Below, in pieces: positions 1-64,000 of a stretch of 64,000 nt of DNA. A model generated the notes under the pieces. It worked only from the letters and a program-made list of their open reading frames with translations, was not told the origin of the DNA and did not search any database. Source of the stretch: an uncultured Alistipes sp. (GTDB taxonomy: Bacteria > Bacteroidota > Bacteroidia > Bacteroidales > Rikenellaceae). The DNA is taken from assembly GCA_944321965.1 (NCBI GenBank), contig CALUNH010000008.1, positions 21,820 through 85,819 of the forward strand. The letters are read 5' to 3'. Made by a program: the position numbers and the translations under genes. Positions within the stretch are counted from its first letter, which is position 1; each line of letters starts with the position of its first letter.

Positions 1-2
1 AG

Positions 3-2693
3 GCAAGCCATGCCTGGCGGTTCGAGTGGAGTGCTGACGGAGCGAGCTGGACGCCGTTCGACAAGGCGTCGGTCGGGGGAGCGTCGGATGCGGTCTGGAA
101 GATCGTGGACTTCACGATTCCCGCGGAGAAGCAGATTCCGGCGGGCGGTACGCTCTGGATCCGGCACTATTGCACGGACGGCTCGTCGGCCAGCACGTCG
201 GCTTCGAATCCAATGGTTGCCTTCCAGACGGGCTTCTGCATCACGAAGGCCACGGCCGATGCGTCGGAAGTTCCGGCCATGGACGACGAGACGATCGTCT
301 TCTCGACGGGCTTCGACGACCTGCGCGATGCCGTGGCGGCCTATATCGATCTGCCGCTCGACTTCATGTCGTCATTCAATGCGGGGGCTTATTCTTTGCC
401 CAAGGAGCACTCCGGCATCGTCGCTTTCGAGGAGTGCTACGCACGTCCGGGCTTCCTGCAGGTCGGATGCGGCGACGAGGCGATTGTTACGCGCTATACG
501 CAGGGTTCCTATACGATCCAACTGGCTTCGCGCTTCGAGGCGATGCGGATTCTGAAGAGCGACCTCAAACTGACGTTCCTGGCGACGGCGATGATCGACG
601 CCTACGGCAAACCGACCGATCCCGGCGTGGTAGTGAAAGTCGATGGTGCGAGCGGCGCCACGGTGGAGGGCGGCGAACTCGAAGGGGTTGCGAACAACGA
701 GTTCAAGCCGTTTACGGTTTATGTCCGCGGGGCGACTCCCGAGACCGAAATCATCATTACTTCAGCTGCGATGACCTCCAGCACGGACGACGTTCGTTTC
801 TTCGTGGATGACATCGTGCTCGCCGTCGAGGGAGAGCCGGAGCGTCCGAGTGCCGACGATCCGGTGAGGACCTCCATCTCGGAGCTTCGGGCCAAGGCGG
901 GGGCTTCGGAAGTGACGGTTTCCGACAATCTTTATATACAAGGTACGGTAGTTTCGGTAGATAACGTTCCGCAAGGTTATTTCGCGGTGCAGGATGACGA
1001 GGCTGGTATCTTCGTCAGCGTTCCGAATCACGGGCTTACGGTCGGCGACCAGGCCGAAGTGGTTGTAAAGGGGGCCAAGCTGGCCAAGGATGCCGACGGG
1101 CTGCTGGTGGTGACTCCGACCGCAGCGACGCAGGTGACCAGGAGCGGAACGGCAACCGAACTGCCTGCCGAGCGTTCGATTTCGGTCGGAGACCTGACGG
1201 CAGGGACCTATGAGGCGATGCGTGTTCTGCTTCCGGAGTCTCAGGTGGTGGATGCCGATCTGTCGAAGACGCTGAGCGGAACGGTCACGCTCGAATTGGA
1301 GGATCAGATAACGACTTATCCGATGAAGACCTATTCCCATGCGACGTTTGCTTCGACGGCGGTGCCGCAGAAGCGGGGCCCGGTAAAGGGTATTGCAGGT
1401 GCGGGCTTTTTACTGCCGGCTGCGGTATCGGATCTTTCGGCGATGAACGGTACCCGTTTCGGCGAGGCGGTCTACGCCATTACGCCGATTTCGGGATTGC
1501 TCAAGGTTTCGATGGCAAATGGAGAGGTTGGTTTCCGAAATGTTACCTATTCGAATAATGTGGTAACTTATTCTTCGCCGGAAGGTTGTACGATCACTAA
1601 GGTCGGAAATGAAGATATTCCCGGTTGTGGATTGACAAATACGGGCTCTGCTACGATTTATGACGGTCGTTTCCTGACTACCGGGTGGGGTGGCGACAAC
1701 TGGCAGGAAAATGGTTTGGTATTTAAAATCAAGGCTACGTCTCGGCTTGTCGGGACACTTCGCTTCGGATTCGGTTTGTTTGCCAATAAGAATGCGAACG
1801 GTTATGTCCCGAAAAATTATAAAATTGTGTGGAGTACCGACAATATGACTTGGAATGAAGATGTTCGGGTTCTGACGGCTCCGTTTACAGGGGAGGGATC
1901 TGAGGTCTTTTCTATTCCCACTACAGCCAACAGCGGCGGTTATAAGATGGCTTACTTCCATGTGCCGGATAGCAAGGCTATTGCCGAAGGAGGCTTTATC
2001 TATATCAAGATCATGCAGGCGGATAATACGACGGCTCTGTATCCCGATCAGGGAATTCGTACAGACGGTCAGCTTCTGTTCCAGCACGGATTCTATTTGA
2101 CGACACATGAGAAAGGTGCTTATTATACTTCGGTATTGCCCTCCGGGGAGAATGTTCTTTTGACCGAAGGTTTTGATGATGCTTATCTGGCTCACGATTA
2201 TTTTATACCTTCGTGGCAAATGTGGACGAATCTCTCAGAGCAATATACGATGCCGGAAGGATGGGATAAGAGCGGAAATGTATACGAAGGAACGGGTTAT
2301 ATTCGTGTTGGGAAAAGCGATACGGATGGTACGAGCAGTATAACGACTCCTGCCTTGGCAGCTTTGGGTGATACTCCGGCTGATGTTACTTTGAAGTTTC
2401 GTATCGGTGTGGGACTGGGTGGAAAAGTTGCTTTTGCCCCTGATCCCTGCACGGTAACAATCACTACATCGGGCGGAGGGAGCGTCGGAACATTGACTCC
2501 CGATCTGACGACTTTGCTGCCACAAGGTGAACTGACCGAAATTACCAATGAAACAGCCCCGGCTTATGAAAATGCTTATCATCGCTGGTACGATGTTTCA
2601 GTTCCCGTGACTGGTGCGACGAAGGATACAAGAATTACGATCGGAGGCACAGGTCGGCATTTTATCGACGACATCGTGATTACGAAGGACTAA
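3..2693 (+). CDS. Large surface or secreted protein with DUF5689-type domain, 5' end outside window
   Basis: The frame is open from base 3, so the start and any signal peptide lie upstream; an internal ATG at 105 is not needed. At least 896 residues are visible. Bases about 880-1440 encode an OB-fold-like segment resembling DUF5689, a domain of Bacteroidetes surface proteins. The rest consists of beta-sandwich-like segments that repeat phrases such as FSTGFDDL, FVDDIVL, TEGFDDA and FIDDIVI, typical of choice-of-anchor/MAM-like jelly rolls in secreted Bacteroidetes proteins. The EEP lipoprotein gene starts 24 bp downstream, so the two are probably co-transcribed. From about base 1500 the coding sequence becomes clearly less GC-rich than its first part and its neighbours. 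Function is unknown; extracellular binding or a nuclease-associated role is only a guess from the neighbour. Confidence 0.72.
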   Translation, partial: ASHAWRFEWSADGASWTPFDKASVGGASDAVWKIVDFTIPAEKQIPAGGTLWIRHYCTDGSSASTSASNPMVAFQTGFCITKATADASEVPAMDDETIVFSTGFDDLRDAVAAYIDLPLDFMSSFNAGAYSLPKEHSGIVAFEECYARPGFLQVGCGDEAIVTRYTQGSYTIQLASRFEAMRILKSDLKLTFLATAMIDAYGKPTDPGVVVKVDGASGATVEGGELEGVANNEFKPFTVYVRGATPETEIIITSAAMTSSTDDVRFFVDDIVLAVEGEPERPSADDPVRTSISELRAKAGASEVTVSDNLYIQGTVVSVDNVPQGYFAVQDDEAGIFVSVPNHGLTVGDQAEVVVKGAKLAKDADGLLVVTPTAATQVTRSGTATELPAERSISVGDLTAGTYEAMRVLLPESQVVDADLSKTLSGTVTLELEDQITTYPMKTYSHATFASTAVPQKRGPVKGIAGAGFLLPAAVSDLSAMNGTRFGEAVYAITPISGLLKVSMANGEVGFRNVTYSNNVVTYSSPEGCTITKVGNEDIPGCGLTNTGSATIYDGRFLTTGWGGDNWQENGLVFKIKATSRLVGTLRFGFGLFANKNANGYVPKNYKIVWSTDNMTWNEDVRVLTAPFTGEGSEVFSIPTTANSGGYKMAYFHVPDSKAIAEGGFIYIKIMQADNTTALYPDQGIRTDGQLLFQHGFYLTTHEKGAYYTSVLPSGENVLLTEGFDDAYLAHDYFIPSWQMWTNLSEQYTMPEGWDKSGNVYEGTGYIRVGKSDTDGTSSITTPALAALGDTPADVTLKFRIGVGLGGKVAFAPDPCTVTITTSGGGSVGTLTPDLTTLLPQGELTEITNETAPAYENAYHRWYDVSVPVTGATKDTRITIGGTGRHFIDDIVITKD

Positions 2694-2717
2694 CCTGAAT
2701 AACTATAAAAAAAAGCT

Positions 2718-3647
2718 ATGAAAACACTGAAGTATCTGCTTTGTGGAATTACAATGTGCGCCCTGGCGTGCTCGTCGAGTAAGGATGACGGACCCGGACC
2801 CGACAAAGGCGAATCGAACACGCTGAAAATAATGTCGTTCAATGTCCGCTACAACAGCGCCAACGATGAGGGCGACACGAACTGGGAGGTACGCAAGGCG
2901 GCCGTCGTGAAGATGATCAACACGGTTCAGCCCGATGTGGTCGGCTTGCAGGAGCCGCGTACGGAACAGCGGACCTATCTGAAAAACAACCTGCCGAACT
3001 ACGGCTATCTGGAGGTTCCCGGAACAGGGGCCGGAACGGGCGGAAACACCTGCCTGATCTATCGTCAGGACCGCTTCACGAAGGTCAACGACGGCTATTT
3101 CTTCCTCAGCCCGACCCCCGACGAGCCCTCCCGCTGCTGGGACGTGGGCGATTCGCAGTGGCGGACTTCGGTTTGGGTTCACCTGAAAGAGAAGGAGACC
3201 GGCAAGGAGTTTTTCTTCCTCTCGACGCACATGCCCGTGCGCACCAATTCCAGCTATCCCAACGAGCCCTATATCCAGGCGCGCATCAACAGCGCCAACC
3301 TCAATGTCGAGCGGATGAAGAAAATCGCGGGCGAATCGGCGATGTGCTTCATCGTGGGCGACATGAACTGTTCGGAGAAGGCCGCCGACGGTTCGGCCAA
3401 CGCCGACGGCGTGCGTGCGCTGAAACCCTACCGGGACTGGATGAAATCGGGTCGCGACATCGCTCCTACGGGGGATGCTTACAGTTTCAACAACTTCGGC
3501 AAGGGAACGGCCGCGCCGAGCCGCAATCTCGACCATATCTTCTACCGTAACGTGACGATGGCCATGTCGTTCCGCACGCTGACCGACAATTACGGGGTGA
3601 AGTATGTTTCCGACCACTATCCGATCCTGCTGACGGTGTTGTTCTGA
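2718..3647 (+). CDS. Endonuclease/exonuclease/phosphatase (EEP) family lipoprotein
   Basis: 309 residues. The N-terminus is a lipoprotein signal ending in the lipobox LAC with the modified Cys at 18, followed by SSSKDD. An acidic stretch after the Cys is characteristic of surface-exported Bacteroidetes lipoproteins. The rest is one EEP (DNase I/sphingomyelinase-like) fold with its motifs in order: SFNVRY, GLQE (metal-binding Glu), THMPV, VGDMN, and a C-terminal SDHYPI carrying the catalytic Asp-His. The substrate could be nucleic acid, a phosphodiester lipid or an inositol phosphate; the sequence does not decide. It follows the DUF5689-type gene by 24 bp, and that family is often found next to EEP proteins. 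Its transcript ends at the hairpin at 3672-3703. Confidence 0.88.
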   Translation: MKTLKYLLCGITMCALACSSSKDDGPGPDKGESNTLKIMSFNVRYNSANDEGDTNWEVRKAAVVKMINTVQPDVVGLQEPRTEQRTYLKNNLPNYGYLEVPGTGAGTGGNTCLIYRQDRFTKVNDGYFFLSPTPDEPSRCWDVGDSQWRTSVWVHLKEKETGKEFFFLSTHMPVRTNSSYPNEPYIQARINSANLNVERMKKIAGESAMCFIVGDMNCSEKAADGSANADGVRALKPYRDWMKSGRDIAPTGDAYSFNNFGKGTAAPSRNLDHIFYRNVTMAMSFRTLTDNYGVKYVSDHYPILLTVLF

Positions 3648-3671
3648 CCCGAAGCACGCTTTTCAGACGAA

Positions 3672-3703
3672 AACCGCCCCGGCTTCTGAAAGCCGGGGCG
3701 GTT
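3672..3703. terminator. Bidirectional terminator between the EEP lipoprotein gene and pflA
   Basis: A perfect 14-bp inverted repeat (3672-3685 with 3690-3703) closes a CTGA tetraloop, with A-rich and T-rich flanks. It lies between convergent genes and so can serve both. Confidence 0.8.
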
Positions 3704-3722
3704 CCGTGTTTTCGGAACGCGG

Positions 3723-4448
3723 TCAGTTGACGATGACCGTCGGGAAGTATTCCCGCAGCAGGGCCGCCGCGCGGTCGAGCTCTTCGGGGGTGTTCTCCCG
3801 CACGTGGCGGAGCTTGTATTCCAGCCCCATCGCCTCGTATTTGTGGACCCCGAGGGTGTGGTAGGGGAGCAGTTCGACCCGCTCCACGGATTTATAACCT
3901 CCGAGACGCTCCCCCAGCGTGCGGATGTCGGCTTCGGCGTCGCTGTAACCCGGAACGAGCACATAGCGCAGCCAGAACGGTTTTCCGTGGGCTTCGAGCC
4001 ACGCCGCCGTGTGGAGCGTCTGGGCGTTTTCGCGCCCCGTGAGCCCCTTGTGGCGTTCGGGATTGGCCTGCTTCACGTCGAGCAGCACCAGGTCCACCAG
4101 CCCCAGCAGCTCCTCGACGGCCGGATTCCATACCCCGCCGTTCGAGTCGAGGCAGACGTGAATCCCCGCCTCCTTCAGCGCCCGGACCAGCGGGACGAGC
4201 GCCGCAGCCTGAAAGGTCGGTTCGCCGCCCGAGAAGGTCACGCCGCCGCGCCGTCCGTAGAAGGGCTTCTGGTCGACGGCCATGCGGAGGATCTCCGAGG
4301 CTTCGGTGGGGGTTCCGCCGCAGGCCTCGATCGTGTCGGGGTTGGCGCAGTAGAGGCAGCGGAAATTGCAGCCCTGCAGGAAAACGACGAGCCGGAGTCC
4401 CGGCCCGTCGAAAGTTCCCATCGATTCGTAGGAGTGTACGCGAATCAT
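3723..4448 (-). CDS. pflA: Pyruvate formate-lyase-activating enzyme (radical SAM)
   Basis: A cytosolic radical-SAM enzyme that abstracts a hydrogen from the C-terminal Gly of PflB to make the glycyl radical. The hallmark CxxxCxxC is visible as CNFRCLYC near residue 25, preceded by the family's GTFDGPGLR segment. GGEP follows the cluster-binding region. The ATG at 4448 is chosen (241 aa; the E. coli protein has about 246). A TTG 30 nt further upstream would add ten residues unlike the family. The gene lies directly downstream of pflB on the same strand, 122 bp away, the usual order. A 7-8 bp hairpin (4554-4571) at the pflB stop could reduce read-through into pflA. Confidence 0.93.
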   Translation of the reverse strand: MIRVHSYESMGTFDGPGLRLVVFLQGCNFRCLYCANPDTIEACGGTPTEASEILRMAVDQKPFYGRRGGVTFSGGEPTFQAAALVPLVRALKEAGIHVCLDSNGGVWNPAVEELLGLVDLVLLDVKQANPERHKGLTGRENAQTLHTAAWLEAHGKPFWLRYVLVPGYSDAEADIRTLGERLGGYKSVERVELLPYHTLGVHKYEAMGLEYKLRHVRENTPEELDRAAALLREYFPTVIVN

Positions 4449-4570
4449 ATCGTTTGATTGTTTGGAATCACCTGTCAATAATCGGGCGCGGAGCCGGATG
4501 GAGGCCGTTTTTGCAGTTTTGGTCCTGCCCCACTACCCTCCCCCGTTCCTAAGAGCGGCTTTTTAAGCCG

Positions 4571-6799
4571 CTACATGCGCTCGTGAAAACTGCGGCTGAT
4601 GACCTCCAGCTGGTGTTCGCGGCTCAGTTTGGTGAAGTTCACGGCGTAGCCCGAGACGCGGATCGTCAACTGCGGATACTTCTCGGGGTGCTCCATGGCA
4701 TCTTCGAGCATCTCGCGGTTCAGGACGTTGACGTTCAGGTGGTGGGCACCCTTCGTGAAGTAGCCGTCGAGCATCGTCACGAGGTTCTCGACCCGCTCTT
4801 CGGGCGTGGGGCCCAACGACTTCGGGACGATCGAGAAGGTGTTCGAGATCCCGTCCTGCGAGTCGCGGTAGCGCAGTTTGGCCACCGACGAGAGCGAAGC
4901 GATGGCGCCGCTCTTGTCGCGTCCGTGCATGGGGTTGGCGCCCGGAGCAAAGGCGACGCCCTTGGCGCGGCCGTCGGGCGTGGCGCCGGTCTTCTTGCCG
5001 TACATCACGTTCGAGGTGATCGTCAGCAGCGACAGCGTCGGGCGGGCATTCTTGTAGACGGGCAGCTTCTTCAGCTCCTCGCTGAAGTAGTAGACCAGGT
5101 CGACGCCGAGGTGGTCGACGCGGTCGTCGTTGTTGCCGAAGCAGGGGAACTCACCCTGGATGTCGAAGCTCTCGGTGAGGCCCATCTCGTTGCGGCGGGG
5201 CGTCACCTTGGCGTACTTGATGGCCGAGAGGGAGTCGAGAGCGATCGAGAGTCCGGCGACGCCGTAGGCGAGGTTGATGCGCGGGTCGGTGTCGACGAAT
5301 GCCATCTGGGCCTTCTCATAGTAGTATTTGTCGTGCATGTAGTGGATGATGTTCATCGCCTCGTTGTAGACGCGGGCGATCTCATGCAGCACCTTCTTGT
5401 AGTTCTGCATCACCTCCTCGAAGCGCAGCGGGCCTTCCGAGAGGGCCGGGATGCCCTTGACCATCACCGTGCCGGTGTTCTCGCAGCGCCCCTCGTTGAG
5501 GGCGAGCAGCAGCGCCTTGGCCAGGTTGCAGCGGGCCCCGAAGAACTGGATCTGGCGGCCGATGTCCTGGTACGACACGCAGCAGGCGATGCCGTAGTCG
5601 TCCGAGTGGCGCACTTCGCGCATCAGGTCGTCGTTCTCGTATTGGATCGAGCTGGTGTCGGACGAAACCTTGGCGCAAAAGTCCTTGAATCCCTGGGGCA
5701 GGTCGGGGCTCCAGAGGATCGTGAGGTTGGGTTCGGGCGAGGGGCCGAGGTTGTAGAGCGTCTGCAGGAAGCGGAACGAGGTCTTCGTGACCTTGGTGCG
5801 GCCGTCGTTGAAGCGTCCGCCGATGGCCTCGGTGACCCAGGTGGGGTCTCCGGCGAAGATGTCGTTGTAGGACTGCATCCGCAGGTGGCGCACCATGCGG
5901 AGCTTGATGACGAACTGGTCGATAAGCTCCTGGGCGAAGGTTTCGTCGATCAGACCGTGGGCCAGATCGTACTCGATGAAGATGTCGAGGAACGACGAGA
6001 CGTTGCCCAGCGACATGGCGGCACCGTCCTGCTCCTTGACGGCGGCCAGATAGGCCATGTAGACCCACTGTACGGCCTCCTGAGCCGAGTGTGCAGGGCG
6101 GCTGAGGTCCAGACCGTAGTATTCGCCCATGGTGCGGATATCCTTCAGGGCCTTGATCTGCTCGGCGACCTCCTCGCGCAGGCGGATGCGGGCTTCGGTC
6201 ATCGGGCCGGTAAGGTTGCGCAGGTCCTGCTGCTTGGCCTCGATCAGGCGGTCGGTGCCGTAGAGGGCCAGACGGCGGTAGTCGCCGATGATGCGGCCGC
6301 GGGCGTAGTTGTCCGGCAGACCCGTCAGGAACCCGAGCGAGCGGAACGAGCGGATCTCTTCGGTGTAGACGTCGAAGACGCCGTCGTTGTGGGTTTTGCG
6401 GTAGTGGGTGAAGATGTCGCGCACCTTTTCGTCGACATCCACGCCGTTCTCCCGGCAGGCGCGCGATACGACGTTGATGCCGCCGAAGGGTTTGATGGCG
6501 CGCTTGAGGAGCTCGTCGGTCTGGAGGCCCACGATCAGCTCATTTTCACGGTCGATGTAACCGGCCTTGTGGGAGGTGATCGTCGAGACGGTCTTGTTGT
6601 CCAGCGAGCGGATGCCGTTGTTCTGACGCTCCTCTTCGAGGGCCTTGAGGCAGAGGTTCCAGATGTGTCGGGTGCGTTCGGTGGGTCCCTGCAGGAACGA
6701 GGCGTCGCCCAGATAGGGGGTGATGTTCGTCTGCACGAAACTCGTGACGTTGATCTCCTTGCTCCAAAGCCCGTCGATGAAGGTTTTGTTCAGTTCCAT
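4571..6799 (-). CDS. pflB: Formate acetyltransferase (pyruvate formate-lyase)
   Basis: 742 residues, full length. It converts pyruvate and CoA to acetyl-CoA and formate anaerobically. The adjacent catalytic cysteines appear as IACCVS, and the glycyl-radical loop as RVSGYAV, placing the radical Gly at about residue 717. The gene is followed by its activase pflA. A TATCTTTG -7 element at 6851-6858 on the same strand gives a leader of about 45 nt. With class I fumarase, malate dehydrogenase and class II RNR in the same window, this fits a strict anaerobe doing mixed-acid/succinate fermentation. Confidence 0.96.
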
Positions 6800-6850
6800 A
6801 AGATGCGTTTATTGTTCGTTTTGGGATTAAGATTGTCTTCTTTCGGCGTA

Positions 6851-6858
6851 CAAAGATA
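6851..6858 (-). promoter_or_regulatory. Bacteroidetes -7 promoter element of pflB
   Basis: TATCTTTG on the minus strand matches TAnnTTTG exactly. The start site would be about 45 nt upstream of the pflB ATG. I see no clear -33 TTTG at the usual distance. Confidence 0.65.
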
Positions 6859-6942
6859 GGTTATTTTTTGCATACTGCCGAATTTTACTTACAGATTTGT
6901 ATGAAAAACAGGGAAAATACCTACAATCGGGTATTTCGGGAC

Positions 6943-7126
6943 GGTGCCGGTCCTGAACTCCCGAAGGCCCCCGGAAGCTCCCGGAAAACTTCCCGAATGA
7001 TTCCCGGAGCGGTCCGGGAGAAACTCAGGAAGGTCCCGGAAAATACCCCGAACAGGTCGGGAACAGGCCTCCGAAGAGGTCCCGGCAGCGGATGTGCGCT
7101 GTCCCGGTTTTCGGGAATCCGGGAAA
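6943..7126. repeat. Cluster of short CCCGGA/TTCCCG elements between pflB and the DUF2721 gene
   Basis: The 371-bp gap between the two divergent genes carries promoters at both ends. In its middle are many copies of a short core (CCCGGAA, TTCCCG, CCGGGA) in both orientations. They have no fixed period and can form several alternative small stems. A 96-codon reading frame runs through it (6868-7158, plus) but has repetitive Pro/Arg/Ser composition and no recognisable domain, so I do not call it a gene. Confidence 0.45.
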
Positions 7127-7131
7127 TTGTG

Positions 7132-7139
7132 TACCTTTG
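7132..7139 (+). promoter_or_regulatory. Bacteroidetes -7 promoter element of the DUF2721 gene
   Basis: TACCTTTG lies 31 nt upstream of the ATG at 7171 and matches TAnnTTTG. It supports the ATG rather than the upstream in-frame TTG at 7159. Confidence 0.65.
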
Positions 7140-7170
7140 CGGCATGAAGAACGCTTAATTGAAGACTGAT

Positions 7171-7563
7171 ATGGAAGAACTTACGCTGACGACTCCGGCG
7201 CTGCTGTTTTCGGCCGTTTCGCTGATCCTGCTGGCCTACACGAACCGTTTTCTCTCCTATGCGCAACTGGTCCGCACGCTCAAGGAGCAGTACCACCAGC
7301 ACCCCTCGAAGGTAACGCAGGCGCAGATCGACAATCTCCGCCGCCGCCTCCACCTCACCCGCACGATGCAGGCGCTCGGGGTGTCGAGCCTGTTTCTGTG
7401 TGTGGTGACGATGTTCCTGATCTACGTGGATTTCTTTACGCTTTCGGCCTGGGTGTTCGGTATTGCGCTGCTGCTGCTGATCGCCTCGCTGGGGGTTTCG
7501 ATCTGGGAGATCCAGATCTCGGTCCGGGCGCTGGAGATCCACCTCAAGGATATGGAGAAATAG
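7171..7563 (+). CDS. DUF2721 family small membrane protein
   Basis: 130 residues from ATG 7171. Three hydrophobic segments are visible: ALLFSAVSLILLAYTNRF near the N-terminus, then two adjacent helices around residues 70-90 and 95-115. A basic cytosolic loop (QIDNLRRRLHLTRT) separates the first from the second. This order and the LLAYTNRF motif match DUF2721 inner-membrane proteins, whose function is unknown. It is a single gene with its own promoter at 7132 and converges on the phosphate transporter. Confidence 0.8.
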   Translation: MEELTLTTPALLFSAVSLILLAYTNRFLSYAQLVRTLKEQYHQHPSKVTQAQIDNLRRRLHLTRTMQALGVSSLFLCVVTMFLIYVDFFTLSAWVFGIALLLLIASLGVSIWEIQISVRALEIHLKDMEK

Positions 7564-7704
7564 GGTGCCGGGTCTTTTCCGGGAGACCTGCGGCGTAAAA
7601 AACGAAGATGCTGCGACGTCGCGTCGCTGCATCTCCCACTAACCTGCTTATGTAACCTAAAACCAACTTGTGAAAGCCTCTTCCGGTTTTCACATGACAA
7701 AGAT

Positions 7705-7739
7705 ACGGGGCCGTCATTTCTTTCGGATGACGGCCCCGT
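7705..7739. terminator. Terminator between the DUF2721 gene and the phosphate transporter
   Basis: A perfect 13-bp stem (7705-7717 with 7727-7739) with a 9-nt loop lies 27 bp past the stop of the minus-strand transporter and also downstream of the plus-strand DUF2721 gene. The rest of the gap (7564-7765) shows nothing else. Confidence 0.7.
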
Positions 7740-7765
7740 TACATTCGTGTGAAGCGTGAGGGTTG

Positions 7766-10012
7766 TTATTGCCGCGAGGGTGCGATCCCGTGTTGCGATT
7801 CCAGGAAGTAGTGCTGCGACTTGAGCAGGTTCCGCGACTGGAGCACCATGGTTTTGGTTTCGTTGAGGATCGTCAGGTAGAGGACGCTGGCGCGGGTCGA
7901 GGCCGAGGGGTTGCCGTTGATGCGCCGCAGCTGGCTCTTGACGGCCTCGACGATCGTGTCGAAGAGACGGTCGCGCATGTCGAGCACTTGGTTGAGATCC
8001 GTGAAGTCCTTCGAGGCGAGCATCTCGTTGATCTTGTCGAAGATCGCCTCCACCTGGTCGTTTACGCGCATCAGGTCGACGATCTGCTCCTTCGACATGC
8101 CCTCGTGGTTGTTGTCGATGTGTTCGAATGAGGGGCGTGTGATATGGATCAGGGCCTTGGTCACCTCCGAGAGGTAGTCGACCACCTGGACGTAGAAGTG
8201 CCCGGTGTCGATGTCGCACTGCTGCAGGCGCCGCAGCGTGGGCATGATGTTGTACTTGCGTTCGCGGGCCTCCGAGAAGAGCCGTTCCGAGTCGCGGACC
8301 ATCTCCTTGAGGACCTTGCGGTTCTCCTTGAAGACGGCCACGAGCGTGCGGTTGTAGATGCGCGTGACCTCCTGCATCGTGTTGCAGACCTCGCCGATGC
8401 AGGCGCAGAGCACCTCGTCGGGGGTTTCGGCCTTTTCAAGGGGCAGGAGGGCCTTTTCGGCCTCGGCCTTCAATGCGGGGGTCTTGCGGTGGCTGCGGAT
8501 GAGCAGCCAGGCGCAGAGGGCCGTGAGTGCCACGACGGCGATCCATCCGCCCCAGAGCAGCAGGGCCGTGACGGCCAGGGCGATGAGGAATCCGCCCAGT
8601 GCGGTGATGAACCATCCCGAGATGACGGCCATGACGCCCGTAATGCGGTAGACGGCGCTCTCACGTCCCCAGGTGCGGTCGGCGAGCGACGAACCCATCG
8701 CCACCATGAAGACGACGTAGGTGGTCGAGAGGGGGAGTTTGTAGGAGGTTCCGATGGCGATCAGGACCGAGGCGGCGGTGAGGTTGACCACGGCGCGGAT
8801 CATGTCGTACTGGGCCGAGGTGCGCTCTTCGACGGGCAGGGGTTCGAAACGCCGGTCGATGGCTTTCTGCATCCGTTTCGGGATGATTCCGGTCCAGAGG
8901 TTGTTGGCCATCAGTGTCAGGCGTACCAGCCCGCGGGAGAGGAAGGTCGAGCCGAAGCGCTCCTCCTCTTCGTGCTGCGAGGCGAGCGAGAGTTCGGTTT
9001 CGGCCACGTGCTGGGATTTTTTCGAGAAGAAGAGCGTCAGCACCATGATCAGCCCCGAGGCGAGCAGGATCAGGAAGTTCGCGCGGGCCGGGGCTTCGAG
9101 TGCTCCCATCATGATGGTTTCGCTGCCGGCCTCGCGGGCGATCTGCCAGGCGTCGAAGCTGGCCAGGGGCACGCCGATGAAGTTCACGAGGTCGTTTCCT
9201 GCGAAGGCCAGGGCCAGGGCGAAGGTACCGGAGAGGATCGTGATGCGGATGATGTTGAGCCGCATCCGCTGGAAGAGCCACAGCACGATGGATGCCACGG
9301 CCCAGAAGGCGAGGAGCGTGAGCAGCACGTGGTCGGTGACGTATTCCGAGACCGAGGTGGGGATGAGCCCCGAGCTCTTGAGCCCCTTGAAGAGTGCGAA
9401 GTAGAGGATCCCGGAGAGGGAGATTCCGCACCATACGGCGCCCCAGCGGCGGAAGACGGGGGCGTATCGGAACGAGAAGATCAGGCGCGAGACATACATG
9501 TAGAAGAGTCCGGCGACGAAGGCGAAGGCCACGGAGAGGAGGATGGCGGCGATGATGACCATGGCCTTTCCGGTGTTGATGAACTGCGAGAGGTCTTGCA
9601 GGGAGAAGGCCGGATCGCCGGCGATGCGGAAGAGGGCCGTGGCGACGGCGGCTCCGAGCAATCCGAAGACCATCGAGACGGTGGTCGAGGTGGGGAGTCC
9701 GAGCGTGTTGTAGAGGTCGAGCAGCAGGACGTTTCCGAGCATCATGCCCAGGAAGAGCATCATGATCTCCGGGAAGGAGAACTGCGCCGGATAGAAGACG
9801 CCGCTGCGGGCGACCTCCATCATGCCGCTGGAGGTAAGCGTTCCGACGAGGATTCCGGCTGCGGCGATCCAGAGGATCGTGCGGCGGGGTGCGACTTTCG
9901 AGCCGATGGCCGAGTTGAGGAAGTTGATGGCGTCGTTGGCGACACCCACGACGATGCCCATCACGGCCAGGATGGCCAGGATGATGACGATGGCGGTAAA
10001 CAAGGGCGACAT
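7766..10012 (-). CDS. PiT-family inorganic phosphate transporter with C-terminal PhoU-like helical domain
   Basis: 748 residues, a multi-spanning inner-membrane phosphate:cation symporter of the PiT (PHO4) family. The N-terminal signature reads GVANDAINFLNSAIGSK, and its inverted-repeat partner is near residue 420 (YKLPLSTTYVVFMVAMGSS). Between the two halves is a soluble charged loop. The last roughly 200 residues are helical and hydrophilic, resembling the PhoU/DUF47 domain that often accompanies Pit proteins. The gene lies downstream of the PhoR/PhoB-like pair, and Pho-box-like repeats with a weak -7 element sit upstream (10165-10211). Induction by phosphate limitation is therefore likely (inference). 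Confidence 0.92.
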   Translation of the reverse strand: MSPLFTAIVIILAILAVMGIVVGVANDAINFLNSAIGSKVAPRRTILWIAAAGILVGTLTSSGMMEVARSGVFYPAQFSFPEIMMLFLGMMLGNVLLLDLYNTLGLPTSTTVSMVFGLLGAAVATALFRIAGDPAFSLQDLSQFINTGKAMVIIAAILLSVAFAFVAGLFYMYVSRLIFSFRYAPVFRRWGAVWCGISLSGILYFALFKGLKSSGLIPTSVSEYVTDHVLLTLLAFWAVASIVLWLFQRMRLNIIRITILSGTFALALAFAGNDLVNFIGVPLASFDAWQIAREAGSETIMMGALEAPARANFLILLASGLIMVLTLFFSKKSQHVAETELSLASQHEEEERFGSTFLSRGLVRLTLMANNLWTGIIPKRMQKAIDRRFEPLPVEERTSAQYDMIRAVVNLTAASVLIAIGTSYKLPLSTTYVVFMVAMGSSLADRTWGRESAVYRITGVMAVISGWFITALGGFLIALAVTALLLWGGWIAVVALTALCAWLLIRSHRKTPALKAEAEKALLPLEKAETPDEVLCACIGEVCNTMQEVTRIYNRTLVAVFKENRKVLKEMVRDSERLFSEARERKYNIMPTLRRLQQCDIDTGHFYVQVVDYLSEVTKALIHITRPSFEHIDNNHEGMSKEQIVDLMRVNDQVEAIFDKINEMLASKDFTDLNQVLDMRDRLFDTIVEAVKSQLRRINGNPSASTRASVLYLTILNETKTMVLQSRNLLKSQHYFLESQHGIAPSRQ

Positions 10013-10164
10013 GGTAAAATATCTGTTCCGTTTTTGAAAGTTTCCCGTTCGGGGCGGGCCGTCTTCGGGGAGGTCGACGCGAGGCTGCCGTTGCGTGTTC
10101 CGCCGCGGGGCGGGGCTTCGGCGCCGTGCCGGGGACTTCCGGAAGAGATTCGGCTTACCGGGAG

Positions 10165-10211
10165 CAAAGGTCCGAAACAGATGTTACAGAGAGGTTACAG
10201 CGGTGTTGCGA
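10165..10211 (-). promoter_or_regulatory. Pho-box-like array and weak promoter upstream of the PiT transporter
   Basis: On the sense (minus) strand the heptamer CTGTAAC occurs twice with a 4-bp spacer (10194-10200 and 10183-10189). A degenerate third copy (TCGCAAC, 10205-10211) keeps the 11-bp step. This is the geometry of the Pho box (7-bp direct repeats, 4-bp spacer). About 11 nt downstream is GACCTTTG (10165-10172), one mismatch from the -7 consensus, with no -33 TTTG, as expected for an activated promoter. The leader to the transporter ATG would be about 150 nt. Confidence 0.6.
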
Positions 10212-10230
10212 CGTTGTGAAACGTTGCTTT

Positions 10231-11679
10231 TCAGCCTCTTTTCCGGAGCGTGAAGCGGAATTCGAGGCCTCCGCGTTCGCGGTTGCGGGCGGAGATCGTT
10301 CCTCCGTGGATCATCACGGCGTTCTTGACGATCGAAAGCCCGAGCCCCGTTCCTCCGAGTTTGCGCGAACGCCCCTTGTCGATGCGGTAGAATCGTTCGA
10401 AAAGGTGGGGGAGATGCTCCTCGGCGACGCCGATTCCGTTGTCGGCGAAAAGGATCGTGCACGCCTCGGGCGAATTGTCCAGCAGCCGGATGTAGATGTC
10501 GCGCCCGCCGGAGTAGGCGGCGGCATTGTCCGCGAGGTTGCGGAAGATCGAACTCAGCAGGGCGGGATTCCCCACGACCTCGACCCGCTCCGGGAAGTCG
10601 ACATTCACGCGCAGCCGCTGTTCGGCGGGTTTCAACGCCATCTCTTCGGCCACCTCGGCGATCAGGTCGTTCACGATGACGGGCTCCTTGCGGATCACCT
10701 GGCTTGCTTCGTCCATGCGGGTGATGGTCGCCACGTCGGCGAGCAGACGGCGCAGACGTTCGATCTGCGCGCAGCTCTTTTCGAGGAACTCCGTGCGTCT
10801 GCCCGCGTCGAGCGAAGGGTTGGCCAGCAGCGTCTCCAGATAACCCTGAATGGCCGCTACGGGGGTTTTCAACTCGTGGTTGATATTGTTCGTGAGCTGT
10901 TTTTTGATGCGGATTTTCTCCTGTTCCTCGTGCAGGGCCAGGGCGTGTTCACGGTCGCGGTCGGCCGTTGTCTTCTGCAGGCGGGCGTAGAGCCGGATGA
11001 TGTGGTTCGAGATTTCGCCCAGTTCATCGTGGGGGAAGGGCTCCGGTTCGTCGATCCGCTCGCCGCGTTCGGCGCGCTGGGCGAAGTCGTTCAGGCGTGA
11101 GATGTTGTGCCCCAGCCGCCGTGTGGCGAAGTACCCTGCGATGCTCATCAGCAGCGTGACCCCGAGCATGAACCAGAGGAATCCGCGGTCGGCGGCCAGG
11201 ACCGTGCTCAGCGGGACGGAGTAGGGTACGGCCGTGCGGAGGATGTAGCGGTCGCCGAGCATCGCCGAGTAGAAGTAGTTGCGGTGGGTGCTCTCCGAGT
11301 GTCGGCGGATGGTGTATCCGGCGCCGTGGGCCAGGGCCTCGACGACCTCCGGGCGGTCGAGGTGGTTGGCTGCGGGGAGCGTGTCGAGCGAATTGTCGAA
11401 GAGGACGTTCCCCTGATGGTCGATGATCGTCACACGCAGCTCCTCGAAGGGTTCGTCATGGGTGGCGATGCAGGCTGCGGGTTCGGCGCCCTCGTCCAGG
11501 GCGTCGAGCATCCGCAGGTTGAGGAGTTGCAGCCGGGCATTGAGGCGTTCGGCCTTGAAGTGCTTCTCGCGCCCGTACTGGAACAGGACGAAGCAGGCCA
11601 CGAGCACCCACGAGAAGGCCAGCAGCAGCAGGAAGAGCCGCCGATGGTAGGAGAGCCTACTCCTCGAATCCGTAGCCAT
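10231..11679 (-). CDS. phoR: Sensor histidine kinase, PhoR-like
   Basis: 482 residues. Order: TM1 (about 15-33), a periplasmic sensor region of about 130 residues, TM2 (about 166-184), HAMP (about 185-240), a short coiled coil, the HisKA domain with the phosphorylated His at 268 (NHELKTPVAAIQ), and a HATPase domain with N box (FRNLADNA), G1 (DNGIGV), F box (FERFYRID) and G2 (GGTGLGLSIV). It overlaps the upstream response-regulator gene by 23 bp, so the two are one transcript. The downstream phosphate transporter and the Pho-box-like repeats support a phosphate-sensing role (inference). Confidence 0.88.
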   Translation of the reverse strand: MATDSRSRLSYHRRLFLLLLAFSWVLVACFVLFQYGREKHFKAERLNARLQLLNLRMLDALDEGAEPAACIATHDEPFEELRVTIIDHQGNVLFDNSLDTLPAANHLDRPEVVEALAHGAGYTIRRHSESTHRNYFYSAMLGDRYILRTAVPYSVPLSTVLAADRGFLWFMLGVTLLMSIAGYFATRRLGHNISRLNDFAQRAERGERIDEPEPFPHDELGEISNHIIRLYARLQKTTADRDREHALALHEEQEKIRIKKQLTNNINHELKTPVAAIQGYLETLLANPSLDAGRRTEFLEKSCAQIERLRRLLADVATITRMDEASQVIRKEPVIVNDLIAEVAEEMALKPAEQRLRVNVDFPERVEVVGNPALLSSIFRNLADNAAAYSGGRDIYIRLLDNSPEACTILFADNGIGVAEEHLPHLFERFYRIDKGRSRKLGGTGLGLSIVKNAVMIHGGTISARNRERGGLEFRFTLRKRG

Positions 11680-12337
11680 ATCCCAGCCGGGTTACGATGT
11701 GCTTTCCGTAAGGTCCGATCTTGCGGCGCAGACGGGTGATGTTGACGTCGATGGTGCGGTCGAGGACGATGACCTCGTCGCTCCAGATGCGGTGGAGAAT
11801 CTCCTCGCGGGAGAAGATCACGCCGCGGTGGGCGAGGAGCAGGGCGAGGATCTCGAACTCCTTCTTGGTGAGGGGGAGTTCCGCGCCGTCGAGGGTGCAG
11901 ATCTTGCGCCGGAGGTCCATTTCGAGCCCTTCGAAAGCGATGGTTTCGGGTTCGGAGCCGGAGGCTGCGGTGCGGCGCAGGACGCTGCGCACGCGGGCGA
12001 GGACTTCGCGGATGGAGAAGGGTTTGGCGATGTAGTCGTCGGCGCCGAGGTTCAGCCCGGCGACGGTATCGTCTTCGGAGTCGCGGGCCGTGCAGAAGAT
12101 CACGGGGATACGGGCCGTTTCGGGATTCTCCTTGAGGATGCGGGCCATGCGGAAGCCGCTCATTTCGCCCATCATGACATCGAGCAGGATGAGCGAATAG
12201 CGTTCGGGGTGCATTCCGAGGGCCTGTTCGGCGCTGTAGGCGACCTCGACGTCATAACCTTCGACTTCGAGGTTGAACTGGAGGATTTCGCACAGCGACT
12301 CTTCGTCGTCGACCACGAGGATTTTGTGTTTTGCCAT
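11657..12337 (-). CDS. phoB: OmpR/PhoB-family response regulator
   Basis: 226 residues from the ATG at 12337, where MAKHKILVVDDE begins the receiver; an upstream in-frame start would add 13 unrelated residues. The receiver has the acidic pair DD near 10-11, the phosphoacceptor Asp53 (LLDVMM), the conserved Thr (FCTA) and Lys (AKPF). The C-terminal half is a winged-helix trans_reg_C domain (LTKKEFEILALL, DVNITRLRRKIG). Its promoter region carries an array of Pho-box-like heptamers, so autoregulation is likely. The partner kinase gene overlaps its 3' end. Confidence 0.88.
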   Translation of the reverse strand: MAKHKILVVDDEESLCEILQFNLEVEGYDVEVAYSAEQALGMHPERYSLILLDVMMGEMSGFRMARILKENPETARIPVIFCTARDSEDDTVAGLNLGADDYIAKPFSIREVLARVRSVLRRTAASGSEPETIAFEGLEMDLRRKICTLDGAELPLTKKEFEILALLLAHRGVIFSREEILHRIWSDEVIVLDRTIDVNITRLRRKIGPYGKHIVTRLGYGYGFEE

Positions 12338-12360
12338 AGCTTCGGGGTTTGAATCCGCGC

Positions 12361-12425
12361 CAAATTTACACAACATTCACGGATGTTACACGCCCGGCTT
12401 CCGACATTTCACGGAAATGTAACAG
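12361..12425 (-). promoter_or_regulatory. Promoter and Pho-box-like array of the phoB-phoR operon
   Basis: TAAATTTG (12361-12368, minus) is a consensus -7 element 23 nt from the ATG, with no -33 TTTG. Overlapping and upstream of it, on the sense strand, are heptamers of the type CYGTRAA: GTGTAAA (12365), CCGTGAA (12376), CGTGTAA (12386), CCGTGAA (12408) and CTGTTAC (12419). Their steps are 11, 10, 22 and 11 bp, so all lie on one face of the helix. They resemble the paired heptamers upstream of the phosphate transporter. Confidence 0.6.
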
Positions 12426-12540
12426 AAGCCGTTGCCCTTTTTCTTTATTCCTTTTCCCTCTTCGTCCCAGTCGTCCCTTTGTCACGGTGCGCCGTTCTTC
12501 CCGTTCTTTCTGGAGAGTGGCGGGCAATCCGTATGGAAAG

Positions 12541-12569
12541 ACGGGCGGTCCCGGACCGGGACCGCCCGT
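12541..12569. terminator. Hairpin downstream of the aroFQ gene
   Basis: A 12-14 bp perfect inverted repeat with a very short loop, 80 nt beyond the minus-strand stop at 12649; the minus-strand 3' flank is T-rich. Apart from this and the phoB promoter, the gap from 12338 to 12648 shows nothing. Confidence 0.65.
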
Positions 12570-12648
12570 GGACGGCTTCGAGTCCGCACGTTGTGTAGCG
12601 GCTTTCCCGATACCGCGCGGGACGGGAGCTCCGTGACCTTCGGTGAAG

Positions 12649-13713
12649 CTACTTGCCGAGTACCTCCATCTGCTGGCGGACCGACTCTTCGTGGATGGCC
12701 TGCAGCACCGTGCGCATGAACTCGCGGTCCATACCCAGCTCCACGGCCTGGGCTGCCCGGCGTGCCAGCAGCTCCTCGTAACGCTGTGCCTGGAGGATCG
12801 GCATGTCGTGCTCCTTCTTGTACTGCCCGATGTCGCGCGAAACGCGCATCCGGCGGACCAGAATTTCGAGCAGCTGATCGTCGAGTTTGTCGATCTGGGC
12901 GCGCAGTTCGTTGAGGCTTTCGGTGGTGATGGTCTGCTCGCGGATCACCAGATTGCGGAGGATGTAGGCCAGCGCGTCGGGCGTCACCTGCTGGGCCTTG
13001 TCGCTCCAGGCGCAGTCGGGCGAGCAGTGCGCCTCGATGATCAAGCCGTCGAACCCGATGTCCATGGCCTGCTGCGAGAGCGGGGCGATCAGTTCGCGTT
13101 TGCCGCCGATGTGGCTCGGGTCGCAGAAGATCGGCAACGACGGCAGGCGTCGGTGCAGTTCGATGGGAATGGCCCACATGGGGTGGTTGCGGTAGATGCT
13201 CTTGTCGATGGAGGTGAATCCGCGGTGGATGGCTCCCAGACGTCGGATCCCGGCGTTGTGGATGCGCTCGATGGCTCCGATCCAGAGTTCGAGGTCGGGG
13301 CTGACGGGGTTCTTCACCAGCACGGGGACGTCTACCCCGCGCAGCGCATCGGCAATCTCCTGCATGGCGAAGGGGTTGGCGGCCGTGCGGGCTCCGATCC
13401 AGAGCAGGTCGATTCCACCCTTCAGGGCTGCTTCGACGTGTCGGCGGGTGGCGACTTCCGTGGCGGTGTACATGCCGGTTTCGTGCTTCACGCGCTGGAG
13501 CCAGGCGATACCCTGTTCACCGACGCCCTCGAAGCCTCCGGGTTTGGTGCGGGGTTTCCAGAGCCCGGCACGGTAGATCCGGATCCCTTCGGATGCAAGG
13601 GTACGGGCGGTCTGGATGACCTGTTCTTCGGTTTCGGCACTGCACGGGCCGGCAATGACTAACGGACGCCGGGGATCGACCCCGGGAAGTACGATGGGTT
13701 GGAGATCGTTCAT
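12649..13713 (-). CDS. Bifunctional DAHP synthase / chorismate mutase
   Basis: 354 residues. The N-terminal about 260 residues form a KDO8P-synthase-like DAHP synthase: IAGPCSAE, the RAGLWKPRTKPGGFEG segment and the metal-binding region around FCDPSH. It makes DAHP from PEP and erythrose 4-phosphate. The last about 90 residues are an AroQ-type chorismate mutase (LNELRAQIDKLDDQLLEILVRRM, then REVARYK-like spacing and YEELLARR). Such fusions are usual in Bacteroidetes, and the mutase can act as a feedback sensor. The gene lies 60 bp downstream of pheA and shares its attenuator-controlled promoter, which links entry to and exit from the Phe branch. Confidence 0.93.
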   Translation of the reverse strand: MNDLQPIVLPGVDPRRPLVIAGPCSAETEEQVIQTARTLASEGIRIYRAGLWKPRTKPGGFEGVGEQGIAWLQRVKHETGMYTATEVATRRHVEAALKGGIDLLWIGARTAANPFAMQEIADALRGVDVPVLVKNPVSPDLELWIGAIERIHNAGIRRLGAIHRGFTSIDKSIYRNHPMWAIPIELHRRLPSLPIFCDPSHIGGKRELIAPLSQQAMDIGFDGLIIEAHCSPDCAWSDKAQQVTPDALAYILRNLVIREQTITTESLNELRAQIDKLDDQLLEILVRRMRVSRDIGQYKKEHDMPILQAQRYEELLARRAAQAVELGMDREFMRTVLQAIHEESVRQQMEVLGK

Positions 13714-13773
13714 AATGGTTGTTATTTTTGACTGTTCGACTTTTATGGATTGTATTGCGGACGTTTCCGGGTT

Positions 13774-14619
13774 TCAGATCTCCGGATTGGGACATTCGGC
13801 ATATTCGCCCAGGACGCGGAAGTCGCTGGTGAGCGGGCGGGCGGCATCGACGGCCTGTCGGTATCGCACGGGGTCGTCGAAGGTGACGTCGACGTAGAAC
13901 TGGTACTCCCATTCGCGTCCGATGATCGGCAGCGACTGGATCTTCGTGAGGTTGATGTCGTAGAACGAGAGTACGGTGAGGACCTTCGAGAGGCTTCCCT
14001 GGGTGTGACGGAGCGTGAAGACGAGCGAGGCTTTGTTGGTTCGTGCGGGATCGTGGAACTCCGCGGCGCGGCTCACGTCGGCGAGGATCAGGAAGCGGGT
14101 AAAGTTGTGTTTGTTGGTTTCGATGCCGCGCTGGAGGATTTCGAGGCCGTATAGTTCCGCGGCGTCGGCTCCGCAGATGGCGGCCGTGGCGGGTAGTTTT
14201 TCTTCGGCGATTTCGCGGGCGCTTCCTGCGGTGTCGTCGCGTTCGACGACCTTCATTCCGGGCAGGCTTTTGAGGAATTCGCCGCACTGCATCAGGGCGA
14301 TGGGATGGGAGTGTACTTCTCGGATTTCGTCGAGGTTTTGTCCGGGGAGTGCGGCGATGACGTGCGAGATGCGGAGTTTCTGTTCGCCGACGATCCGGGC
14401 CCGGCTGCGCTGGAGGAGTTCGTGGTTGGGGAGCAGGCTTCCGGCGATGGTGTTCTCGATGGCGGCGATTCCCAGCAGGGCGGGGTCTGCGGACATGCGG
14501 CTGAAGAGGATGTCGAAACTCGAACAGGGGAGTACGCCGATTTGTCGATCGGAGAAGTAGCGCCGGGCGGCGGTTTCGTGATAGCATCCTGCGATGCCCT
14601 GTATGGCGATTTGCTCCAT
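13774..14619 (-). CDS. pheA: Prephenate dehydratase
   Basis: 281 residues from ATG 14619 (MEQIAIQGIAGCYHE); a reading-frame extension upstream runs through the terminator and is not credible. The catalytic domain shows the TRF motif (NFTRFLIL). It is followed by an ACT domain with the GSLSKVLTVLS helix and IQSLP, the position of the Phe-binding ESRP-like loop. It converts prephenate to phenylpyruvate. In related genomes an aminotransferase often sits between pheA and the DAHP synthase gene; here it is absent. Transcription appears to be controlled by the attenuator at 14649-14794. Confidence 0.92.
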   Translation of the reverse strand: MEQIAIQGIAGCYHETAARRYFSDRQIGVLPCSSFDILFSRMSADPALLGIAAIENTIAGSLLPNHELLQRSRARIVGEQKLRISHVIAALPGQNLDEIREVHSHPIALMQCGEFLKSLPGMKVVERDDTAGSAREIAEEKLPATAAICGADAAELYGLEILQRGIETNKHNFTRFLILADVSRAAEFHDPARTNKASLVFTLRHTQGSLSKVLTVLSFYDINLTKIQSLPIIGREWEYQFYVDVTFDDPVRYRQAVDAARPLTSDFRVLGEYAECPNPEI

Positions 14620-14648
14620 GTTTTTAGATTTGTTTTTTTGTAAGAAAA

Positions 14649-14676
14649 AATCCCGCACGTGGTGTCGTGCGGGATT
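14649..14676 (-). terminator. Attenuator terminator upstream of pheA
   Basis: On the minus strand a perfect 10-bp stem (14667-14676 with 14649-14658, 8-nt loop) runs directly into a T tract. It lies 30 nt before the pheA ATG, not after a gene, so it can only act as an attenuator. Its 5' arm (UCCCGC, bases 14669-14674) can alternatively pair with GCGGGA in the leader ORF (14728-14733). Confidence 0.82.
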
Positions 14677-14701
14677 CTTCGTGAATTTATGGTTGCTTGA
14701 T

Positions 14702-14794
14702 TCAATTCAGGGTATTGATGCATACCGTCCCGCTTCTTCTTCTGGTAAAAAAGAAAAAGTAATAAAAGAAGTATGCAAAACCGTAGAGTCTCAT
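14702..14794 (-). CDS. pheL: Phe/Tyr-rich leader peptide of the pheA-aroFQ attenuator
   Basis: A 30-codon ORF with 7 Phe and 4 Tyr, concentrated in the run FAYFFYYFFFF at residues 6-16, followed by a TRRR stretch. It starts about 18 nt after the predicted transcription start and stops 26 nt before the terminator hairpin. The GCGGGA antiterminator segment lies about 12 nt after the last Phe codon. Its neighbour GUAUGC (14720-14725) can pair with GCAUAC (14771-14776) inside the control-codon region, giving the usual mutually exclusive 1:2 and 2:3 structures. This is the architecture of ribosome-mediated attenuation. The peptide itself probably has no other function. Confidence 0.82.
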   Translation of the reverse strand: MRLYGFAYFFYYFFFFTRRRSGTVCINTLN

Positions 14795-14816
14795 GATTTC
14801 TGACTTTAACTGGTTA

Positions 14817-14847
14817 CAAAAATAGTTAAAAATTTTGAAAAACCAAA
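14817..14847 (-). promoter_or_regulatory. Promoter of the pheL-pheA-aroFQ operon
   Basis: TTTG (14844-14847), 19 nt, then TATTTTTG (14817-14824) on the minus strand: a full match to the Bacteroidetes -33/-7 consensus. Transcription would start near 14812, giving a leader RNA of about 165 nt to the attenuator. Confidence 0.8.
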
Positions 14848-14929
14848 TCCGGGGCGCTGTTTTTTGAGCGGGATAAGCGGAATTTCGGGCTCCGGTTGTT
14901 TCGGGGCCGTCCGGGATTGCACGAAAAAA

Positions 14930-14953
14930 GAGGTTGCATTTCGGTGCAACCTC
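14930..14953 (-). terminator. Terminator of tRNA-Thr
   Basis: A perfect 9-bp stem (14930-14938 with 14945-14953) is followed on the minus strand by six T residues, 12 nt past the tRNA 3' end. Confidence 0.85.
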
Positions 14954-14964
14954 CTGATCTTGAG

Positions 14965-15036
<72 letters not shown>

Positions 15037-15056
15037 AGTTCCCTTGTTGAGTGGTG

Positions 15057-15088
15057 CAAAAGTACACAAGAAAAATGAAATGACCAAA
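15057..15088 (-). promoter_or_regulatory. Promoter of tRNA-Thr
   Basis: TTTG (15085-15088), 20 nt, then TACTTTTG (15057-15064) on the minus strand, about 20 nt upstream of the mature tRNA 5' end. Confidence 0.7.
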
Positions 15089-15116
15089 AAAATGTGCGCT
15101 TTTCACAATTATTTTC

Positions 15117-15124
15117 TATCTTTA
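15117..15124 (+). promoter_or_regulatory. -7-like element upstream of the SDR threonine dehydrogenase gene
   Basis: TATCTTTA, one base from TAnnTTTG, 23 nt before the ATG at 15148. No clear -33 element. Confidence 0.45.
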
Positions 15125-15147
15125 CTACCGAATTATAATCAAAACAG

Positions 15148-16098
15148 ATGAAACGTATTCTGATAGTAGGCGCCGGAGGCCAAATCGGTTCCGAGCTGAC
15201 AGTCTTTCTGCGCGGGATCTACGGCGGCGCCAATGTCGTGGCCACCGATATGCGCGAGTGCCGGAATTTGGGCGAGGACGGACCTTTCGAGATCCTCAAT
15301 GCCCTCGATGCCACCTCCATGGCTTCGGTCGTGGCCCGGCATCACATCGACACGATCTTCAATCTCGTGGCGTTGCTTTCGGCCGTCGGGGAGCGCAATC
15401 CCCAGATGGCCTGGAATGTCAACATGGGAGCGCTGAACAATTCGCTCGAAGTGGCGCGCCAGCACCACTGCGCCCTGTTCACGCCCTCGTCGATCGGCGC
15501 TTTCGGCCCCTCGTCCCCCAAGGACAAAACCCCGCAGGACACGATCATGCAGCCCACGACCATCTATGGGGTCTGCAAGGTGACCGGCGAGATGTTGAGC
15601 AACTATTACCACCATAAATACGGTCTGGATACACGTTCGGTCCGGTTCCCGGGCATCATCTCGAACGTCACGCTCCCCGGAGGCGGAACGACCGACTATG
15701 CCGTGGAGATCTACTACGAGGCGATCCGCAGCGGGCGGTTCACCTGCCCGGTTCCGCCCGATGTCTACATGGACATGATCTACATGCCGGATGCGCTGCG
15801 TGCGTGCGTGGAACTGATGGAGGCCGATCCGTCGAAACTCGTCCACCGCAACAGTTTCAATCTCGCCTCGATGAGCTTCACGCCGGAGATCATCTATGCC
15901 GAGATCCGGAAACGCCTGCCGGACTTCACGATGGACTACAACATCGACCCCGTGAAGAAGGAGATCGCCGAGAGCTGGCCCAATTCGCTGGACGACACCT
16001 GCGCCCGGGAGGAGTGGGGCTGGAAACCCGAATGGGACCTTTCGCGGATGACCGACGACATGCTGGCCCATATCCGCACCAAACTGGGCAGGAACTGA
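15148..16098 (+). CDS. SDR-type L-threonine 3-dehydrogenase (NAD-dependent epimerase/dehydratase fold)
   Basis: 316 residues, full length. The Rossmann motif GAGGQIG is at residues 8-14, followed by the ATDM segment for NAD binding. The catalytic triad positions are TPSSIGAFG (Ser/Thr) and YGVCK (Tyr-x3-Lys). The RSVRFPGIIS segment and the mid-part TTDYAVEIYYEA are typical of the short-chain threonine dehydrogenases of Bacteroidetes. These oxidise L-threonine to 2-amino-3-ketobutyrate with NAD. A more general sugar-nucleotide epimerase is the alternative, but the YGVCK/RFPGIIS pattern favours threonine dehydrogenase. Its neighbour tRNA-Thr, on the other strand, is probably coincidence. Confidence 0.82.
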   Translation: MKRILIVGAGGQIGSELTVFLRGIYGGANVVATDMRECRNLGEDGPFEILNALDATSMASVVARHHIDTIFNLVALLSAVGERNPQMAWNVNMGALNNSLEVARQHHCALFTPSSIGAFGPSSPKDKTPQDTIMQPTTIYGVCKVTGEMLSNYYHHKYGLDTRSVRFPGIISNVTLPGGGTTDYAVEIYYEAIRSGRFTCPVPPDVYMDMIYMPDALRACVELMEADPSKLVHRNSFNLASMSFTPEIIYAEIRKRLPDFTMDYNIDPVKKEIAESWPNSLDDTCAREEWGWKPEWDLSRMTDDMLAHIRTKLGRN

Positions 16099-16192
16099 TC
16101 CCGTTTTTCGGGGATTGTAACGGAACGACGGTCGCCGGGGCAGGGTTTTTGCGCCGACGGCCGTTTTGTATGAACCAAATACAGTGCAGTTT

Positions 16193-17167
16193 ATGAAACG
16201 GATTATTCGCTTTGTCGTGCTGATCGTGCTGGTTGTGGCGGCCGTCGTGGTGGGCGGGAGCCTCTACCTGCTTCGCTACTCGCTGCGTCCCGAGGCGACG
16301 ATGGAGGCCAAGAACGCGACCTCCTATGAATATATGTATAGGGAGTATCCTTTCCTGGAGTCGTGGGTCGACAGCCTCCGGCAACGGGATGCGCTGCGCG
16401 ACACGACGATGACGGGGCGCGACGGCGAGCGGCTCCATGCCCTGTATGCGTGGGCACCGGAGCCGACGGACCGCACGGCGGTCATCGTCCACGGCTATAC
16501 GGACAATGCGGTGCGGATGCTGATGATCGGCTACCTCTACAACCACGATCTGGGATTCAACATCCTGTTGCCGGACCTCTACTACCACGGTGAGAGCCAG
16601 GGCCGGGCCATCCGGATGGGGTGGAAGGACCGGCTCGACGTCCTGCAGTGGATGGAGGTGGCGAACGGGATCTTCGGCGGGCATACGCAGATGGTCGTGC
16701 ACGGCATCTCGATGGGTGCCGCGACGACGATGATGGTTTCGGGCGAAGAGCAGCAGCCCTACGTGAAGTGCTTTGTCGAGGATTGCGGCTACACGAGCGT
16801 GTGGGACCAGTTTTCCAAGGAGTTGAAGGAGCAGTTTTCGTTGCCGGCCTTTCCGTTGCTGAATGTGGCGAGCGGGCTTTGCGACGTGAAGTACGGCTGG
16901 AATTTCCGCGAGGCGTCGGCCTTGAAGCAGGTGGCGAAGTGTGACCGTCCGATGCTGTTCATCCACGGGGATGCCGATGATTACGTCCCGACGTGGATGG
17001 TCTATCCGCTGTACGAGGCGAAACCGGGCGAGAAGGAGCTTTGGGTGGTTCCGGGTGCGACGCACGCGATGTCGTACCGCGACAACCGCGCCGAGTACAC
17101 GCGGCGTGTCGGGGAGTTTGTCGGGAAGTATATTCCGGATGACCGTATTCCGGAAGCTCAGGAATAA
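16193..17167 (+). CDS. Membrane-anchored alpha/beta hydrolase
   Basis: 324 residues from ATG 16193; an in-frame TTG at 16166 is disregarded. An N-terminal hydrophobic segment (about 5-28) would anchor the protein or act as a signal. The hydrolase core has the nucleophile elbow HGISMGA, the acidic residue in HGDADDYVP, and the terminal His in GATHAMS. The oxyanion-region HGYTD fits the same fold. The family of extracytoplasmic serine hydrolases is broad (esterase, lipase or peptidase-like), and the substrate cannot be named. The next gene begins 12 bp downstream, so they are likely co-transcribed. Confidence 0.8.
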   Translation: MKRIIRFVVLIVLVVAAVVVGGSLYLLRYSLRPEATMEAKNATSYEYMYREYPFLESWVDSLRQRDALRDTTMTGRDGERLHALYAWAPEPTDRTAVIVHGYTDNAVRMLMIGYLYNHDLGFNILLPDLYYHGESQGRAIRMGWKDRLDVLQWMEVANGIFGGHTQMVVHGISMGAATTMMVSGEEQQPYVKCFVEDCGYTSVWDQFSKELKEQFSLPAFPLLNVASGLCDVKYGWNFREASALKQVAKCDRPMLFIHGDADDYVPTWMVYPLYEAKPGEKELWVVPGATHAMSYRDNRAEYTRRVGEFVGKYIPDDRIPEAQE

Positions 17168-17179
17168 AACAGATAAGGT

Positions 17180-17710
17180 ATGGAGTCCAAAGAGGCGCAA
17201 TCGCGCAACGAAGTTTTTTATCGGACGTTGGAGGAGGCGATCGGCCGGCTTCCGGCCGAGATGCGGGCGCGGCTTTACCGTCCGTGTGCCGAGGCGTGCG
17301 TGCGGGACGGCGTGCTGGTCGAACTGCGTCGGCAGTTCGAGGAGTGCGGATACGACCTCGACCGTCAGTATGCGAAGTACGGGCGTTCGCCCTATTTTTT
17401 CGCTGATGTCGTCGAGCCGGGCCGGGTCTACGAGATGGGTTATCCGCGCTGCCTGTGTCCGCAGGTCGAGGCCGGGTTTGTATCGGCTCCGATCCATTGC
17501 GAATGCTCCCGGCAGAGCATCCTCTATGTGCTGGAGGAGCTGTTGCCGGGGCGTGAGATTACGGTGGAGACGCTTGAAACGGTGTTGGACGGCGGTTCGG
17601 AGTGTCGTTTCCGGGTGACGGTCGGGAATGCGAATAGCCGCACTTTGCTTGGAGCGGAAAAGTTTCGGGAGCAGAATACACGCCCGGAACGGGAGGCTGA
17701 AAAGGCTTGA
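17180..17710 (+). CDS. Cys-rich protein of unknown function with repeat-derived C-terminus
   Basis: 176 residues. Eight cysteines lie at 36, 40, 56, 91, 93, 107, 109 and 142, including CxxxC and two CxC pairs, which suggests metal or disulfide use. The closing strand ECRFRVTV resembles the end of the 4-vinyl-reductase/ATC-hydrolase-like small-molecule domains, but I do not recognise the family with confidence. It follows the alpha/beta hydrolase by 12 bp. From about residue 162 the coding sequence is the left arm of a long inverted repeat (17663-17747). The native C-terminus has therefore probably been replaced or extended by a repeat element. Confidence 0.6.
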   Translation: MESKEAQSRNEVFYRTLEEAIGRLPAEMRARLYRPCAEACVRDGVLVELRRQFEECGYDLDRQYAKYGRSPYFFADVVEPGRVYEMGYPRCLCPQVEAGFVSAPIHCECSRQSILYVLEELLPGREITVETLETVLDGGSECRFRVTVGNANSRTLLGAEKFREQNTRPEREAEKA

Positions 17711-17747
17711 TCTTTCTGCGCCCGTTCAGTGTGTTCTGCTCCCGAAA
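17663..17747. repeat. Long imperfect inverted repeat at the end of the Cys-rich gene
   Basis: A perfect 14-bp outer stem (17663-17676 with 17734-17747) encloses further pairing (ACAC with GTGT; GAACGGG 17687-17693 with CCCGTTC 17721-17727) and contains the stop codon of the upstream gene. It looks like a small palindromic interspersed element rather than a simple terminator. Confidence 0.6.
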
Positions 17748-17779
17748 CCCGTGAAAAGCAACTTGCGGATGGTTTTGGC

Positions 17780-17805
17780 GGTACCTTTTGCCACCAAAAG
17801 GTACC
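17780..17805. repeat. 10-bp palindrome with KpnI-type core
   Basis: GGTACCTTTT and AAAAGGTACC flank a 6-nt loop. Together with the inverted repeat before it, the C10A8 run after it and a G-rich stretch (GGGGGG, GGGGG, GGG at 17967-17983), it fills the 422-bp gap 17711-18132. No gene is recognisable there; weak frames through it have no domain. Confidence 0.6.
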
Positions 17806-18076
17806 TGCTGAACCGGGCTTGGAGGTTTGGGATCGGTAAGATTCGGCGATCCGCCATACGCTACAGGCTGCTGCTCTGCCCCCCCCCCAAAAAAAACCTG
17901 GAGATTCCGAGCGTCGGGCCTTTCCGATACCGCCATGTCGCTCCCCATAAAGCCCCTGCCTGAGGCGGGGGGTTGGGGGTGGGTCAGATTTGTAAACGAC
18001 GCCGAAGGCGGCGATGACTGCGTTCGAGAGCATTCCGGACGGGATCAGACATTTGCTTGCTTGGCTTTGTACAACA

Positions 18077-18110
18077 AGAAAACCGGAGGTTCTTTCGAGA
18101 ACCTCCGGTT
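18077..18110. terminator. Terminator of the class II aldolase gene
   Basis: A perfect 15-bp stem (18077-18091 with 18096-18110) with a 4-nt loop and T/A-rich base, 22 nt past the minus-strand stop. Confidence 0.85.
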
Positions 18111-18132
18111 TTCGTTTTTCGGGATATTCCGC

Positions 18133-19134
18133 TTATTCGGCCTTTCCGTCCGAACCGAGAACCTCCTTGATCTTGTGGATGTAGAGCTTCTTCATGTTGT
18201 CGCGGGCCGGACCCAGGTACTTGCGGGGGTCGAACTCGGCAGGCTTGTTGGCGAAGACCTCACGGATGGCAGCGGTCATGGCCAGACGCGAGTCGGAGTC
18301 GATGTTGATCTTGCAGACAGCGCTCTTGGCAGCCTGACGCAGCTCCTCCTCGGGAATACCTACGGCAGCCTTCAGGGCACCGCCGTACTTGTTGATGGTG
18401 TCGACCTCCTCCTGGGGTACGGACGACGATCCGTGGAGCACGATGGGGAAGCCCGGAAGCTCCTTCTCGATGGCAGCCAGCACGTCGAAGGCCAGGGGGG
18501 GCGGAACCAGACGGCCCGTCTTCGGGTCTACGGTGCACTGCTCGGGCGTGAACTTGTAGGCTCCGTGCGACGTACCGATCGAGATGGCCAGCGAGTCAAC
18601 GCCGGTCTTGGTTACGAAATCGACGACCTCTTCGGGTTTGGTGTAGTGGCTCTCCTCGGCGGCCACTTCGTCCTCGACACCGGCCAGCACGCCCAGCTCG
18701 CCCTCGACCGTTACGTCGAACTGGTGAGCATACTCGACGACCTTCTTCGTCAGGGCGACGTTCTCGTCATAGGGGAGCGACGAACCGTCGATCATCACCG
18801 ACGAGAATCCCATGTCGACGCAACTCTTGCAGAGCTCGAACGAGTCTCCGTGGTCGAGGTGCAGGACGATCTGGGGTTTCTCCCAGCCGAGCTCCTTGGC
18901 ATACTCGACGGCACCCTCGGCCATGTAGCGCAGCAGGGTCTGGTTGGCGTAGTTGCGCGCACCCTTCGACACCTGAAGGATCACGGGCGACTTGGTCTCG
19001 GCAGCGGCCTGGATGATGGCCTGGAGCTGCTCCATGTTGTTGAAGTTGAAGGCCGGGATGGCATACCCGCCCTTGATGGCCTTGGCAAACATCTCGCGGG
19101 TGTTTACGAGACCGATTTCCTTGAACGATACCAT
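18133..19134 (-). CDS. fba: Class II fructose-1,6-bisphosphate aldolase
   Basis: 333 residues. A cytosolic zinc enzyme of glycolysis/gluconeogenesis. The catalytic/zinc motif LHLDHG (about 92-97), VEGELG, and the phosphate-binding SIGTSHGAYKF followed by the second zinc His (VLHGSSSVP) are all in place. Length and order match the class II type found in Bacteroidetes. The gene is divergent from the fumarase gene; a TAAATTTG -7 element lies at 19177-19184, and a strong terminator follows at 18077. Confidence 0.95.
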   Translation of the reverse strand: MVSFKEIGLVNTREMFAKAIKGGYAIPAFNFNNMEQLQAIIQAAAETKSPVILQVSKGARNYANQTLLRYMAEGAVEYAKELGWEKPQIVLHLDHGDSFELCKSCVDMGFSSVMIDGSSLPYDENVALTKKVVEYAHQFDVTVEGELGVLAGVEDEVAAEESHYTKPEEVVDFVTKTGVDSLAISIGTSHGAYKFTPEQCTVDPKTGRLVPPPLAFDVLAAIEKELPGFPIVLHGSSSVPQEEVDTINKYGGALKAAVGIPEEELRQAAKSAVCKINIDSDSRLAMTAAIREVFANKPAEFDPRKYLGPARDNMKKLYIHKIKEVLGSDGKAE

Positions 19135-19176
19135 AGTTTTATGTGTTAGAAAAATTTGAGTCCATCAAAAACCGCA

Positions 19177-19184
19177 CAAATTTA
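19177..19184 (-). promoter_or_regulatory. -7 promoter element of fba
   Basis: TAAATTTG on the minus strand, about 43 nt upstream of the fba ATG; the surrounding DNA is AT-rich. Confidence 0.6.
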
Positions 19185-19243
19185 CTAAAAAATCTAAAAA
19201 ACAGCCTCTTTTTGTGAAAAAAATAACAGAGATACGGAAATAG

Positions 19244-19275
19244 TTGTACAATCCGGATTGTTTTTTGTACTTTTG
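19244..19275 (+). promoter_or_regulatory. Promoter of the fumarase gene
   Basis: TTG (19244-19246), 21 nt, TACTTTTG (19268-19275). The start would be about 36 nt upstream of ATG 19316, which excludes the upstream in-frame initiation at 19244. Confidence 0.65.
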
Positions 19276-19315
19276 CATGGATAAAAACCGCAAACAACAA
19301 CAAACACATACGATC

Positions 19316-20929
19316 ATGGCAGAATTCATTTATCAGGAGCCGTTTCCGATTCAGGAGGACAAGACGAAGTACCGTCTGTTGACGAAGGATTACGTGAAGG
19401 TCGTCGAGTGCGACGGACGCAAGATCCTGAAGGTGGACCCGAAGGGTCTGGAGGTTTTGTCGAAGGCGGCCTACAGCGACGTCTCGTTCTACCTTCGCGC
19501 TGCGCACCTGCAGAAGCTGCGCAACATCCTGGAGGATCCCGAAGCGACGGACAACGACAAGTTCGTGGCCTACACGATGCTGCTGAACCAGTGCGTGGCG
19601 GCCGAGGGCGAGCTCCCGACGTGCCAGGATACGGGTACGGCGATCTGCATCGGCCACAAGGGCGAGGACGTCTGGACGGGCGCCGACGATGCGGAGTGCA
19701 TCGCGCGGGGCGTCTACGAGACCTACAAGGAGCGGAACCTGCGCTATTCGCAGGTGGTTCCCTTCACGATGATCGACGAGAAGAACTCCGGCACGAACCT
19801 CCCGGCGCAGATCGACATCTACGGCGGCAAGCCGGGCATGGAGTACGAGTTCCTCTTCATCACCAAGGGCGGCGGTTCTGCCAACAAGACCTTCCTCTAC
19901 CAGCAGACCAAGGCGCTGCTCAACGAGGAGTCGCTGACGAAGTTCATCCAGCAGCATATCTTCGACCTCGGGACGTCGGCCTGCCCTCCCTACCACCTGG
20001 CGATCTGCATCGGCGGGACGTCGGCCGAGATGTGCCTCTCGACGGTGAAGAAGGCTTCGGCGGGCTACCTCGACGAGCTGCCCACCTCGGGCAACGAGGG
20101 CGGGCGCTGCTTCCGCGACCTGGAGTGGGAGGAGAAGGTGCTGAAGATCTGCCGCGAGAGCGGTGTCGGTGCCCAGTTCGGCGGCAAGTACCTGGTGCAT
20201 GACGTGCGGGTGATCCGCGCTCCGCGCCATGCGGCGTCGTGCCCCGTGGCCATCGGCGTGAGCTGCTCGGCCGACCGCAACATCAAGGCGAAGATCACCC
20301 CGGAGGGTATCTTCCTCGAAGAACTGGAGAAGAATCCGGCGCGTTTCCTGCCCGCCGAGGCTCCGGCCATGTCGCCCGCGGTGGACATCGACCTCGACGA
20401 GGGGATGGACAAGGTGCGCGAGATCCTCACGAAATACCCGATCAAGACGCGGCTGAACCTGAAGGGTACGCTCATCGTGGCGCGCGACATCGCCCACGCG
20501 CGCATCAAGCAGATGCTCGACGAGGGCAAGCCGATGCCGGAATACTTCAAGAAACACCCGGTTTACTACGCCGGACCGGCGAAGACGCCGCAGGGCATGG
20601 CTTCGGGATCGTTCGGTCCGACGACGGCCGGGCGTATGGACCCCTACGTGGACCTCTTCCAGAAGCACGGCGGTTCGCTGGTGATGGTGGCCAAGGGCAA
20701 CCGCTCGCAGGCCGTGACGGATGCCTGCAAGGCCAACGGCGGATTCTACCTCGGCTCGATCGGCGGACCTGCAGCCATCCTGGCCAAGAATTCGATCAAG
20801 TCGGTCGAGGTGGTGGACTTCCCCGAACTGGGCATGGAGGCCGTGCGGAAGATCTACGTGGAGAACTTCCCGGCATTCATCATCGTCGACGACAAGGGCA
20901 ACGACTTCTTTGCCGATTTCAAGCATTGA
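19316..20929 (+). CDS. Class I fumarate hydratase (4Fe-4S)
   Basis: 537 residues from ATG 19316. Oxygen-sensitive iron-sulfur fumarase interconverting fumarate and malate. The three cluster cysteines are in [18 protein letters not shown] and IGVSCSAD. The C-terminal beta domain contains the [13 protein letters not shown] segment. It is a single polypeptide like FumA/FumB of enterobacteria, not the two-subunit form. With the malate dehydrogenase about 3.5 kb downstream it serves the reductive malate-to-succinate branch of anaerobic Bacteroidetes. The following 210 bp (20930-21139) show no gene and no clear promoter. Confidence 0.94.
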
Positions 20930-21139
20930 AAATCCGCCCTTCGGAGATACTAAACGGCAACGCTTTGCGTTGTATTTTCGGACTTGCGGCCGTAAGCGGG
21001 GTCTCCGGGTTTCCGGGGACCCTTCGCGGCGGTCGGCAAGGGGTATGACAATACTTTTTCGGGTATTCCGGCTCGGGATCCGGCATGGTTGCGGACCGGG
21101 CTGCGGAAACCTGATGTACGGACCTATCGCTTTGATTCA

Positions 21140-22999
21140 ATGAAAGCTTTCTTTGCGAAATTATCGCTGGCGGCACTCTTCGCACTGGTGATCTTCCCGG
21201 CCTTTGCCGACGAGGAGGTCACCTTCGAGGCCAACTCTCCGCTGACGGTCTCCCTGGGCGGGGCCTTCCGCGTGGAGTTCGCACTCAATGCCAAACCGGA
21301 CCGGGGGACGTTCGAGGCTCCGTCGTTCGAGGGTTTCGACGTGCTGGCCGGTCCTGCGGAATCCACGGGCTCGTCGATCCAGATCATCAACGGGTCGATG
21401 ACCAAGAGCGTGAGCCACACCTATACGTTCGTTCTGCTGCCACAGGCGGCGGGTACGGTGACGATCGGCGCCGCGACGGTGAAGGTCGACGGCAGGGCCT
21501 ACCGGACGCAGCCGCTTCCGATCGAGGTGGTGGACGAAGGCGACGGGGGCCGTTCGCAGCAGCCGCAGTCGCAGGAACGGAGTGCCGGAGCGGAGAGCCG
21601 TTCCGAGGCGCAGCACCAGATCGGCAAGGATGACATCCTGCTGCGGGCCGTGGTGTCGCGCACGTCGCTCTACAAGAACGAACCGCTTCACGTGACCTTC
21701 AAACTCTATACGCGGGTTCCTTTCGTGAACATCGTTCCCGAATCGGCTCCGTCGTTCAACGGCTTCTGGTCGCAGGATCTCACGGATCCGAATGCGTCGC
21801 GCGTGAGCCGGGAGACCTACAACGGCAAGGTCTACGAGACGCGCGTGCTGCTGGACTATCTGCTCTACCCGCAGCAGGTCGGGACGCTGACGATCGATCC
21901 GGTGGAGATGACGGTCGTGGCGCAGGTGGTGATCCAGAGCCGGAATGCCGACCCCTTCTTCGGGACGGGCCGCGAGGTGCTGAATGTGCCGCGCAAGGTG
22001 CAGAGCCAGCGCACGACGGTGACCGTGAAGCCGCTTCCGTCGGGGGCTCCGGCGAGCTTCACCGGGGCCGTGGGCTCCTTCACGATGGATACGGAGTTTC
22101 CGGAGGAGCGCCTGGCGGCCAATTCGGGTGCGAACATCCGGGTGAAGATCTCGGGCCACGGAAACCTGACCTTCGTGCAGGCCCCGAAGCTGCAGCTTCC
22201 GACGTCGTTCGAACTCTACAACGTGAAGACCACCGAGTCGATCAACGCCTCGTCGTCGGGAATCTCCGGCTACCGGCAGTTCGAATACCCCTTCATCGCG
22301 CGGGCCGAAGGCTCCTATGAGATGGAGCCCGTTGAGTTCACCTACTTCGATCCGCAGCGGATGCAGTACATGACGCTTCGTTTGAAGCCGCTCTCGCTGG
22401 AGATTACGCCCGATGCGCGGGGCGGCGGCGAGGCGGTGGTAATGCAGGGCCGCGGGATGTCGAAAGAGGAGGTCCGTTTGCTGGGCGAGGATATCCGTTT
22501 CATCAAGCTGGGCGGTGCGCAGCTGCGTTCGGTTGCGGTTCCTTTTCTCTTCAGCCCGGCCTACTGGATTCTGCTGGCGGGGATCCTGCTTCTCTTCGTT
22601 GTAGCCTACGTGGCGCTGCGGCGTCAGATCCGGGAGTCGCAGAACGTGGCGCTGGTGCGGGGCAAGCGGGCGAACAAGGTCGCCGTGCAACGTTTCCGGG
22701 TCGCCAAGCGCTACATGGAGGAGCAGAACCGCCATGCGTTCTACGAAGAGATGCTGCGGGCGCTGTGGGGCTACATGAGCGACAAGTTCAACATCCCGAT
22801 GGCGAACCTCACGAAGGAGAACGTCCGCGAGGAGTTGCACAAGCGGGGCGTCTCGACGGAGGATTCGCAGCGCTTTACGGATATCATCACGCGCTGCGAC
22901 GAGGCGCAGTACTCGCCGGTGGAATCGACCCGGATGGGGGATGTCTACTCGGAGGGTGTGAACCTGATTTCGCGGATCGAATCGGCAATCAAACGGTGA
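21140..22999 (+). CDS. batD: BatD-like protein (aerotolerance operon)
   Basis: 619 residues from ATG 21140, where a signal peptide (MKAFFAKLSLAALFALVIF, AFA cleavage) begins. Repeated immunoglobulin-like beta domains fill the periplasmic part; a TM helix (about 465-485, AYWILLAGILLLFVVAYVAL) is followed by a basic cytosolic tail of about 130 residues. This is the BatD layout. In Bacteroidetes it usually follows moxR-DUF58-batA-batB-batC. Here only batD and batE are present, downstream of fumarase, so the locus is split. batE begins 7 bp later. Confidence 0.88.
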   Translation: MKAFFAKLSLAALFALVIFPAFADEEVTFEANSPLTVSLGGAFRVEFALNAKPDRGTFEAPSFEGFDVLAGPAESTGSSIQIINGSMTKSVSHTYTFVLLPQAAGTVTIGAATVKVDGRAYRTQPLPIEVVDEGDGGRSQQPQSQERSAGAESRSEAQHQIGKDDILLRAVVSRTSLYKNEPLHVTFKLYTRVPFVNIVPESAPSFNGFWSQDLTDPNASRVSRETYNGKVYETRVLLDYLLYPQQVGTLTIDPVEMTVVAQVVIQSRNADPFFGTGREVLNVPRKVQSQRTTVTVKPLPSGAPASFTGAVGSFTMDTEFPEERLAANSGANIRVKISGHGNLTFVQAPKLQLPTSFELYNVKTTESINASSSGISGYRQFEYPFIARAEGSYEMEPVEFTYFDPQRMQYMTLRLKPLSLEITPDARGGGEAVVMQGRGMSKEEVRLLGEDIRFIKLGGAQLRSVAVPFLFSPAYWILLAGILLLFVVAYVALRRQIRESQNVALVRGKRANKVAVQRFRVAKRYMEEQNRHAFYEEMLRALWGYMSDKFNIPMANLTKENVREELHKRGVSTEDSQRFTDIITRCDEAQYSPVESTRMGDVYSEGVNLISRIESAIKR

Positions 23000-23006
23000 T
23001 CGGACT

Positions 23007-23870
23007 ATGAAACGACTCTTTTTGTTCCTGATATGGATTCTGGCGTGGGGTTTGGGCGCAGCCCGGGCCCAGGAAGCGCCCGACAGCACGGCCCTGGTGA
23101 CGTCCGGGACCGCAGCCGGGGCGGTGTCCGCAGCCCCGGAGGCTACGGATGCCTCGGCGGCACCGGCCGGTCCGACTCCCGACCAGTTGTGGGATCTGGG
23201 CAATACGGCCTATGTCAACGGTGACTACCACACCGCGTCGGAGTATTACGAGGCGATCCGCGCCCTCGGGTTGAGCTCTGTGAAACTCTACTACAACCTG
23301 GGCAATGCCTATTTCAAGGAGGGGCGCCTCGGCAAATCGATCCTCAACTACCGGCGGGCATTGCGCCGTGCGCCGGGCAGCGACGATATCCGTTACAACC
23401 TGGGTGTTGCCGAGGCGCGCACGAAGGACAACATCGAGGCGATTCCGGAGTTTTTCCTCACGGAGTGGGTGCGCGGCGTGCGCCATACGATGAGTTGTAC
23501 GGCGTGGAGCGTTTTCTCGCTGGCGGCGCTGGTTTGTGCCTTGTCGCTGTTCCTGGTCTACCTGCTGGCACGCCGTTTGACGTTGCGCAAGACGGGATTC
23601 TACGGAACGCTGATCGCCCTTGTGCTGTTTATCCTGACGACGTGGTTCGCGCTGGGCGAGCGGCGGGAGATGCTCGACGATTCGCAGGCCGTGGTGATGT
23701 CGCTCTCGACGGCCGTGAAGAGCTCGCCGGACAAGTCGGCCACGGACCTCTTCGTGCTGCACGAGGGGACGCTGGTCGAGATCACGAACCGGCTCGACGA
23801 CTGGTGCGAGATCACCATTGCCGACGGCAAGAAGGGGTGGCTGGAGTCGAAAACCATCGAGACGATTTAG
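23007..23870 (+). CDS. batE: BatE-like protein: TPR, membrane segments and SH3-like domain
   Basis: 287 residues. An N-terminal signal sequence (ARAQ cleavage) and a short Ala/Thr-rich linker precede two TPR units (about 70-135, LGNTAYVNGDYHTASEYYE and LYYNLGNAYFKEGRLGKSI). Two hydrophobic helices follow (about 168-190 and 200-215), then a C-terminal bacterial SH3-like domain ending GWLESKTIE. This is the BatE arrangement. The stop codon is followed directly by the recR ATG (0 bp), and batD ends 7 bp before, so the three genes form one transcription unit. Confidence 0.87.
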   Translation: MKRLFLFLIWILAWGLGAARAQEAPDSTALVTSGTAAGAVSAAPEATDASAAPAGPTPDQLWDLGNTAYVNGDYHTASEYYEAIRALGLSSVKLYYNLGNAYFKEGRLGKSILNYRRALRRAPGSDDIRYNLGVAEARTKDNIEAIPEFFLTEWVRGVRHTMSCTAWSVFSLAALVCALSLFLVYLLARRLTLRKTGFYGTLIALVLFILTTWFALGERREMLDDSQAVVMSLSTAVKSSPDKSATDLFVLHEGTLVEITNRLDDWCEITIADGKKGWLESKTIETI

Positions 23871-24467
23871 ATGTCGCGGCTCTTGCAGGATGTGGTCGGG
23901 GAGTTGTCGAAACTCCCGGGAGTGGGACGGCGCACGGCGTTGCGGCTGGCGATCCACCTGCTGCGGATGGATCGGGAGTCGGTGGCCGCGATGACGGAGA
24001 GCATCGACCGCTTCCGCAACGAGGTGAAGTATTGCACGCGGTGCAACAACCTCTCGGACGAGGCGGTCTGCCCGATCTGCGCGGATCCCGAACGGGATCA
24101 TACGACGATCTGCGTCGTGGAGCAGGTGGTCGACGTGCTGTCGATCGAGAATACGCGCCAGTACCGGGGGCTGTATCATGTGCTGGGGGGTGTGATTTCG
24201 CCCATGCAGGGCATTTCGCCCTCGGACCTGAAGATCGACCTGCTGTGCGAGCGGATCGAGGCGGGGGGCGTGCGGGAGGTGATCCTGGCGATCTCGACCT
24301 CGGTGGAGGGGGAGACGACGCTCTTCTACCTGATGAACCGCCTGCGGCACTATCCGGACCTGAAGATCACGGCGATTGCCCGGGGCATCGGCTTCGGCGA
24401 CGAACTGGAATACGTGGATGAACTGACGATTGCGCAGGCGCTGCGGAACCGTCGGGAGATTGAATAG
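23871..24467 (+). CDS. recR: Recombination mediator protein RecR
   Basis: 198 residues, full length. Order: helix-hairpin-helix (LSKLPGVGRRTALRLA), a four-Cys zinc finger (CTRCNNLSDEAVCPIC), a Toprim domain (ICVVEQVVDVLSIE), and a Walker-B-like tail. It acts with RecF/RecO to load RecA at gaps; recF is also in this window at 31.3-32.5 kb. The ATG immediately follows the batE stop codon. mdh starts 30 bp after recR. Confidence 0.95.
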   Translation: MSRLLQDVVGELSKLPGVGRRTALRLAIHLLRMDRESVAAMTESIDRFRNEVKYCTRCNNLSDEAVCPICADPERDHTTICVVEQVVDVLSIENTRQYRGLYHVLGGVISPMQGISPSDLKIDLLCERIEAGGVREVILAISTSVEGETTLFYLMNRLRHYPDLKITAIARGIGFGDELEYVDELTIAQALRNRREIE

Positions 24468-24497
24468 CGAGACGGAATTTTTAAACAGATAAAGGTT

Positions 24498-25496
24498 ATG
24501 GAATTTTTGACAAACGAGAAACTCACGATCGTGGGTGCAGCCGGCATGATCGGCTCGAACATGGCTCAGACGGCACTGATGATGCGCCTGACGCCGAACA
24601 TTTGCCTGTACGACCCGTTCGGCCCGGCGCTGGAGGGTGTGGCCGAAGAGCTGTACCACTGCGCCTTCGAGGGCGTGAACATCACCTGGACGACCGACAT
24701 CAAAGGGGCGCTGACGGGTGCCGCCTATGTGGTCTCGTCGGGCGGTGCGGCGCGCAAGGCGGGCATGACGCGCGAGGACCTGCTGAAGGGCAACGCGCAG
24801 ATCGCCGAGGAGTTCGGCAAGAACCTCAAGGCCTACTGCCCGGATGTAAAGCACGTGGTGGTGATCTTCAATCCGGCCGACATTACGGGCCTGATTACGC
24901 TGATATACAGTGGGCTGAAGCCTTCGCAGGTGACGACGCTGGCCGCTCTCGACTCGACGCGCCTGCGTTCGGAGCTGGCCCGATACTTCAAGATTTCGCC
25001 CGACGAGGTCCGCAACTGCCGCACCTACGGCGGTCACGGCGAGCAGATGGCGGTCTTCGCCTCGACGACGCTGGTGGCCGGCAAGCCCCTGTCGGAGCTG
25101 ATCGGCACACAGATGCCCGAAGGCGACTGGAATGATCTGCAGCAGCGGGTGATCCAGGGCGGCAAGCACATCATCGACCTGCGGGGCCGTTCATCGTTCC
25201 AGAGCCCGGCCTATGTTTCGATCTGCATGATCGCGGCGGCCATGGGCGGCAAACCCTTCGAGTATCCGGCCGGAACGTATGTCCACAACGGGGAGTTCAA
25301 CCACATCCTGATGGCCATGGAGACGGAGATCACGAAGGATGGCGTGCGCTACAAGGACGTGAAGGGTACGCCCGAGGAGCACAAGAAGCTCAAGGAGAGT
25401 TACGAGCACCTCTGCAAGCTGCGTGACGAGGTGATCGAGATGGGAGTGCTGCCCGCCATCGACAAGTGGGGCGAGCTGAACCCGAACCTCAAGTAA
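24498..25496 (+). CDS. mdh: Malate dehydrogenase (NAD)
   Basis: 332 residues. The Rossmann loop is GAAGMIGSN with an acidic residue (YDPF) at the end of strand 2, which indicates NAD. The substrate-binding and catalytic parts are FNPADI, DSTRLRSELA (Arg) and TYGGHGEQMA (catalytic His). It reduces oxaloacetate to malate in the succinate pathway. The sequence is of the LDH/MDH superfamily form specific to Bacteroidetes rather than the E. coli form. It is the last gene of the unit and ends at the terminator at 25529. Confidence 0.9.
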   Translation: MEFLTNEKLTIVGAAGMIGSNMAQTALMMRLTPNICLYDPFGPALEGVAEELYHCAFEGVNITWTTDIKGALTGAAYVVSSGGAARKAGMTREDLLKGNAQIAEEFGKNLKAYCPDVKHVVVIFNPADITGLITLIYSGLKPSQVTTLAALDSTRLRSELARYFKISPDEVRNCRTYGGHGEQMAVFASTTLVAGKPLSELIGTQMPEGDWNDLQQRVIQGGKHIIDLRGRSSFQSPAYVSICMIAAAMGGKPFEYPAGTYVHNGEFNHILMAMETEITKDGVRYKDVKGTPEEHKKLKESYEHLCKLRDEVIEMGVLPAIDKWGELNPNLK

Positions 25497-25528
25497 GGTC
25501 CATCGGACCGTGCGTCCGACAACGAACG

Positions 25529-25562
25529 AGCCCTCCTCCCCACTCGGGGAAGAGGGCTTTTT
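25529..25562 (+). terminator. Terminator of the batD-batE-recR-mdh unit
   Basis: A 13-position stem with one mismatch (25529-25541 with 25546-25558) is followed by five T residues, about 32 nt after the mdh stop. Confidence 0.85.
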
Positions 25563-25665
25563 GGGCACCATTACCTTTTTTCGTGGGCAGCGCTCCGATG
25601 TGTGGTACGGTCCGACGGGACCGGTTGTATCCCGGTGTGGCGTTCTTGTGTGCGCCCCGACGGGG

Positions 25666-26094
25666 TTATGGTTTGGCCTGGAAGACGGCGCGCAGTTCGC
25701 CGTCGGCGAGGATCAGCAGCATCGGGCCGTCCATGTCGTAGTGGGTGGCCGATTCGAGCGCCTCGATGAAGGCTTGTTCGCGTTTCAGATCGGGGCAGGC
25801 CATGCGTGTGGCGGCTAGCGGCCCGATCTTGAGCGAGCGTTTCTCGTCGCTCTTGTAGGTTCCGGAAATCCGGTTGCAGGCCCCCACGCCGGAGATCTGA
25901 CCCTTTTCGGCCGAGAGCGTGACGGTGAAACTCCCCTCCCGGGGCTGAATGGTCTCGCCGCCGAGCTGGATCAACTGCCATTCGGTACCGACGAGCGGGC
26001 GGCGGGTCTTCTTCTGGTAGGAGCGGCAGTGGCAGCATCCGGCCATAAGCGCCGCAAGGCCAGCGATTACCGCGATTCGAAGCAAAAATTTCAT
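25666..26094 (-). CDS. META-domain lipoprotein
   Basis: 142 residues. A lipoprotein signal ends at the lipobox AGC (Cys20), followed by CHCRSYQ. The remainder is a META/HslJ-like domain with its typical start (GTEWQLIQLGGE), GACNRISGTY, and LAATRMACP. HslJ-type proteins are associated with heat shock or novobiocin resistance in E. coli; the biochemical role is unknown. It is divergent from ridA, with the two -7 elements only 12 nt apart. Confidence 0.87.
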   Translation of the reverse strand: MKFLLRIAVIAGLAALMAGCCHCRSYQKKTRRPLVGTEWQLIQLGGETIQPREGSFTVTLSAEKGQISGVGACNRISGTYKSDEKRSLKIGPLAATRMACPDLKREQAFIEALESATHYDMDGPMLLILADGELRAVFQAKP

Positions 26095-26117
26095 GGTTTT
26101 TCGATTGTGTGATGCTG

Positions 26118-26125
26118 CAAATATA
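26118..26125 (-). promoter_or_regulatory. -7 element of the META lipoprotein gene
   Basis: TATATTTG on the minus strand, 23 nt from the ATG. It occupies the place where the -33 region of the divergent ridA promoter should be. Confidence 0.65.
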
Positions 26126-26137
26126 GAGAATTAATCG

Positions 26138-26145
26138 TACCTTTG
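26138..26145 (+). promoter_or_regulatory. -7 element of ridA
   Basis: TACCTTTG, 23 nt upstream of ATG 26169. Its -33 region overlaps the META gene promoter, so the two should compete. Confidence 0.65.
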
Positions 26146-26168
26146 GTGACCCAACGAACCATTTGTCT

Positions 26169-26543
26169 ATGAAAAAGATCATTGCATCGCCGCAGGCCCC
26201 CAAAGCCGTGGGGCCTTATTCCCAGGCCGTTGAAACGGGCGGGACGCTTTATGTTTCGGGCCAGCTGCCCCTCGACGGCGCTACGGGCCGGATGGCCGAG
26301 GGCGTCGAGGCCCAGACGCGCCAGTCGCTGACGAATATCGGCCACATCCTCCGCGAGGCAGGCTACGACTTCTCGGATGTGGTGAAGACGACGGTCCTGC
26401 TGCAGTCGATCGGCGACTTTGCGGCGATGAATGCCGTCTATGCGGAGTTCTTCACGGGCGACAAACCGGCCCGGGTCTGCTACGAAGTGGCAGCCCTTCC
26501 GATGGGTGCCCGGGTGGAGATCGACGCCGTGGCCGTGAAATAA
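26169..26543 (+). CDS. ridA: RidA family enamine/imine deaminase
   Basis: 124 residues from ATG 26169. It hydrolyses reactive 2-aminoacrylate and related enamines released by PLP enzymes. The family motifs SPQAPKAVGPYSQA, VYVSGQLP-like (LYVSGQLPLD) and the C-terminal ARVCYEVAALPMGARVEID, with the substrate-binding Arg, are complete. The length is typical for the trimeric RidA/YjgF family. The gene is monocistronic, with its own promoter and a terminator at 26566. Confidence 0.95.
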   Translation: MKKIIASPQAPKAVGPYSQAVETGGTLYVSGQLPLDGATGRMAEGVEAQTRQSLTNIGHILREAGYDFSDVVKTTVLLQSIGDFAAMNAVYAEFFTGDKPARVCYEVAALPMGARVEIDAVAVK

Positions 26544-26565
26544 AATCCTGCGGCCATCTCCTGTG

Positions 26566-26593
26566 CGCGTCCCGGATACCCGGGGCGCGTCTT
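26566..26593 (+). terminator. Terminator of ridA
   Basis: A 10-bp stem (26566-26575 with 26580-26589, one G-T pair) with a 4-nt loop, followed by TCTTTT, 22 nt after the stop. Confidence 0.75.
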
Positions 26594-26717
26594 TTCACCT
26601 TTTGTAGATAAATTGTCGATAAAAAAGCTTCCGGGATCTGGCTTTTTCGTGGGAAAAGTTTGAAATTTGTAGAACCGCGCGTCTACGCCGTGCACCTGTT
26701 CCGGGGGCGGGAGAAGG

Positions 26718-26904
26718 AGTGACCGGGGAGTGACCGGGGAGTGACCGGGGAGTGACCGGGGAGTGACCGGGGAGTGACCGGGGAGTGACCGGAGAGTGAC
26801 CGGAGAGTGACCGGAGAGTGACCGGAGAGTGACCGGGGAGTGACCGGGGAGTGACCGGAAAGTGACCGGAAAGTGACCGGAAAGTGTCCGGAAAGTGTCC
26901 GGGG
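26718..26904. repeat. 17-copy tandem array of an 11-bp unit upstream of nrdJ
   Basis: Seventeen uninterrupted 11-bp units, consensus AGTGACCGGRR, 187 bp in all. Variants are blocked: units 1-6 end GGGG, 7-10 GGAG, 11-12 GGGG, 13-15 GGAA, and 16-17 read AGTGTCCGG. This grouping indicates growth by slippage or unequal exchange. All units have the same length, about one helical turn. It ends 46 bp before the nrdJ ATG in a 407-bp gap (26544-26950). Besides the array, that gap holds the ridA terminator and about 120 bp without a recognisable consensus promoter. Confidence 0.95.
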
Positions 26905-26950
26905 AGAGAAAATGCTGAAAAACTGAAAAATAGATAAGAGTCAAAACGTT

Positions 26951-29506
26951 ATGTCTAAAACAGCCAATGTCGGGGCGCCGCAGAAGGTCGATTACAACGA
27001 TGCGGTCGCCGAATCGAAAAAGTATTTCGAGGGTGACGATCTCGCCGCTACGGTGTGGGTGAGCAAGTACGCCTTGAAGGACTCTTTCGGAAACATCTAC
27101 GAGCGTTCGCCGCGGGAGATGCACCAGCGTATCGCCGCGGAGATCGAGCGTATCGAGCGGAAGTATCCGAACCCCCTCAGCAAGGAGGAGGCTTTCGAAC
27201 TGCTCGACCATTTCCGGTACGTGATTCCGCAGGGCGGTCCGATGACCGGTATCGGCAACAACTTCCAGGTTGCATCGCTGTCGAACTGCTTCGTCATCGG
27301 CCACAAGCACCCGGCCGACTCCTACGGCGGGATCTTCCGCATGGACGAGGAGCAGGTGCAGCTGATGAAACGGCGCGGCGGTGTGGGGCATGACCTTTCG
27401 CACATCCGCCCGACGGGCAGCCCGGTGCTGAACTCGGCCCTCACGTCGACGGGTATCGTTCCCTTCATGGAGCGCTACTCGAACTCGACGCGCGAGGTGG
27501 CGCAGGACGGCCGCCGCGGAGCCCTGATGCTCACACTCTCGATCAAACACCCCGACGCCGAGCGCTTCATCGACGCCAAGGTCGATACGGGCAAGGTCAC
27601 GGGCGCGAACGTCTCGATCAAGATCGACGACGAGTTCATGCGTGCGGCGCTGGCCGGGAAGAAGTACCACCAGCAGTTCCCGATCGTCTCGGACCAGCCC
27701 AAATTCGAACAGGATATCGACGCGAAGAAACTCTGGGAGAAGATCATTCACAATGCGTGGAAGTCGGCCGAGCCGGGCGTGCTGTTCTGGGATACGGTGA
27801 TCCGCGAGAGCATCCCCGACTGCTATGCCGACGAAGGCTTTGTGACGGTCTCGACGAACCCCTGCGGTGAGATTCCGCTCTGCCCCTACGATTCGTGCCG
27901 TCTGCTGGCGATGAACCTCTTCAGCTATGTGGACAATCCGTTCAAGGCCGATGCGAAGTTCAACTTCGAGAAGTTCCGCGACCATGTGGGCAAGGCCATG
28001 CACATGATGGACGACATTATCGATCTGGAGCTGGAGAAGGTGGAGCAGATCATCGCCAAGATCGAGGGCGATCCCGAGGATATGGATGTCCGCCGCGTGG
28101 AGCTGGAACTCTGGAAGAAGATCCGGACGATGGCTCAGAAGGGACGCCGCACGGGACTCGGCATTACGGCCGAAGGCGACATGCTGGCCGCCCTGGGGTT
28201 GCGCTACGGCTCGCAGGAGGCGATCGACTTCGCCGTGGAGGTGCAGAAGACGCTGGCGCTGGCCGCCTACGGGGCTTCGGTGAAGATGGCTGCCGAGCGC
28301 GGGGCCTTCCCGATCTACGATACGGCCAAGGAGGCGAACAACCCGATGATCGCACGGATCCGGGAGGCCGATCCTGCGCTCTACGAGGAGATGACGAAGG
28401 TCGGGCGGCGCAACATCGCCATGCTGACCATCGCACCGACGGGTACGACGTCGCTCATGTCGCAGACCACGTCGGGCATCGAACCCGTTTTCCGGACGGT
28501 CTACAAGCGCCGCCGGAAAATCAACCCCTCGGACCACGACACGCATGTCGACTACGAGGACGAAACGGGCGAGAAGTTCCAGGAGTACAACGTCTACCAC
28601 CACAACTTCGTGAAGTGGCTGGAGACGAACGGCTACGACACGTCGAAACTGGCGACGATTTCGGACGAGGAGTTGGATCAGTGGGTGAAGGCGTCGCCCT
28701 ATCACGGCGCCACGGCGAACGACATCGACTGGGTGGCCAAGGTGAAGATGCAGGGTGCGATCCAGAAGTGGGTGGACCATTCGATTTCGGTGACGGTGAA
28801 CCTCCCGAACAACGTTTCGGAGGAGCTGGTTGCCGATGTCTACCGCACGGCGTGGGAGTGCGGTTGCAAGGGTGTCACGGTTTACCGTGACGGCTGCCGC
28901 TCGGGCGTGCTGCTGGACAAGAGTTCCAAAGGTAAGAAATCGCGTTGCGAGGAGCATCCGGGCGAGGTGCTCAAGCGCCCGAAGTCGATTCCTGCGGATA
29001 TCGTGCGCTTCAAGAACGGCTCGGAGGACTGGATCGCCTTTGTGGGGCTGCAGAATGGCCGCCCGTACGAGATCTTTACCGGTAAGATCGAGGAGGATGC
29101 CATGTATATTCCGCCGAAGATCCGGAAAGGCTATATAATAAAGGTGCGCGAGGAGGATGGATCGAAGCGTTACGATTTCCAGTATGTCGACCGTTACGGC
29201 TATACGAATACGATCGGCGGGATCTCGCGACTGTTCAACGAGGAGTTCTGGAACTATGCCAAGCTGATTTCGGGTGTGCTGCGCCACGGGATGCCGATCG
29301 AGAAGACCGTTTCGCTGATCGAGTCGCTGCATCTGGACAGCGTGTCGATCAACACCTGGAAGACGGGTGTCTGCCGGGCGTTGAAGCAGTATATCGTCGA
29401 CGGTACGAAGTCCAAAGGGAAGTGCCCGAGCTGCGGTCAGGAGAACATGGCCTACCAGAACGGGTGCCTGACCTGTATGTCCTGCGGCTATTCGAAGTGC
29501 GGTTGA
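26951..29506 (+). CDS. nrdJ: Adenosylcobalamin-dependent (class II) ribonucleoside-diphosphate reductase
   Basis: 851 residues. Reduces ribonucleotides to deoxyribonucleotides with a B12-generated thiyl radical, without oxygen. The 10-stranded barrel shows LSNCFVIG (first redox Cys), the GVGHDLSHIRP segment, and STNPCGEIPLCPYDSC (CGE with the radical Cys region). The tail carries a zinc-ribbon-like motif CPSCGQ...CLTCMSCGYSKCG that also supplies redox cysteines. No cobalamin riboswitch is visible upstream; instead there is the 11-bp tandem array. A hairpin with a T run at about 29537-29576 may terminate it. Confidence 0.94.
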   Translation: MSKTANVGAPQKVDYNDAVAESKKYFEGDDLAATVWVSKYALKDSFGNIYERSPREMHQRIAAEIERIERKYPNPLSKEEAFELLDHFRYVIPQGGPMTGIGNNFQVASLSNCFVIGHKHPADSYGGIFRMDEEQVQLMKRRGGVGHDLSHIRPTGSPVLNSALTSTGIVPFMERYSNSTREVAQDGRRGALMLTLSIKHPDAERFIDAKVDTGKVTGANVSIKIDDEFMRAALAGKKYHQQFPIVSDQPKFEQDIDAKKLWEKIIHNAWKSAEPGVLFWDTVIRESIPDCYADEGFVTVSTNPCGEIPLCPYDSCRLLAMNLFSYVDNPFKADAKFNFEKFRDHVGKAMHMMDDIIDLELEKVEQIIAKIEGDPEDMDVRRVELELWKKIRTMAQKGRRTGLGITAEGDMLAALGLRYGSQEAIDFAVEVQKTLALAAYGASVKMAAERGAFPIYDTAKEANNPMIARIREADPALYEEMTKVGRRNIAMLTIAPTGTTSLMSQTTSGIEPVFRTVYKRRRKINPSDHDTHVDYEDETGEKFQEYNVYHHNFVKWLETNGYDTSKLATISDEELDQWVKASPYHGATANDIDWVAKVKMQGAIQKWVDHSISVTVNLPNNVSEELVADVYRTAWECGCKGVTVYRDGCRSGVLLDKSSKGKKSRCEEHPGEVLKRPKSIPADIVRFKNGSEDWIAFVGLQNGRPYEIFTGKIEEDAMYIPPKIRKGYIIKVREEDGSKRYDFQYVDRYGYTNTIGGISRLFNEEFWNYAKLISGVLRHGMPIEKTVSLIESLHLDSVSINTWKTGVCRALKQYIVDGTKSKGKCPSCGQENMAYQNGCLTCMSCGYSKCG

Positions 29507-29636
29507 CGATCGTATTTCCAGCCTCAAATGAGGCACAAAAGGTTCGGGAAGGCGGTCTCAGACCTTTTTTTGCGGAAAAAACGTGATTTTTGCGCTTTTT
29601 TTGCAGGTGAAGAATCGTTTTTTATGAAAAAATGCG

Positions 29637-29644
29637 TACTTTTA
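29637..29644 (+). promoter_or_regulatory. -7-like element upstream of the OmpA-type gene
   Basis: TACTTTTA, one base from TAnnTTTG, 47 nt before ATG 29692. The -33 region is T-rich without a clear TTTG. Confidence 0.4.
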
Positions 29645-29691
29645 CGACAAGTATGTGAGGTCAACAGAATGTGTAACAAAACGTATTTAAT

Positions 29692-30882
29692 ATGAAAAAG
29701 ATTTTCCTGACTTTCGCAGTCGCGGTATTCGCGGTTTCGGCTTGGGCTGAAGGAACCCCCAAGAAGCCGAGTTTTGCAGGATTCGTCTCGAACGGTTTCT
29801 GGGATAATTGGGAGATATCGGCCGGTTTGGGTACCGGTACGGCTTTCTCGAACGGTGGAAACCTGGGTGCTCGCAGCGAGCGTTTCGGATTCGAAGGCAA
29901 CCTGTCGGTAACCAAATGGCTGCATCCGGTTGTCGGAGTCCGCGGACAGCTGCAGGGCGGCTGGTTCAACAATTTTGACGCGGGTCTGGGCAAGATGACG
30001 TGGCCGTACATGTTCGTTCACACGGACGTGATGGTCAACCTCTCGAACTGGATCGGCGGCTATCGTGAGGATCGTGCCTGGTATGGCGTGCCGTTTGCCG
30101 GTTTCGGTTATATGGCGTCGAACTTCACCGATGGCAGCCAGCGTGACAACCACAGCGGTACGAATCAGGAGTTCGCCTTTACGGCAGGTTTGCTGAACAA
30201 GTTCCGCCTGTCGCCGTCGTTCGACTTCAACCTCGAACTGAAGGGTCTTCTGGCCAAGTCGGAGATTTGCCCGGCCGGCATGAACGGTGCCTACCTCTTC
30301 GGGTTTACGGCAACTGCCGGTATCACCTATCGCTTCAACCAGCGCGGCTGGGAGCGTGGTGTTCCGGGATATACGGCCGAGGATATTCGGGCTTTCCAGG
30401 ATGCCGTGGCTTCGGGCAATGCCGCTCTGAAGGCTGCGAAGGATGAGAATGCCCGTCTGAACGAGCAGTTGACGGCCGCACAGGCTGCAGCTAAGGCCGC
30501 CAAGAAGGCTGCCGCGCAGGCTGAGGCTAAAGCCGCTGCAGAGGCTCAGAAGGTGAACACCTCGGGCCCGACCTCGATCATCTTCTACGATTACAGCATG
30601 TCGAAGCTGACGGCAAAGGACAAGACGCGCCTGGAGCTGACCGCCGATCTGATCAAGAACGGTCCGAAGGATCGGGTTTACACGATCCAGGGACACGCCG
30701 ACCAGCAGACGGGTACGGCTGCCGGGAACAAGCGGGTTGCCGAGAACCGTGCGAAGAATGTCTACGACTTCCTGGTTAAATGCGGTGTGAACCCCAAGCA
30801 GCTCACTTACGAGGGCCTGGGCAACGAGCCTGACATCTACAAGAACAACCAGAAGGCCAACCGCTCGGTAATCATCAAGTAA
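29692..30882 (+). CDS. OmpA-family outer-membrane beta-barrel protein
   Basis: 396 residues. Signal peptide ending VSAWA. An N-terminal barrel of about 200 residues (alternating aromatic strands such as WEISAGLGTGTAF and LHPVVGVRGQLQGGWF) is followed by an Ala/Lys-rich coiled coil (about 250-285). The C-terminal OmpA/MotB peptidoglycan-binding domain contains TIQGHADQQTGT and NKRVAENRAKNVYDFL, closing with NRSVIIK. It probably links outer membrane and cell wall and is likely abundant. It is single, with a strong terminator at 30902. Function as porin versus purely structural protein cannot be decided. Confidence 0.9.
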   Translation: MKKIFLTFAVAVFAVSAWAEGTPKKPSFAGFVSNGFWDNWEISAGLGTGTAFSNGGNLGARSERFGFEGNLSVTKWLHPVVGVRGQLQGGWFNNFDAGLGKMTWPYMFVHTDVMVNLSNWIGGYREDRAWYGVPFAGFGYMASNFTDGSQRDNHSGTNQEFAFTAGLLNKFRLSPSFDFNLELKGLLAKSEICPAGMNGAYLFGFTATAGITYRFNQRGWERGVPGYTAEDIRAFQDAVASGNAALKAAKDENARLNEQLTAAQAAAKAAKKAAAQAEAKAAAEAQKVNTSGPTSIIFYDYSMSKLTAKDKTRLELTADLIKNGPKDRVYTIQGHADQQTGTAAGNKRVAENRAKNVYDFLVKCGVNPKQLTYEGLGNEPDIYKNNQKANRSVIIK

Positions 30883-30901
30883 TCAAAACCTTGTCAAACA
30901 G

Positions 30902-30931
30902 AATGCTCCCCGGAGACGGGGAGCATTTTTT
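30902..30931 (+). terminator. Terminator of the OmpA-family gene
   Basis: A perfect 10-bp stem (30902-30911 with 30918-30927), 6-nt loop and T run, 19 nt after the stop codon. Confidence 0.9.
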
Positions 30932-31040
30932 GTGGTACGGGGTGGCGGCGATGCGGTGAAGGAATTGGGAAACGGGGGGGTGCGAAGACCGGCAAGGGGC
31001 CGCTGTCCCTGGTCCAGAGGAGGTTTGGGGCGGGCCCGGG

Positions 31041-31331
31041 TCAGCGGATGATGACGGCCTGGACGAACTGAATGCCGGAACGCCGGTTGATCTCCTCCTT
31101 GAGTGCCTCCCGCTGGTAGAAAAGCTCGGAACGCACGACACTCGACTGGATACGGACATACAGAATCCGCTTTTCGAGCCGCAATTCGGTTGTCAGATCC
31201 GCCACGCGGTCTCCGACGATCTCCCGCCACGTATCGGGGAGTTTCCCTTCGGCGACCTTTGCGGCGACATAGGGGCGTTTGAAGAATTCGTCCAGCAGGT
31301 CGCCCATCAGTATGGTTTTCGTGCGTCTCAT
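31041..31331 (-). CDS. DUF721/DciA-like protein
   Basis: 96 residues, a small basic KH-like protein of the DUF721 family to which the replicative-helicase loader DciA belongs (WREIVGDRVADLT and the LYVRIQSSVVRSELF strand-helix). Its ATG overlaps the recF stop in an ATGA (31328-31331), so it is translationally coupled to recF. A gene of this family next to recF is common and fits a DNA replication or repair role. Confidence 0.85.
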   Translation of the reverse strand: MRRTKTILMGDLLDEFFKRPYVAAKVAEGKLPDTWREIVGDRVADLTTELRLEKRILYVRIQSSVVRSELFYQREALKEEINRRSGIQFVQAVIIR

Positions 31332-32479
31332 TCGTGTGCCGGTTGGGTCGGTTCTTCGGATGGTTCCTCGGACGTTTCTCTCGCTTCGGCATCCCGGGTG
31401 ACGTTGCCGTCGGTTACGGTAAAGAGCGCGTAGTCCCCACCTGCCCGATCGAGAATCCGCTTCAGCCGCGTGGGGTTGCAGTCGGAGATGAAAATCTGCC
31501 CGAAGGTTTCGGCCGATACCAGGCGGATCAACTGCTCGACCCGCCCGGCATCGAGCTTGTCGAAAAGGTCGTCCAGCAGCAGGATGGGGTGTTCGTGCTT
31601 CTCCTCGGCGACAATGGCGTACTGGGCGAGTTTCAGGGCGATCAGGAAGGACTTCTGCTGCCCCTGCGACCCGTATTTCCGCAGGGGGTAGCCGCCGATC
31701 TTCAGCACCAGGTCGTCGCGGTGGATGCCTGCGGTGGTGAATTCGTTGACGAGATCCCGCTGCCGGGCACTCTGCAGCACCTCCTCGAAGGGTCGATCGT
31801 TCAATTCGGACTTGTAGAGGAGTTCGACCTGTTCGCGGTCTCCGGAGAGCGTGCGGTAGTATTCCGCCACGACGGGCTGCAGCCGCTGGACAAACTCCCG
31901 GCGGCGTTCATGAATCTTGTTTCCGTGTTCGCAGAGCTGGCGGTCGTAGATCTGCAGCATCGTTTCGTCGGGCTGCATCTTGAGCAGGCGGTTGCGTTCG
32001 GCCAGGACGGCGTTGTAACGCATGACGGCCTGCAGGTAGGGGCGGTCGAGTTGTGCGATGAAGGCATTGAGGTAACGGCGCCGTTCATCTGCGGCGTCGG
32101 AGATCAGGGCGCTGTCGGCCGGGGAGACGATCACCGCGGGGATCAGCCCTACATGGTCCGCAAGCCGTTCGTATACCTTTCCGTTCCGTTTGAGCACTTT
32201 GCCGCCCTTGCGGGAGAAGGAGCATACGACGCTTTCGCTCTTCCCGGAATCGGTGGTGTATGCGCCGTCCGCGAGGAAGAAGTCTGCATCGTGCCGGACG
32301 CTCTGTCCGTCGGTCATCTGCAGGGCGGATTTGCACATCGAGAGGTAGTAAACGGCGTCGATGATGTTCGTTTTCCCCGCTCCGTTGTCCCCCACCAGCG
32401 CATTGATCCCGGGGCAGAAGGCGAGTTCCACCTGTCGGATGTTTTTGAAATTCAGCAGCGCTAATTTTTTCAGGTACAT
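31328..32479 (-). CDS. recF: DNA replication and repair protein RecF
   Basis: 383 residues from ATG 32479 (MYLKKLALLNFKNI). SMC-like ATPase that acts with RecO/RecR at single-strand gaps. Walker A is GDNGAGKTN, the ABC signature SQGQQKS, and Walker B LLLDDLFDKLD. The start is fixed by the -7 element at 32484-32491, which lies inside a possible five-codon upstream extension. With this promoter the mRNA would begin at or next to the ATG. A DUF721 gene overlaps its end. Confidence 0.95.
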   Translation of the reverse strand: MYLKKLALLNFKNIRQVELAFCPGINALVGDNGAGKTNIIDAVYYLSMCKSALQMTDGQSVRHDADFFLADGAYTTDSGKSESVVCSFSRKGGKVLKRNGKVYERLADHVGLIPAVIVSPADSALISDAADERRRYLNAFIAQLDRPYLQAVMRYNAVLAERNRLLKMQPDETMLQIYDRQLCEHGNKIHERRREFVQRLQPVVAEYYRTLSGDREQVELLYKSELNDRPFEEVLQSARQRDLVNEFTTAGIHRDDLVLKIGGYPLRKYGSQGQQKSFLIALKLAQYAIVAEEKHEHPILLLDDLFDKLDAGRVEQLIRLVSAETFGQIFISDCNPTRLKRILDRAGGDYALFTVTDGNVTRDAEARETSEEPSEEPTQPAHE

Positions 32480-32483
32480 AAGG

Positions 32484-32491
32484 CAAAAATA
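32484..32491 (-). promoter_or_regulatory. -7 element of recF, abutting the start codon
   Basis: TATTTTTG on the minus strand ends 4 nt before the recF ATG. A start 4-7 nt after the element would make the message leaderless. Confidence 0.6.
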
Positions 32492-32511
32492 CAAAAAATC
32501 CGGACACGACC

Positions 32512-32541
32512 TTGCACATTGTGAATAGTTTTGTATCTTTG
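32512..32541 (+). promoter_or_regulatory. Promoter of the TPR protein-ribH unit
   Basis: TTG (32512-32514), 19 nt, TATCTTTG (32534-32541); the start codon is at 32585. It is divergent from the recF promoter. Confidence 0.75.
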
Positions 32542-32584
32542 CAGACTATCGTACGGATTATAAACTAAAAACACGAATAACACT

Positions 32585-33268
32585 ATGGCAAAACAGAACG
32601 TCGCCGAACCGGAAACCCTCGGTGAAGCAATGAACAAAACGGAGCTCTTTTTCGAGAAGAACGGCCGCATGATGTCCTACATTTTCCTGGGACTTTTGAT
32701 TCTTGCGGCCTTGATCTTCGGTTATCGGACGCTGATCGTCCAGCCCCGTGCGGAGAAGGCCGCGGAGATGATCGCCGAAGCTCAGAACCGTTTTGACAGT
32801 GAAACCCCGGATTTCGAACTGGCCTTGCTGGGCGATGCCAACGGCGCGGGCTTCCTGGATGTGATCGAGCAGTACGGCTCGACGCCTTCGGGGAACCTGG
32901 CGAAGCACTATGCGGGGATCTGCTACCTGCGGACGGGAGATCTGGAGAATGCCGCAAAGTACCTGGCCAAATACTCGCCGGTGAAGGGAATCCCGGGATC
33001 GCTGATCAACGCCCAGAACTACGGGTTGCAGGGCGATGTGGCGGTCGAGCAGCAGAACTACGCCCAGGCGGTGAAATTCTATGAGAAGGCCGTGCAGGCT
33101 GCCGACAACAACATGACGACGCCGATGTACCTTCGCAAGGCGGGGCTTGCCGAGCAGGCGCAGGGCAACAACGCCGCCGCTGCGGCTTATTACGAGCGGA
33201 TCCTGACGTCGTATCCCGCCTCGATGGAGGCCCGGGATGCCGAGAAACTGCTGGGCAGCGTCAAATAA
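32585..33268 (+). CDS. Membrane-anchored TPR protein (YfgM-like)
   Basis: 227 residues. A cytosolic N-terminus of about 30 residues, one TM helix (about 33-53, MSYIFLGLLILAALIFGY), then a periplasmic TPR solenoid with at least three units (NLAKHYAGICYLRTGDLENA, GDVAVEQQNYAQAVKFYEKA, LRKAGLAEQAQGNNAAAAAYYER). This topology matches YfgM-like tetratricopeptide proteins, proposed to assist envelope protein folding. Specific partners are unknown. ribH begins 9 bp downstream. Confidence 0.8.
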   Translation: MAKQNVAEPETLGEAMNKTELFFEKNGRMMSYIFLGLLILAALIFGYRTLIVQPRAEKAAEMIAEAQNRFDSETPDFELALLGDANGAGFLDVIEQYGSTPSGNLAKHYAGICYLRTGDLENAAKYLAKYSPVKGIPGSLINAQNYGLQGDVAVEQQNYAQAVKFYEKAVQAADNNMTTPMYLRKAGLAEQAQGNNAAAAAYYERILTSYPASMEARDAEKLLGSVK

Positions 33269-33277
33269 GCGACAGCG

Positions 33278-33808
33278 ATGGCAACCCGGAATCACAATCT
33301 TTCGAAATTCGACTCTCCGCTGCCTTCGGCTGCGGACATGCGCTTCGGGATCGTCGTCGCGGAGTGGAACCGCGAGGTGACCGAGGCATTGCTGGAGGGA
33401 GCCGTGCGGACGTTGCGGGCTGCGGGGTGTCCGGACATGAACATTCAGGTGAAATATGTCCCCGGCACCTTTGAACTGTCGCTCGGAGCGCAATTCTTCG
33501 CCGAATATACGGATGTCGATGCGGTGATCGCCCTGGGGTGTGTCATCCAGGGGGATACGCGGCATTTCGACTTCATCTGCCAGGGGGTCACCCAGGGAAT
33601 TACGCAGCTGCAGATCCAGTGGAACATGCCGATTGCCTTCGGCGTGCTGACGGTTAACGACATGCAGCAGGCTCTGGACCGTTGCGGAGGCCGTCTCGGC
33701 AATAAGGGTGACGAAGCGGCCGCTGCGGCGATCAACATGGTGAAGCTGCAGATCGACATGGAGGCCGCATCTCCGGAGAAGGAGCCCGACCGCCGGAATA
33801 TCAATTGA
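33278..33808 (+). CDS. ribH: 6,7-dimethyl-8-ribityllumazine synthase
   Basis: 176 residues. Penultimate step of riboflavin synthesis, making lumazine from 5-amino-6-ribitylaminouracil and dihydroxybutanone phosphate. Motifs FGIVVAEWN, VPGTFELS, ALGCVIQGDTRHFDFI (catalytic His) and PIAFGVLTVND are complete. The C-terminus has a charged tail (SPEKEPDRR) longer than in E. coli. It follows the TPR gene by 9 bp, and no other rib gene is near. The transcript ends at 33884-33921. Confidence 0.95.
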   Translation: MATRNHNLSKFDSPLPSAADMRFGIVVAEWNREVTEALLEGAVRTLRAAGCPDMNIQVKYVPGTFELSLGAQFFAEYTDVDAVIALGCVIQGDTRHFDFICQGVTQGITQLQIQWNMPIAFGVLTVNDMQQALDRCGGRLGNKGDEAAAAAINMVKLQIDMEAASPEKEPDRRNIN

Positions 33809-33883
33809 TTGCGGATACCTCTTCGGGAGACCGAACCGAAAACGGCGCAGTCGGCAAGCGCATTTCCCCGAGACCCGAATATG

Positions 33884-33921
33884 AAAAACCCCGGACCCAT
33901 CTGAATGGGTCCGGGGTTTTT
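33884..33921. terminator. Bidirectional terminator after ribH
   Basis: A perfect 17-bp stem (33884-33900 with 33905-33921) with a CTGA loop, A5 and T5 at the base. It has the same loop as the hairpin at 3672-3703. Confidence 0.9.
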
Positions 33922-34058
33922 CATGGCAAGCCTGTTCATTGGCCGGCCCTTTTCATGGTCCGCCTCGTCATGACCAGCCTCGTCATGACCAGCCTCGTCA
34001 TGACCAGCCTCGTCATGACCAGCCTCGTCATGGTCGGCCCGCTCATTGACCGGCCCTC
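33922..34058. repeat. Tandem array of a 15-bp unit between ribH and the NSS transporter
   Basis: Nine consecutive units. Four are identical, CATGACCAGCCTCGT, at 33969-34028; the flanking ones are increasingly degenerate (33922, 33937 [17 bp], 33954, 34029, 34044), all keeping CAT and GCC. It begins directly at the ribH terminator and ends beside the transporter stop at 34064. No gene is supported in the 255-bp gap 33809-34063. Confidence 0.9.
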
Positions 34059-34063
34059 CCGGC

Positions 34064-35413
34064 CTAAAAGACGCCCAGATTGTCGAGGAAGACCATCAGC
34101 ATCACGATGGGGCAGAGATAGCGCAACAGGAAGATGAAGGTCCGGTAAATCCGGAATTTCAAGGTTCCGTTGTTGGTAATCTGATCCTTGAGCACCTGCT
34201 GGTCGAGTTTCCAACCGACGAAGATGCAGGTGAAGAATCCGCCGACGGGCAGCATGATATTGGCCGTGAGGTAGTCCAGCAGGTCGAAGAGGTTGAGTCC
34301 GAACAGTTTCCAGCCGTTCAGGATGCCTACCGACAACGATGCCATGATTCCCAGCAGGGCGGTGGTGGCGGTGGTGGTCCAGGCGGCAGCCCGGCGGCTC
34401 ATGTGCCACTCTTCGTGGCAGTAGGCCGTGATCACCTCGTGGAGGGAGATCGTAGAGGTGAGCGCCGCAACGACCAGCAGCAGAAAGAATATCGACGACC
34501 AGACCATGCTCAGCGGCATTCCGTTGAAGATGCTGGGCAGGGTGATGAAGACCAGTGAAGGTCCCGACGAGGGTTCGATCCCGACGCTGAAGACCGCCGG
34601 GAAGATCACCACACCGGCCAGTATGGCGACCAGCGTATCGAGGATCGTGACGTTCAGGGCCGTATGGCGCAGGTTGGTTTCGGGCTTGAAGTAGGAGGCG
34701 TAGGTGACCATGGTCCCGATGCCGATCGAGAGTGAGAAGAAGGCCTGCCCGAGCGCCACGAGGACCGTCGAAGGGGTAACCTTCGAGAAATCGGGCTTGA
34801 AGAAGAACCGGAAACCCTCACCGCCTCCGGGCATCAGCAGCGAGTGGATCGCCAGGGCAATCAGGATGACGAACAGCAGCGGCATCAGCACTTTGGCGGA
34901 TCGTTCGATTCCCTTCTGTACGCCGAGGGCGATGACGAAGTGTGTGGCCAGGACGAAGAGCAGCGTGTAGAGCACCGGTCGCCACGGATTCCGGATGAAA
35001 TCTTCGAATATGGTCTGATACTCCCCGGCCGTGGTGTATTGGGCCAGGCTGCCTGTCACCGAATGGATCATGTATTCGGCGGTCCAGCCCGACACGACGA
35101 AATAGAATCCCAGGATGAGGAAGGCGGCCAGTACGCCGTTGTATCCGAGGAAGCTCCAGCGTTTGTCGAGCGAGCGATAGGCCCCGACGGCATTGCGGTG
35201 CGTGGCGCGTCCGACGGAGAACTCGGCGAGCATGAGCGGCAGGCCCAGCAGCAGGACACAGAGGATGTAGATCACCAGAAAGGCGCCGCCACCGTTGTCT
35301 CCGGCGACATAGGGGAACCGCCAGATGTTGCCCAGACCTACGGAACTTCCCGCGGCGACCAGGACGGCGCTCAGTTTCCCGCCCAGCGTGGCACGATTGT
35401 GTAAATGGTTCAT
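34064..35413 (-). CDS. Sodium-dependent transporter of the NSS (SLC6-like) family
   Basis: 449 residues from ATG 35413. Eleven or twelve TM helices. The TM1 signature is AAGSSVGLGNIWRFPY with the unwound Na+ and substrate site; TM6 has ALGQAFFSLSIGIGTMVTYASY, as in bacterial MhsT/LeuT/TnaT proteins. The substrate is probably a hydrophobic amino acid, but this is not determinable. A long extension upstream of the ATG is out of character and overlaps folB. The terminator and 15-bp array lie beyond the stop. Confidence 0.92.
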   Translation of the reverse strand: MNHLHNRATLGGKLSAVLVAAGSSVGLGNIWRFPYVAGDNGGGAFLVIYILCVLLLGLPLMLAEFSVGRATHRNAVGAYRSLDKRWSFLGYNGVLAAFLILGFYFVVSGWTAEYMIHSVTGSLAQYTTAGEYQTIFEDFIRNPWRPVLYTLLFVLATHFVIALGVQKGIERSAKVLMPLLFVILIALAIHSLLMPGGGEGFRFFFKPDFSKVTPSTVLVALGQAFFSLSIGIGTMVTYASYFKPETNLRHTALNVTILDTLVAILAGVVIFPAVFSVGIEPSSGPSLVFITLPSIFNGMPLSMVWSSIFFLLLVVAALTSTISLHEVITAYCHEEWHMSRRAAAWTTTATTALLGIMASLSVGILNGWKLFGLNLFDLLDYLTANIMLPVGGFFTCIFVGWKLDQQVLKDQITNNGTLKFRIYRTFIFLLRYLCPIVMLMVFLDNLGVF

Positions 35414-35481
35414 ATTCGGACTCTTTTGTGAAATGCCGGACGGATGGGGAAGTCCAACACCCCTCCGGTCCGGCATCCGGT

Positions 35482-35835
35482 TTATTTTTCCAGAACGACG
35501 CTCACGCGGTCCAGCTTTCCGCCCAGGGGCGGTGCCAGCTTCGAAACGGTGCATTTCACGTGCCGGACCTGCGGGAACCCGGCACGGATTGCGTCGATGA
35601 TGTTCAGGGCGACACGTTCGATCGTGCGTTGCGTACGGGCCATCTCTTTGCGGACCACCTCGTAGACCGTAAGGTAGTTCACGGCCTTTTCGACGCTGTC
35701 CTCGGCGGCCACGTCTCCCAGATCCGTGGTGATCTCCACGTCGACCGTGAAGCGGTTCCCGACCTTGCGTTCCAGTTCGTAGCAGCCGTGGAAGGCATGG
35801 AACTCCATGCGTTGCAGGACGATGCGGTACTCCAT
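35482..35835 (-). CDS. folB: Dihydroneopterin aldolase
   Basis: 117 residues, full length. Folate pathway enzyme producing 6-hydroxymethyl-dihydropterin and glycolaldehyde. The FHAFHGCYELER segment (catalytic region) and IERVALNIID, plus the closing VSKLAPPLGGKLDRVSV, are typical. It lies 8 bp downstream of tyrS on the same strand, so it is probably co-transcribed with it. Confidence 0.94.
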   Translation of the reverse strand: MEYRIVLQRMEFHAFHGCYELERKVGNRFTVDVEITTDLGDVAAEDSVEKAVNYLTVYEVVRKEMARTQRTIERVALNIIDAIRAGFPQVRHVKCTVSKLAPPLGGKLDRVSVVLEK

Positions 35836-35843
35836 ACCCTGTT

Positions 35844-37148
35844 TTACTCGGCAATTACCAGATAATAGTTCTTTTTGCCGCGCTGCACGAGCAGGTACTT
35901 CCCGGCGATCAGGTCGCCGGACATCACCGCACGCATCGGGTCGGCGATCTTCTCACGGTTCATCGAGACGCCGCCGCCCTGGATCATCTTGCGGCATTCG
36001 CCCTTCGAGGCGAAGATCTGCGTCTTCTCGGCGCAGAGGTCCACGAAGGCAACCCCCGCCTCCAGCTCCGTGCGGGCCACGCGGAACTGCGGCACGCCCT
36101 CGAAGACCTGGAGGAGCGTCGCCTCGTCGAGGCGGCGCAGCGCCTCGGAGGTGGCGCCGCCGAAGAGGATGTTCGACGCCTCAACGGCCTTTTCGTACTC
36201 CTCGCGCGAGTGGATCATCACGGTGATCTCCTCGGCGAGGCGTTTCTGCAGCACGCGCAGGTGCGGGGCGGCGTCGTGCTCGGCGATGAGTGACTCGATG
36301 GTCTCGCGGTCGAGCAGCGTGAAGATCTTGATGTAGCGCTTGGCATCCTCGTCGCTGACGTTGAGCCAGAACTGGTAGAACTTGTAGGGCGACGTGTAGC
36401 GCGGGTCGAGCCAGACGTTGCCGCTCTCGGTCTTGCCGAACTTCGTGCCGTCGGCCTTCGTGATGAGCGGGCAGGTGATGGCGTAGGCTTCGGCTTCGGG
36501 ACCCAGTTTGCGGCGGATGAGCTCCGTGCCGGTGGTGATGTTGCCCCACTGGTCGGCGCCGCCCAACTGGATCTTGCAGTTCATCGTCTGGTAGAGGTGC
36601 AGGAAGTCGTAGCCCTGGACCAGCTGGTAGGTGAATTCGGTGAACGACATGCCGTCACCTTCGCCGTTGAAGCGCTTCTTGACCGAATCCTTGGCCATCA
36701 TGTAGTTGACGGTGATGCACTTGCCGATATCGCGGATGAAGTCCAGGAACGAGAACTCCTTCATCCAGTCGTAGTTGTTGACCAGGCGTGCGGCGTTCGG
36801 GGCGTCGGAATCGAAATCGAGGAGTTTGGCCAGCTGGGCCTTGATGGCCTCCTGGTTGTGTCGCAGGGTGGCTTCGTCGAGCAGGTTGCGCTCCTGGGAC
36901 TTGCCCGAGGGGTCGCCGATCATGCCCGTCGCGCCGCCCACGAGGGCCAGCGGGCGGTGTCCGCACATCTGGAAGTGCTTGAGGATCATCACGCCCACGA
37001 GGTGGCCGATGTGGAGCGAGTCGGCCGTGGGGTCGATGCCCAGGTAGGCCGTCGTCATCTCCTTCTCCAGTTGTTCCTTGGCTCCGGGCATGATCGTGTG
37101 GATCATGCCGCGCCATTCGAGTTCTTCGATAAAGTTTTTCGTCGCCAT
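35844..37148 (-). CDS. tyrS: Tyrosyl-tRNA synthetase
   Basis: 434 residues. Class I synthetase: the HIGH motif appears as LHIGHLVG and the KMSKS loop as KFGKTESG. The anticodon-binding helical domain and a C-terminal S4 domain ([30 protein letters not shown]) follow. The length matches TyrRS. Upstream, 76 bp separate it from the dnaX stop. folB follows after 8 bp. Confidence 0.96.
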
Positions 37149-37223
37149 ATTTGTGTCTTTTTTGTTTCGTTTTTGGGGGAGGGCCCGGGGCGCCTCCGGT
37201 CCTTGTTTTTTTATCGGTGCGTA

Positions 37224-39176
37224 TTATTCGATCTCCAGATCCAGCGCCTTGCGGAATTCCGTCAGCAGCGGATTCTTGTCGGTCATGTATTTGACCCGGT
37301 CTTCGAGTTTAATCGGGCGGGCGGCCCGGATCTCCTCGTTGACGGTCACCTCCAGTTTCATGCTTCCCTGTATGCCGACCAGTTCGGCGATGCGCATCAG
37401 CATTCCGGTTTTGGTCCGTAGAATCTCCTCGCGCAGCTCGGTTGTCGGCACGCTCACCGCGATGGTGTTGCCGCGGAAGGTCATCCCCTCAAATGCCGGG
37501 ACAAAACGCGGGCGCCGTTCCCGAATCAGGTTCAGGATGCGTTCCCGGGCCCGTTCCAGTTTGCTTTCGCAGGCCGGGTCGACCGTGACGTCGGCGGATT
37601 GTGCCGCTTCGGGTTCCGGGTTCTGCTCCGTTTGCCGGGCACCGCCCGCGGTCAGCAGCTCGGAGAGCGAAGTCCCCGAAATCAGCGGTTTGCGGTGCGG
37701 GAGAACCGTCGAGCGGGGCGTCCGGGCCGGGGCTGCTTCGGCGTTCGGGACCGTTGCGGCGGGTGTCGTTGCCGTCGGCGTAGCCGCTGTCGGGTGGGTT
37801 GCCGGGGCGGTCGGAACCGGATTTGCAACATTGGTCGGGGCCGCTCCCGCCGTCGGGTTTGCCCCCGGAGTCGTTTGGGCTGCCGGACCTGCCGGGGCCG
37901 GACTCGTCGCCGGACCTGCCGCCGTCGGATTCGGCATCTGGGCTGCCTGGGCTGCCTGGACGGCCGGACCTGCCGCCGCCTGTGTCGTCGTTGCTGCCGG
38001 TTGTGTTGCCGCGGCCGGGGCCGCCGGTCGGGCCATCAGCTTGGGAAGCTGAGGCTCTTCGGGAGAGTTCAGGTCGTTATTTTTTTTTTGGCCGAGTCCT
38101 GAGATCTTCATCAGGCCCAGCTCGACGAGCAACCGTTGGTTCGACGATTGCCGTATTTTCCCGTCGAGGTCCGTCAGCAGGGCGATCGCCCCGAAGAGGA
38201 AGTCGACACCGCAGGCCTCCGCCTGCACGCGGTATCGTTCGAGCAGCGTGCCGGTCATCTCGATCAGCCGCAACGTTTCGGGGCGTTTGGCCATCAGCAG
38301 GTCGCGCATGTGGCGGTTCAGGCCCGCCATGAAGGTCTGGCCCGAGAATCCTTTCGAAAGCACCTCGTCGAACGTGATGAGTGCATTCACATAGTTGCCC
38401 GCCAGGAGCGTCTCCGTGATGCCGAAGTAGGTGTCGTAATCCAGGACGTTGAGCGTCTGGGCCACGTGGCGGTAGTCGAGCGTCGTGCCGCAGAACGACA
38501 CGGCCTTGTCGAACATCGACAGGGCGTCGCGCATTCCGCCGTCGGCTTTCTGCGAGATGAGGTTCAGCGACTCTTCGTCGGCCGTGATTCCCTCCTGTGC
38601 GGCGATGTATTTCAGGTATTCGACCGCATCCTCGACACGGATGCGGTTGAAGTCGTAGATCTGGCAGCGCGAGAGGATCGTCGGCAGGATCTTGTGCTTC
38701 TCGGTGGTGGCGAGGATGAAGATCGCATGGGCGGGCGGCTCTTCGAGGGTCTTCAGGAAGGCGTTGAAGGCCGCGGCCGAGAGCATGTGCACCTCGTCGA
38801 TGATGAACACGGAGTAGCGTCCCACCTGCGGGATGATGCGCACCTGTTCGATGAGCGAGCGGATGTCCTCCACGGAGTTGTTCGACGCGGCGTCGAGTTC
38901 GTGGATGTTGAGTGAGCGTCCCTCGTTGAACGACCGGCACGATTCGCACTCGTTGCAGGCTTCGGCGCCGTGGGGCTGCAGGCAGTTGATGGCCTTGGCG
39001 AAGATCCGCGCGCAGGTTGTTTTCCCGACGCCCCGGGGCCCGCAGAAGAGGTAGGCATGGGCCAGTTGTCCGCGCTCGATGGCATTCTGGAGCGTGGAGG
39101 TGATATGCTTCTGTCCGACGACCGAGCGGAAGGTCGCAGGCCGGTATTTGCGTGCACTGACGATGAAATCACTCAT
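37224..39176 (-). CDS. dnaX: DNA polymerase III subunits gamma/tau
   Basis: 650 residues from ATG 39176. Clamp-loader AAA+ protein: Walker A GPRGVGKTT, the four-Cys zinc module (CLQPHGAEACNECESC), Walker B IIDEVHML, and the SRC sensor SRCQIYDF. Domain III ends at about residue 360. There the gene has ten consecutive A residues (CAA AAA AAA AAT, codons 363-366, bases 38080-38089). Slippage of one base either way gives a stop within one to four codons, so a gamma-size protein of about 366 residues is expected besides tau. A roughly 120-residue Ala/Pro/Thr-rich linker precedes a tau-like C-terminal domain. The -7 element ends 7 nt from the ATG. Confidence 0.94.
   Translation of the reverse strand: MSDFIVSARKYRPATFRSVVGQKHITSTLQNAIERGQLAHAYLFCGPRGVGKTTCARIFAKAINCLQPHGAEACNECESCRSFNEGRSLNIHELDAASNNSVEDIRSLIEQVRIIPQVGRYSVFIIDEVHMLSAAAFNAFLKTLEEPPAHAIFILATTEKHKILPTILSRCQIYDFNRIRVEDAVEYLKYIAAQEGITADEESLNLISQKADGGMRDALSMFDKAVSFCGTTLDYRHVAQTLNVLDYDTYFGITETLLAGNYVNALITFDEVLSKGFSGQTFMAGLNRHMRDLLMAKRPETLRLIEMTGTLLERYRVQAEACGVDFLFGAIALLTDLDGKIRQSSNQRLLVELGLMKISGLGQKKNNDLNSPEEPQLPKLMARPAAPAAATQPAATTTQAAAGPAVQAAQAAQMPNPTAAGPATSPAPAGPAAQTTPGANPTAGAAPTNVANPVPTAPATHPTAATPTATTPAATVPNAEAAPARTPRSTVLPHRKPLISGTSLSELLTAGGARQTEQNPEPEAAQSADVTVDPACESKLERARERILNLIRERRPRFVPAFEGMTFRGNTIAVSVPTTELREEILRTKTGMLMRIAELVGIQGSMKLEVTVNEEIRAARPIKLEDRVKYMTDKNPLLTEFRKALDLEIE
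38080..38089 (-). promoter_or_regulatory. A10 slippage or frameshift site within dnaX
   Basis: On the coding strand ten A residues span codons 363-366. A net -1 ribosomal shift or one inserted A gives AAA then TAA; +1 gives ATA ACG ACC TGA. Both alternatives stop at once, just after domain III, which is the expected gamma end. Confidence 0.7.
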
Positions 39177-39183
39177 GGTGTTG

Positions 39184-39191
39184 CAAAGATA
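39184..39191 (-). promoter_or_regulatory. -7 element of dnaX, close to the start codon
   Basis: TATCTTTG on the minus strand, 7 nt from the ATG; the message would have a leader of only a few nucleotides. No -33 match. Confidence 0.6.
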
Positions 39192-39362
39192 TACAATATT
39201 ATTCTTATTTTGGAGCCGCGGAACGATTTTCTGCGACCTTGGGCCGCGCTCTGCCGGGCTTTTGCCGACGGTTGTTTTGTTTCGGGCCGGTGGGGCGGGT
39301 GCAGGTCCGGGGCGTGAGGCGGGTCCGCACGATGTCAAACCCTTTTAATTGTACGGAATCTT

Positions 39363-39785
39363 ATGAAAGGATGGATTCGAATGGGAGCAGCGGCGATGGT
39401 TGCCCTGCTGTTTGTGGGACGGTTGGTGGCACGGGAACCCGTCTGTCAGTTGAGTACGCATATGTTGGACGTGGCACGCGGCGTCCCGGCCGAAAGGGTC
39501 TCCGTGACGCTGAGCAAACGGACTCCCGGCGGTGACTGGCAATCGCTGGCCGAGCGGCGCACCGACCGGAACGGCCGGATTGCCGATCTGCTCCCTGTCG
39601 GGGCGCCGAACGCCAACGACGGGGTCTACAAGCTGCACTTCGAGACCGAACCCTATTTCGCCGCGCAGGGCCAGCCATCGATCTATCCCTTTGTGGAGGT
39701 CATCTTCCGCATCGAGGGTGACGGGCATTACCACATCCCGATCACCATGTCGGCGAACGGTTATGCGACCTATCGCGGGAACTGA
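39363..39785 (+). CDS. Secreted 5-hydroxyisourate hydrolase (transthyretin-like)
   Basis: 140 residues. An N-terminal signal sequence (about 1-24, GAAAMVALLFVGRLVAREP) puts it in the periplasm, whereas most bacterial HIU hydrolases are cytosolic. The domain has the family start LSTHMLDVARGVPA, the DRNGRI loop, HFETEPYF, and the end YATYRGN. The usual terminal tetrapeptide is YRGS; here Ser is replaced by Asn. It would hydrolyse 5-hydroxyisourate from urate oxidation, but no other purine-degradation gene is nearby. A role as a generic transthyretin-like periplasmic protein is possible. Confidence 0.85.
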   Translation: MKGWIRMGAAAMVALLFVGRLVAREPVCQLSTHMLDVARGVPAERVSVTLSKRTPGGDWQSLAERRTDRNGRIADLLPVGAPNANDGVYKLHFETEPYFAAQGQPSIYPFVEVIFRIEGDGHYHIPITMSANGYATYRGN

Positions 39786-39806
39786 TCGGCTGGCAGCCGA
39801 CCGGAG

Positions 39807-39834
39807 GGAGGGGAGGGCGTTGGCCTTCCCCTCC
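39807..39834 (+). terminator. Probable terminator of the HIU hydrolase gene
   Basis: A 12-bp G-rich stem with one G-T pair (39807-39818 with 39823-39834), 4-nt loop, 22 nt after the stop; no proper T run. Confidence 0.5.
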
Positions 39835-39908
39835 TTGCGTTTGGCGCTTCGGGGAGTATTCCGGGGCGGTCCGATCTGTCGGATTGTCGTATTGTGTCAG
39901 TCGTGGCG

Positions 39909-39934
39909 TGACAATTTATGACAAAAAGTTGTCA
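39909..39934 (+). promoter_or_regulatory. TGACAA repeat upstream of clpB, possible operator
   Basis: TGACAA at 39909 and 39919 and its inverse TTGTCA at 39929, all with a 10-bp step, about 80 nt before the clpB ATG. No TAnnTTTG promoter is seen in this leader, so a stress-specific promoter or regulator is possible. Confidence 0.4.
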
Positions 39935-40013
39935 TTTTGACCTCTTCGGCGGCTTGGCAGGCCTTTTGCTCTGTATCGGGTCGAAACACGAAACAAATAA
40001 AAACAACACGGAT

Positions 40014-42611
<2,598 letters not shown>

Positions 42612-42668
42612 CGGTCGGCATTTCGACGGGCCTGCGGGAGCTTCCCGGCAGACCGTTGAACAACGATG

Positions 42669-42704
42669 AAGGGTTCCGCCCCGTGTGGGTGGAACCCTTT
42701 TTTT
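42669..42704 (+). terminator. Terminator of clpB
   Basis: A 12-bp stem with one G-T pair (42669-42680 with 42688-42699), 7-nt loop, then a T7 run. Confidence 0.88.
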
Positions 42705-42804
42705 GTGCTTTCGGATGCGGTGGGTAGAATGTAGCGGGGAGGATGCGTCTGGAATTTCGGAGCGGGCTGCATCCGTCCTCTCCCGGTCTCTCCTGCCCCC
42801 CCCC

Positions 42805-43734
42805 TCAAAGCCCCTTGCGGGCCAGGCGCCAGGCCAGGGCGTTGTAGAGGTCGAGCAGCGGACCCCGCCACCGGACCGGCAGGCGGTTCAGCAGCTGCAC
42901 CTTGCGCAGCGTGCGGCGGTAGACCTTCGTCCAGTGGAAGAAGCGGGCTGCGCGCCGGGCCTCTTCTGTTCCGCCCTTTGCGCTCTGGACCAGCGCCTTG
43001 CCCAGGGCGGCCCGGGCGATGAATTCGCGCTCCTCCTCGGGGGCCGAGGGGTCGTAGAGCTCTTCGAACGAGTAGCGGGTCCGTTCGGGGGTGTAGCTGG
43101 TTGCCGAGCGGTTGGAGGCGACTTTCGAGTAGCGTGCCAGCCGTTCGGGCGAGTAGCAGATTCGGTAGCGGCGGGCGATCTTGATCCACATGTAGAGGTC
43201 CCCGGCCATCTTCATCCCTTCGGGGAAACCTCCCACGTCGTCGAAGACGGCCCGGGGAATGCAGCAGGCCGAGGGGATGGCGATATAGCGGTGTGCCGAA
43301 TCGCGGAAGAAGTTCTCGACAACACCCCGCCGATCGAGGCCCGGGGCGGGAAACACGCCGTCGTGGCTGACGACCGAGAAGCCCGTGCAGTAGAGCCCGC
43401 AGCCGGGAAACCTCTCGATCAGGGCTTCGATTTCGGACAAGAAACCGGGTTCCCACTCGTCGTCGGCATCGAGCAGGGCGATGTATTCGCCCCGGGCCTC
43501 GGCGATGGCGCGGTTGCGGGCGGCACACTCCCCGGCATTGGGCTGCGGGACGAGCCGCACGAGCGGCGAGGCGATTCCGCGGACGATCTCCGCACTGCGG
43601 TCCGTCGAACCGTCGTCGACGATGACGATTTCGTCGGGCTGGCGCGTCTGGACCAGCACCGAACGGAGGGTCCCTTCGATTTCGCGCTCCTTGTTGTAGA
43701 GGGGGATGATGACCGTGATGGTTGTTTGCGACAT
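42805..43734 (-). CDS. Family 2 glycosyltransferase
   Basis: 309 residues from ATG 43734. GT-A fold inverting transferase: the N-terminus is ITVIIPLYNKE, the nucleotide-binding IVDDGSTD, the DxD motif LLDADDEW, and GGFPEGMKMAGDLYMWIK near the acceptor site. No TM helices. The donor and acceptor sugars are unknown; likely substrates are glycan or lipid-linked intermediates. It is divergent from the GNGPSL-type gene, and the neighbouring genes suggest a surface-glycan role. A C9 tract abuts the stop codon (42796-42804). Confidence 0.9.
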   Translation of the reverse strand: MSQTTITVIIPLYNKEREIEGTLRSVLVQTRQPDEIVIVDDGSTDRSAEIVRGIASPLVRLVPQPNAGECAARNRAIAEARGEYIALLDADDEWEPGFLSEIEALIERFPGCGLYCTGFSVVSHDGVFPAPGLDRRGVVENFFRDSAHRYIAIPSACCIPRAVFDDVGGFPEGMKMAGDLYMWIKIARRYRICYSPERLARYSKVASNRSATSYTPERTRYSFEELYDPSAPEEEREFIARAALGKALVQSAKGGTEEARRAARFFHWTKVYRRTLRKVQLLNRLPVRWRGPLLDLYNALAWRLARKGL

Positions 43735-43753
43735 CTGTAGCGCGGTTTTTTTG

Positions 43754-43761
43754 CGAAGATA
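43754..43761 (-). promoter_or_regulatory. -7-like element of the GT2 gene
   Basis: TATCTTCG, one base from TAnnTTTG, on the minus strand 19 nt from the ATG. Confidence 0.45.
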
Positions 43762-43773
43762 TCGATCTTTTGC

Positions 43774-43781
43774 TACATTTG
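43774..43781 (+). promoter_or_regulatory. -7 element of the GNGPSL-protein gene
   Basis: TACATTTG, 18 nt upstream of ATG 43800. It is divergent from the GT2 promoter, with 12 nt between the two elements. Confidence 0.6.
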
Positions 43782-43799
43782 CAAGAAAATCCCCGGGGC

Positions 43800-44684
43800 A
43801 TGACCGCATTCGAAAAACTGGACCGTTTTCTGCGCAATCTCTATGATACGGCGTTTTATTTCGCCGTGATGGCCTTCAAGGAGAACTTCCGCAACTATGT
43901 CGGACGGGCCGGGACGGTCGGGAGGCCGCGGCCGACGGTAGCGATTCTCGGGAACGGCCCATCGCTGGGACGTGAACTGCCGCGGCTGATTGCTGACGGG
44001 GCTCTCCGGGAGAAGGACTTCATGGCCGTGAACTTCTTCGCGCTCGACAAGCGTTTCGAACAGGTGCAACCGGCCTACTACGTGCTCTCCGACCCGATGT
44101 TTTTCCGCGACAGCGCCCTGCGCGACCGTGTGGCGGAACTCTACCGCACCCTCGATGCCAGGGTGACCTGGCCGATGCACCTCTACGTGCAGTATTACAA
44201 TCCCGAACGGTTCGATTACCGGGCCGTGCTCCCCAATCCGAATATCCGGATCATTCCGTTCCACACGCAGTGCTATGTCGGATTCCCGGGTCTGATGTTC
44301 CGGCTTTTCCGCCGCGGGCTCGGGAGTGCCAATTTCGGCACCGTGGTGCAGGTGTGCGAGTATGTGGCCCTGTTGCTCGGTTACCGGAGGCTGGAACTCT
44401 ACGGCGTGGACCATACGCTGCTCGACGGATTGACGGTGGACGATAGGAACCGCCTCTGCCGCATCGACAGCCACTATTACGATACGACGCCGTCGGCTCC
44501 GCAACCCATCTTCCAGAAAGTGCCTCCCGTTCCCTACACGATGTCGGTCTACCTGGGCGAGGTGGCCGAACTCTTCCGCGGCCACGAAGTGCTGCGCGAT
44601 TATGCGGCCTGGCTCGGGGCGCGGATCGTCAACCGCACGCGCGGCTCGCTGATCGACGCCTACGAGCGCGATCCGCTCGATTGA
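43800..44684 (+). CDS. GNGPSL-motif protein, DUF115/GT42 sialyltransferase-like
   Basis: 294 residues. The N-terminal part has VAILGNGPSLGRELP, a nucleotide-sugar-binding loop seen in GT42 (CstII-type) sialyltransferases and in DUF115 proteins. The middle has SDPMFFRD, and the C-terminal half GSANFGTVVQVCEYVALLLGYRRLELYGVDHT, which is typical of the same superfamily. A CMP-sugar synthetase-like gene is convergent 15 bp downstream, which favours a CMP-nonulosonate-using transferase (inference). An alternative is a DUF115 glycosylation accessory protein. It has its own promoter. Confidence 0.65.
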   Translation: MTAFEKLDRFLRNLYDTAFYFAVMAFKENFRNYVGRAGTVGRPRPTVAILGNGPSLGRELPRLIADGALREKDFMAVNFFALDKRFEQVQPAYYVLSDPMFFRDSALRDRVAELYRTLDARVTWPMHLYVQYYNPERFDYRAVLPNPNIRIIPFHTQCYVGFPGLMFRLFRRGLGSANFGTVVQVCEYVALLLGYRRLELYGVDHTLLDGLTVDDRNRLCRIDSHYYDTTPSAPQPIFQKVPPVPYTMSVYLGEVAELFRGHEVLRDYAAWLGARIVNRTRGSLIDAYERDPLD

Positions 44685-44699
44685 CCGGGCCCGGTACCC

Positions 44700-45353
44700 C
44701 TACCGGGGCAGATCGCGGCTTGCGGCGATGATCTCGGCCATGGCGAAATCTTCCGGATAGTCGATATCCAGCCCCTCGATGCGGTCGACGACGGCCATCC
44801 ACGGACGGTCGCCGATCCGCCGCCCCTGTTCACACCACAACCGCCTCGGGAAGATGAAAAAGGCACTCGTCTCGATGTAGACGGGTTCGATGGTCTGCGT
44901 GCGCGGAATGTTGTCAAGCCGGTAGTTGAGGGGTTTCCCCTCAAACCAGGCGAAGGTCTGGATCCGTTCGGCACTGAATGCCGAGTCGTACGCTCCGGAC
45001 TTCACCTTGCCGAGCGCCCCGGCAATCGTCGCCGGGCGGATGAAGGGCGAAGTGGCGTGCGCCAGCACGTAGAGATCGGCGTCGACTTCTGCCGTGAAGG
45101 CGTCGTAAATTTCGCGTCCGAGGGTTGTGTCGCGGTCGAGCGACGGGTCGCGGCGCAGAAACCGCACCCCTTCGGGCAGCAGCGGCCGGATGCTCTCGTC
45201 GCTGCAATAGACGTAAACCTCGTCGATACCCTCCGTTTCGGTCAGGGTTTTCAGGATGTGGCACATGAGCGGCGAACCGCTCAGCGGACGAAGATTCTTG
45301 CCCGCGACACGCTGGCTGTTGAGCCGTATGGGAACGAAAGCAACGGTTTTCAT
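44700..45353 (-). CDS. CMP-acylneuraminate cytidylyltransferase-like protein
   Basis: 217 residues. Sugar-nucleotide transferase fold: AFVPIRLNSQRVAGKNLRPL is the CTP-binding start, YVYCSDESIRPL and RRDPSLDRDTTLGREIYDAF follow, with HATSPFIRP and the metal-binding end GLDIDYPEDFAMAE. It is the NeuA family that activates sialic acid or a related nonulosonic or ketosidic acid as its CMP derivative. No NeuB (synthase) is present in the window, so the substrate may be made elsewhere or be a different acid. It lies 69 bp downstream of the LuxE-like gene. Confidence 0.85.
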   Translation of the reverse strand: MKTVAFVPIRLNSQRVAGKNLRPLSGSPLMCHILKTLTETEGIDEVYVYCSDESIRPLLPEGVRFLRRDPSLDRDTTLGREIYDAFTAEVDADLYVLAHATSPFIRPATIAGALGKVKSGAYDSAFSAERIQTFAWFEGKPLNYRLDNIPRTQTIEPVYIETSAFFIFPRRLWCEQGRRIGDRPWMAVVDRIEGLDIDYPEDFAMAEIIAASRDLPR

Positions 45354-45422
45354 GGTCGGTTGTTTTATCTGTACGGGCGACGGTGCGGCGGTGCGACGGC
45401 TGCACGGCTGCCGTTTTTTACG

Positions 45423-46394
45423 TTACTGTACCAGCAGGTTGCAGCCGCGGATCTCGGCGTGGTCGATGCGTCCCTCGACGATGAACGATCCGTCGGGATC
45501 GACCCTTCCGACATCCTGTGTCTGGATGAAGGCGCACGACCAGCGGTTGGCCAGATCGACGATGTTCAGCCCGCCGCGGTTCCCGGGCGGGAGCAGTTCG
45601 AAGGGGTCGTTCACGTCGCGGCACACGACCCGCATCCAGGCCGGGCAGCGGAACCGGTTTCCACCCTGGGAGTAGGCCTGCGAAGTGAGCTCCGCCATGC
45701 CGTACTCCGAATGGATGGCCTCGACGCCGAAAGCGTCGCACAGAATGCGGTGGAACACCTCCTTGGGAATCTCTTCGCGGTATCCCTTCATGCCTCCGGT
45801 CTCCATGACGATGGTGTCCCGCAGTTTCGGGGCGTAGCGCTCCGCCAGGTCCCACAGCGCATAGCTCACGCCTAACAGGATTTTGGGCTTCGGATCGGCG
45901 GCCATGTCGCGCAGCAGGGCGTCGTAATCATCGAGGTAGAAGCCTCCCGACCCGCAGTCGGCAATGAGCCGGTCGGCCATGTAGACGAGCGACGAACCCT
46001 TGCGGCGGAGGTAGTTCGGCAGCAGTGCATAGAGGCTCCAGCGTGCCGGATCGCCGTAGAAGGTGCGGAACGCTCCGCGGAATGCCCGTTCGTAGAGGGC
46101 CAGCGAGCGCATCGGATGGCGCGAAGGGGTCATGCCCGTCGTTGCCGACGAGGTGAAGACCGCTTCGGGCGGTTCCGGGGCACAGTAGACCTCGTGGCTC
46201 TTGAAAAGCTCGATGGGCAGGAAGGGAATCCGTCGGAATTCGCAGACCTGCTGCGGTTCGATGCCGAGGCGTTCGAGATACTCGCGGTAGGGCGGGCACG
46301 CTGCGGCCTGGATGCGGAACAGCACCAGGGCCGCGGTTTCGAATGCCGTTGCATTGTTTTCGGGCAGGCGGAATATGTCGTCGGTAGTGATCAT
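45423..46394 (-). CDS. LuxE/PaaK-like acyl-protein synthetase
   Basis: 323 residues from ATG 46394. Acyl-adenylate-forming enzyme of the LuxE type: the nucleotide loop FTSSATTGMTPSRH, the core MEAGGMKG-like METGGMKGYREE, EYGMAELTSQAYS, and the hinge region DVGRVDPDGSFIVEGRIDHAEIRGCNLLVQ. It would activate a fatty or other carboxylic acid and pass it to a protein or sugar. Such genes appear in glycan and O-antigen clusters. The -7 element ends 5 nt before the ATG. The CMP-sugar synthetase gene follows in the same direction. Confidence 0.82.
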   Translation of the reverse strand: MITTDDIFRLPENNATAFETAALVLFRIQAAACPPYREYLERLGIEPQQVCEFRRIPFLPIELFKSHEVYCAPEPPEAVFTSSATTGMTPSRHPMRSLALYERAFRGAFRTFYGDPARWSLYALLPNYLRRKGSSLVYMADRLIADCGSGGFYLDDYDALLRDMAADPKPKILLGVSYALWDLAERYAPKLRDTIVMETGGMKGYREEIPKEVFHRILCDAFGVEAIHSEYGMAELTSQAYSQGGNRFRCPAWMRVVCRDVNDPFELLPPGNRGGLNIVDLANRWSCAFIQTQDVGRVDPDGSFIVEGRIDHAEIRGCNLLVQ

Positions 46395-46399
46395 CGATG

Positions 46400-46407
46400 C
46401 AAAGGTA
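46400..46407 (-). promoter_or_regulatory. -7 element of the LuxE-like gene, abutting its start codon
   Basis: TACCTTTG on the minus strand, 5 nt before the ATG at 46394; a leaderless message is expected. Confidence 0.6.
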
Positions 46408-46503
46408 CGAAAAAAGAGGATAAAACGACCATCCCCGAAGGGTTCGGTGCCTCCGGGGACGGTGCTTTCCATACGTTCCGGTCCGTGACCGGTGTGCAGC
46501 TCG

Positions 46504-47121
46504 CTACTTTTTCGACTTCGGTGCAAGCATCATGTTCATCTTCTTGCCGTCGAGCTTGGGCATCATCTCCACCTTGGCGACATCCTCCAGATCGGTGGCG
46601 AAGCGCAGCAGCAGGATTTCACCCTGCTCCTTGAAGACGATCGAACGCCCGCGGAAGAAGACATAAGCCTTCACCTTGGCCCCCTCCTTGAGGAAGTTCT
46701 GGGCGTGCTTGAGCTTGAAGTTGTAGTCGTGGTCGTCGGTCTGAGGCCCGAAACGGATCTCCTTGACGACGACTTTCGTCTGGTTTGCCTTCAGCTCCTT
46801 GGCCTTTTTCTTCTGCTGGTAGAGGAACTTCTGGTAGTCGGCGATGCGGCAGACGGGCGGTTCGGCCTTCGGGGAGATCTCGATCAGGTCGAGCTCCAGT
46901 TCGTCGGCCAGGCGCAGCGCGTCGCGGATCGGCATCACCTGTGCCTGAGGCACGTTGTCGCCCACCACACGCACTTCGGGTGCCGTAATCTGTTCATTGA
47001 TCCGGTGGGGATTCTCCTTTTCGGGCAATCGGCGTCCGTGAGGAGCGTTGCCCGCTGCCGGTTTCGGTCTGTTATTCCCGGGGTTGAACGGCCGCGGCGG
47101 GAATGGTTTCGGTGCTGCGAT
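46504..47121 (-). CDS. infC: Translation initiation factor IF-3 with probable AUC start
   Basis: IF-3 with both domains: [17 protein letters not shown] and the linker into the C-terminal [29 protein letters not shown]. No ATG or GTG exists upstream of the conserved RINEQI. The frame is open back to a TAA at about 47130. The credible start is ATC at 47119-47121, giving 205 residues with a Pro/Arg/Asn-rich tail (begins [13 protein letters not shown]) of the kind Bacteroidetes IF-3 proteins carry. The alternative is TTG 47028 (174 residues). Non-AUG starts in infC allow feedback by IF-3 itself. It lies 47 bp downstream of thrS; rpmI and rplT, usually next, are missing. Confidence 0.85.
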
Positions 47122-47168
47122 AGTTGTACGTATTTAAGTTAATAATGTGTTGTCTTTGTGTGCGGGAC

Positions 47169-49121
47169 TCAGTTTTTGACGATCTTGTTGGCCTCGACCT
47201 CCTGCTTGACCAGTCCGGTCAGGAAGTCGCGGAAGCCCTCCATCGACATCTGTCCCTTGTCGCCTTCGCCCTGGGCGCGGACCGAGACCAGCCCTTCGGC
47301 CTCCTCCTTCTCGCCGACGATCAGCAGGTAGGGAATGCGTTTGAGCTCGTTGTCGCGGATTTTGCGTCCGATCTTCTCGTTGCGGTCGTCGATCTCCGTG
47401 CGGACATCGTAGCGGTTCAGGTAGTCGGCCACGCGCTGGGCATAGTCGTTGAACTTCTCCGAGATCGGGAGTACGACAACCTGCTGGGGCGAGAGCCACA
47501 GCGGGAATTTGCCGCCCGTGTGCTCCAACAGGACGGCCACGAACCGCTCCATCGAGCCGAACGGTGCGCGGTGGATCATGATCGGGCGGTGGAGTTTGTC
47601 GTCGGCGCCCTTGTAGGTGAGGTCGAAGCGCTCCGGGAGGTTGTAGTCCACCTGAATGGTTCCGAGCTGCCACTTGCGGCCGATGGCGTCCTTGACCATG
47701 AAGTCGAGTTTCGGGCCGTAGAAGGCGGCCTCGCCGTACTCGACCACCGTATTGAGGCCCTTTTCCCTGGCGGCCTGCATGATGGCCGATTCGGCCTTCT
47801 CCCAGTTCTCGTCCGAACCGATGTACTTCTCCTTGTTGTTGGGGTCGCGCAGCGAGATCTGGGCGGTGTAGCTGTCGAATTTCAGCGTCTTGAAGATGTA
47901 GAGCACGATGTCGATCACGCGCTCGAATTCTTCGAGCAGCTGGTCGGGGCGCACGAAGAGGTGTGCGTCGTCCTGCGTGAATCCGCGGACGCGGGTCAGC
48001 CCGTGGAGCTCACCCGACTGCTCGTAGCGGTAGACCGTACCGAATTCGGCCAGACGCACCGGCAACTCCTTGTACGAACGGGGTTTCGAGCGGTAGATCT
48101 CGCAGTGGTGCGGGCAGTTCATCGGTTTGAGCAGGTACTCCTCGCCCTCGATCGGGGTGTGGATCGGCTGGAAGGAGTCCTTGCCGTACTTGGCGTAGTG
48201 TCCCGAGGTAACGTAGAGCTCCTTGTTGCCGATATGCGGGGTGATGACCTGCTGGTATCCGTACTCCTTCTGGACGTTGCGCAGGAACTGCTCCAGGCGG
48301 TCGCGCAGGGCGGCGCCTTTCGGCAGCCACAGCGGAAGCCCCTGACCCACGCGCTGCGAGAAGGTGAAGAGTTCGAGGTCCTTGCCCAGTTTGCGGTGGT
48401 CGCGCTTCTTGGCCTCCTCCATCATGGCGAGGTACTCGTCGAGCATCGACTTTTTGGGGAACGAGATGCCGTAGATGCGGGTGAGCATCTTGTTTTTCTC
48501 GTTGCCGCGCCAGTAGGCTCCGGCCACCGAGGTGAGCTTGATGGCCTTGATGTAGCCCGTATTGGGGATGTGGGGGCCGCGGCAGAGGTCCGTGAAGGCC
48601 CCGTTGGTATAGAACGAAATGGTTCCGTCTTCGAGGTCGGTGATCAGTTCGACCTTGTACTGGTCGCCCTTTTCGGTGAAGGTTTTCAGGGCTTCGGCCT
48701 TGGGCACTTCGCGCCGGACGAGCGGCTCCTTGTTGCGGGCGAGTTCGACCATTTTGTTTTCGATGGTGGCGAGATCGGCTTCGGTGATGGGCGTCGGGGA
48801 GTCGACGTCGTAGTAGAAACCGTTCTCGATGGCCGGTCCGATACCGAACTTGATGCCCGGATAGAGGGCTTCGAGGGCTTCGGCCAGCAGGTGCGACGAG
48901 GTGTGCCAGAAGGCGTGCTTGCCCTCTTCGTCGTCCCACTTGTAGAATTTGATCGAGGCATCCGCTTCGATCGGGCGCATCATGTCCGTCGTTGCGCCGT
49001 TTACCGAGGCCGCCAGGGAGTCAGCAGCTAAACGAGGGCTGATGCTCTCTGCGATCTGGTACGCAGTCGTCCCTTCGGCATACTCGCGGACGGAACCGTC
49101 GGGAAAAGTGATTTTAATCAT
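47169..49121 (-). CDS. thrS: Threonyl-tRNA synthetase
   Basis: 650 residues from ATG 49121. Domains in order: TGS ([14 protein letters not shown]), the editing SAD domain ([11 protein letters not shown] with the HxxxH zinc-like site, and ending near [10 protein letters not shown]), the class II core (motif 2 [11 protein letters not shown]-like [25 protein letters not shown]), and the anticodon domain ([13 protein letters not shown]). Upstream is a 172-bp gap without a clear consensus promoter. infC follows after 47 bp, the conserved thrS-infC order. Confidence 0.96.
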
Positions 49122-49293
49122 AAAATTTGAATAAGTTAAGTTTACGGGTCCTTCGGCGCTTCCACAATTACGAGACGGAATACACCTCCGGTTTGCCCGG
49201 TATTTTTCGTGTTTGCTTTTGGGCGGCAGCCCCGCTCCGGTTACTTCTGCATCTCCCCGGTTGCTCCTGCGCCTCTCCGGCTGCCCCTCCCGG

Positions 49294-50388
49294 TTACTCC
49301 TTGGCGGCGGCCTGCGGGGCCTCCTTGGCCGAGGTGTCGCGGCTCGACTTCTCCCGTTCGGCCCGCGGCAGCGGATTCGACGACCATTCGGCCCAGGCCG
49401 TCCGGTTGCGCACGATGTCGACGGCCGTGTAGATGGCGTTGCGCATCGACTGCGCATCGGCCTTGTCCTTTCCGGCGATATCGAAGGCCGTGCCGTGGTC
49501 GGGCGAGGTGCGCACGGCTGCAAGTCCGGCGGTGAAGTTCACGCCGTCGGGCGAGATGCTCTTGAACGGTGCCAGTCCCTGATCGTGGTACATGGCCAGG
49601 ATGCCGTCGTACTTGGCGTACCCGCCTCCGGCGAAGAGTCCGTCGGCGGCAAAGGGCCCGAAGGCCAGGATCCCTTCCTTGAAAGCTTCGACGATGGCCG
49701 GGCGGATGATCTCCTGCTCCTCACGGCCCAGGAGTCCGCCGTCTCCGGCGTGGGGGTTGAGGGCCATGACGGCGATGCGGGGCTCGACGATGCCGAAATC
49801 GGCGATGAGCGAACGGCGCAGGATCCGCAGGTCCTCGACGATCTTCTCTTGCGAGATGCTTGCGGCGATCTCCGAGACGGGGATGTGCTTGGTGACGAGT
49901 CCCACGCGCAGCACGTCGCTGCACATGATCATCATCGATTCGCCTTCGAGTTCCGCGGCGAGGTATTCGGTGTGTCCCGTGTATCGGAAGTCGTCGCTCT
50001 GGACGGTCTCCTTGTCGAAGGGTGCGGTCACCAGAGCGTCGAGTTCTCCCGCCTTGAGGTCGCGCATCGCGGTGCGCAGGGCCTCGACGGCCGCACGTCC
50101 CGCTTCGGGGGTCGGCTGTCCGGGCTGTACTTCGGCAATTTCGCCGCACGCCACGAGGTTGATCTTCCCGCGCCGGGCTTCGGCGGCCGAGGCCACGGGC
50201 GTGTAGGAGAACTGCTCGATCTCCGCAAGGCTGTTCCGGTAGCAGGCGGCGGCTTTGGGCGATCCGTAGAGGACCGGGGTGAAGAGCTCGGTGATCCGCG
50301 GATCGGCCAGGGCCTTGATGATCACCTCCCAGCCGATGCCGTTGGGGTCGCCTTGCGTGATGCCTATTCTGTATTTCTGTTCGGTCAT
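49294..50388 (-). CDS. pdxA: 4-hydroxythreonine-4-phosphate dehydrogenase
   Basis: 364 residues from ATG 50388 ([17 protein letters not shown]). Vitamin B6 (DXP-dependent) pathway, NAD-dependent oxidation with metal ion. Metal and substrate residues are in [19 protein letters not shown] and [10 protein letters not shown]. The last about 35 residues are a charged, Ala-rich extension ([16 protein letters not shown]) beyond the normal end. A TACCTTTG promoter element is at 50471. The neighbours are not B6 genes. Confidence 0.94.
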
Positions 50389-50470
50389 AAATGGCTTCTT
50401 GGTTGCCGGGCGGGCCGCTCTTCGGATGGAAAACCGGGCCGAGGCCGCTAAATGCAACTGTTACAACCTA

Positions 50471-50478
50471 CAAAGGTA
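50471..50478 (-). promoter_or_regulatory. -7 element of pdxA
   Basis: TACCTTTG on the minus strand, about 82 nt from the ATG; -33 not clear. Confidence 0.55.
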
Positions 50479-50541
50479 TAAAAATTCGGAATACCAACGC
50501 TTCGGAACCGGATAAAAATGCGATTTCTCCTTCCGGGGCGG

Positions 50542-51297
50542 CTATTTCTCGCTCCGGATGGCGGTTTGACGCCGGAATTCGGCACAGACGATCCCCGTTG
50601 CCATGGCGACGTTGAGCGATTCCGAACCGCGGCGGTCGGCGGGCCAGGGCGGGATGAAGAGTTTTCGGGAGATACATTGTGCAACGGCGGGTGTGACACC
50701 GCGTCCCTCGTTTCCCATGACGACGATGCCCGTCGGTGCGAGTTTGCTTTCGTAGATATTCTCCCCTTCGAGAAAGGTCCCGTAGACGGGAATGCCCCCG
50801 GCGGCAGCCTCCGCGAGGAGCGGCGCCAGCGGCCGATAGTGGACCCTCACGCGCAGGATGGCGCCCATCGTGGCCTGCACGACCTTCGGGTTGAAACAGT
50901 CGGCCGTGCCTTCCGAGCAGAGGATGTCCGTGATTCCGAACCAGTCGGCCAGCCGGATGATGGTCCCGACGTTGCCGGGGTTCTGCACCTCGTCGAGTGC
51001 CAGCGTGAGCCGATCCCGCAACTCCTCGGTTTTCAGACGGTAATGGGGGATCTCGACCAGGGCCAGCGAGTTCGAGGGGGTCTTCAACTGCGAGAGCCGC
51101 TCCATGTCGCGCGGCGTGACCGTTTCGACCTCCGGACCGGCGAACACCCCTTCGAGAGCATAGATCCGCCGCACGCGGAGGTGCGACGCGCGGAGTTCGC
51201 CGATGAGCTTCTCGCCCTCGGCCAGGAAGAGTCCGTGCTCCGTGCGGCCGCGCTTGTCGGCCAGCGAGCGGACGAGTTGGATTTCGGCTTTTGTCAT
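50542..51297 (-). CDS. TrmH/SpoU-family RNA 2'-O-methyltransferase
   Basis: 251 residues. An N-terminal RNA-binding part (about 1-90) and a SPOUT knot domain: LDEVQNPGNVGTIIRLADWFG, GTADCFNPKVVQATMGAILRV, and VMGNEGRGVTP followed by IPPWPADRRGSESLNVAMATGIV. These are the three SpoU motifs, with AdoMet bound in the knot. The target (rRNA or tRNA position) is not deducible. Its ATG overlaps the rnz stop (ATGA, 51294-51297). Confidence 0.9.
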   Translation of the reverse strand: MTKAEIQLVRSLADKRGRTEHGLFLAEGEKLIGELRASHLRVRRIYALEGVFAGPEVETVTPRDMERLSQLKTPSNSLALVEIPHYRLKTEELRDRLTLALDEVQNPGNVGTIIRLADWFGITDILCSEGTADCFNPKVVQATMGAILRVRVHYRPLAPLLAEAAAGGIPVYGTFLEGENIYESKLAPTGIVVMGNEGRGVTPAVAQCISRKLFIPPWPADRRGSESLNVAMATGIVCAEFRRQTAIRSEK

Positions 51298-52217
51298 GGC
51301 TCCTTTTCGATGGTATAGGTGACCCCTTCGGTGGCGGGATACGTCTCCGGGAACAACGCCCGGGCTTCGTCGACCAATAGGCTCTCGTCCTTGTAGCGCG
51401 ACGAGTAGTGCCCGATGACGAGCCGCCGGGCTCCGGCCTTCAGCGCCGCTTTCGCCGCGTCGGCGGTCGTCGAATGTCCCCGGTCGCGGGCCGAACGCTG
51501 TTCGGCCGCGGCATAGGTCGCCTCGTGGTACATCAGGTCGACCCCCGCGCAGAGCCCGGCGGCCCGGGCCGAGAAGTTCGTATCCGAGAGATAGGCGTAG
51601 GACCGCGCCCGGTAGGGCCGGTAGGTGAGTTCCCCGTTGGGAATCACCTCGCCCGACTCCAGCACGACATCTTCACCGCGCTTGGCGGCGGTGATCTGCG
51701 CGATCGAGAGGCCGTATTTGACGATCTTGAACTTGTCGACATTCAGCGGCGGCTCCTTCTCGCGGAAGAGGAACCCGGCGCACGGAACGCGGTGGCGCAG
51801 CGGAATGCTCCACACCTCGATCGTGCGGTTTTCGAGGAGCAGGGCGTGCTTCGTGGTCGCCACCTCGTGCCAGACGACTTCGTAGGGAAGCTCCGCATCG
51901 AAGAAGCGCAGGTGGGCCTCCAGTATCTCGCCGAACGGCGCCGGGGCGTAGACATCCAGGGGCGTGCGCCGTCCGTAAAGTCCCAGCGTGGAGATCAGCG
52001 GGAAGAGCCCGAATACATGGTCGCCGTGGAGGTGCGAGATGAAGACCGCGCGGATCTTCAGCGGGTTGATGCCGTAACGGATCAACTGCTGCTGCACGCC
52101 TTCGCCCGCATCCACCAGATAATACTGCTCGTGGATGTTCACCGCCTGCCCCGAGGGGTGGCGGCTCGGGGTCGGTTTGGCCGAGGCGCAGCCGAGGATG
52201 GTTACCGCAAAACTCAC
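51294..52217 (-). CDS. rnz: Ribonuclease Z, GTG start overlapping trxB
   Basis: 307 residues from GTG 52217 (VSFAVTILGCASAKPT). Metallo-beta-lactamase fold endonuclease that trims tRNA 3' ends. The metal site is SHLHGDHVFGLFPL with later LSDT, GHST and GHYSSRY. The GTG overlaps the trxB TGA as GTGA, and its own TGA overlaps the next ATG as ATGA. Translation of trxB, rnz and the SpoU gene is therefore coupled. A longer frame upstream exists but lies within trxB. Confidence 0.92.
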   Translation of the reverse strand: MSFAVTILGCASAKPTPSRHPSGQAVNIHEQYYLVDAGEGVQQQLIRYGINPLKIRAVFISHLHGDHVFGLFPLISTLGLYGRRTPLDVYAPAPFGEILEAHLRFFDAELPYEVVWHEVATTKHALLLENRTIEVWSIPLRHRVPCAGFLFREKEPPLNVDKFKIVKYGLSIAQITAAKRGEDVVLESGEVIPNGELTYRPYRARSYAYLSDTNFSARAAGLCAGVDLMYHEATYAAAEQRSARDRGHSTTADAAKAALKAGARRLVIGHYSSRYKDESLLVDEARALFPETYPATEGVTYTIEKEP

Positions 52218-53146
52218 CGCAGCAGGAATCGTTCGCAGTCCAGGGCGGCGACGCATCCCGACCCGGCGGCCGTGATGGCCTGACGGTAGCTGGGGTCCTT
52301 GACGTCACCGGCGGCGAAGACGCCCTCGACCGAGGTCTTCGACGTATTGCCGTCGACCTTGATGTAACCCTCCTCGTTGAGCTCCAACTGCCCGGCGAAA
52401 AGCTCCGTATTGGGATGGTGGCCGATGGCCAGGAAGAAGCCCGCAATGTCGATCGTGCGCTCCACGCCGTCGTTGCGGCGCAGCAGGGCGCCCGTTACGC
52501 CCTGTTCGTCGCCCAGCACCTCGACGGTGTTGTGCTCGAAGAGCACCTCGATGTTCTCCGTGTTGAAGACGCGCTCCTGCATCGCCTTCGAGGCACGCAG
52601 AAAGGGCTTGCGGACGATCAGGTAGACCTTGCGGCAGAGCGAAGCCAGGTAGGTGGCCTCCTCGCAGGCCGTGTCGCCGCCGCCGACCACCGCGACATCC
52701 TTCTTGCGGTAGAAGAAGCCGTCGCACGTGGCGCAGGCGCTGACGCCCTGGCCGCGGAACTTCGTCTCGGAGGGCAGCCCGAGGTATTTGGCCGTGGCGC
52801 CGGTCGAGATGATGAGGCTTTCGGCCAGCAGCTCCTTCTCGCCGTCGACCTCCACGCGGAAGGGGCGGGCCGAGAGGTCGACCTTCGTAATCGTCCCCGA
52901 GCGCAGGTCGGCGCCGAGGCGTTCGGCCTGCGCCCGCATCCGCGACATCAGTTCCGGGCCGTCGATCCCTTCGGGGAATCCCGGGAAGTTCTCGACCTCG
53001 GTGGTCGTGGTGAGCTGCCCGCCCGGCTCGATGCCCTCGTAGAGCACCGGCGCCAGGTTGGCGCGCGACAGATAGATGGCGGCGGTGTACCCGGCGGGCC
53101 CGCTGCCGATGATCAGCACTTTGATCGTCTCCTTGTTGGTTTCCAT
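52214..53146 (-). CDS. trxB: Thioredoxin-disulfide reductase
   Basis: 310 residues from ATG 53146. FAD motif GSGPAGYTAAIYLSRA, redox-active CATC (SACATCDGFFY), NADPH motif GGGDTACEEATYL, and the FAD end VFAAGDVKDPSYRQAITAAGSG. Reduces thioredoxin with NADPH. It heads a coupled three-gene unit with rnz and the SpoU gene. The 171-bp gap upstream (53147-53317) shows no consensus promoter. Confidence 0.95.
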   Translation of the reverse strand: METNKETIKVLIIGSGPAGYTAAIYLSRANLAPVLYEGIEPGGQLTTTTEVENFPGFPEGIDGPELMSRMRAQAERLGADLRSGTITKVDLSARPFRVEVDGEKELLAESLIISTGATAKYLGLPSETKFRGQGVSACATCDGFFYRKKDVAVVGGGDTACEEATYLASLCRKVYLIVRKPFLRASKAMQERVFNTENIEVLFEHNTVEVLGDEQGVTGALLRRNDGVERTIDIAGFFLAIGHHPNTELFAGQLELNEEGYIKVDGNTSKTSVEGVFAAGDVKDPSYRQAITAAGSGCVAALDCERFLLR

Positions 53147-53317
53147 ATCGTTTCGTGTTTTATTTTGTTGTCTGTTCTTGTCCGTTTGGGGGCGGAAAAC
53201 GTGGGCGGGACGGGCGTATGGTCTCGTTTCGGGGCGGGACCGCGGCGTCTGCCGTGCGGACACGCCGTCGGGACCCCTGCCGCACCGCCTCCCTCCCCGC
53301 CTCCCTCCCCGCCGGGG

Positions 53318-54292
53318 TCAGGTCCGGGCCTCGCGCTCGCCGAATTCCGACTGTTGGCGCCCCAGGTAGTCGAACTCGGCCCAAAGTCCGTCCTTGCAGA
53401 CGTAGACGTTGCTCTCGACCGGGTCGTAGTCGATGATCTCGTAGAGGGGCGGGATGACCCACGCTCCCCGGCGGTCGATCAGCCCCATGCCGGTTTCGGT
53501 CTTCACCTCGGCGCGGCCTTCGTGGAAACTGTCGGCCCATTCGAAGGTGGAGGGGATCACCACGCGGTTCTCCGGGTCGACGTAACCCCATCCGGAATCA
53601 TCCACGACGCAGGCCAGTCCCTCGGAGATGGGGTGTACCCAGCGGTGTCCGGTGAGTTTCAGCAGCGGGTTGTACTCCCCGGCGACGTCCGAAACCATCA
53701 TCGGCCCGGATTCCCGGAGAATCCGCTCGCGCAGGGCTTCGAATGCCGGATCGTCGAGCTCGGGATGCCCGAAACGGGCGTCGTGGTAGCGCAGCGGGAT
53801 GAAGCGGTCGCCCACCCAGCGGAGATTCGTGTCCCGGAGGTTGCCATGCGCAAAATCCAGGCCGCGGAGCGCCTCGCGAAGCGTGTCGAGGGCGGAAAGA
53901 AGCCGGTCGGTCGACTCCCTGCAGAGAGCCTCCCGGAAGGAGAGCCCTTCGGGCAGGTACTGCAGGACCAGATCGCAGCGCAGCTCCGCACCCGTCGGGG
54001 CGCACCACCGCATTTCGCTCGGCAGAATCCGATAGGGTGTGAGCCATTCGGTGTTGAGGCGCCCGATCCGCGAGGCGACCCGTTCCACCGTGTGGATGGC
54101 CGACGACGAAAGGGGCAGCGACAACAGCCAGTGGCGTCCCTGCCATTCGATTTCGGCCTCGGCGAAGCGCGTCGTGCGCATCAGTTGCGGCAATCCCTCC
54201 GGGCCGGTGACGGCCCGGGCATCGGCCAGTTCTCCGAAGGCGAGGTCGGGCATCAGCAGTGCCCGGGTGAAAGTCTGGATCGTAGGTGTCAT
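53318..54292 (-). CDS. Protein-kinase-like pseudoenzyme with C-terminal WG repeats
   Basis: 324 residues. The first about 200 residues align by eye with a small protein-kinase fold. However, the catalytic HxD position reads HGN (149-151, LDFAHGNLRDTN) and the metal loop reads YHD (169-171). No lysine exists in the N-lobe. It is therefore predicted to be catalytically dead. The C-terminal about 100 residues contain WG (KWG)-type beta repeats (SEGLACVVDDSGWGYVD, GMGLIDRRGAWVIPPLYE). It is the last of three genes (DUF4954, VWA, this), with 8 bp to the VWA stop. The nearby active-looking kinase/WG gene at 56996-58180 is a paralogue. Confidence 0.7.
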   Translation of the reverse strand: MTPTIQTFTRALLMPDLAFGELADARAVTGPEGLPQLMRTTRFAEAEIEWQGRHWLLSLPLSSSAIHTVERVASRIGRLNTEWLTPYRILPSEMRWCAPTGAELRCDLVLQYLPEGLSFREALCRESTDRLLSALDTLREALRGLDFAHGNLRDTNLRWVGDRFIPLRYHDARFGHPELDDPAFEALRERILRESGPMMVSDVAGEYNPLLKLTGHRWVHPISEGLACVVDDSGWGYVDPENRVVIPSTFEWADSFHEGRAEVKTETGMGLIDRRGAWVIPPLYEIIDYDPVESNVYVCKDGLWAEFDYLGRQQSEFGEREART

Positions 54293-54300
54293 GGGGGTCG

Positions 54301-55158
54301 TTATTCGGTCTTGACGCTGATCGAGCCGATGTTGAGCATGGCGATGAGCTGTTCGGCCGAGGCGTTGTAGCTCATGCCGCGGAACGGCGGCAGCGCCCCG
54401 GGTCCTTTGGCTTCGCGGATCGCCTCGTTGAAGACTTCGGGCATCGGGCTCGAACAGCCGTAGAGCACCCCGGCATAGCGGTTGGGGTAGGCGGCCTCCT
54501 CCTCGGTGGGGAAGAAGACGGCGTGCTGCGACTCGTCGGGGGCGATGTGGATGTTGATCAGCAGCACGTTGCCGTCGCACGTGCGCAGGCTTCGGATCCG
54601 TTCGCAGATGGTGCGCAGCTCCTCCTCGTCGCAGTCCGTGGCTTCGCCGTCGGTGATGTTGAACACCGTGGGCGGGAAACTCTCGGCATGGGCCGGGTTG
54701 CGGCACCACGCCTCCGCGATCTCATACGCATGGTCCAGCGCCTGGTACATCGGCGTCTGTCCCGCGGCTTCGGCGGCGATCCAGTCCGGGACGGGGAGTT
54801 CGCGCAGCGACGTGCTTCCGTCCGGCATCCGGTATTCGACCAGTTCGCGCTTCATGGGGATCTCCCCGGCGGCGAGCTCCGCCACGGAGAGCATCTCCCG
54901 ACCCTCGGGAAGCAGCGAATAGACCTCGTTGTCGCCCGAATAGGTCAGGACCGAAATGTCGTAGTAGTCGCGAACCCCGTCGCTGCGGTGTGCCCGCTCG
55001 GCCAGTTCGAACAACATGCCGTTGGTGATCGAGGCCACGGCTTCGGCCTTGGTCATCCGCTTTCCGCGGAAGAGGATCTCCTCGTTCATCGAACCCGAAC
55101 CGTCGATCAGCAGGATGAAGGCCGTGCGGTGCGTTCGCGTGATGCTTTGGGTATACAT
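54301..55158 (-). CDS. VWA-domain protein (TerY-like)
   Basis: 285 residues. A von Willebrand A domain with a complete MIDAS: DGSGS at 19-23 (ILLIDGSGSM), Thr in GQTPMYQAL, and Asp in NITDGEATD. No signal or TM, so cytosolic. The sequence type resembles TerY-like VWA proteins that partner with small kinases and phosphatases. Here it lies between DUF4954 and the pseudokinase/WG gene with 15- and 8-bp gaps, so it should be co-expressed with both. Partner and function are unknown. Confidence 0.82.
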   Translation of the reverse strand: MYTQSITRTHRTAFILLIDGSGSMNEEILFRGKRMTKAEAVASITNGMLFELAERAHRSDGVRDYYDISVLTYSGDNEVYSLLPEGREMLSVAELAAGEIPMKRELVEYRMPDGSTSLRELPVPDWIAAEAAGQTPMYQALDHAYEIAEAWCRNPAHAESFPPTVFNITDGEATDCDEEELRTICERIRSLRTCDGNVLLINIHIAPDESQHAVFFPTEEEAAYPNRYAGVLYGCSSPMPEVFNEAIREAKGPGALPPFRGMSYNASAEQLIAMLNIGSISVKTE

Positions 55159-55173
55159 GGTTTCTTCGGCGTG

Positions 55174-56904
55174 CTATTTCAGACCCCGGACCGCATAGTA
55201 ATCCTTGCGGCGGTCCTCCTCGTTGTCGCAGTCGAGACCGTAGCTGACGGCCATGTCGAGCGAGCAGTCGCGCTCACGGTCGGCATCCGTGGTGCTTCGC
55301 ATGGCGGCATGGGCGTTGTGTCCGGCGGCGATGGCGTCGTTCAGCTCCTCGGTCGTCGGCGTATGGCCCAGCATCGAGGCGTAGACCCCGAGCGCCCAGC
55401 TGTGGGCGTAGTCGTCGTAGTGGACCTCGAAGACCCGGAAGCGGTTGTCGATGGCCGCCATGTCGGTGAGTTCTCCGCGGTCCACGGCGTCGAGGATCTC
55501 CCCGACGGCCCGTCGCGTGATGTACTGCCCGGCCAGGTCGAGCCAGCGTCCCGAACCGTCGTAGTGCGGGTCTGACTCCCCGCGGTCGAGCATCGCCCCG
55601 AGGGCCGCCACGATCGCCTTGTTGTAGAGTTTCAGCCCGCGCTGCAGCGACGAGGCCCGGATCAGCGTCTTGTTGTAGGTATAGACCGCCGCATCGGGGT
55701 CCTGCTCCTGGAGCGAGTGGAGGATGTTCACGGCGTCGAGCATCGCGCCCGTGACGTAGGGGTTGTACTCCGCGAAGTCGATGACGTCGCGTTTGACCTT
55801 GCGGCGGTCCCGGGCCGGCCACTTCTCGATGTCGCGCACGGCACCGTAGCTCGTCAGGTTGGAGCCCGGCATGAGGTGGCTCCGGCCCTCCTTCTCGATC
55901 AGGTAGGAGTAGGGGAAGGCCGAGGTGTCGTGGTGGTAGGAGTGGTGTCCCATGACCATCGTGAAGGCTCCTTCGAGGGCCGGGGACATGATGTAGGCGC
56001 TCGATGCGAACTTGCAGCCCCGCAGGTGGACCGACTGGTGTACGGCGCCGCTCTTGAAGAGGTGGTTGCTCTGGTTCGAGCCGCTTCCGGCGTTGAAGAA
56101 CGAGAACATGCCCGCGATGAGCAGCGACGACTTGTGGTGCGAAACGGTGTAGGGTCCGGCGAAGATCGAGGCAGCCTCGCCGTTTTCGCAGTGGGAGTTG
56201 GCGAAGAAGAGCGATTCGGCGGCCGTGAAGCCCTTGTCGAGTTGGCAGCTCTCGCCCACGAAGCAGCGTTCGACGGTCGAGCCGTTGGCGATCAGCGCCC
56301 CTTCGGCGGCGATGAAGTCGTAGGCCTTGACGTCCACGCCGATGGATGCGCCGTCGCAGAGCGTGGCGTTTTCGAGGATGGAGGCTCCGTCGACCTGCAC
56401 GTCGTTGCCGATGCGGACCTCGCGGATGAAGCGGGCGCCGACGATCCGGCAGTTGCGGCCCACCTCTCCGATCTCCGCCGAGCGGCTTTCGGCATAGGCG
56501 TCGATCAGGCGCTCCAGGGCGGCGATGGTTTGTGGGCGGTGGCGGTAGACGGCCATGACGTAGGCCACCTGGGCCGACATCGTGTCGAAGATCTTCACCG
56601 TGCGGCCGCCGCATTCGTTCATTGTGGCCACGCCGACGCCGTTTCCGAATGCCGAGCGGTGGCGGCATTCGAGGGCCGTGACGCCTGTGACGAGCGAACC
56701 CTCGCCGATGCGGTAGTTGCGGACGCGCGAGCGGATTACGCGGGCTCCGGAGGCGATTTCGACAATCCCCTCGAAGTGGTTCTGAAGGAGTTGATGCGGC
56801 TGGAAGTCCTCCGCAACCCGAATTTGCGCCCACTCCTCGGCCGTATTGCCGAGGGATTCGAGGGCGGAGATTTCCGCCTGTGTCAGCGTTCTGAATGAAG
56901 TCAT
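55174..56904 (-). CDS. DUF4954 family protein with left-handed beta-helix
   Basis: 576 residues. The N-terminal half has hexapeptide-like turns (IGEGSLVTGVTALE, IGNDVQVDGASILENATLC, GASIGVDVKAYDFIAAEGALI), indicating a left-handed beta-helix like those of sugar acyl- and nucleotidyltransferases. The middle contains HHKSSLLIAGMFSFFNAGSGSNQSNHLFKSGA, characteristic of DUF4954, a family of unknown function. The C-terminal 200 residues are helical. It is the first gene of the unit with the VWA and pseudokinase genes, and has a perfect promoter at 56977-57007. Confidence 0.82.
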   Translation of the reverse strand: MTSFRTLTQAEISALESLGNTAEEWAQIRVAEDFQPHQLLQNHFEGIVEIASGARVIRSRVRNYRIGEGSLVTGVTALECRHRSAFGNGVGVATMNECGGRTVKIFDTMSAQVAYVMAVYRHRPQTIAALERLIDAYAESRSAEIGEVGRNCRIVGARFIREVRIGNDVQVDGASILENATLCDGASIGVDVKAYDFIAAEGALIANGSTVERCFVGESCQLDKGFTAAESLFFANSHCENGEAASIFAGPYTVSHHKSSLLIAGMFSFFNAGSGSNQSNHLFKSGAVHQSVHLRGCKFASSAYIMSPALEGAFTMVMGHHSYHHDTSAFPYSYLIEKEGRSHLMPGSNLTSYGAVRDIEKWPARDRRKVKRDVIDFAEYNPYVTGAMLDAVNILHSLQEQDPDAAVYTYNKTLIRASSLQRGLKLYNKAIVAALGAMLDRGESDPHYDGSGRWLDLAGQYITRRAVGEILDAVDRGELTDMAAIDNRFRVFEVHYDDYAHSWALGVYASMLGHTPTTEELNDAIAAGHNAHAAMRSTTDADRERDCSLDMAVSYGLDCDNEEDRRKDYYAVRGLK

Positions 56905-56976
56905 AGTTCGTGGTTTCTGTGCCCTGCCGTTGCCGCGGTCCTTTTACCGCGGTTCGGTGACAGGGCTATGATCTCG

Positions 56977-57007
56977 CAAATATAACGATTTGATGTCAAA
57001 TGTCAAA
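56977..57007 (-). promoter_or_regulatory. Promoter of the DUF4954-VWA-pseudokinase unit
   Basis: TTTG (57004-57007), 19 nt, TATATTTG (56977-56984) on the minus strand; it overlaps the end of the upstream kinase/WG gene and starts transcription about 70 nt before the DUF4954 ATG. Confidence 0.78.
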
Positions 57008-58180
57008 TTCCCGGCCTTCGGGATCGATCTCCCTGCGGATTCCGCCGCGGATGATGCGCGCCCGGCCGTTGCGGAACGGCTTGACCGATTCGCAGCCGGG
57101 ACAACTGAGCCGGGTATTCCCTTCGGAGTCGATGAAGTGCCACGTGCGGCCCAGCAGCACGGCGGCCAGCCCCTCCGTGAAGTCGAAACCGTTGTCGTAG
57201 AGCGGCGGGATGACCACCTCCCGGGCGGTGCGGTAACCCCAGCGTCCCTGCTCGACGAAGAGCTCCGGCATCTCCGCCGCCTTTGCGGCCGGGGCTGCCG
57301 CTTCCCGCTCCTTTTTCGCCGTCCGGTCGGCCTTCCGGACCGCTTCGGACAGCAGCGCGGGAAGCCCGAAGAGTTCCGGGCGCGGGGCGTAGAGCAGTTG
57401 CGCGATGCGGTATTCCACGGCCATCCCCAACTCCTCGAACCGGTCCAGACTCTCCTGCAGGGCCCGGTCTGCGGCGATCTTCCGCGGATCGTAGAGCAGC
57501 GTGTCCGGATCCCCGTAGCGCTCCCAAAGCTCCGGGGCAACCGACAGGGCGTGCAGCGCCGTGGAGATCAGCGCCGCGGGGTAGTCGTCGATCCGTGCGT
57601 TGAAATCCTCCGCCGTGCGGCCCGGATGCTGATAGGCCGCCGTCCCCAGTTCGGGGCTCCGTTCGCCCGCGAAGCAGGGAAGGTAGGCGGCATCGAAATC
57701 GATCGGGTGGAGCACTCCGGCACGGTCGACCAGGATGTTTTCGGGTTTCAGATCGCCGTGCGCCCGGTCGTCGGTGACCATTGCGGCCGCCAGACGGTCG
57801 AACGCCCTGGAGAGGAACGTCAGCCGCTGCGTATCGCGGTCCGTGGCGGCCCGGGCGATTGCATCGTGCAGGCTCTCGCCCTCGATCCACTCCCCGATGA
57901 CGACATCCACCCAGACGCCCTCCTCCGGCGAGGTGTAGAGGAAAAGCTCCTTTTCGAGCAGCCGTTCGCCGTAGATCTCCCGCAGGTGGCGCTGCGGCCG
58001 GAAGTAGCCGCGCAGCGAGCGGATCCGACCCTCGTGGCGGATACGGAAGACCGCGGCGGAGTTTCCGACGCTGAAGCACATCCGCCCCGCCTCGTCACGG
58101 CAAACCTCCACGTCCCCCAGCGTGCGTGTCAGCCCGCAGGGGTCGGAGAGGGTCGTCAGGTATTGGCGGAGGGAAAACAT
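56996..58180 (-). CDS. Protein kinase with C-terminal WG repeats
   Basis: 394 residues. Kinase core with the catalytic loop HGDLKPEN (141-148) and metal loop DFD (161-163), so the transfer residues are intact. The N-lobe VAIK-type Lys position seems to be Arg (SLRGYF), making activity uncertain. WG-type repeats occupy about 300-394 (RWGYRTAREVVIPPLYDNGF, LGRTWHFIDSEGN), and a Lys/Ala-rich helix joins the two. The paralogous pseudokinase/WG gene lies 3.9 kb away in the same direction, with the VWA gene between. Substrate unknown. Confidence 0.78.
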   Translation of the reverse strand: MFSLRQYLTTLSDPCGLTRTLGDVEVCRDEAGRMCFSVGNSAAVFRIRHEGRIRSLRGYFRPQRHLREIYGERLLEKELFLYTSPEEGVWVDVVIGEWIEGESLHDAIARAATDRDTQRLTFLSRAFDRLAAAMVTDDRAHGDLKPENILVDRAGVLHPIDFDAAYLPCFAGERSPELGTAAYQHPGRTAEDFNARIDDYPAALISTALHALSVAPELWERYGDPDTLLYDPRKIAADRALQESLDRFEELGMAVEYRIAQLLYAPRPELFGLPALLSEAVRKADRTAKKEREAAAPAAKAAEMPELFVEQGRWGYRTAREVVIPPLYDNGFDFTEGLAAVLLGRTWHFIDSEGNTRLSCPGCESVKPFRNGRARIIRGGIRREIDPEGREFDI

Positions 58181-58245
58181 GGACGGGGGTTTACATGGTG
58201 GTTGTTCGGGTGGAAAAGGGCGGGGTGCGTCCGGCCCCCCCCTCC

Positions 58246-58292
58246 CCGAAAGGCAAAAAACCGGATTGAAAACCCGGTTTTTTGCCTTTCGG
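58246..58292. terminator. Terminator of slyD, upstream of the kinase/WG gene
   Basis: A 19-bp perfect stem (58246-58264 with 58274-58292), 9-nt loop, A6 and T6 inside the stem. It lies 16 nt past the minus-strand slyD stop. Confidence 0.88.
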
Positions 58293-58308
58293 AGCGAGTC
58301 CGTATGGA

Positions 58309-58869
58309 TTAGTGGCAGTGGCAATGGCCTTCGTGGTCGTCGCAGCATCCGTCGCCGCACCCATCCCCGCATCCGTGGTCTCCGCCGCACGAACCGCACG
58401 AGCAGTGGCCCTGCAGATCCTCGGGCGTGACGTCGCGCACCGTGACCACCTCGACCTCGAAATTCAGCGTCTTGCCCGCCATCGGGTGGTTGAAGTCCAT
58501 CTTGACATGCTCGTCGCCGACCTCCTTGACCGTTCCCATCATGCGGTTGCCCTGGGCGTCGCTCATCGGCACCTGGCTCCCCTCGAAGAGGATGTCCTCG
58601 GCCAGTTTGCCGTCGACCATGAAGATGTTCTTCGGCAGGTCGACGATCGCCTCGGCGATCACCTCGCCGTAACCGTCCTTGGGCTCCAGCGTGAATGCCA
58701 CCTTGTCGCCGGGCTCCTTGCCGAGAATGGCCTCCTCGAACTTCGGAAGCAGCATCCCCGTGCCGAAGATGAACTCCAGCGGCTGGCCCGGACGCGACTG
58801 GTCCGCAATCTTGCCGTCGACGGTGAGCTTGTAGTCTACGCCGACCATTTTGTTCTGTTCTACTTTCAT
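58309..58869 (-). CDS. slyD: SlyD-like FKBP peptidyl-prolyl isomerase with metal-binding tail
   Basis: 186 residues from ATG 58869. Order: FKBP part 1 (VGVDYKLTVDGKIADQ, PLEFIFGTGMLLPKFEEAI), an inserted-flap chaperone domain (about 70-130, PKDGYGEVIAEAIVDLPK), then the FKBP end (DFNHPMAGKTLNFEVEV). A Cys/His-rich tail (CSCGSCGGDHGC then CGDGCGDGCCDDHEGHCHCH) is of the type that binds nickel or zinc in SlyD. It is probably cytosolic. The promoter is TTTG, 20 nt, TACCTTTG (58917-58948). Confidence 0.92.
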   Translation of the reverse strand: MKVEQNKMVGVDYKLTVDGKIADQSRPGQPLEFIFGTGMLLPKFEEAILGKEPGDKVAFTLEPKDGYGEVIAEAIVDLPKNIFMVDGKLAEDILFEGSQVPMSDAQGNRMMGTVKEVGDEHVKMDFNHPMAGKTLNFEVEVVTVRDVTPEDLQGHCSCGSCGGDHGCGDGCGDGCCDDHEGHCHCH

Positions 58870-58916
58870 ATTTCTCTTTGTCTTTGAGTGTTTGTTGCTC
58901 TTGGGTTTGCAGCGCC

Positions 58917-58948
58917 CAAAGGTACGCACTTCGGCGCGAGTTGCCAAA
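58917..58948 (-). promoter_or_regulatory. Promoter of slyD
   Basis: TTTG (58945-58948), 20 nt, TACCTTTG (58917-58924) on the minus strand; about 47 nt to the ATG. Confidence 0.72.
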
Positions 58949-59005
58949 TTCTCGGGCAAATTTTTCTTGGGACAACCGCCTGAAAACATCGTGCCGAAAT
59001 GCACG

Positions 59006-59039
59006 GAAAAGGGCGACGAATCGTTTCGTCGCCCTTTTC
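59006..59039. terminator. Hairpin between gcvP and slyD
   Basis: A perfect 15-bp stem (59006-59020 with 59025-59039) with a 4-nt loop. It lies 235 nt past the gcvP stop and upstream of the slyD promoter, so it likely ends the gcvP message. Between it and 59170 there are three loose copies of an AAAGACCGCCGGAG element (about 59056, 59083, 59126) and nothing else recognisable. Confidence 0.7.
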
Positions 59040-59170
59040 GTGAGCCGGGATCCTGCGAAAAGACCGCCGGAGCCTCGCGGGAAAGACCGCCGGAGCAGCC
59101 CCGAAGCCCCGCGAAAAAGACCGTCGGAGTTGGTCCGGAGTCCCGCTTCGCACTCCTCCCGTCAGTTGCT

Positions 59171-59273
59171 GCCCGTCCGTCCGTCGCAGCCAGCCTGCCC
59201 GTCCGTCGCAGTCCTCCTGTTCGTCGCGGCCCGTCCGTCTGTCGCGGCCCGTCCGTCTGTCGCAGCCCGTCCC

Positions 59274-59282
<9 letters not shown>
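59171..59282. repeat. Tandem array of an 18-bp unit overlapping the gcvP stop
   Basis: Six units, consensus GCCCGTCCGTCTGTCGCR (plus strand): 59171, 59193 (after a 4-nt insertion), 59211 (degenerate), 59229, 59247, 59265. The last one contains the gcvP stop codon (59274-59276) and its two final codons. The array thus begins within the gene and runs downstream of it. Confidence 0.85.
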
Positions 59283-62105
<2,823 letters not shown>

Positions 62106-62130
62106 ATCTCTTTGCGGTTAACTGTTTGTT

Positions 62131-63750
62131 TTACTTGTTTGTGCCGGGGGTTCGGACCGCCTGGTCGGGCCACGGGCAGAGTTGTCCCGTTGCCCGGAAC
62201 AAGGGGCGTTGGGCATCGGCCTCACGCAGGTACCGGGCAAGTTTCCCGGCCAGCCGCCGCACCACCTCCGGATGCTCCGCCGCCAGGTCGTGCTGCTCGC
62301 CGATGTCGCGGCGGATGTCATAGAGCCGAAGTTGTCCCGTCTCCCAGGTATAGATCAGGTGGTAGTCCCCTTCGAGCCAGGCCGAATAGGCGCCGTACCC
62401 CTCCTCCTTGTTCTGGCTTTCGCCCCAGAGGTTGGGGAAGTGCCAGACGATCGGACGCCCGTACCGCTTGGCGGGGTTGCGCAGCACGTCGGCGAAACTG
62501 CGCCCGTCGGTCTTCTGACGGGTCTCGTATCGCTTCACGCCGGCCATTTCGAGGATCGTCGGGAAGAGGTCCTCGATCATTACCGGCTGGTCGCACGTCG
62601 TGCCGCCTTCGGTTACGCCGGGCCAGACGACCATCATCGGTTCGCGGACGCCGCCCAGATAGGCCGAACCCTTGCCGCCCCGGGCCGGGTAGTTCTGGTC
62701 GCGGTTGGCCACCCCCTGGCGGACGTTGTTGAGCCCCTGCCCGCCGTTGTCCGACATGAAGAGGATGATCGTATTGCGGGCCGTCCCGGGGTATTGCTCC
62801 AGGAAGTCCAGCAGGTCGCCCAGACTCCGGTCCATCCCCTCGACCAGCGCGGCATAGCGCGTCTCGCTTTCGTTGAGCGGGGCCTTCAGCTGTTCGTCGT
62901 AGCGGCCCCGGTAGCGGGACGTGAAGCGGACATCCTCCTCATAGGGGGCGTGTACCGCATAGTGCGACATATAGAGGTAGAAGGGCTGTCCGGCGGCGAT
63001 GGGCTTCTTCAGCGCCTCGATCGCCTCGCGCGTGAGTGCTTCGGTCAGGAAGAGATCCTCGCCGTAATACTTTTCTAACCCCAGGACCTCCTGCGGCGAT
63101 CCCTCGCCGAAGCGTTTCCGGGCGAGGTAGCTGCCCGGAGCGCCGTTGGCCCCGCCGGCGATGTTGACGTCGAATCCCATTGTCCGGGGATCGGCTCCGG
63201 GGGTCGTCTTGGCCCCGAAATGGGCCTTCCCGCAGTGGATCGTATGGTAGCCGTTGTCGCGGAGCAGCTGCGGGAGTGTCGTGACGGGCATTGCGTTGCG
63301 GGTGTTGTGTTCCGAGGTCACCGTGTCGGGCTGGATGCCGTTCCAGTTCCAGGCGGGCAGGGCGATCACCTCGCTTGAGGCGTCGGTCTGCCTCCCGTAG
63401 TTGAGGGTCCAGTTGGTGACGCGGTGGCGGGCGGCGTTCATGCCCGACATCAGGCTGCACCGCGAGGGCGAGGAGATTGCACAGGCATAGGCGGACGTGA
63501 AACGGACCCCCATGGCGGCCAGCCGTTCCATGTTGGGGGTGTGGTAGCGGTCGTTGAGCGCCGTGCGCTCCGTGTGGAAGGGGACCGAGGTGTCCTGCCA
63601 GCCCATGTCGTCGACCAGGAAGAGCAGGATGTTCGGCCGGGAGGCGCAGGGCGTGTCGGCCGAAACGCTCTTGTCGCGGGCGGTTCCGCGGGCGGTCCCC
63701 TGCAGGGCGAGCGGCAGTGCGGCAAGCGTGAAGATCAGGCGTCTGTCCAT
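62131..63750 (-). CDS. S1-family sulfatase, Ser-type
   Basis: 539 residues. N-terminal signal peptide (about 1-23). Sulfatase core: metal pair DD at 47-48 (LFLVDDMGW), and the FGly motif SSPSRCSLMSG, so residue 93 is Ser, not Cys, and maturation needs an anaerobic sulfatase-maturating enzyme. IHCGKAHFG, the HYAVHAPY segment and MSDNGGQG supply further active-site residues. The protein is exported, probably for mucin or host glycan sulfate removal; the exact subfamily is not decided. It is followed by gcvP (25 bp), perhaps by chance. Confidence 0.9.
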   Translation of the reverse strand: MDRRLIFTLAALPLALQGTARGTARDKSVSADTPCASRPNILLFLVDDMGWQDTSVPFHTERTALNDRYHTPNMERLAAMGVRFTSAYACAISSPSRCSLMSGMNAARHRVTNWTLNYGRQTDASSEVIALPAWNWNGIQPDTVTSEHNTRNAMPVTTLPQLLRDNGYHTIHCGKAHFGAKTTPGADPRTMGFDVNIAGGANGAPGSYLARKRFGEGSPQEVLGLEKYYGEDLFLTEALTREAIEALKKPIAAGQPFYLYMSHYAVHAPYEEDVRFTSRYRGRYDEQLKAPLNESETRYAALVEGMDRSLGDLLDFLEQYPGTARNTIILFMSDNGGQGLNNVRQGVANRDQNYPARGGKGSAYLGGVREPMMVVWPGVTEGGTTCDQPVMIEDLFPTILEMAGVKRYETRQKTDGRSFADVLRNPAKRYGRPIVWHFPNLWGESQNKEEGYGAYSAWLEGDYHLIYTWETGQLRLYDIRRDIGEQHDLAAEHPEVVRRLAGKLARYLREADAQRPLFRATGQLCPWPDQAVRTPGTNK

Positions 63751-63856
63751 ATTGATGAGCGAAAAACGGGAATCGCGGTTCGGACCGCTCCGGGACCGAA
63801 CCCGAAGGCCGGGGGTCTGTATCGGTTTGTCTGTTCGGTTCGTATCGGGGGTCGGG

Positions 63857-64000
63857 TCAGTATTTGAACGAGCTGCCGCCGATGAATTCGCGCAGAATCG
63901 ACGTCGGCGGGATTTCGTCCGGAGGAATCGGAATGAAGTTGTCCAGGAATTTCAGCATCCGGCGCGCCTCGTCGAATTCCGGGACCGTGTCCGGAACCTC
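63857..64000 (-). CDS. C-terminus of a nucleoside kinase (uridine kinase-like), truncated by the window
   Basis: The last 47 codons and stop of a minus-strand gene. The sequence ends PPTSILREFIGGSSFKY, which I recognise as the conserved end of the Bacteroidetes nucleoside/uridine kinase that carries an N-terminal TGS-like domain. Only the tail is visible, so the call rests on this motif. It ends 106 bp before the sulfatase start. Confidence 0.6.
   Translation of the reverse strand, partial: EVPDTVPEFDEARRMLKFLDNFIPIPPDEIPPTSILREFIGGSSFKY

Follow-up and report, generated by a model that had tools for sequence, protein, structure and literature searches.

The window analysed here, a 64,000-nucleotide stretch of contig CALUNH010000008.1 from an uncultured Alistipes sp., encodes on its minus strand pheA (13774..14619), whose 281-aa product is a prephenate dehydratase, followed in the same direction by aroFQ (12649..13713), a DAHP synthase with a C-terminal chorismate mutase. 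Both assignments are supported by NCBIfam matches, all of which lie below the curated cut-offs (E = 5e-57 for pheA; E = 4e-55 and weaker for aroFQ). The upstream neighbour of the leader region is a tRNA-Thr gene (14964-15036), 3' of which a scan for terminators gave a terminator-like site (14955-14928). Between the tRNA-Thr gene and pheA, reading of the minus strand revealed a complete attenuator layout.

This layout begins with a promoter (14817..14847) composed of TTTG (14847-14844), a 19-nt spacer, and TATTTTTG (14824-14817). A preliminary description of this DNA had listed a consensus promoter; a promoter is indeed present, but it has the TTTG/TAnnTTTG consensus, which we take to be the Bacteroidota type, and is not sigma-70-like, as a sigma-70 scan found no promoter at the leader. 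The leader peptide ORF, MRLYGFAYFFYYFFFFTRRRSGTVCINTLN (14702..14794), was described correctly, coordinates included: it has 30 codons plus TGA, with 7 Phe and 4 Tyr codons, and its stop lies approximately 82 nt before pheA. Codons 8-16 (14747..14773) form an unbroken control-codon run, Y F F Y Y F F F F. Runs of seven F/Y codons occur at only one place in the genome, in three overlapping registers (the reversed-pattern control gave 1; the genome is 85% complete). Segment 1 (GCATAC, 14771..14776) and segment 2b (GTATGC, 14720..14725) would be the 5' and 3' partners of a protector helix. The antiterminator segment, segment 2 (GCGGGA, 14728..14733), lies 13 nt past the last Phe codon of the run. 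Its partner, segment 3 (TCCCGC, 14669..14674), is located within the 5' arm of the terminator and can pair alternatively with segment 4 (GCGGGA, 14651..14656), within the 3' arm. The intrinsic terminator itself, a hairpin with a T tract (14645..14680), was not listed by a simple terminator scan; folding and a separate scan of our own both detect it, and its helix covaries. The terminator lies before pheA as first described, with a gap from the T tract to the pheA ATG (14619) of 25 nt and not of 30 nt. The predicted folding energy of the leader RNA is -47 kcal/mol (z = -5.5), and 0 of 200 shuffled sequences were as stable.

To delimit the range of this leader, relatives of the 281-aa PheA were collected. 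In the genus, 67 of the 121 genomes searched gave a match; the other 54, many of them incomplete, had none at E ≤ 0.001, and 37 genus genomes encode a distant PheA (34-45% identity). From contigs of named genomes, 80 loci were kept of at least 538 encoding a PheA relative. The phylum search covered 392 genomes, 339 of which had a PheA match; the 129 of these 339 that were examined were drawn from the top of the list of matches, which leaves the divergent PheA types of the class (weakly matching in two families) hardly represented. The sequence preceding pheA, up to 700 nt per locus, was read in 219 loci and then in 40 more, and a leader was scored as an ATG-initiated ORF of at most 70 codons with at least six F/Y codons in 10.

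All 30 of the 30 genus loci with a closer PheA (53-100% identity, the window's own included) have an F/Y leader, 29 of them with a detected terminator, and leader and terminator occur together in 17 of 20 genus loci with a distant PheA (34-45% identity), the remaining 3 having no leader according to the detector. Among the named loci, which overlap partly in species with L001-L030, 70 of 80 have the leader and 60 also a detected terminator, while 10 have no leader by the detector. Of the phylum-sample loci, 27/29 and 43/60 carry it, 25 and 42 with a terminator as well. Sorted by kinship, the phylum sample gave an F/Y leader in 5/5 loci of the same order, 73/78 of the same class, which the named Alistipes relatives indicate to be Bacteroidia, and 6/46 from elsewhere in the phylum. 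It should be noted that all these counts are uncorrected for misses of the detector, which include L088 (a Phe/Tyr leader by eye), L185 (an F/Y ORF with a GTG start), and some terminators with longer loops. As a control, 1,090,920 strand-bases flanking the same loci contained 12 F/Y ORFs, none with a terminator. Four of the five misses within the class belong to one family. In three of these (L170, L173, and L174), the sequence preceding pheA looks like the 3' part of a different ORF, shared among them, as if pheA were perhaps a downstream member of another operon. A Phe/Tyr leader before pheA is common to most sampled members of the class, and the leader ORF, whose conservation among Alistipes had been put forward as a check of the proposed attenuator, is conserved well beyond that genus.

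The 179 terminator-bearing units in L001-L219 encode 145 distinct peptides, which were used for the comparisons below. Of these 145 leaders, 113 have a TAnnTT[TC]G box no more than 70 nt 5' of the leader ATG, with 9.35 expected from shuffles.

Covariation was analysed in an alignment of 55 Bacteroidales leaders, drawn from 66 units of L001-L115 after exclusion of near-duplicates (L013, L018, L020, L021, L096, L098, and L107) and divergent units (L030, L084, and both units of L085). The terminator helix (3:4) is paired in 97.1% of cells and has 58 double-change cells vs 13.4 in shuffled alignments, exceeding every shuffle on all measures. For the antiterminator (2:3), 87.5% of cells in the 55-leader alignment are paired, compared with 32-46% when the segments are slid, and there are 45 double-change cells vs 15.1 in shuffles, including GC-to-AU changes (13 sequences, two pairs); 78 of 500 shuffles had at least as many pairs changed on both sides, and all 500 had at least as many pair types. 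The core of 2:3 differs across families while complementarity is kept: GCGGGA/TCCCGC, GCAGGA/TCCTGC, GAGACC/GGTCTC, and GGTCAGGA/TCCTGACC. These core segments were chosen for having the best complementarity, and the shuffle and swap controls take this selection into account. The mean energy of the 2:3 duplex is -13.9 kcal/mol in native leaders, -9.0 kcal/mol with segment 3 of other loci, and -6.4 kcal/mol when shuffled; 131/145 leaders beat 95% of shuffles, but only 69/145 beat 95% of segment-3 swaps. In the protector (1:2), 74.2% of cells are paired and there are 20 double-change cells vs 2.7 in shuffles; of 500 shuffles the real value was reached by 9 for the covariation score, 29 for the paired share, and 396 for pair types. 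Its duplex has an energy of -20.8 kcal/mol vs -13.0 kcal/mol when shuffled, with 107/145 leaders beating 95% of shuffles and 58/145 beating 95% of leader swaps. The idea that the protector is relevant solely where the leader stop lies past segment 2 was not supported, the energies being alike in both classes (-21.1 kcal/mol for 38 leaders vs -20.7 kcal/mol for 87). Compensatory changes are thus clear in the antiterminator and terminator helices and weaker in the protector. The pairing of GCGGGA with the terminator 5' arm, proposed earlier from the window's sequence, is borne out at the positions given; the GCAUAC and GUAUGC segments of the proposed protector are likewise in place, with weak covariation between them.

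Taken together, the parts of the leader, their conservation and covariation, the spacing, and the fold predictions make it highly probable that the pheA-aroFQ operon is controlled by a ribosome-mediated transcription attenuator with charged tRNA-Phe and tRNA-Tyr as its signals. We infer that the leader is translated, that the hairpin terminates transcription, and that the device responds to Phe and to Tyr. RNA polymerase would start just 5' of the leader ORF, with a ribosome behind it. If Phe- or Tyr-tRNA were scarce, the ribosome would stall on the F/Y codons, covering segment 1 and leaving segment 2 free; segment 2 (GCGGGA) could then pair with segment 3 (UCCCGC) while segment 4 has yet to be transcribed, allowing read-through into pheA. 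If both tRNAs were plentiful, the ribosome would pass the run, its leading edge would cover segment 2, and segments 3 and 4 would form the terminator. The protector would act behind the ribosome, where the codons near segment 1 may hold segment 2.

The spacing of the leaders fits this scheme, as segment 2 starts a median of 11 nt past the last F/Y codon (quartiles 9-12; 145 leaders). In our fold model, the leading edge of the ribosome was assumed to lie 13 nt from the A site, and pairing was called when it involved at least half of segment 2. For the window leader, in which codon 16 is the last Phe codon, the model leaves segment 2 free through codon 17 in the A site and covers it from codon 18. 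Across the 145 leaders, 2:3 is predicted to form in 143 folds when the A site holds the last F/Y codon and in 1 when the ribosome is four codons further on. Any stall before codon 18 of the window leader, or the absence of a ribosome, favours 2:3 before segment 4 exists (0.91-0.97); since stalls before the run and the ribosome-free state do so too, the model sets the downstream limit alone and does not single out the F/Y codons. As long as segment 3 has not been transcribed, the leader codons sequester segment 2 in 131/145 folds. Once segment 3 is made, segment 2 at equilibrium without a ribosome pairs with segment 3 in 96/145 leaders and with the leader in 45, so that the modelled equilibrium prefers the antiterminator over the protector and the untranslated state may therefore read through. 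The ribosome-mediated attenuation proposed in the preliminary description is thus supported by the conservation of the leader, the covariation of the pairings, and a fitting spacing.

What the ribosome would sense can be judged from the control codons. The runs of the 145 distinct leaders comprise 1,594 residues, of which 758 are Phe (47.6%), 532 are Tyr (33.4%), and 3 are Leu, Ile, or Val; the Phe and Tyr percentages are biased upward and partly circular, because the runs were selected for F/Y content, and the make-up of the non-F/Y positions is the informative part. None of the 1,594 run codons is one of the U-rich codons TTA, TTG, CTT, ATT, or GTT. The E. coli leader pheL is a Phe-only leader, and Phe outnumbers Tyr in the runs (758 vs 532), so a sensor of Phe alone might be imagined in which Tyr codons are tolerated since UAY preserves the U-rich pairing with segment 2. 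We consider this unlikely: Tyr makes up 33% of run residues and is absent from just 1 of 145 leaders, other U-rich codons that would pair similarly are nearly absent (in runs selected for F/Y), and aroFQ supplies precursors of both Phe and Tyr. In 30/145 leaders, 27 of them outside the window's genus, a Trp codon lies within the Phe/Tyr run or close to it, and DAHP synthase feeds Trp synthesis too; this number is insufficient to claim a role in Trp sensing. A search for trpE in the window's genome gave no match to TIGR00564.

Readings other than attenuation by a Phe/Tyr-sensing ribosome account for less of these data. The F/Y ORF could encode a functional small aromatic peptide, with the hairpin ending an independent small RNA, and the leader peptide peTrpL, reported to act in trans (PMC7298713), provides a precedent for such a role; however, the peptides vary widely in sequence and length outside the run, and neither the 2:3 covariation nor the spacing of segment 2 would be explained, which makes this very improbable. 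We see equally little chance that control is exerted by translation or reinitiation instead of transcription termination. Leader genes near structural genes may boost initiation through reinitiation (PMC4833913), but here the leader stop is ~82 nt from pheA with a covarying T-tract terminator in between. Next to no credence is given to another RNA device, a T-box or riboswitch, controlling the operon beside an incidental F/Y ORF: T-boxes do sense charged tRNA in other bacteria (PMC2494555), but in the window the upstream tRNA is the only Rfam match to reach the cut-off of its family, and the ten Rfam matches with E up to 10 at the leader are all below cut-offs and include no T-box or riboswitch. 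The T-box covariance model likewise had no match in the window at gathering, nor at the leader with E up to 10. Two matches to the terminator region, Thr_leader (28.5 bits, cut-off 55) and Leu_leader (18.8 bits, cut-off 50), were set aside as lying well below their cut-offs.

Variants of the Phe/Tyr leader were found among the relatives. Nine loci have two F/Y leaders in series before pheA: L058 and L059; L085, L086, and L095; L117; and L123, L128, and L162, the last three from one family. A terminator follows both units in L085, L086, L095, L117, and L128 and one unit in L058, L059, L123, and L162; a good 2:3 partner is available for both units in L058, L085, and L117, and one of the two units has a weak partner in L123, L128, and L162. 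In addition, the leader ATG lies 5 to 11 nt past the promoter box in 23 of the 113 box-bearing leaders (e.g., L016, L017, and L024), and the leader mRNA is therefore predicted, from inferred start sites, to be nearly leaderless. Bacteroidia are said to make little use of Shine-Dalgarno pairing. It seems fairly likely that Bacteroidia, and little else in the phylum, share one Phe/Tyr-sensing pheA attenuator, that it exists in tandem in four lineages, and that in some species it is translated almost from the end of the transcript. If this is true, transcription and translation are closely coupled at pheA across Bacteroidia. Transcription that is not coupled to translation has been proposed to be fairly common among bacteria (PMC7858274); attenuation requires a ribosome close behind RNA polymerase, and these leaders therefore make coupling testable in the class. 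The leader would also be a natural reporter of Phe/Tyr status, and the tandem copies raise the question of what effect two like sensors in series have on the response.

Leaders of other composition were also seen. In the window's genome, a Val/Leu/Ile-rich leader ORF, MIASNHSNNVVINVLLVVLEKITGER, with a terminator-like hairpin lies upstream of ilvD (L239:1264-1345) and may be a second candidate attenuator; a similar leader and hairpin precede ilvD at L240:1268-1346. Short His-rich leaders (e.g., MNLTIHHHHHNNTCQ) with a terminator occur upstream of hisG in 6 of 19 loci (L223, L224, L232, L233, L235, and L236), and none was seen before hisG of the window's genome (L226, a shortened locus). Excerpts from an article on the his genes of this phylum (PMC8305728) contain nothing on leaders.

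Leader-peptide systems had, in 2010 and to the knowledge of the authors of PMC2965389, been shown only in Proteobacteria and Actinobacteria (ermC aside) before their Firmicutes case. The conservation described here extends the classic device over most sampled members of Bacteroidia, a class to which common gut bacteria belong. A comparative study published in 2010 by Lopatovskaya and colleagues, cited in PMC4833913, may contain Bacteroidetes cases. For Flavobacterium psychrophilum, a 2021 paper presented strong clues that leader-peptide attenuation operates before operons for amino acids, along with a structured 5' element upstream of pheA that is present in other genera of Flavobacteriaceae (PMC9723704). 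This kind of device was therefore already known from that report, and the F. psychrophilum element is probably the same device as the window leader; relative to the excerpts of PMC9723704, the Phe/Tyr codons, the covariation, the class range, and the tandem copies are reported here only. Among open-licence PMC papers, none was found that combines a leader peptide, attenuation, and Phe/Tyr codons; the matches listed there included no earlier report of dual Phe/Tyr codons, class-wide range, or the tandem form, and nothing closer on Bacteroidetes, Bacteroides, or tandem attenuators. In Bacteroides, mention has been made of short ORFs that resemble leader peptides (PMC7366714). The Bacteroid-trp RNA motif (RF01692; PMC2864571) is similarly a cis-regulatory candidate of Bacteroidetes, for trp genes by its name, and was not detected in the window by the Rfam search. 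The tandem loci resemble the Salmonella mgtCBR attenuators in having two short ORFs in one leader RNA, but mgtCBR is a Mg2+ transporter operon (PMC3641672), whereas the two ORFs of each tandem pheA leader are both rich in Phe/Tyr.

Finally, the Rfam family Phe_leader, which represents the enterobacterial pheA attenuator (pheL), did not match the leader at gathering and is not one of the ten families listed there at E up to 10, and there is therefore no sign of shared descent between the two. The enterobacterial attenuator and that of the window have in common an aromatic leader peptide, alternative RNA segments, and a terminator before pheA. They differ in that the leader described here carries Phe and Tyr codons together and precedes an operon with aroFQ.
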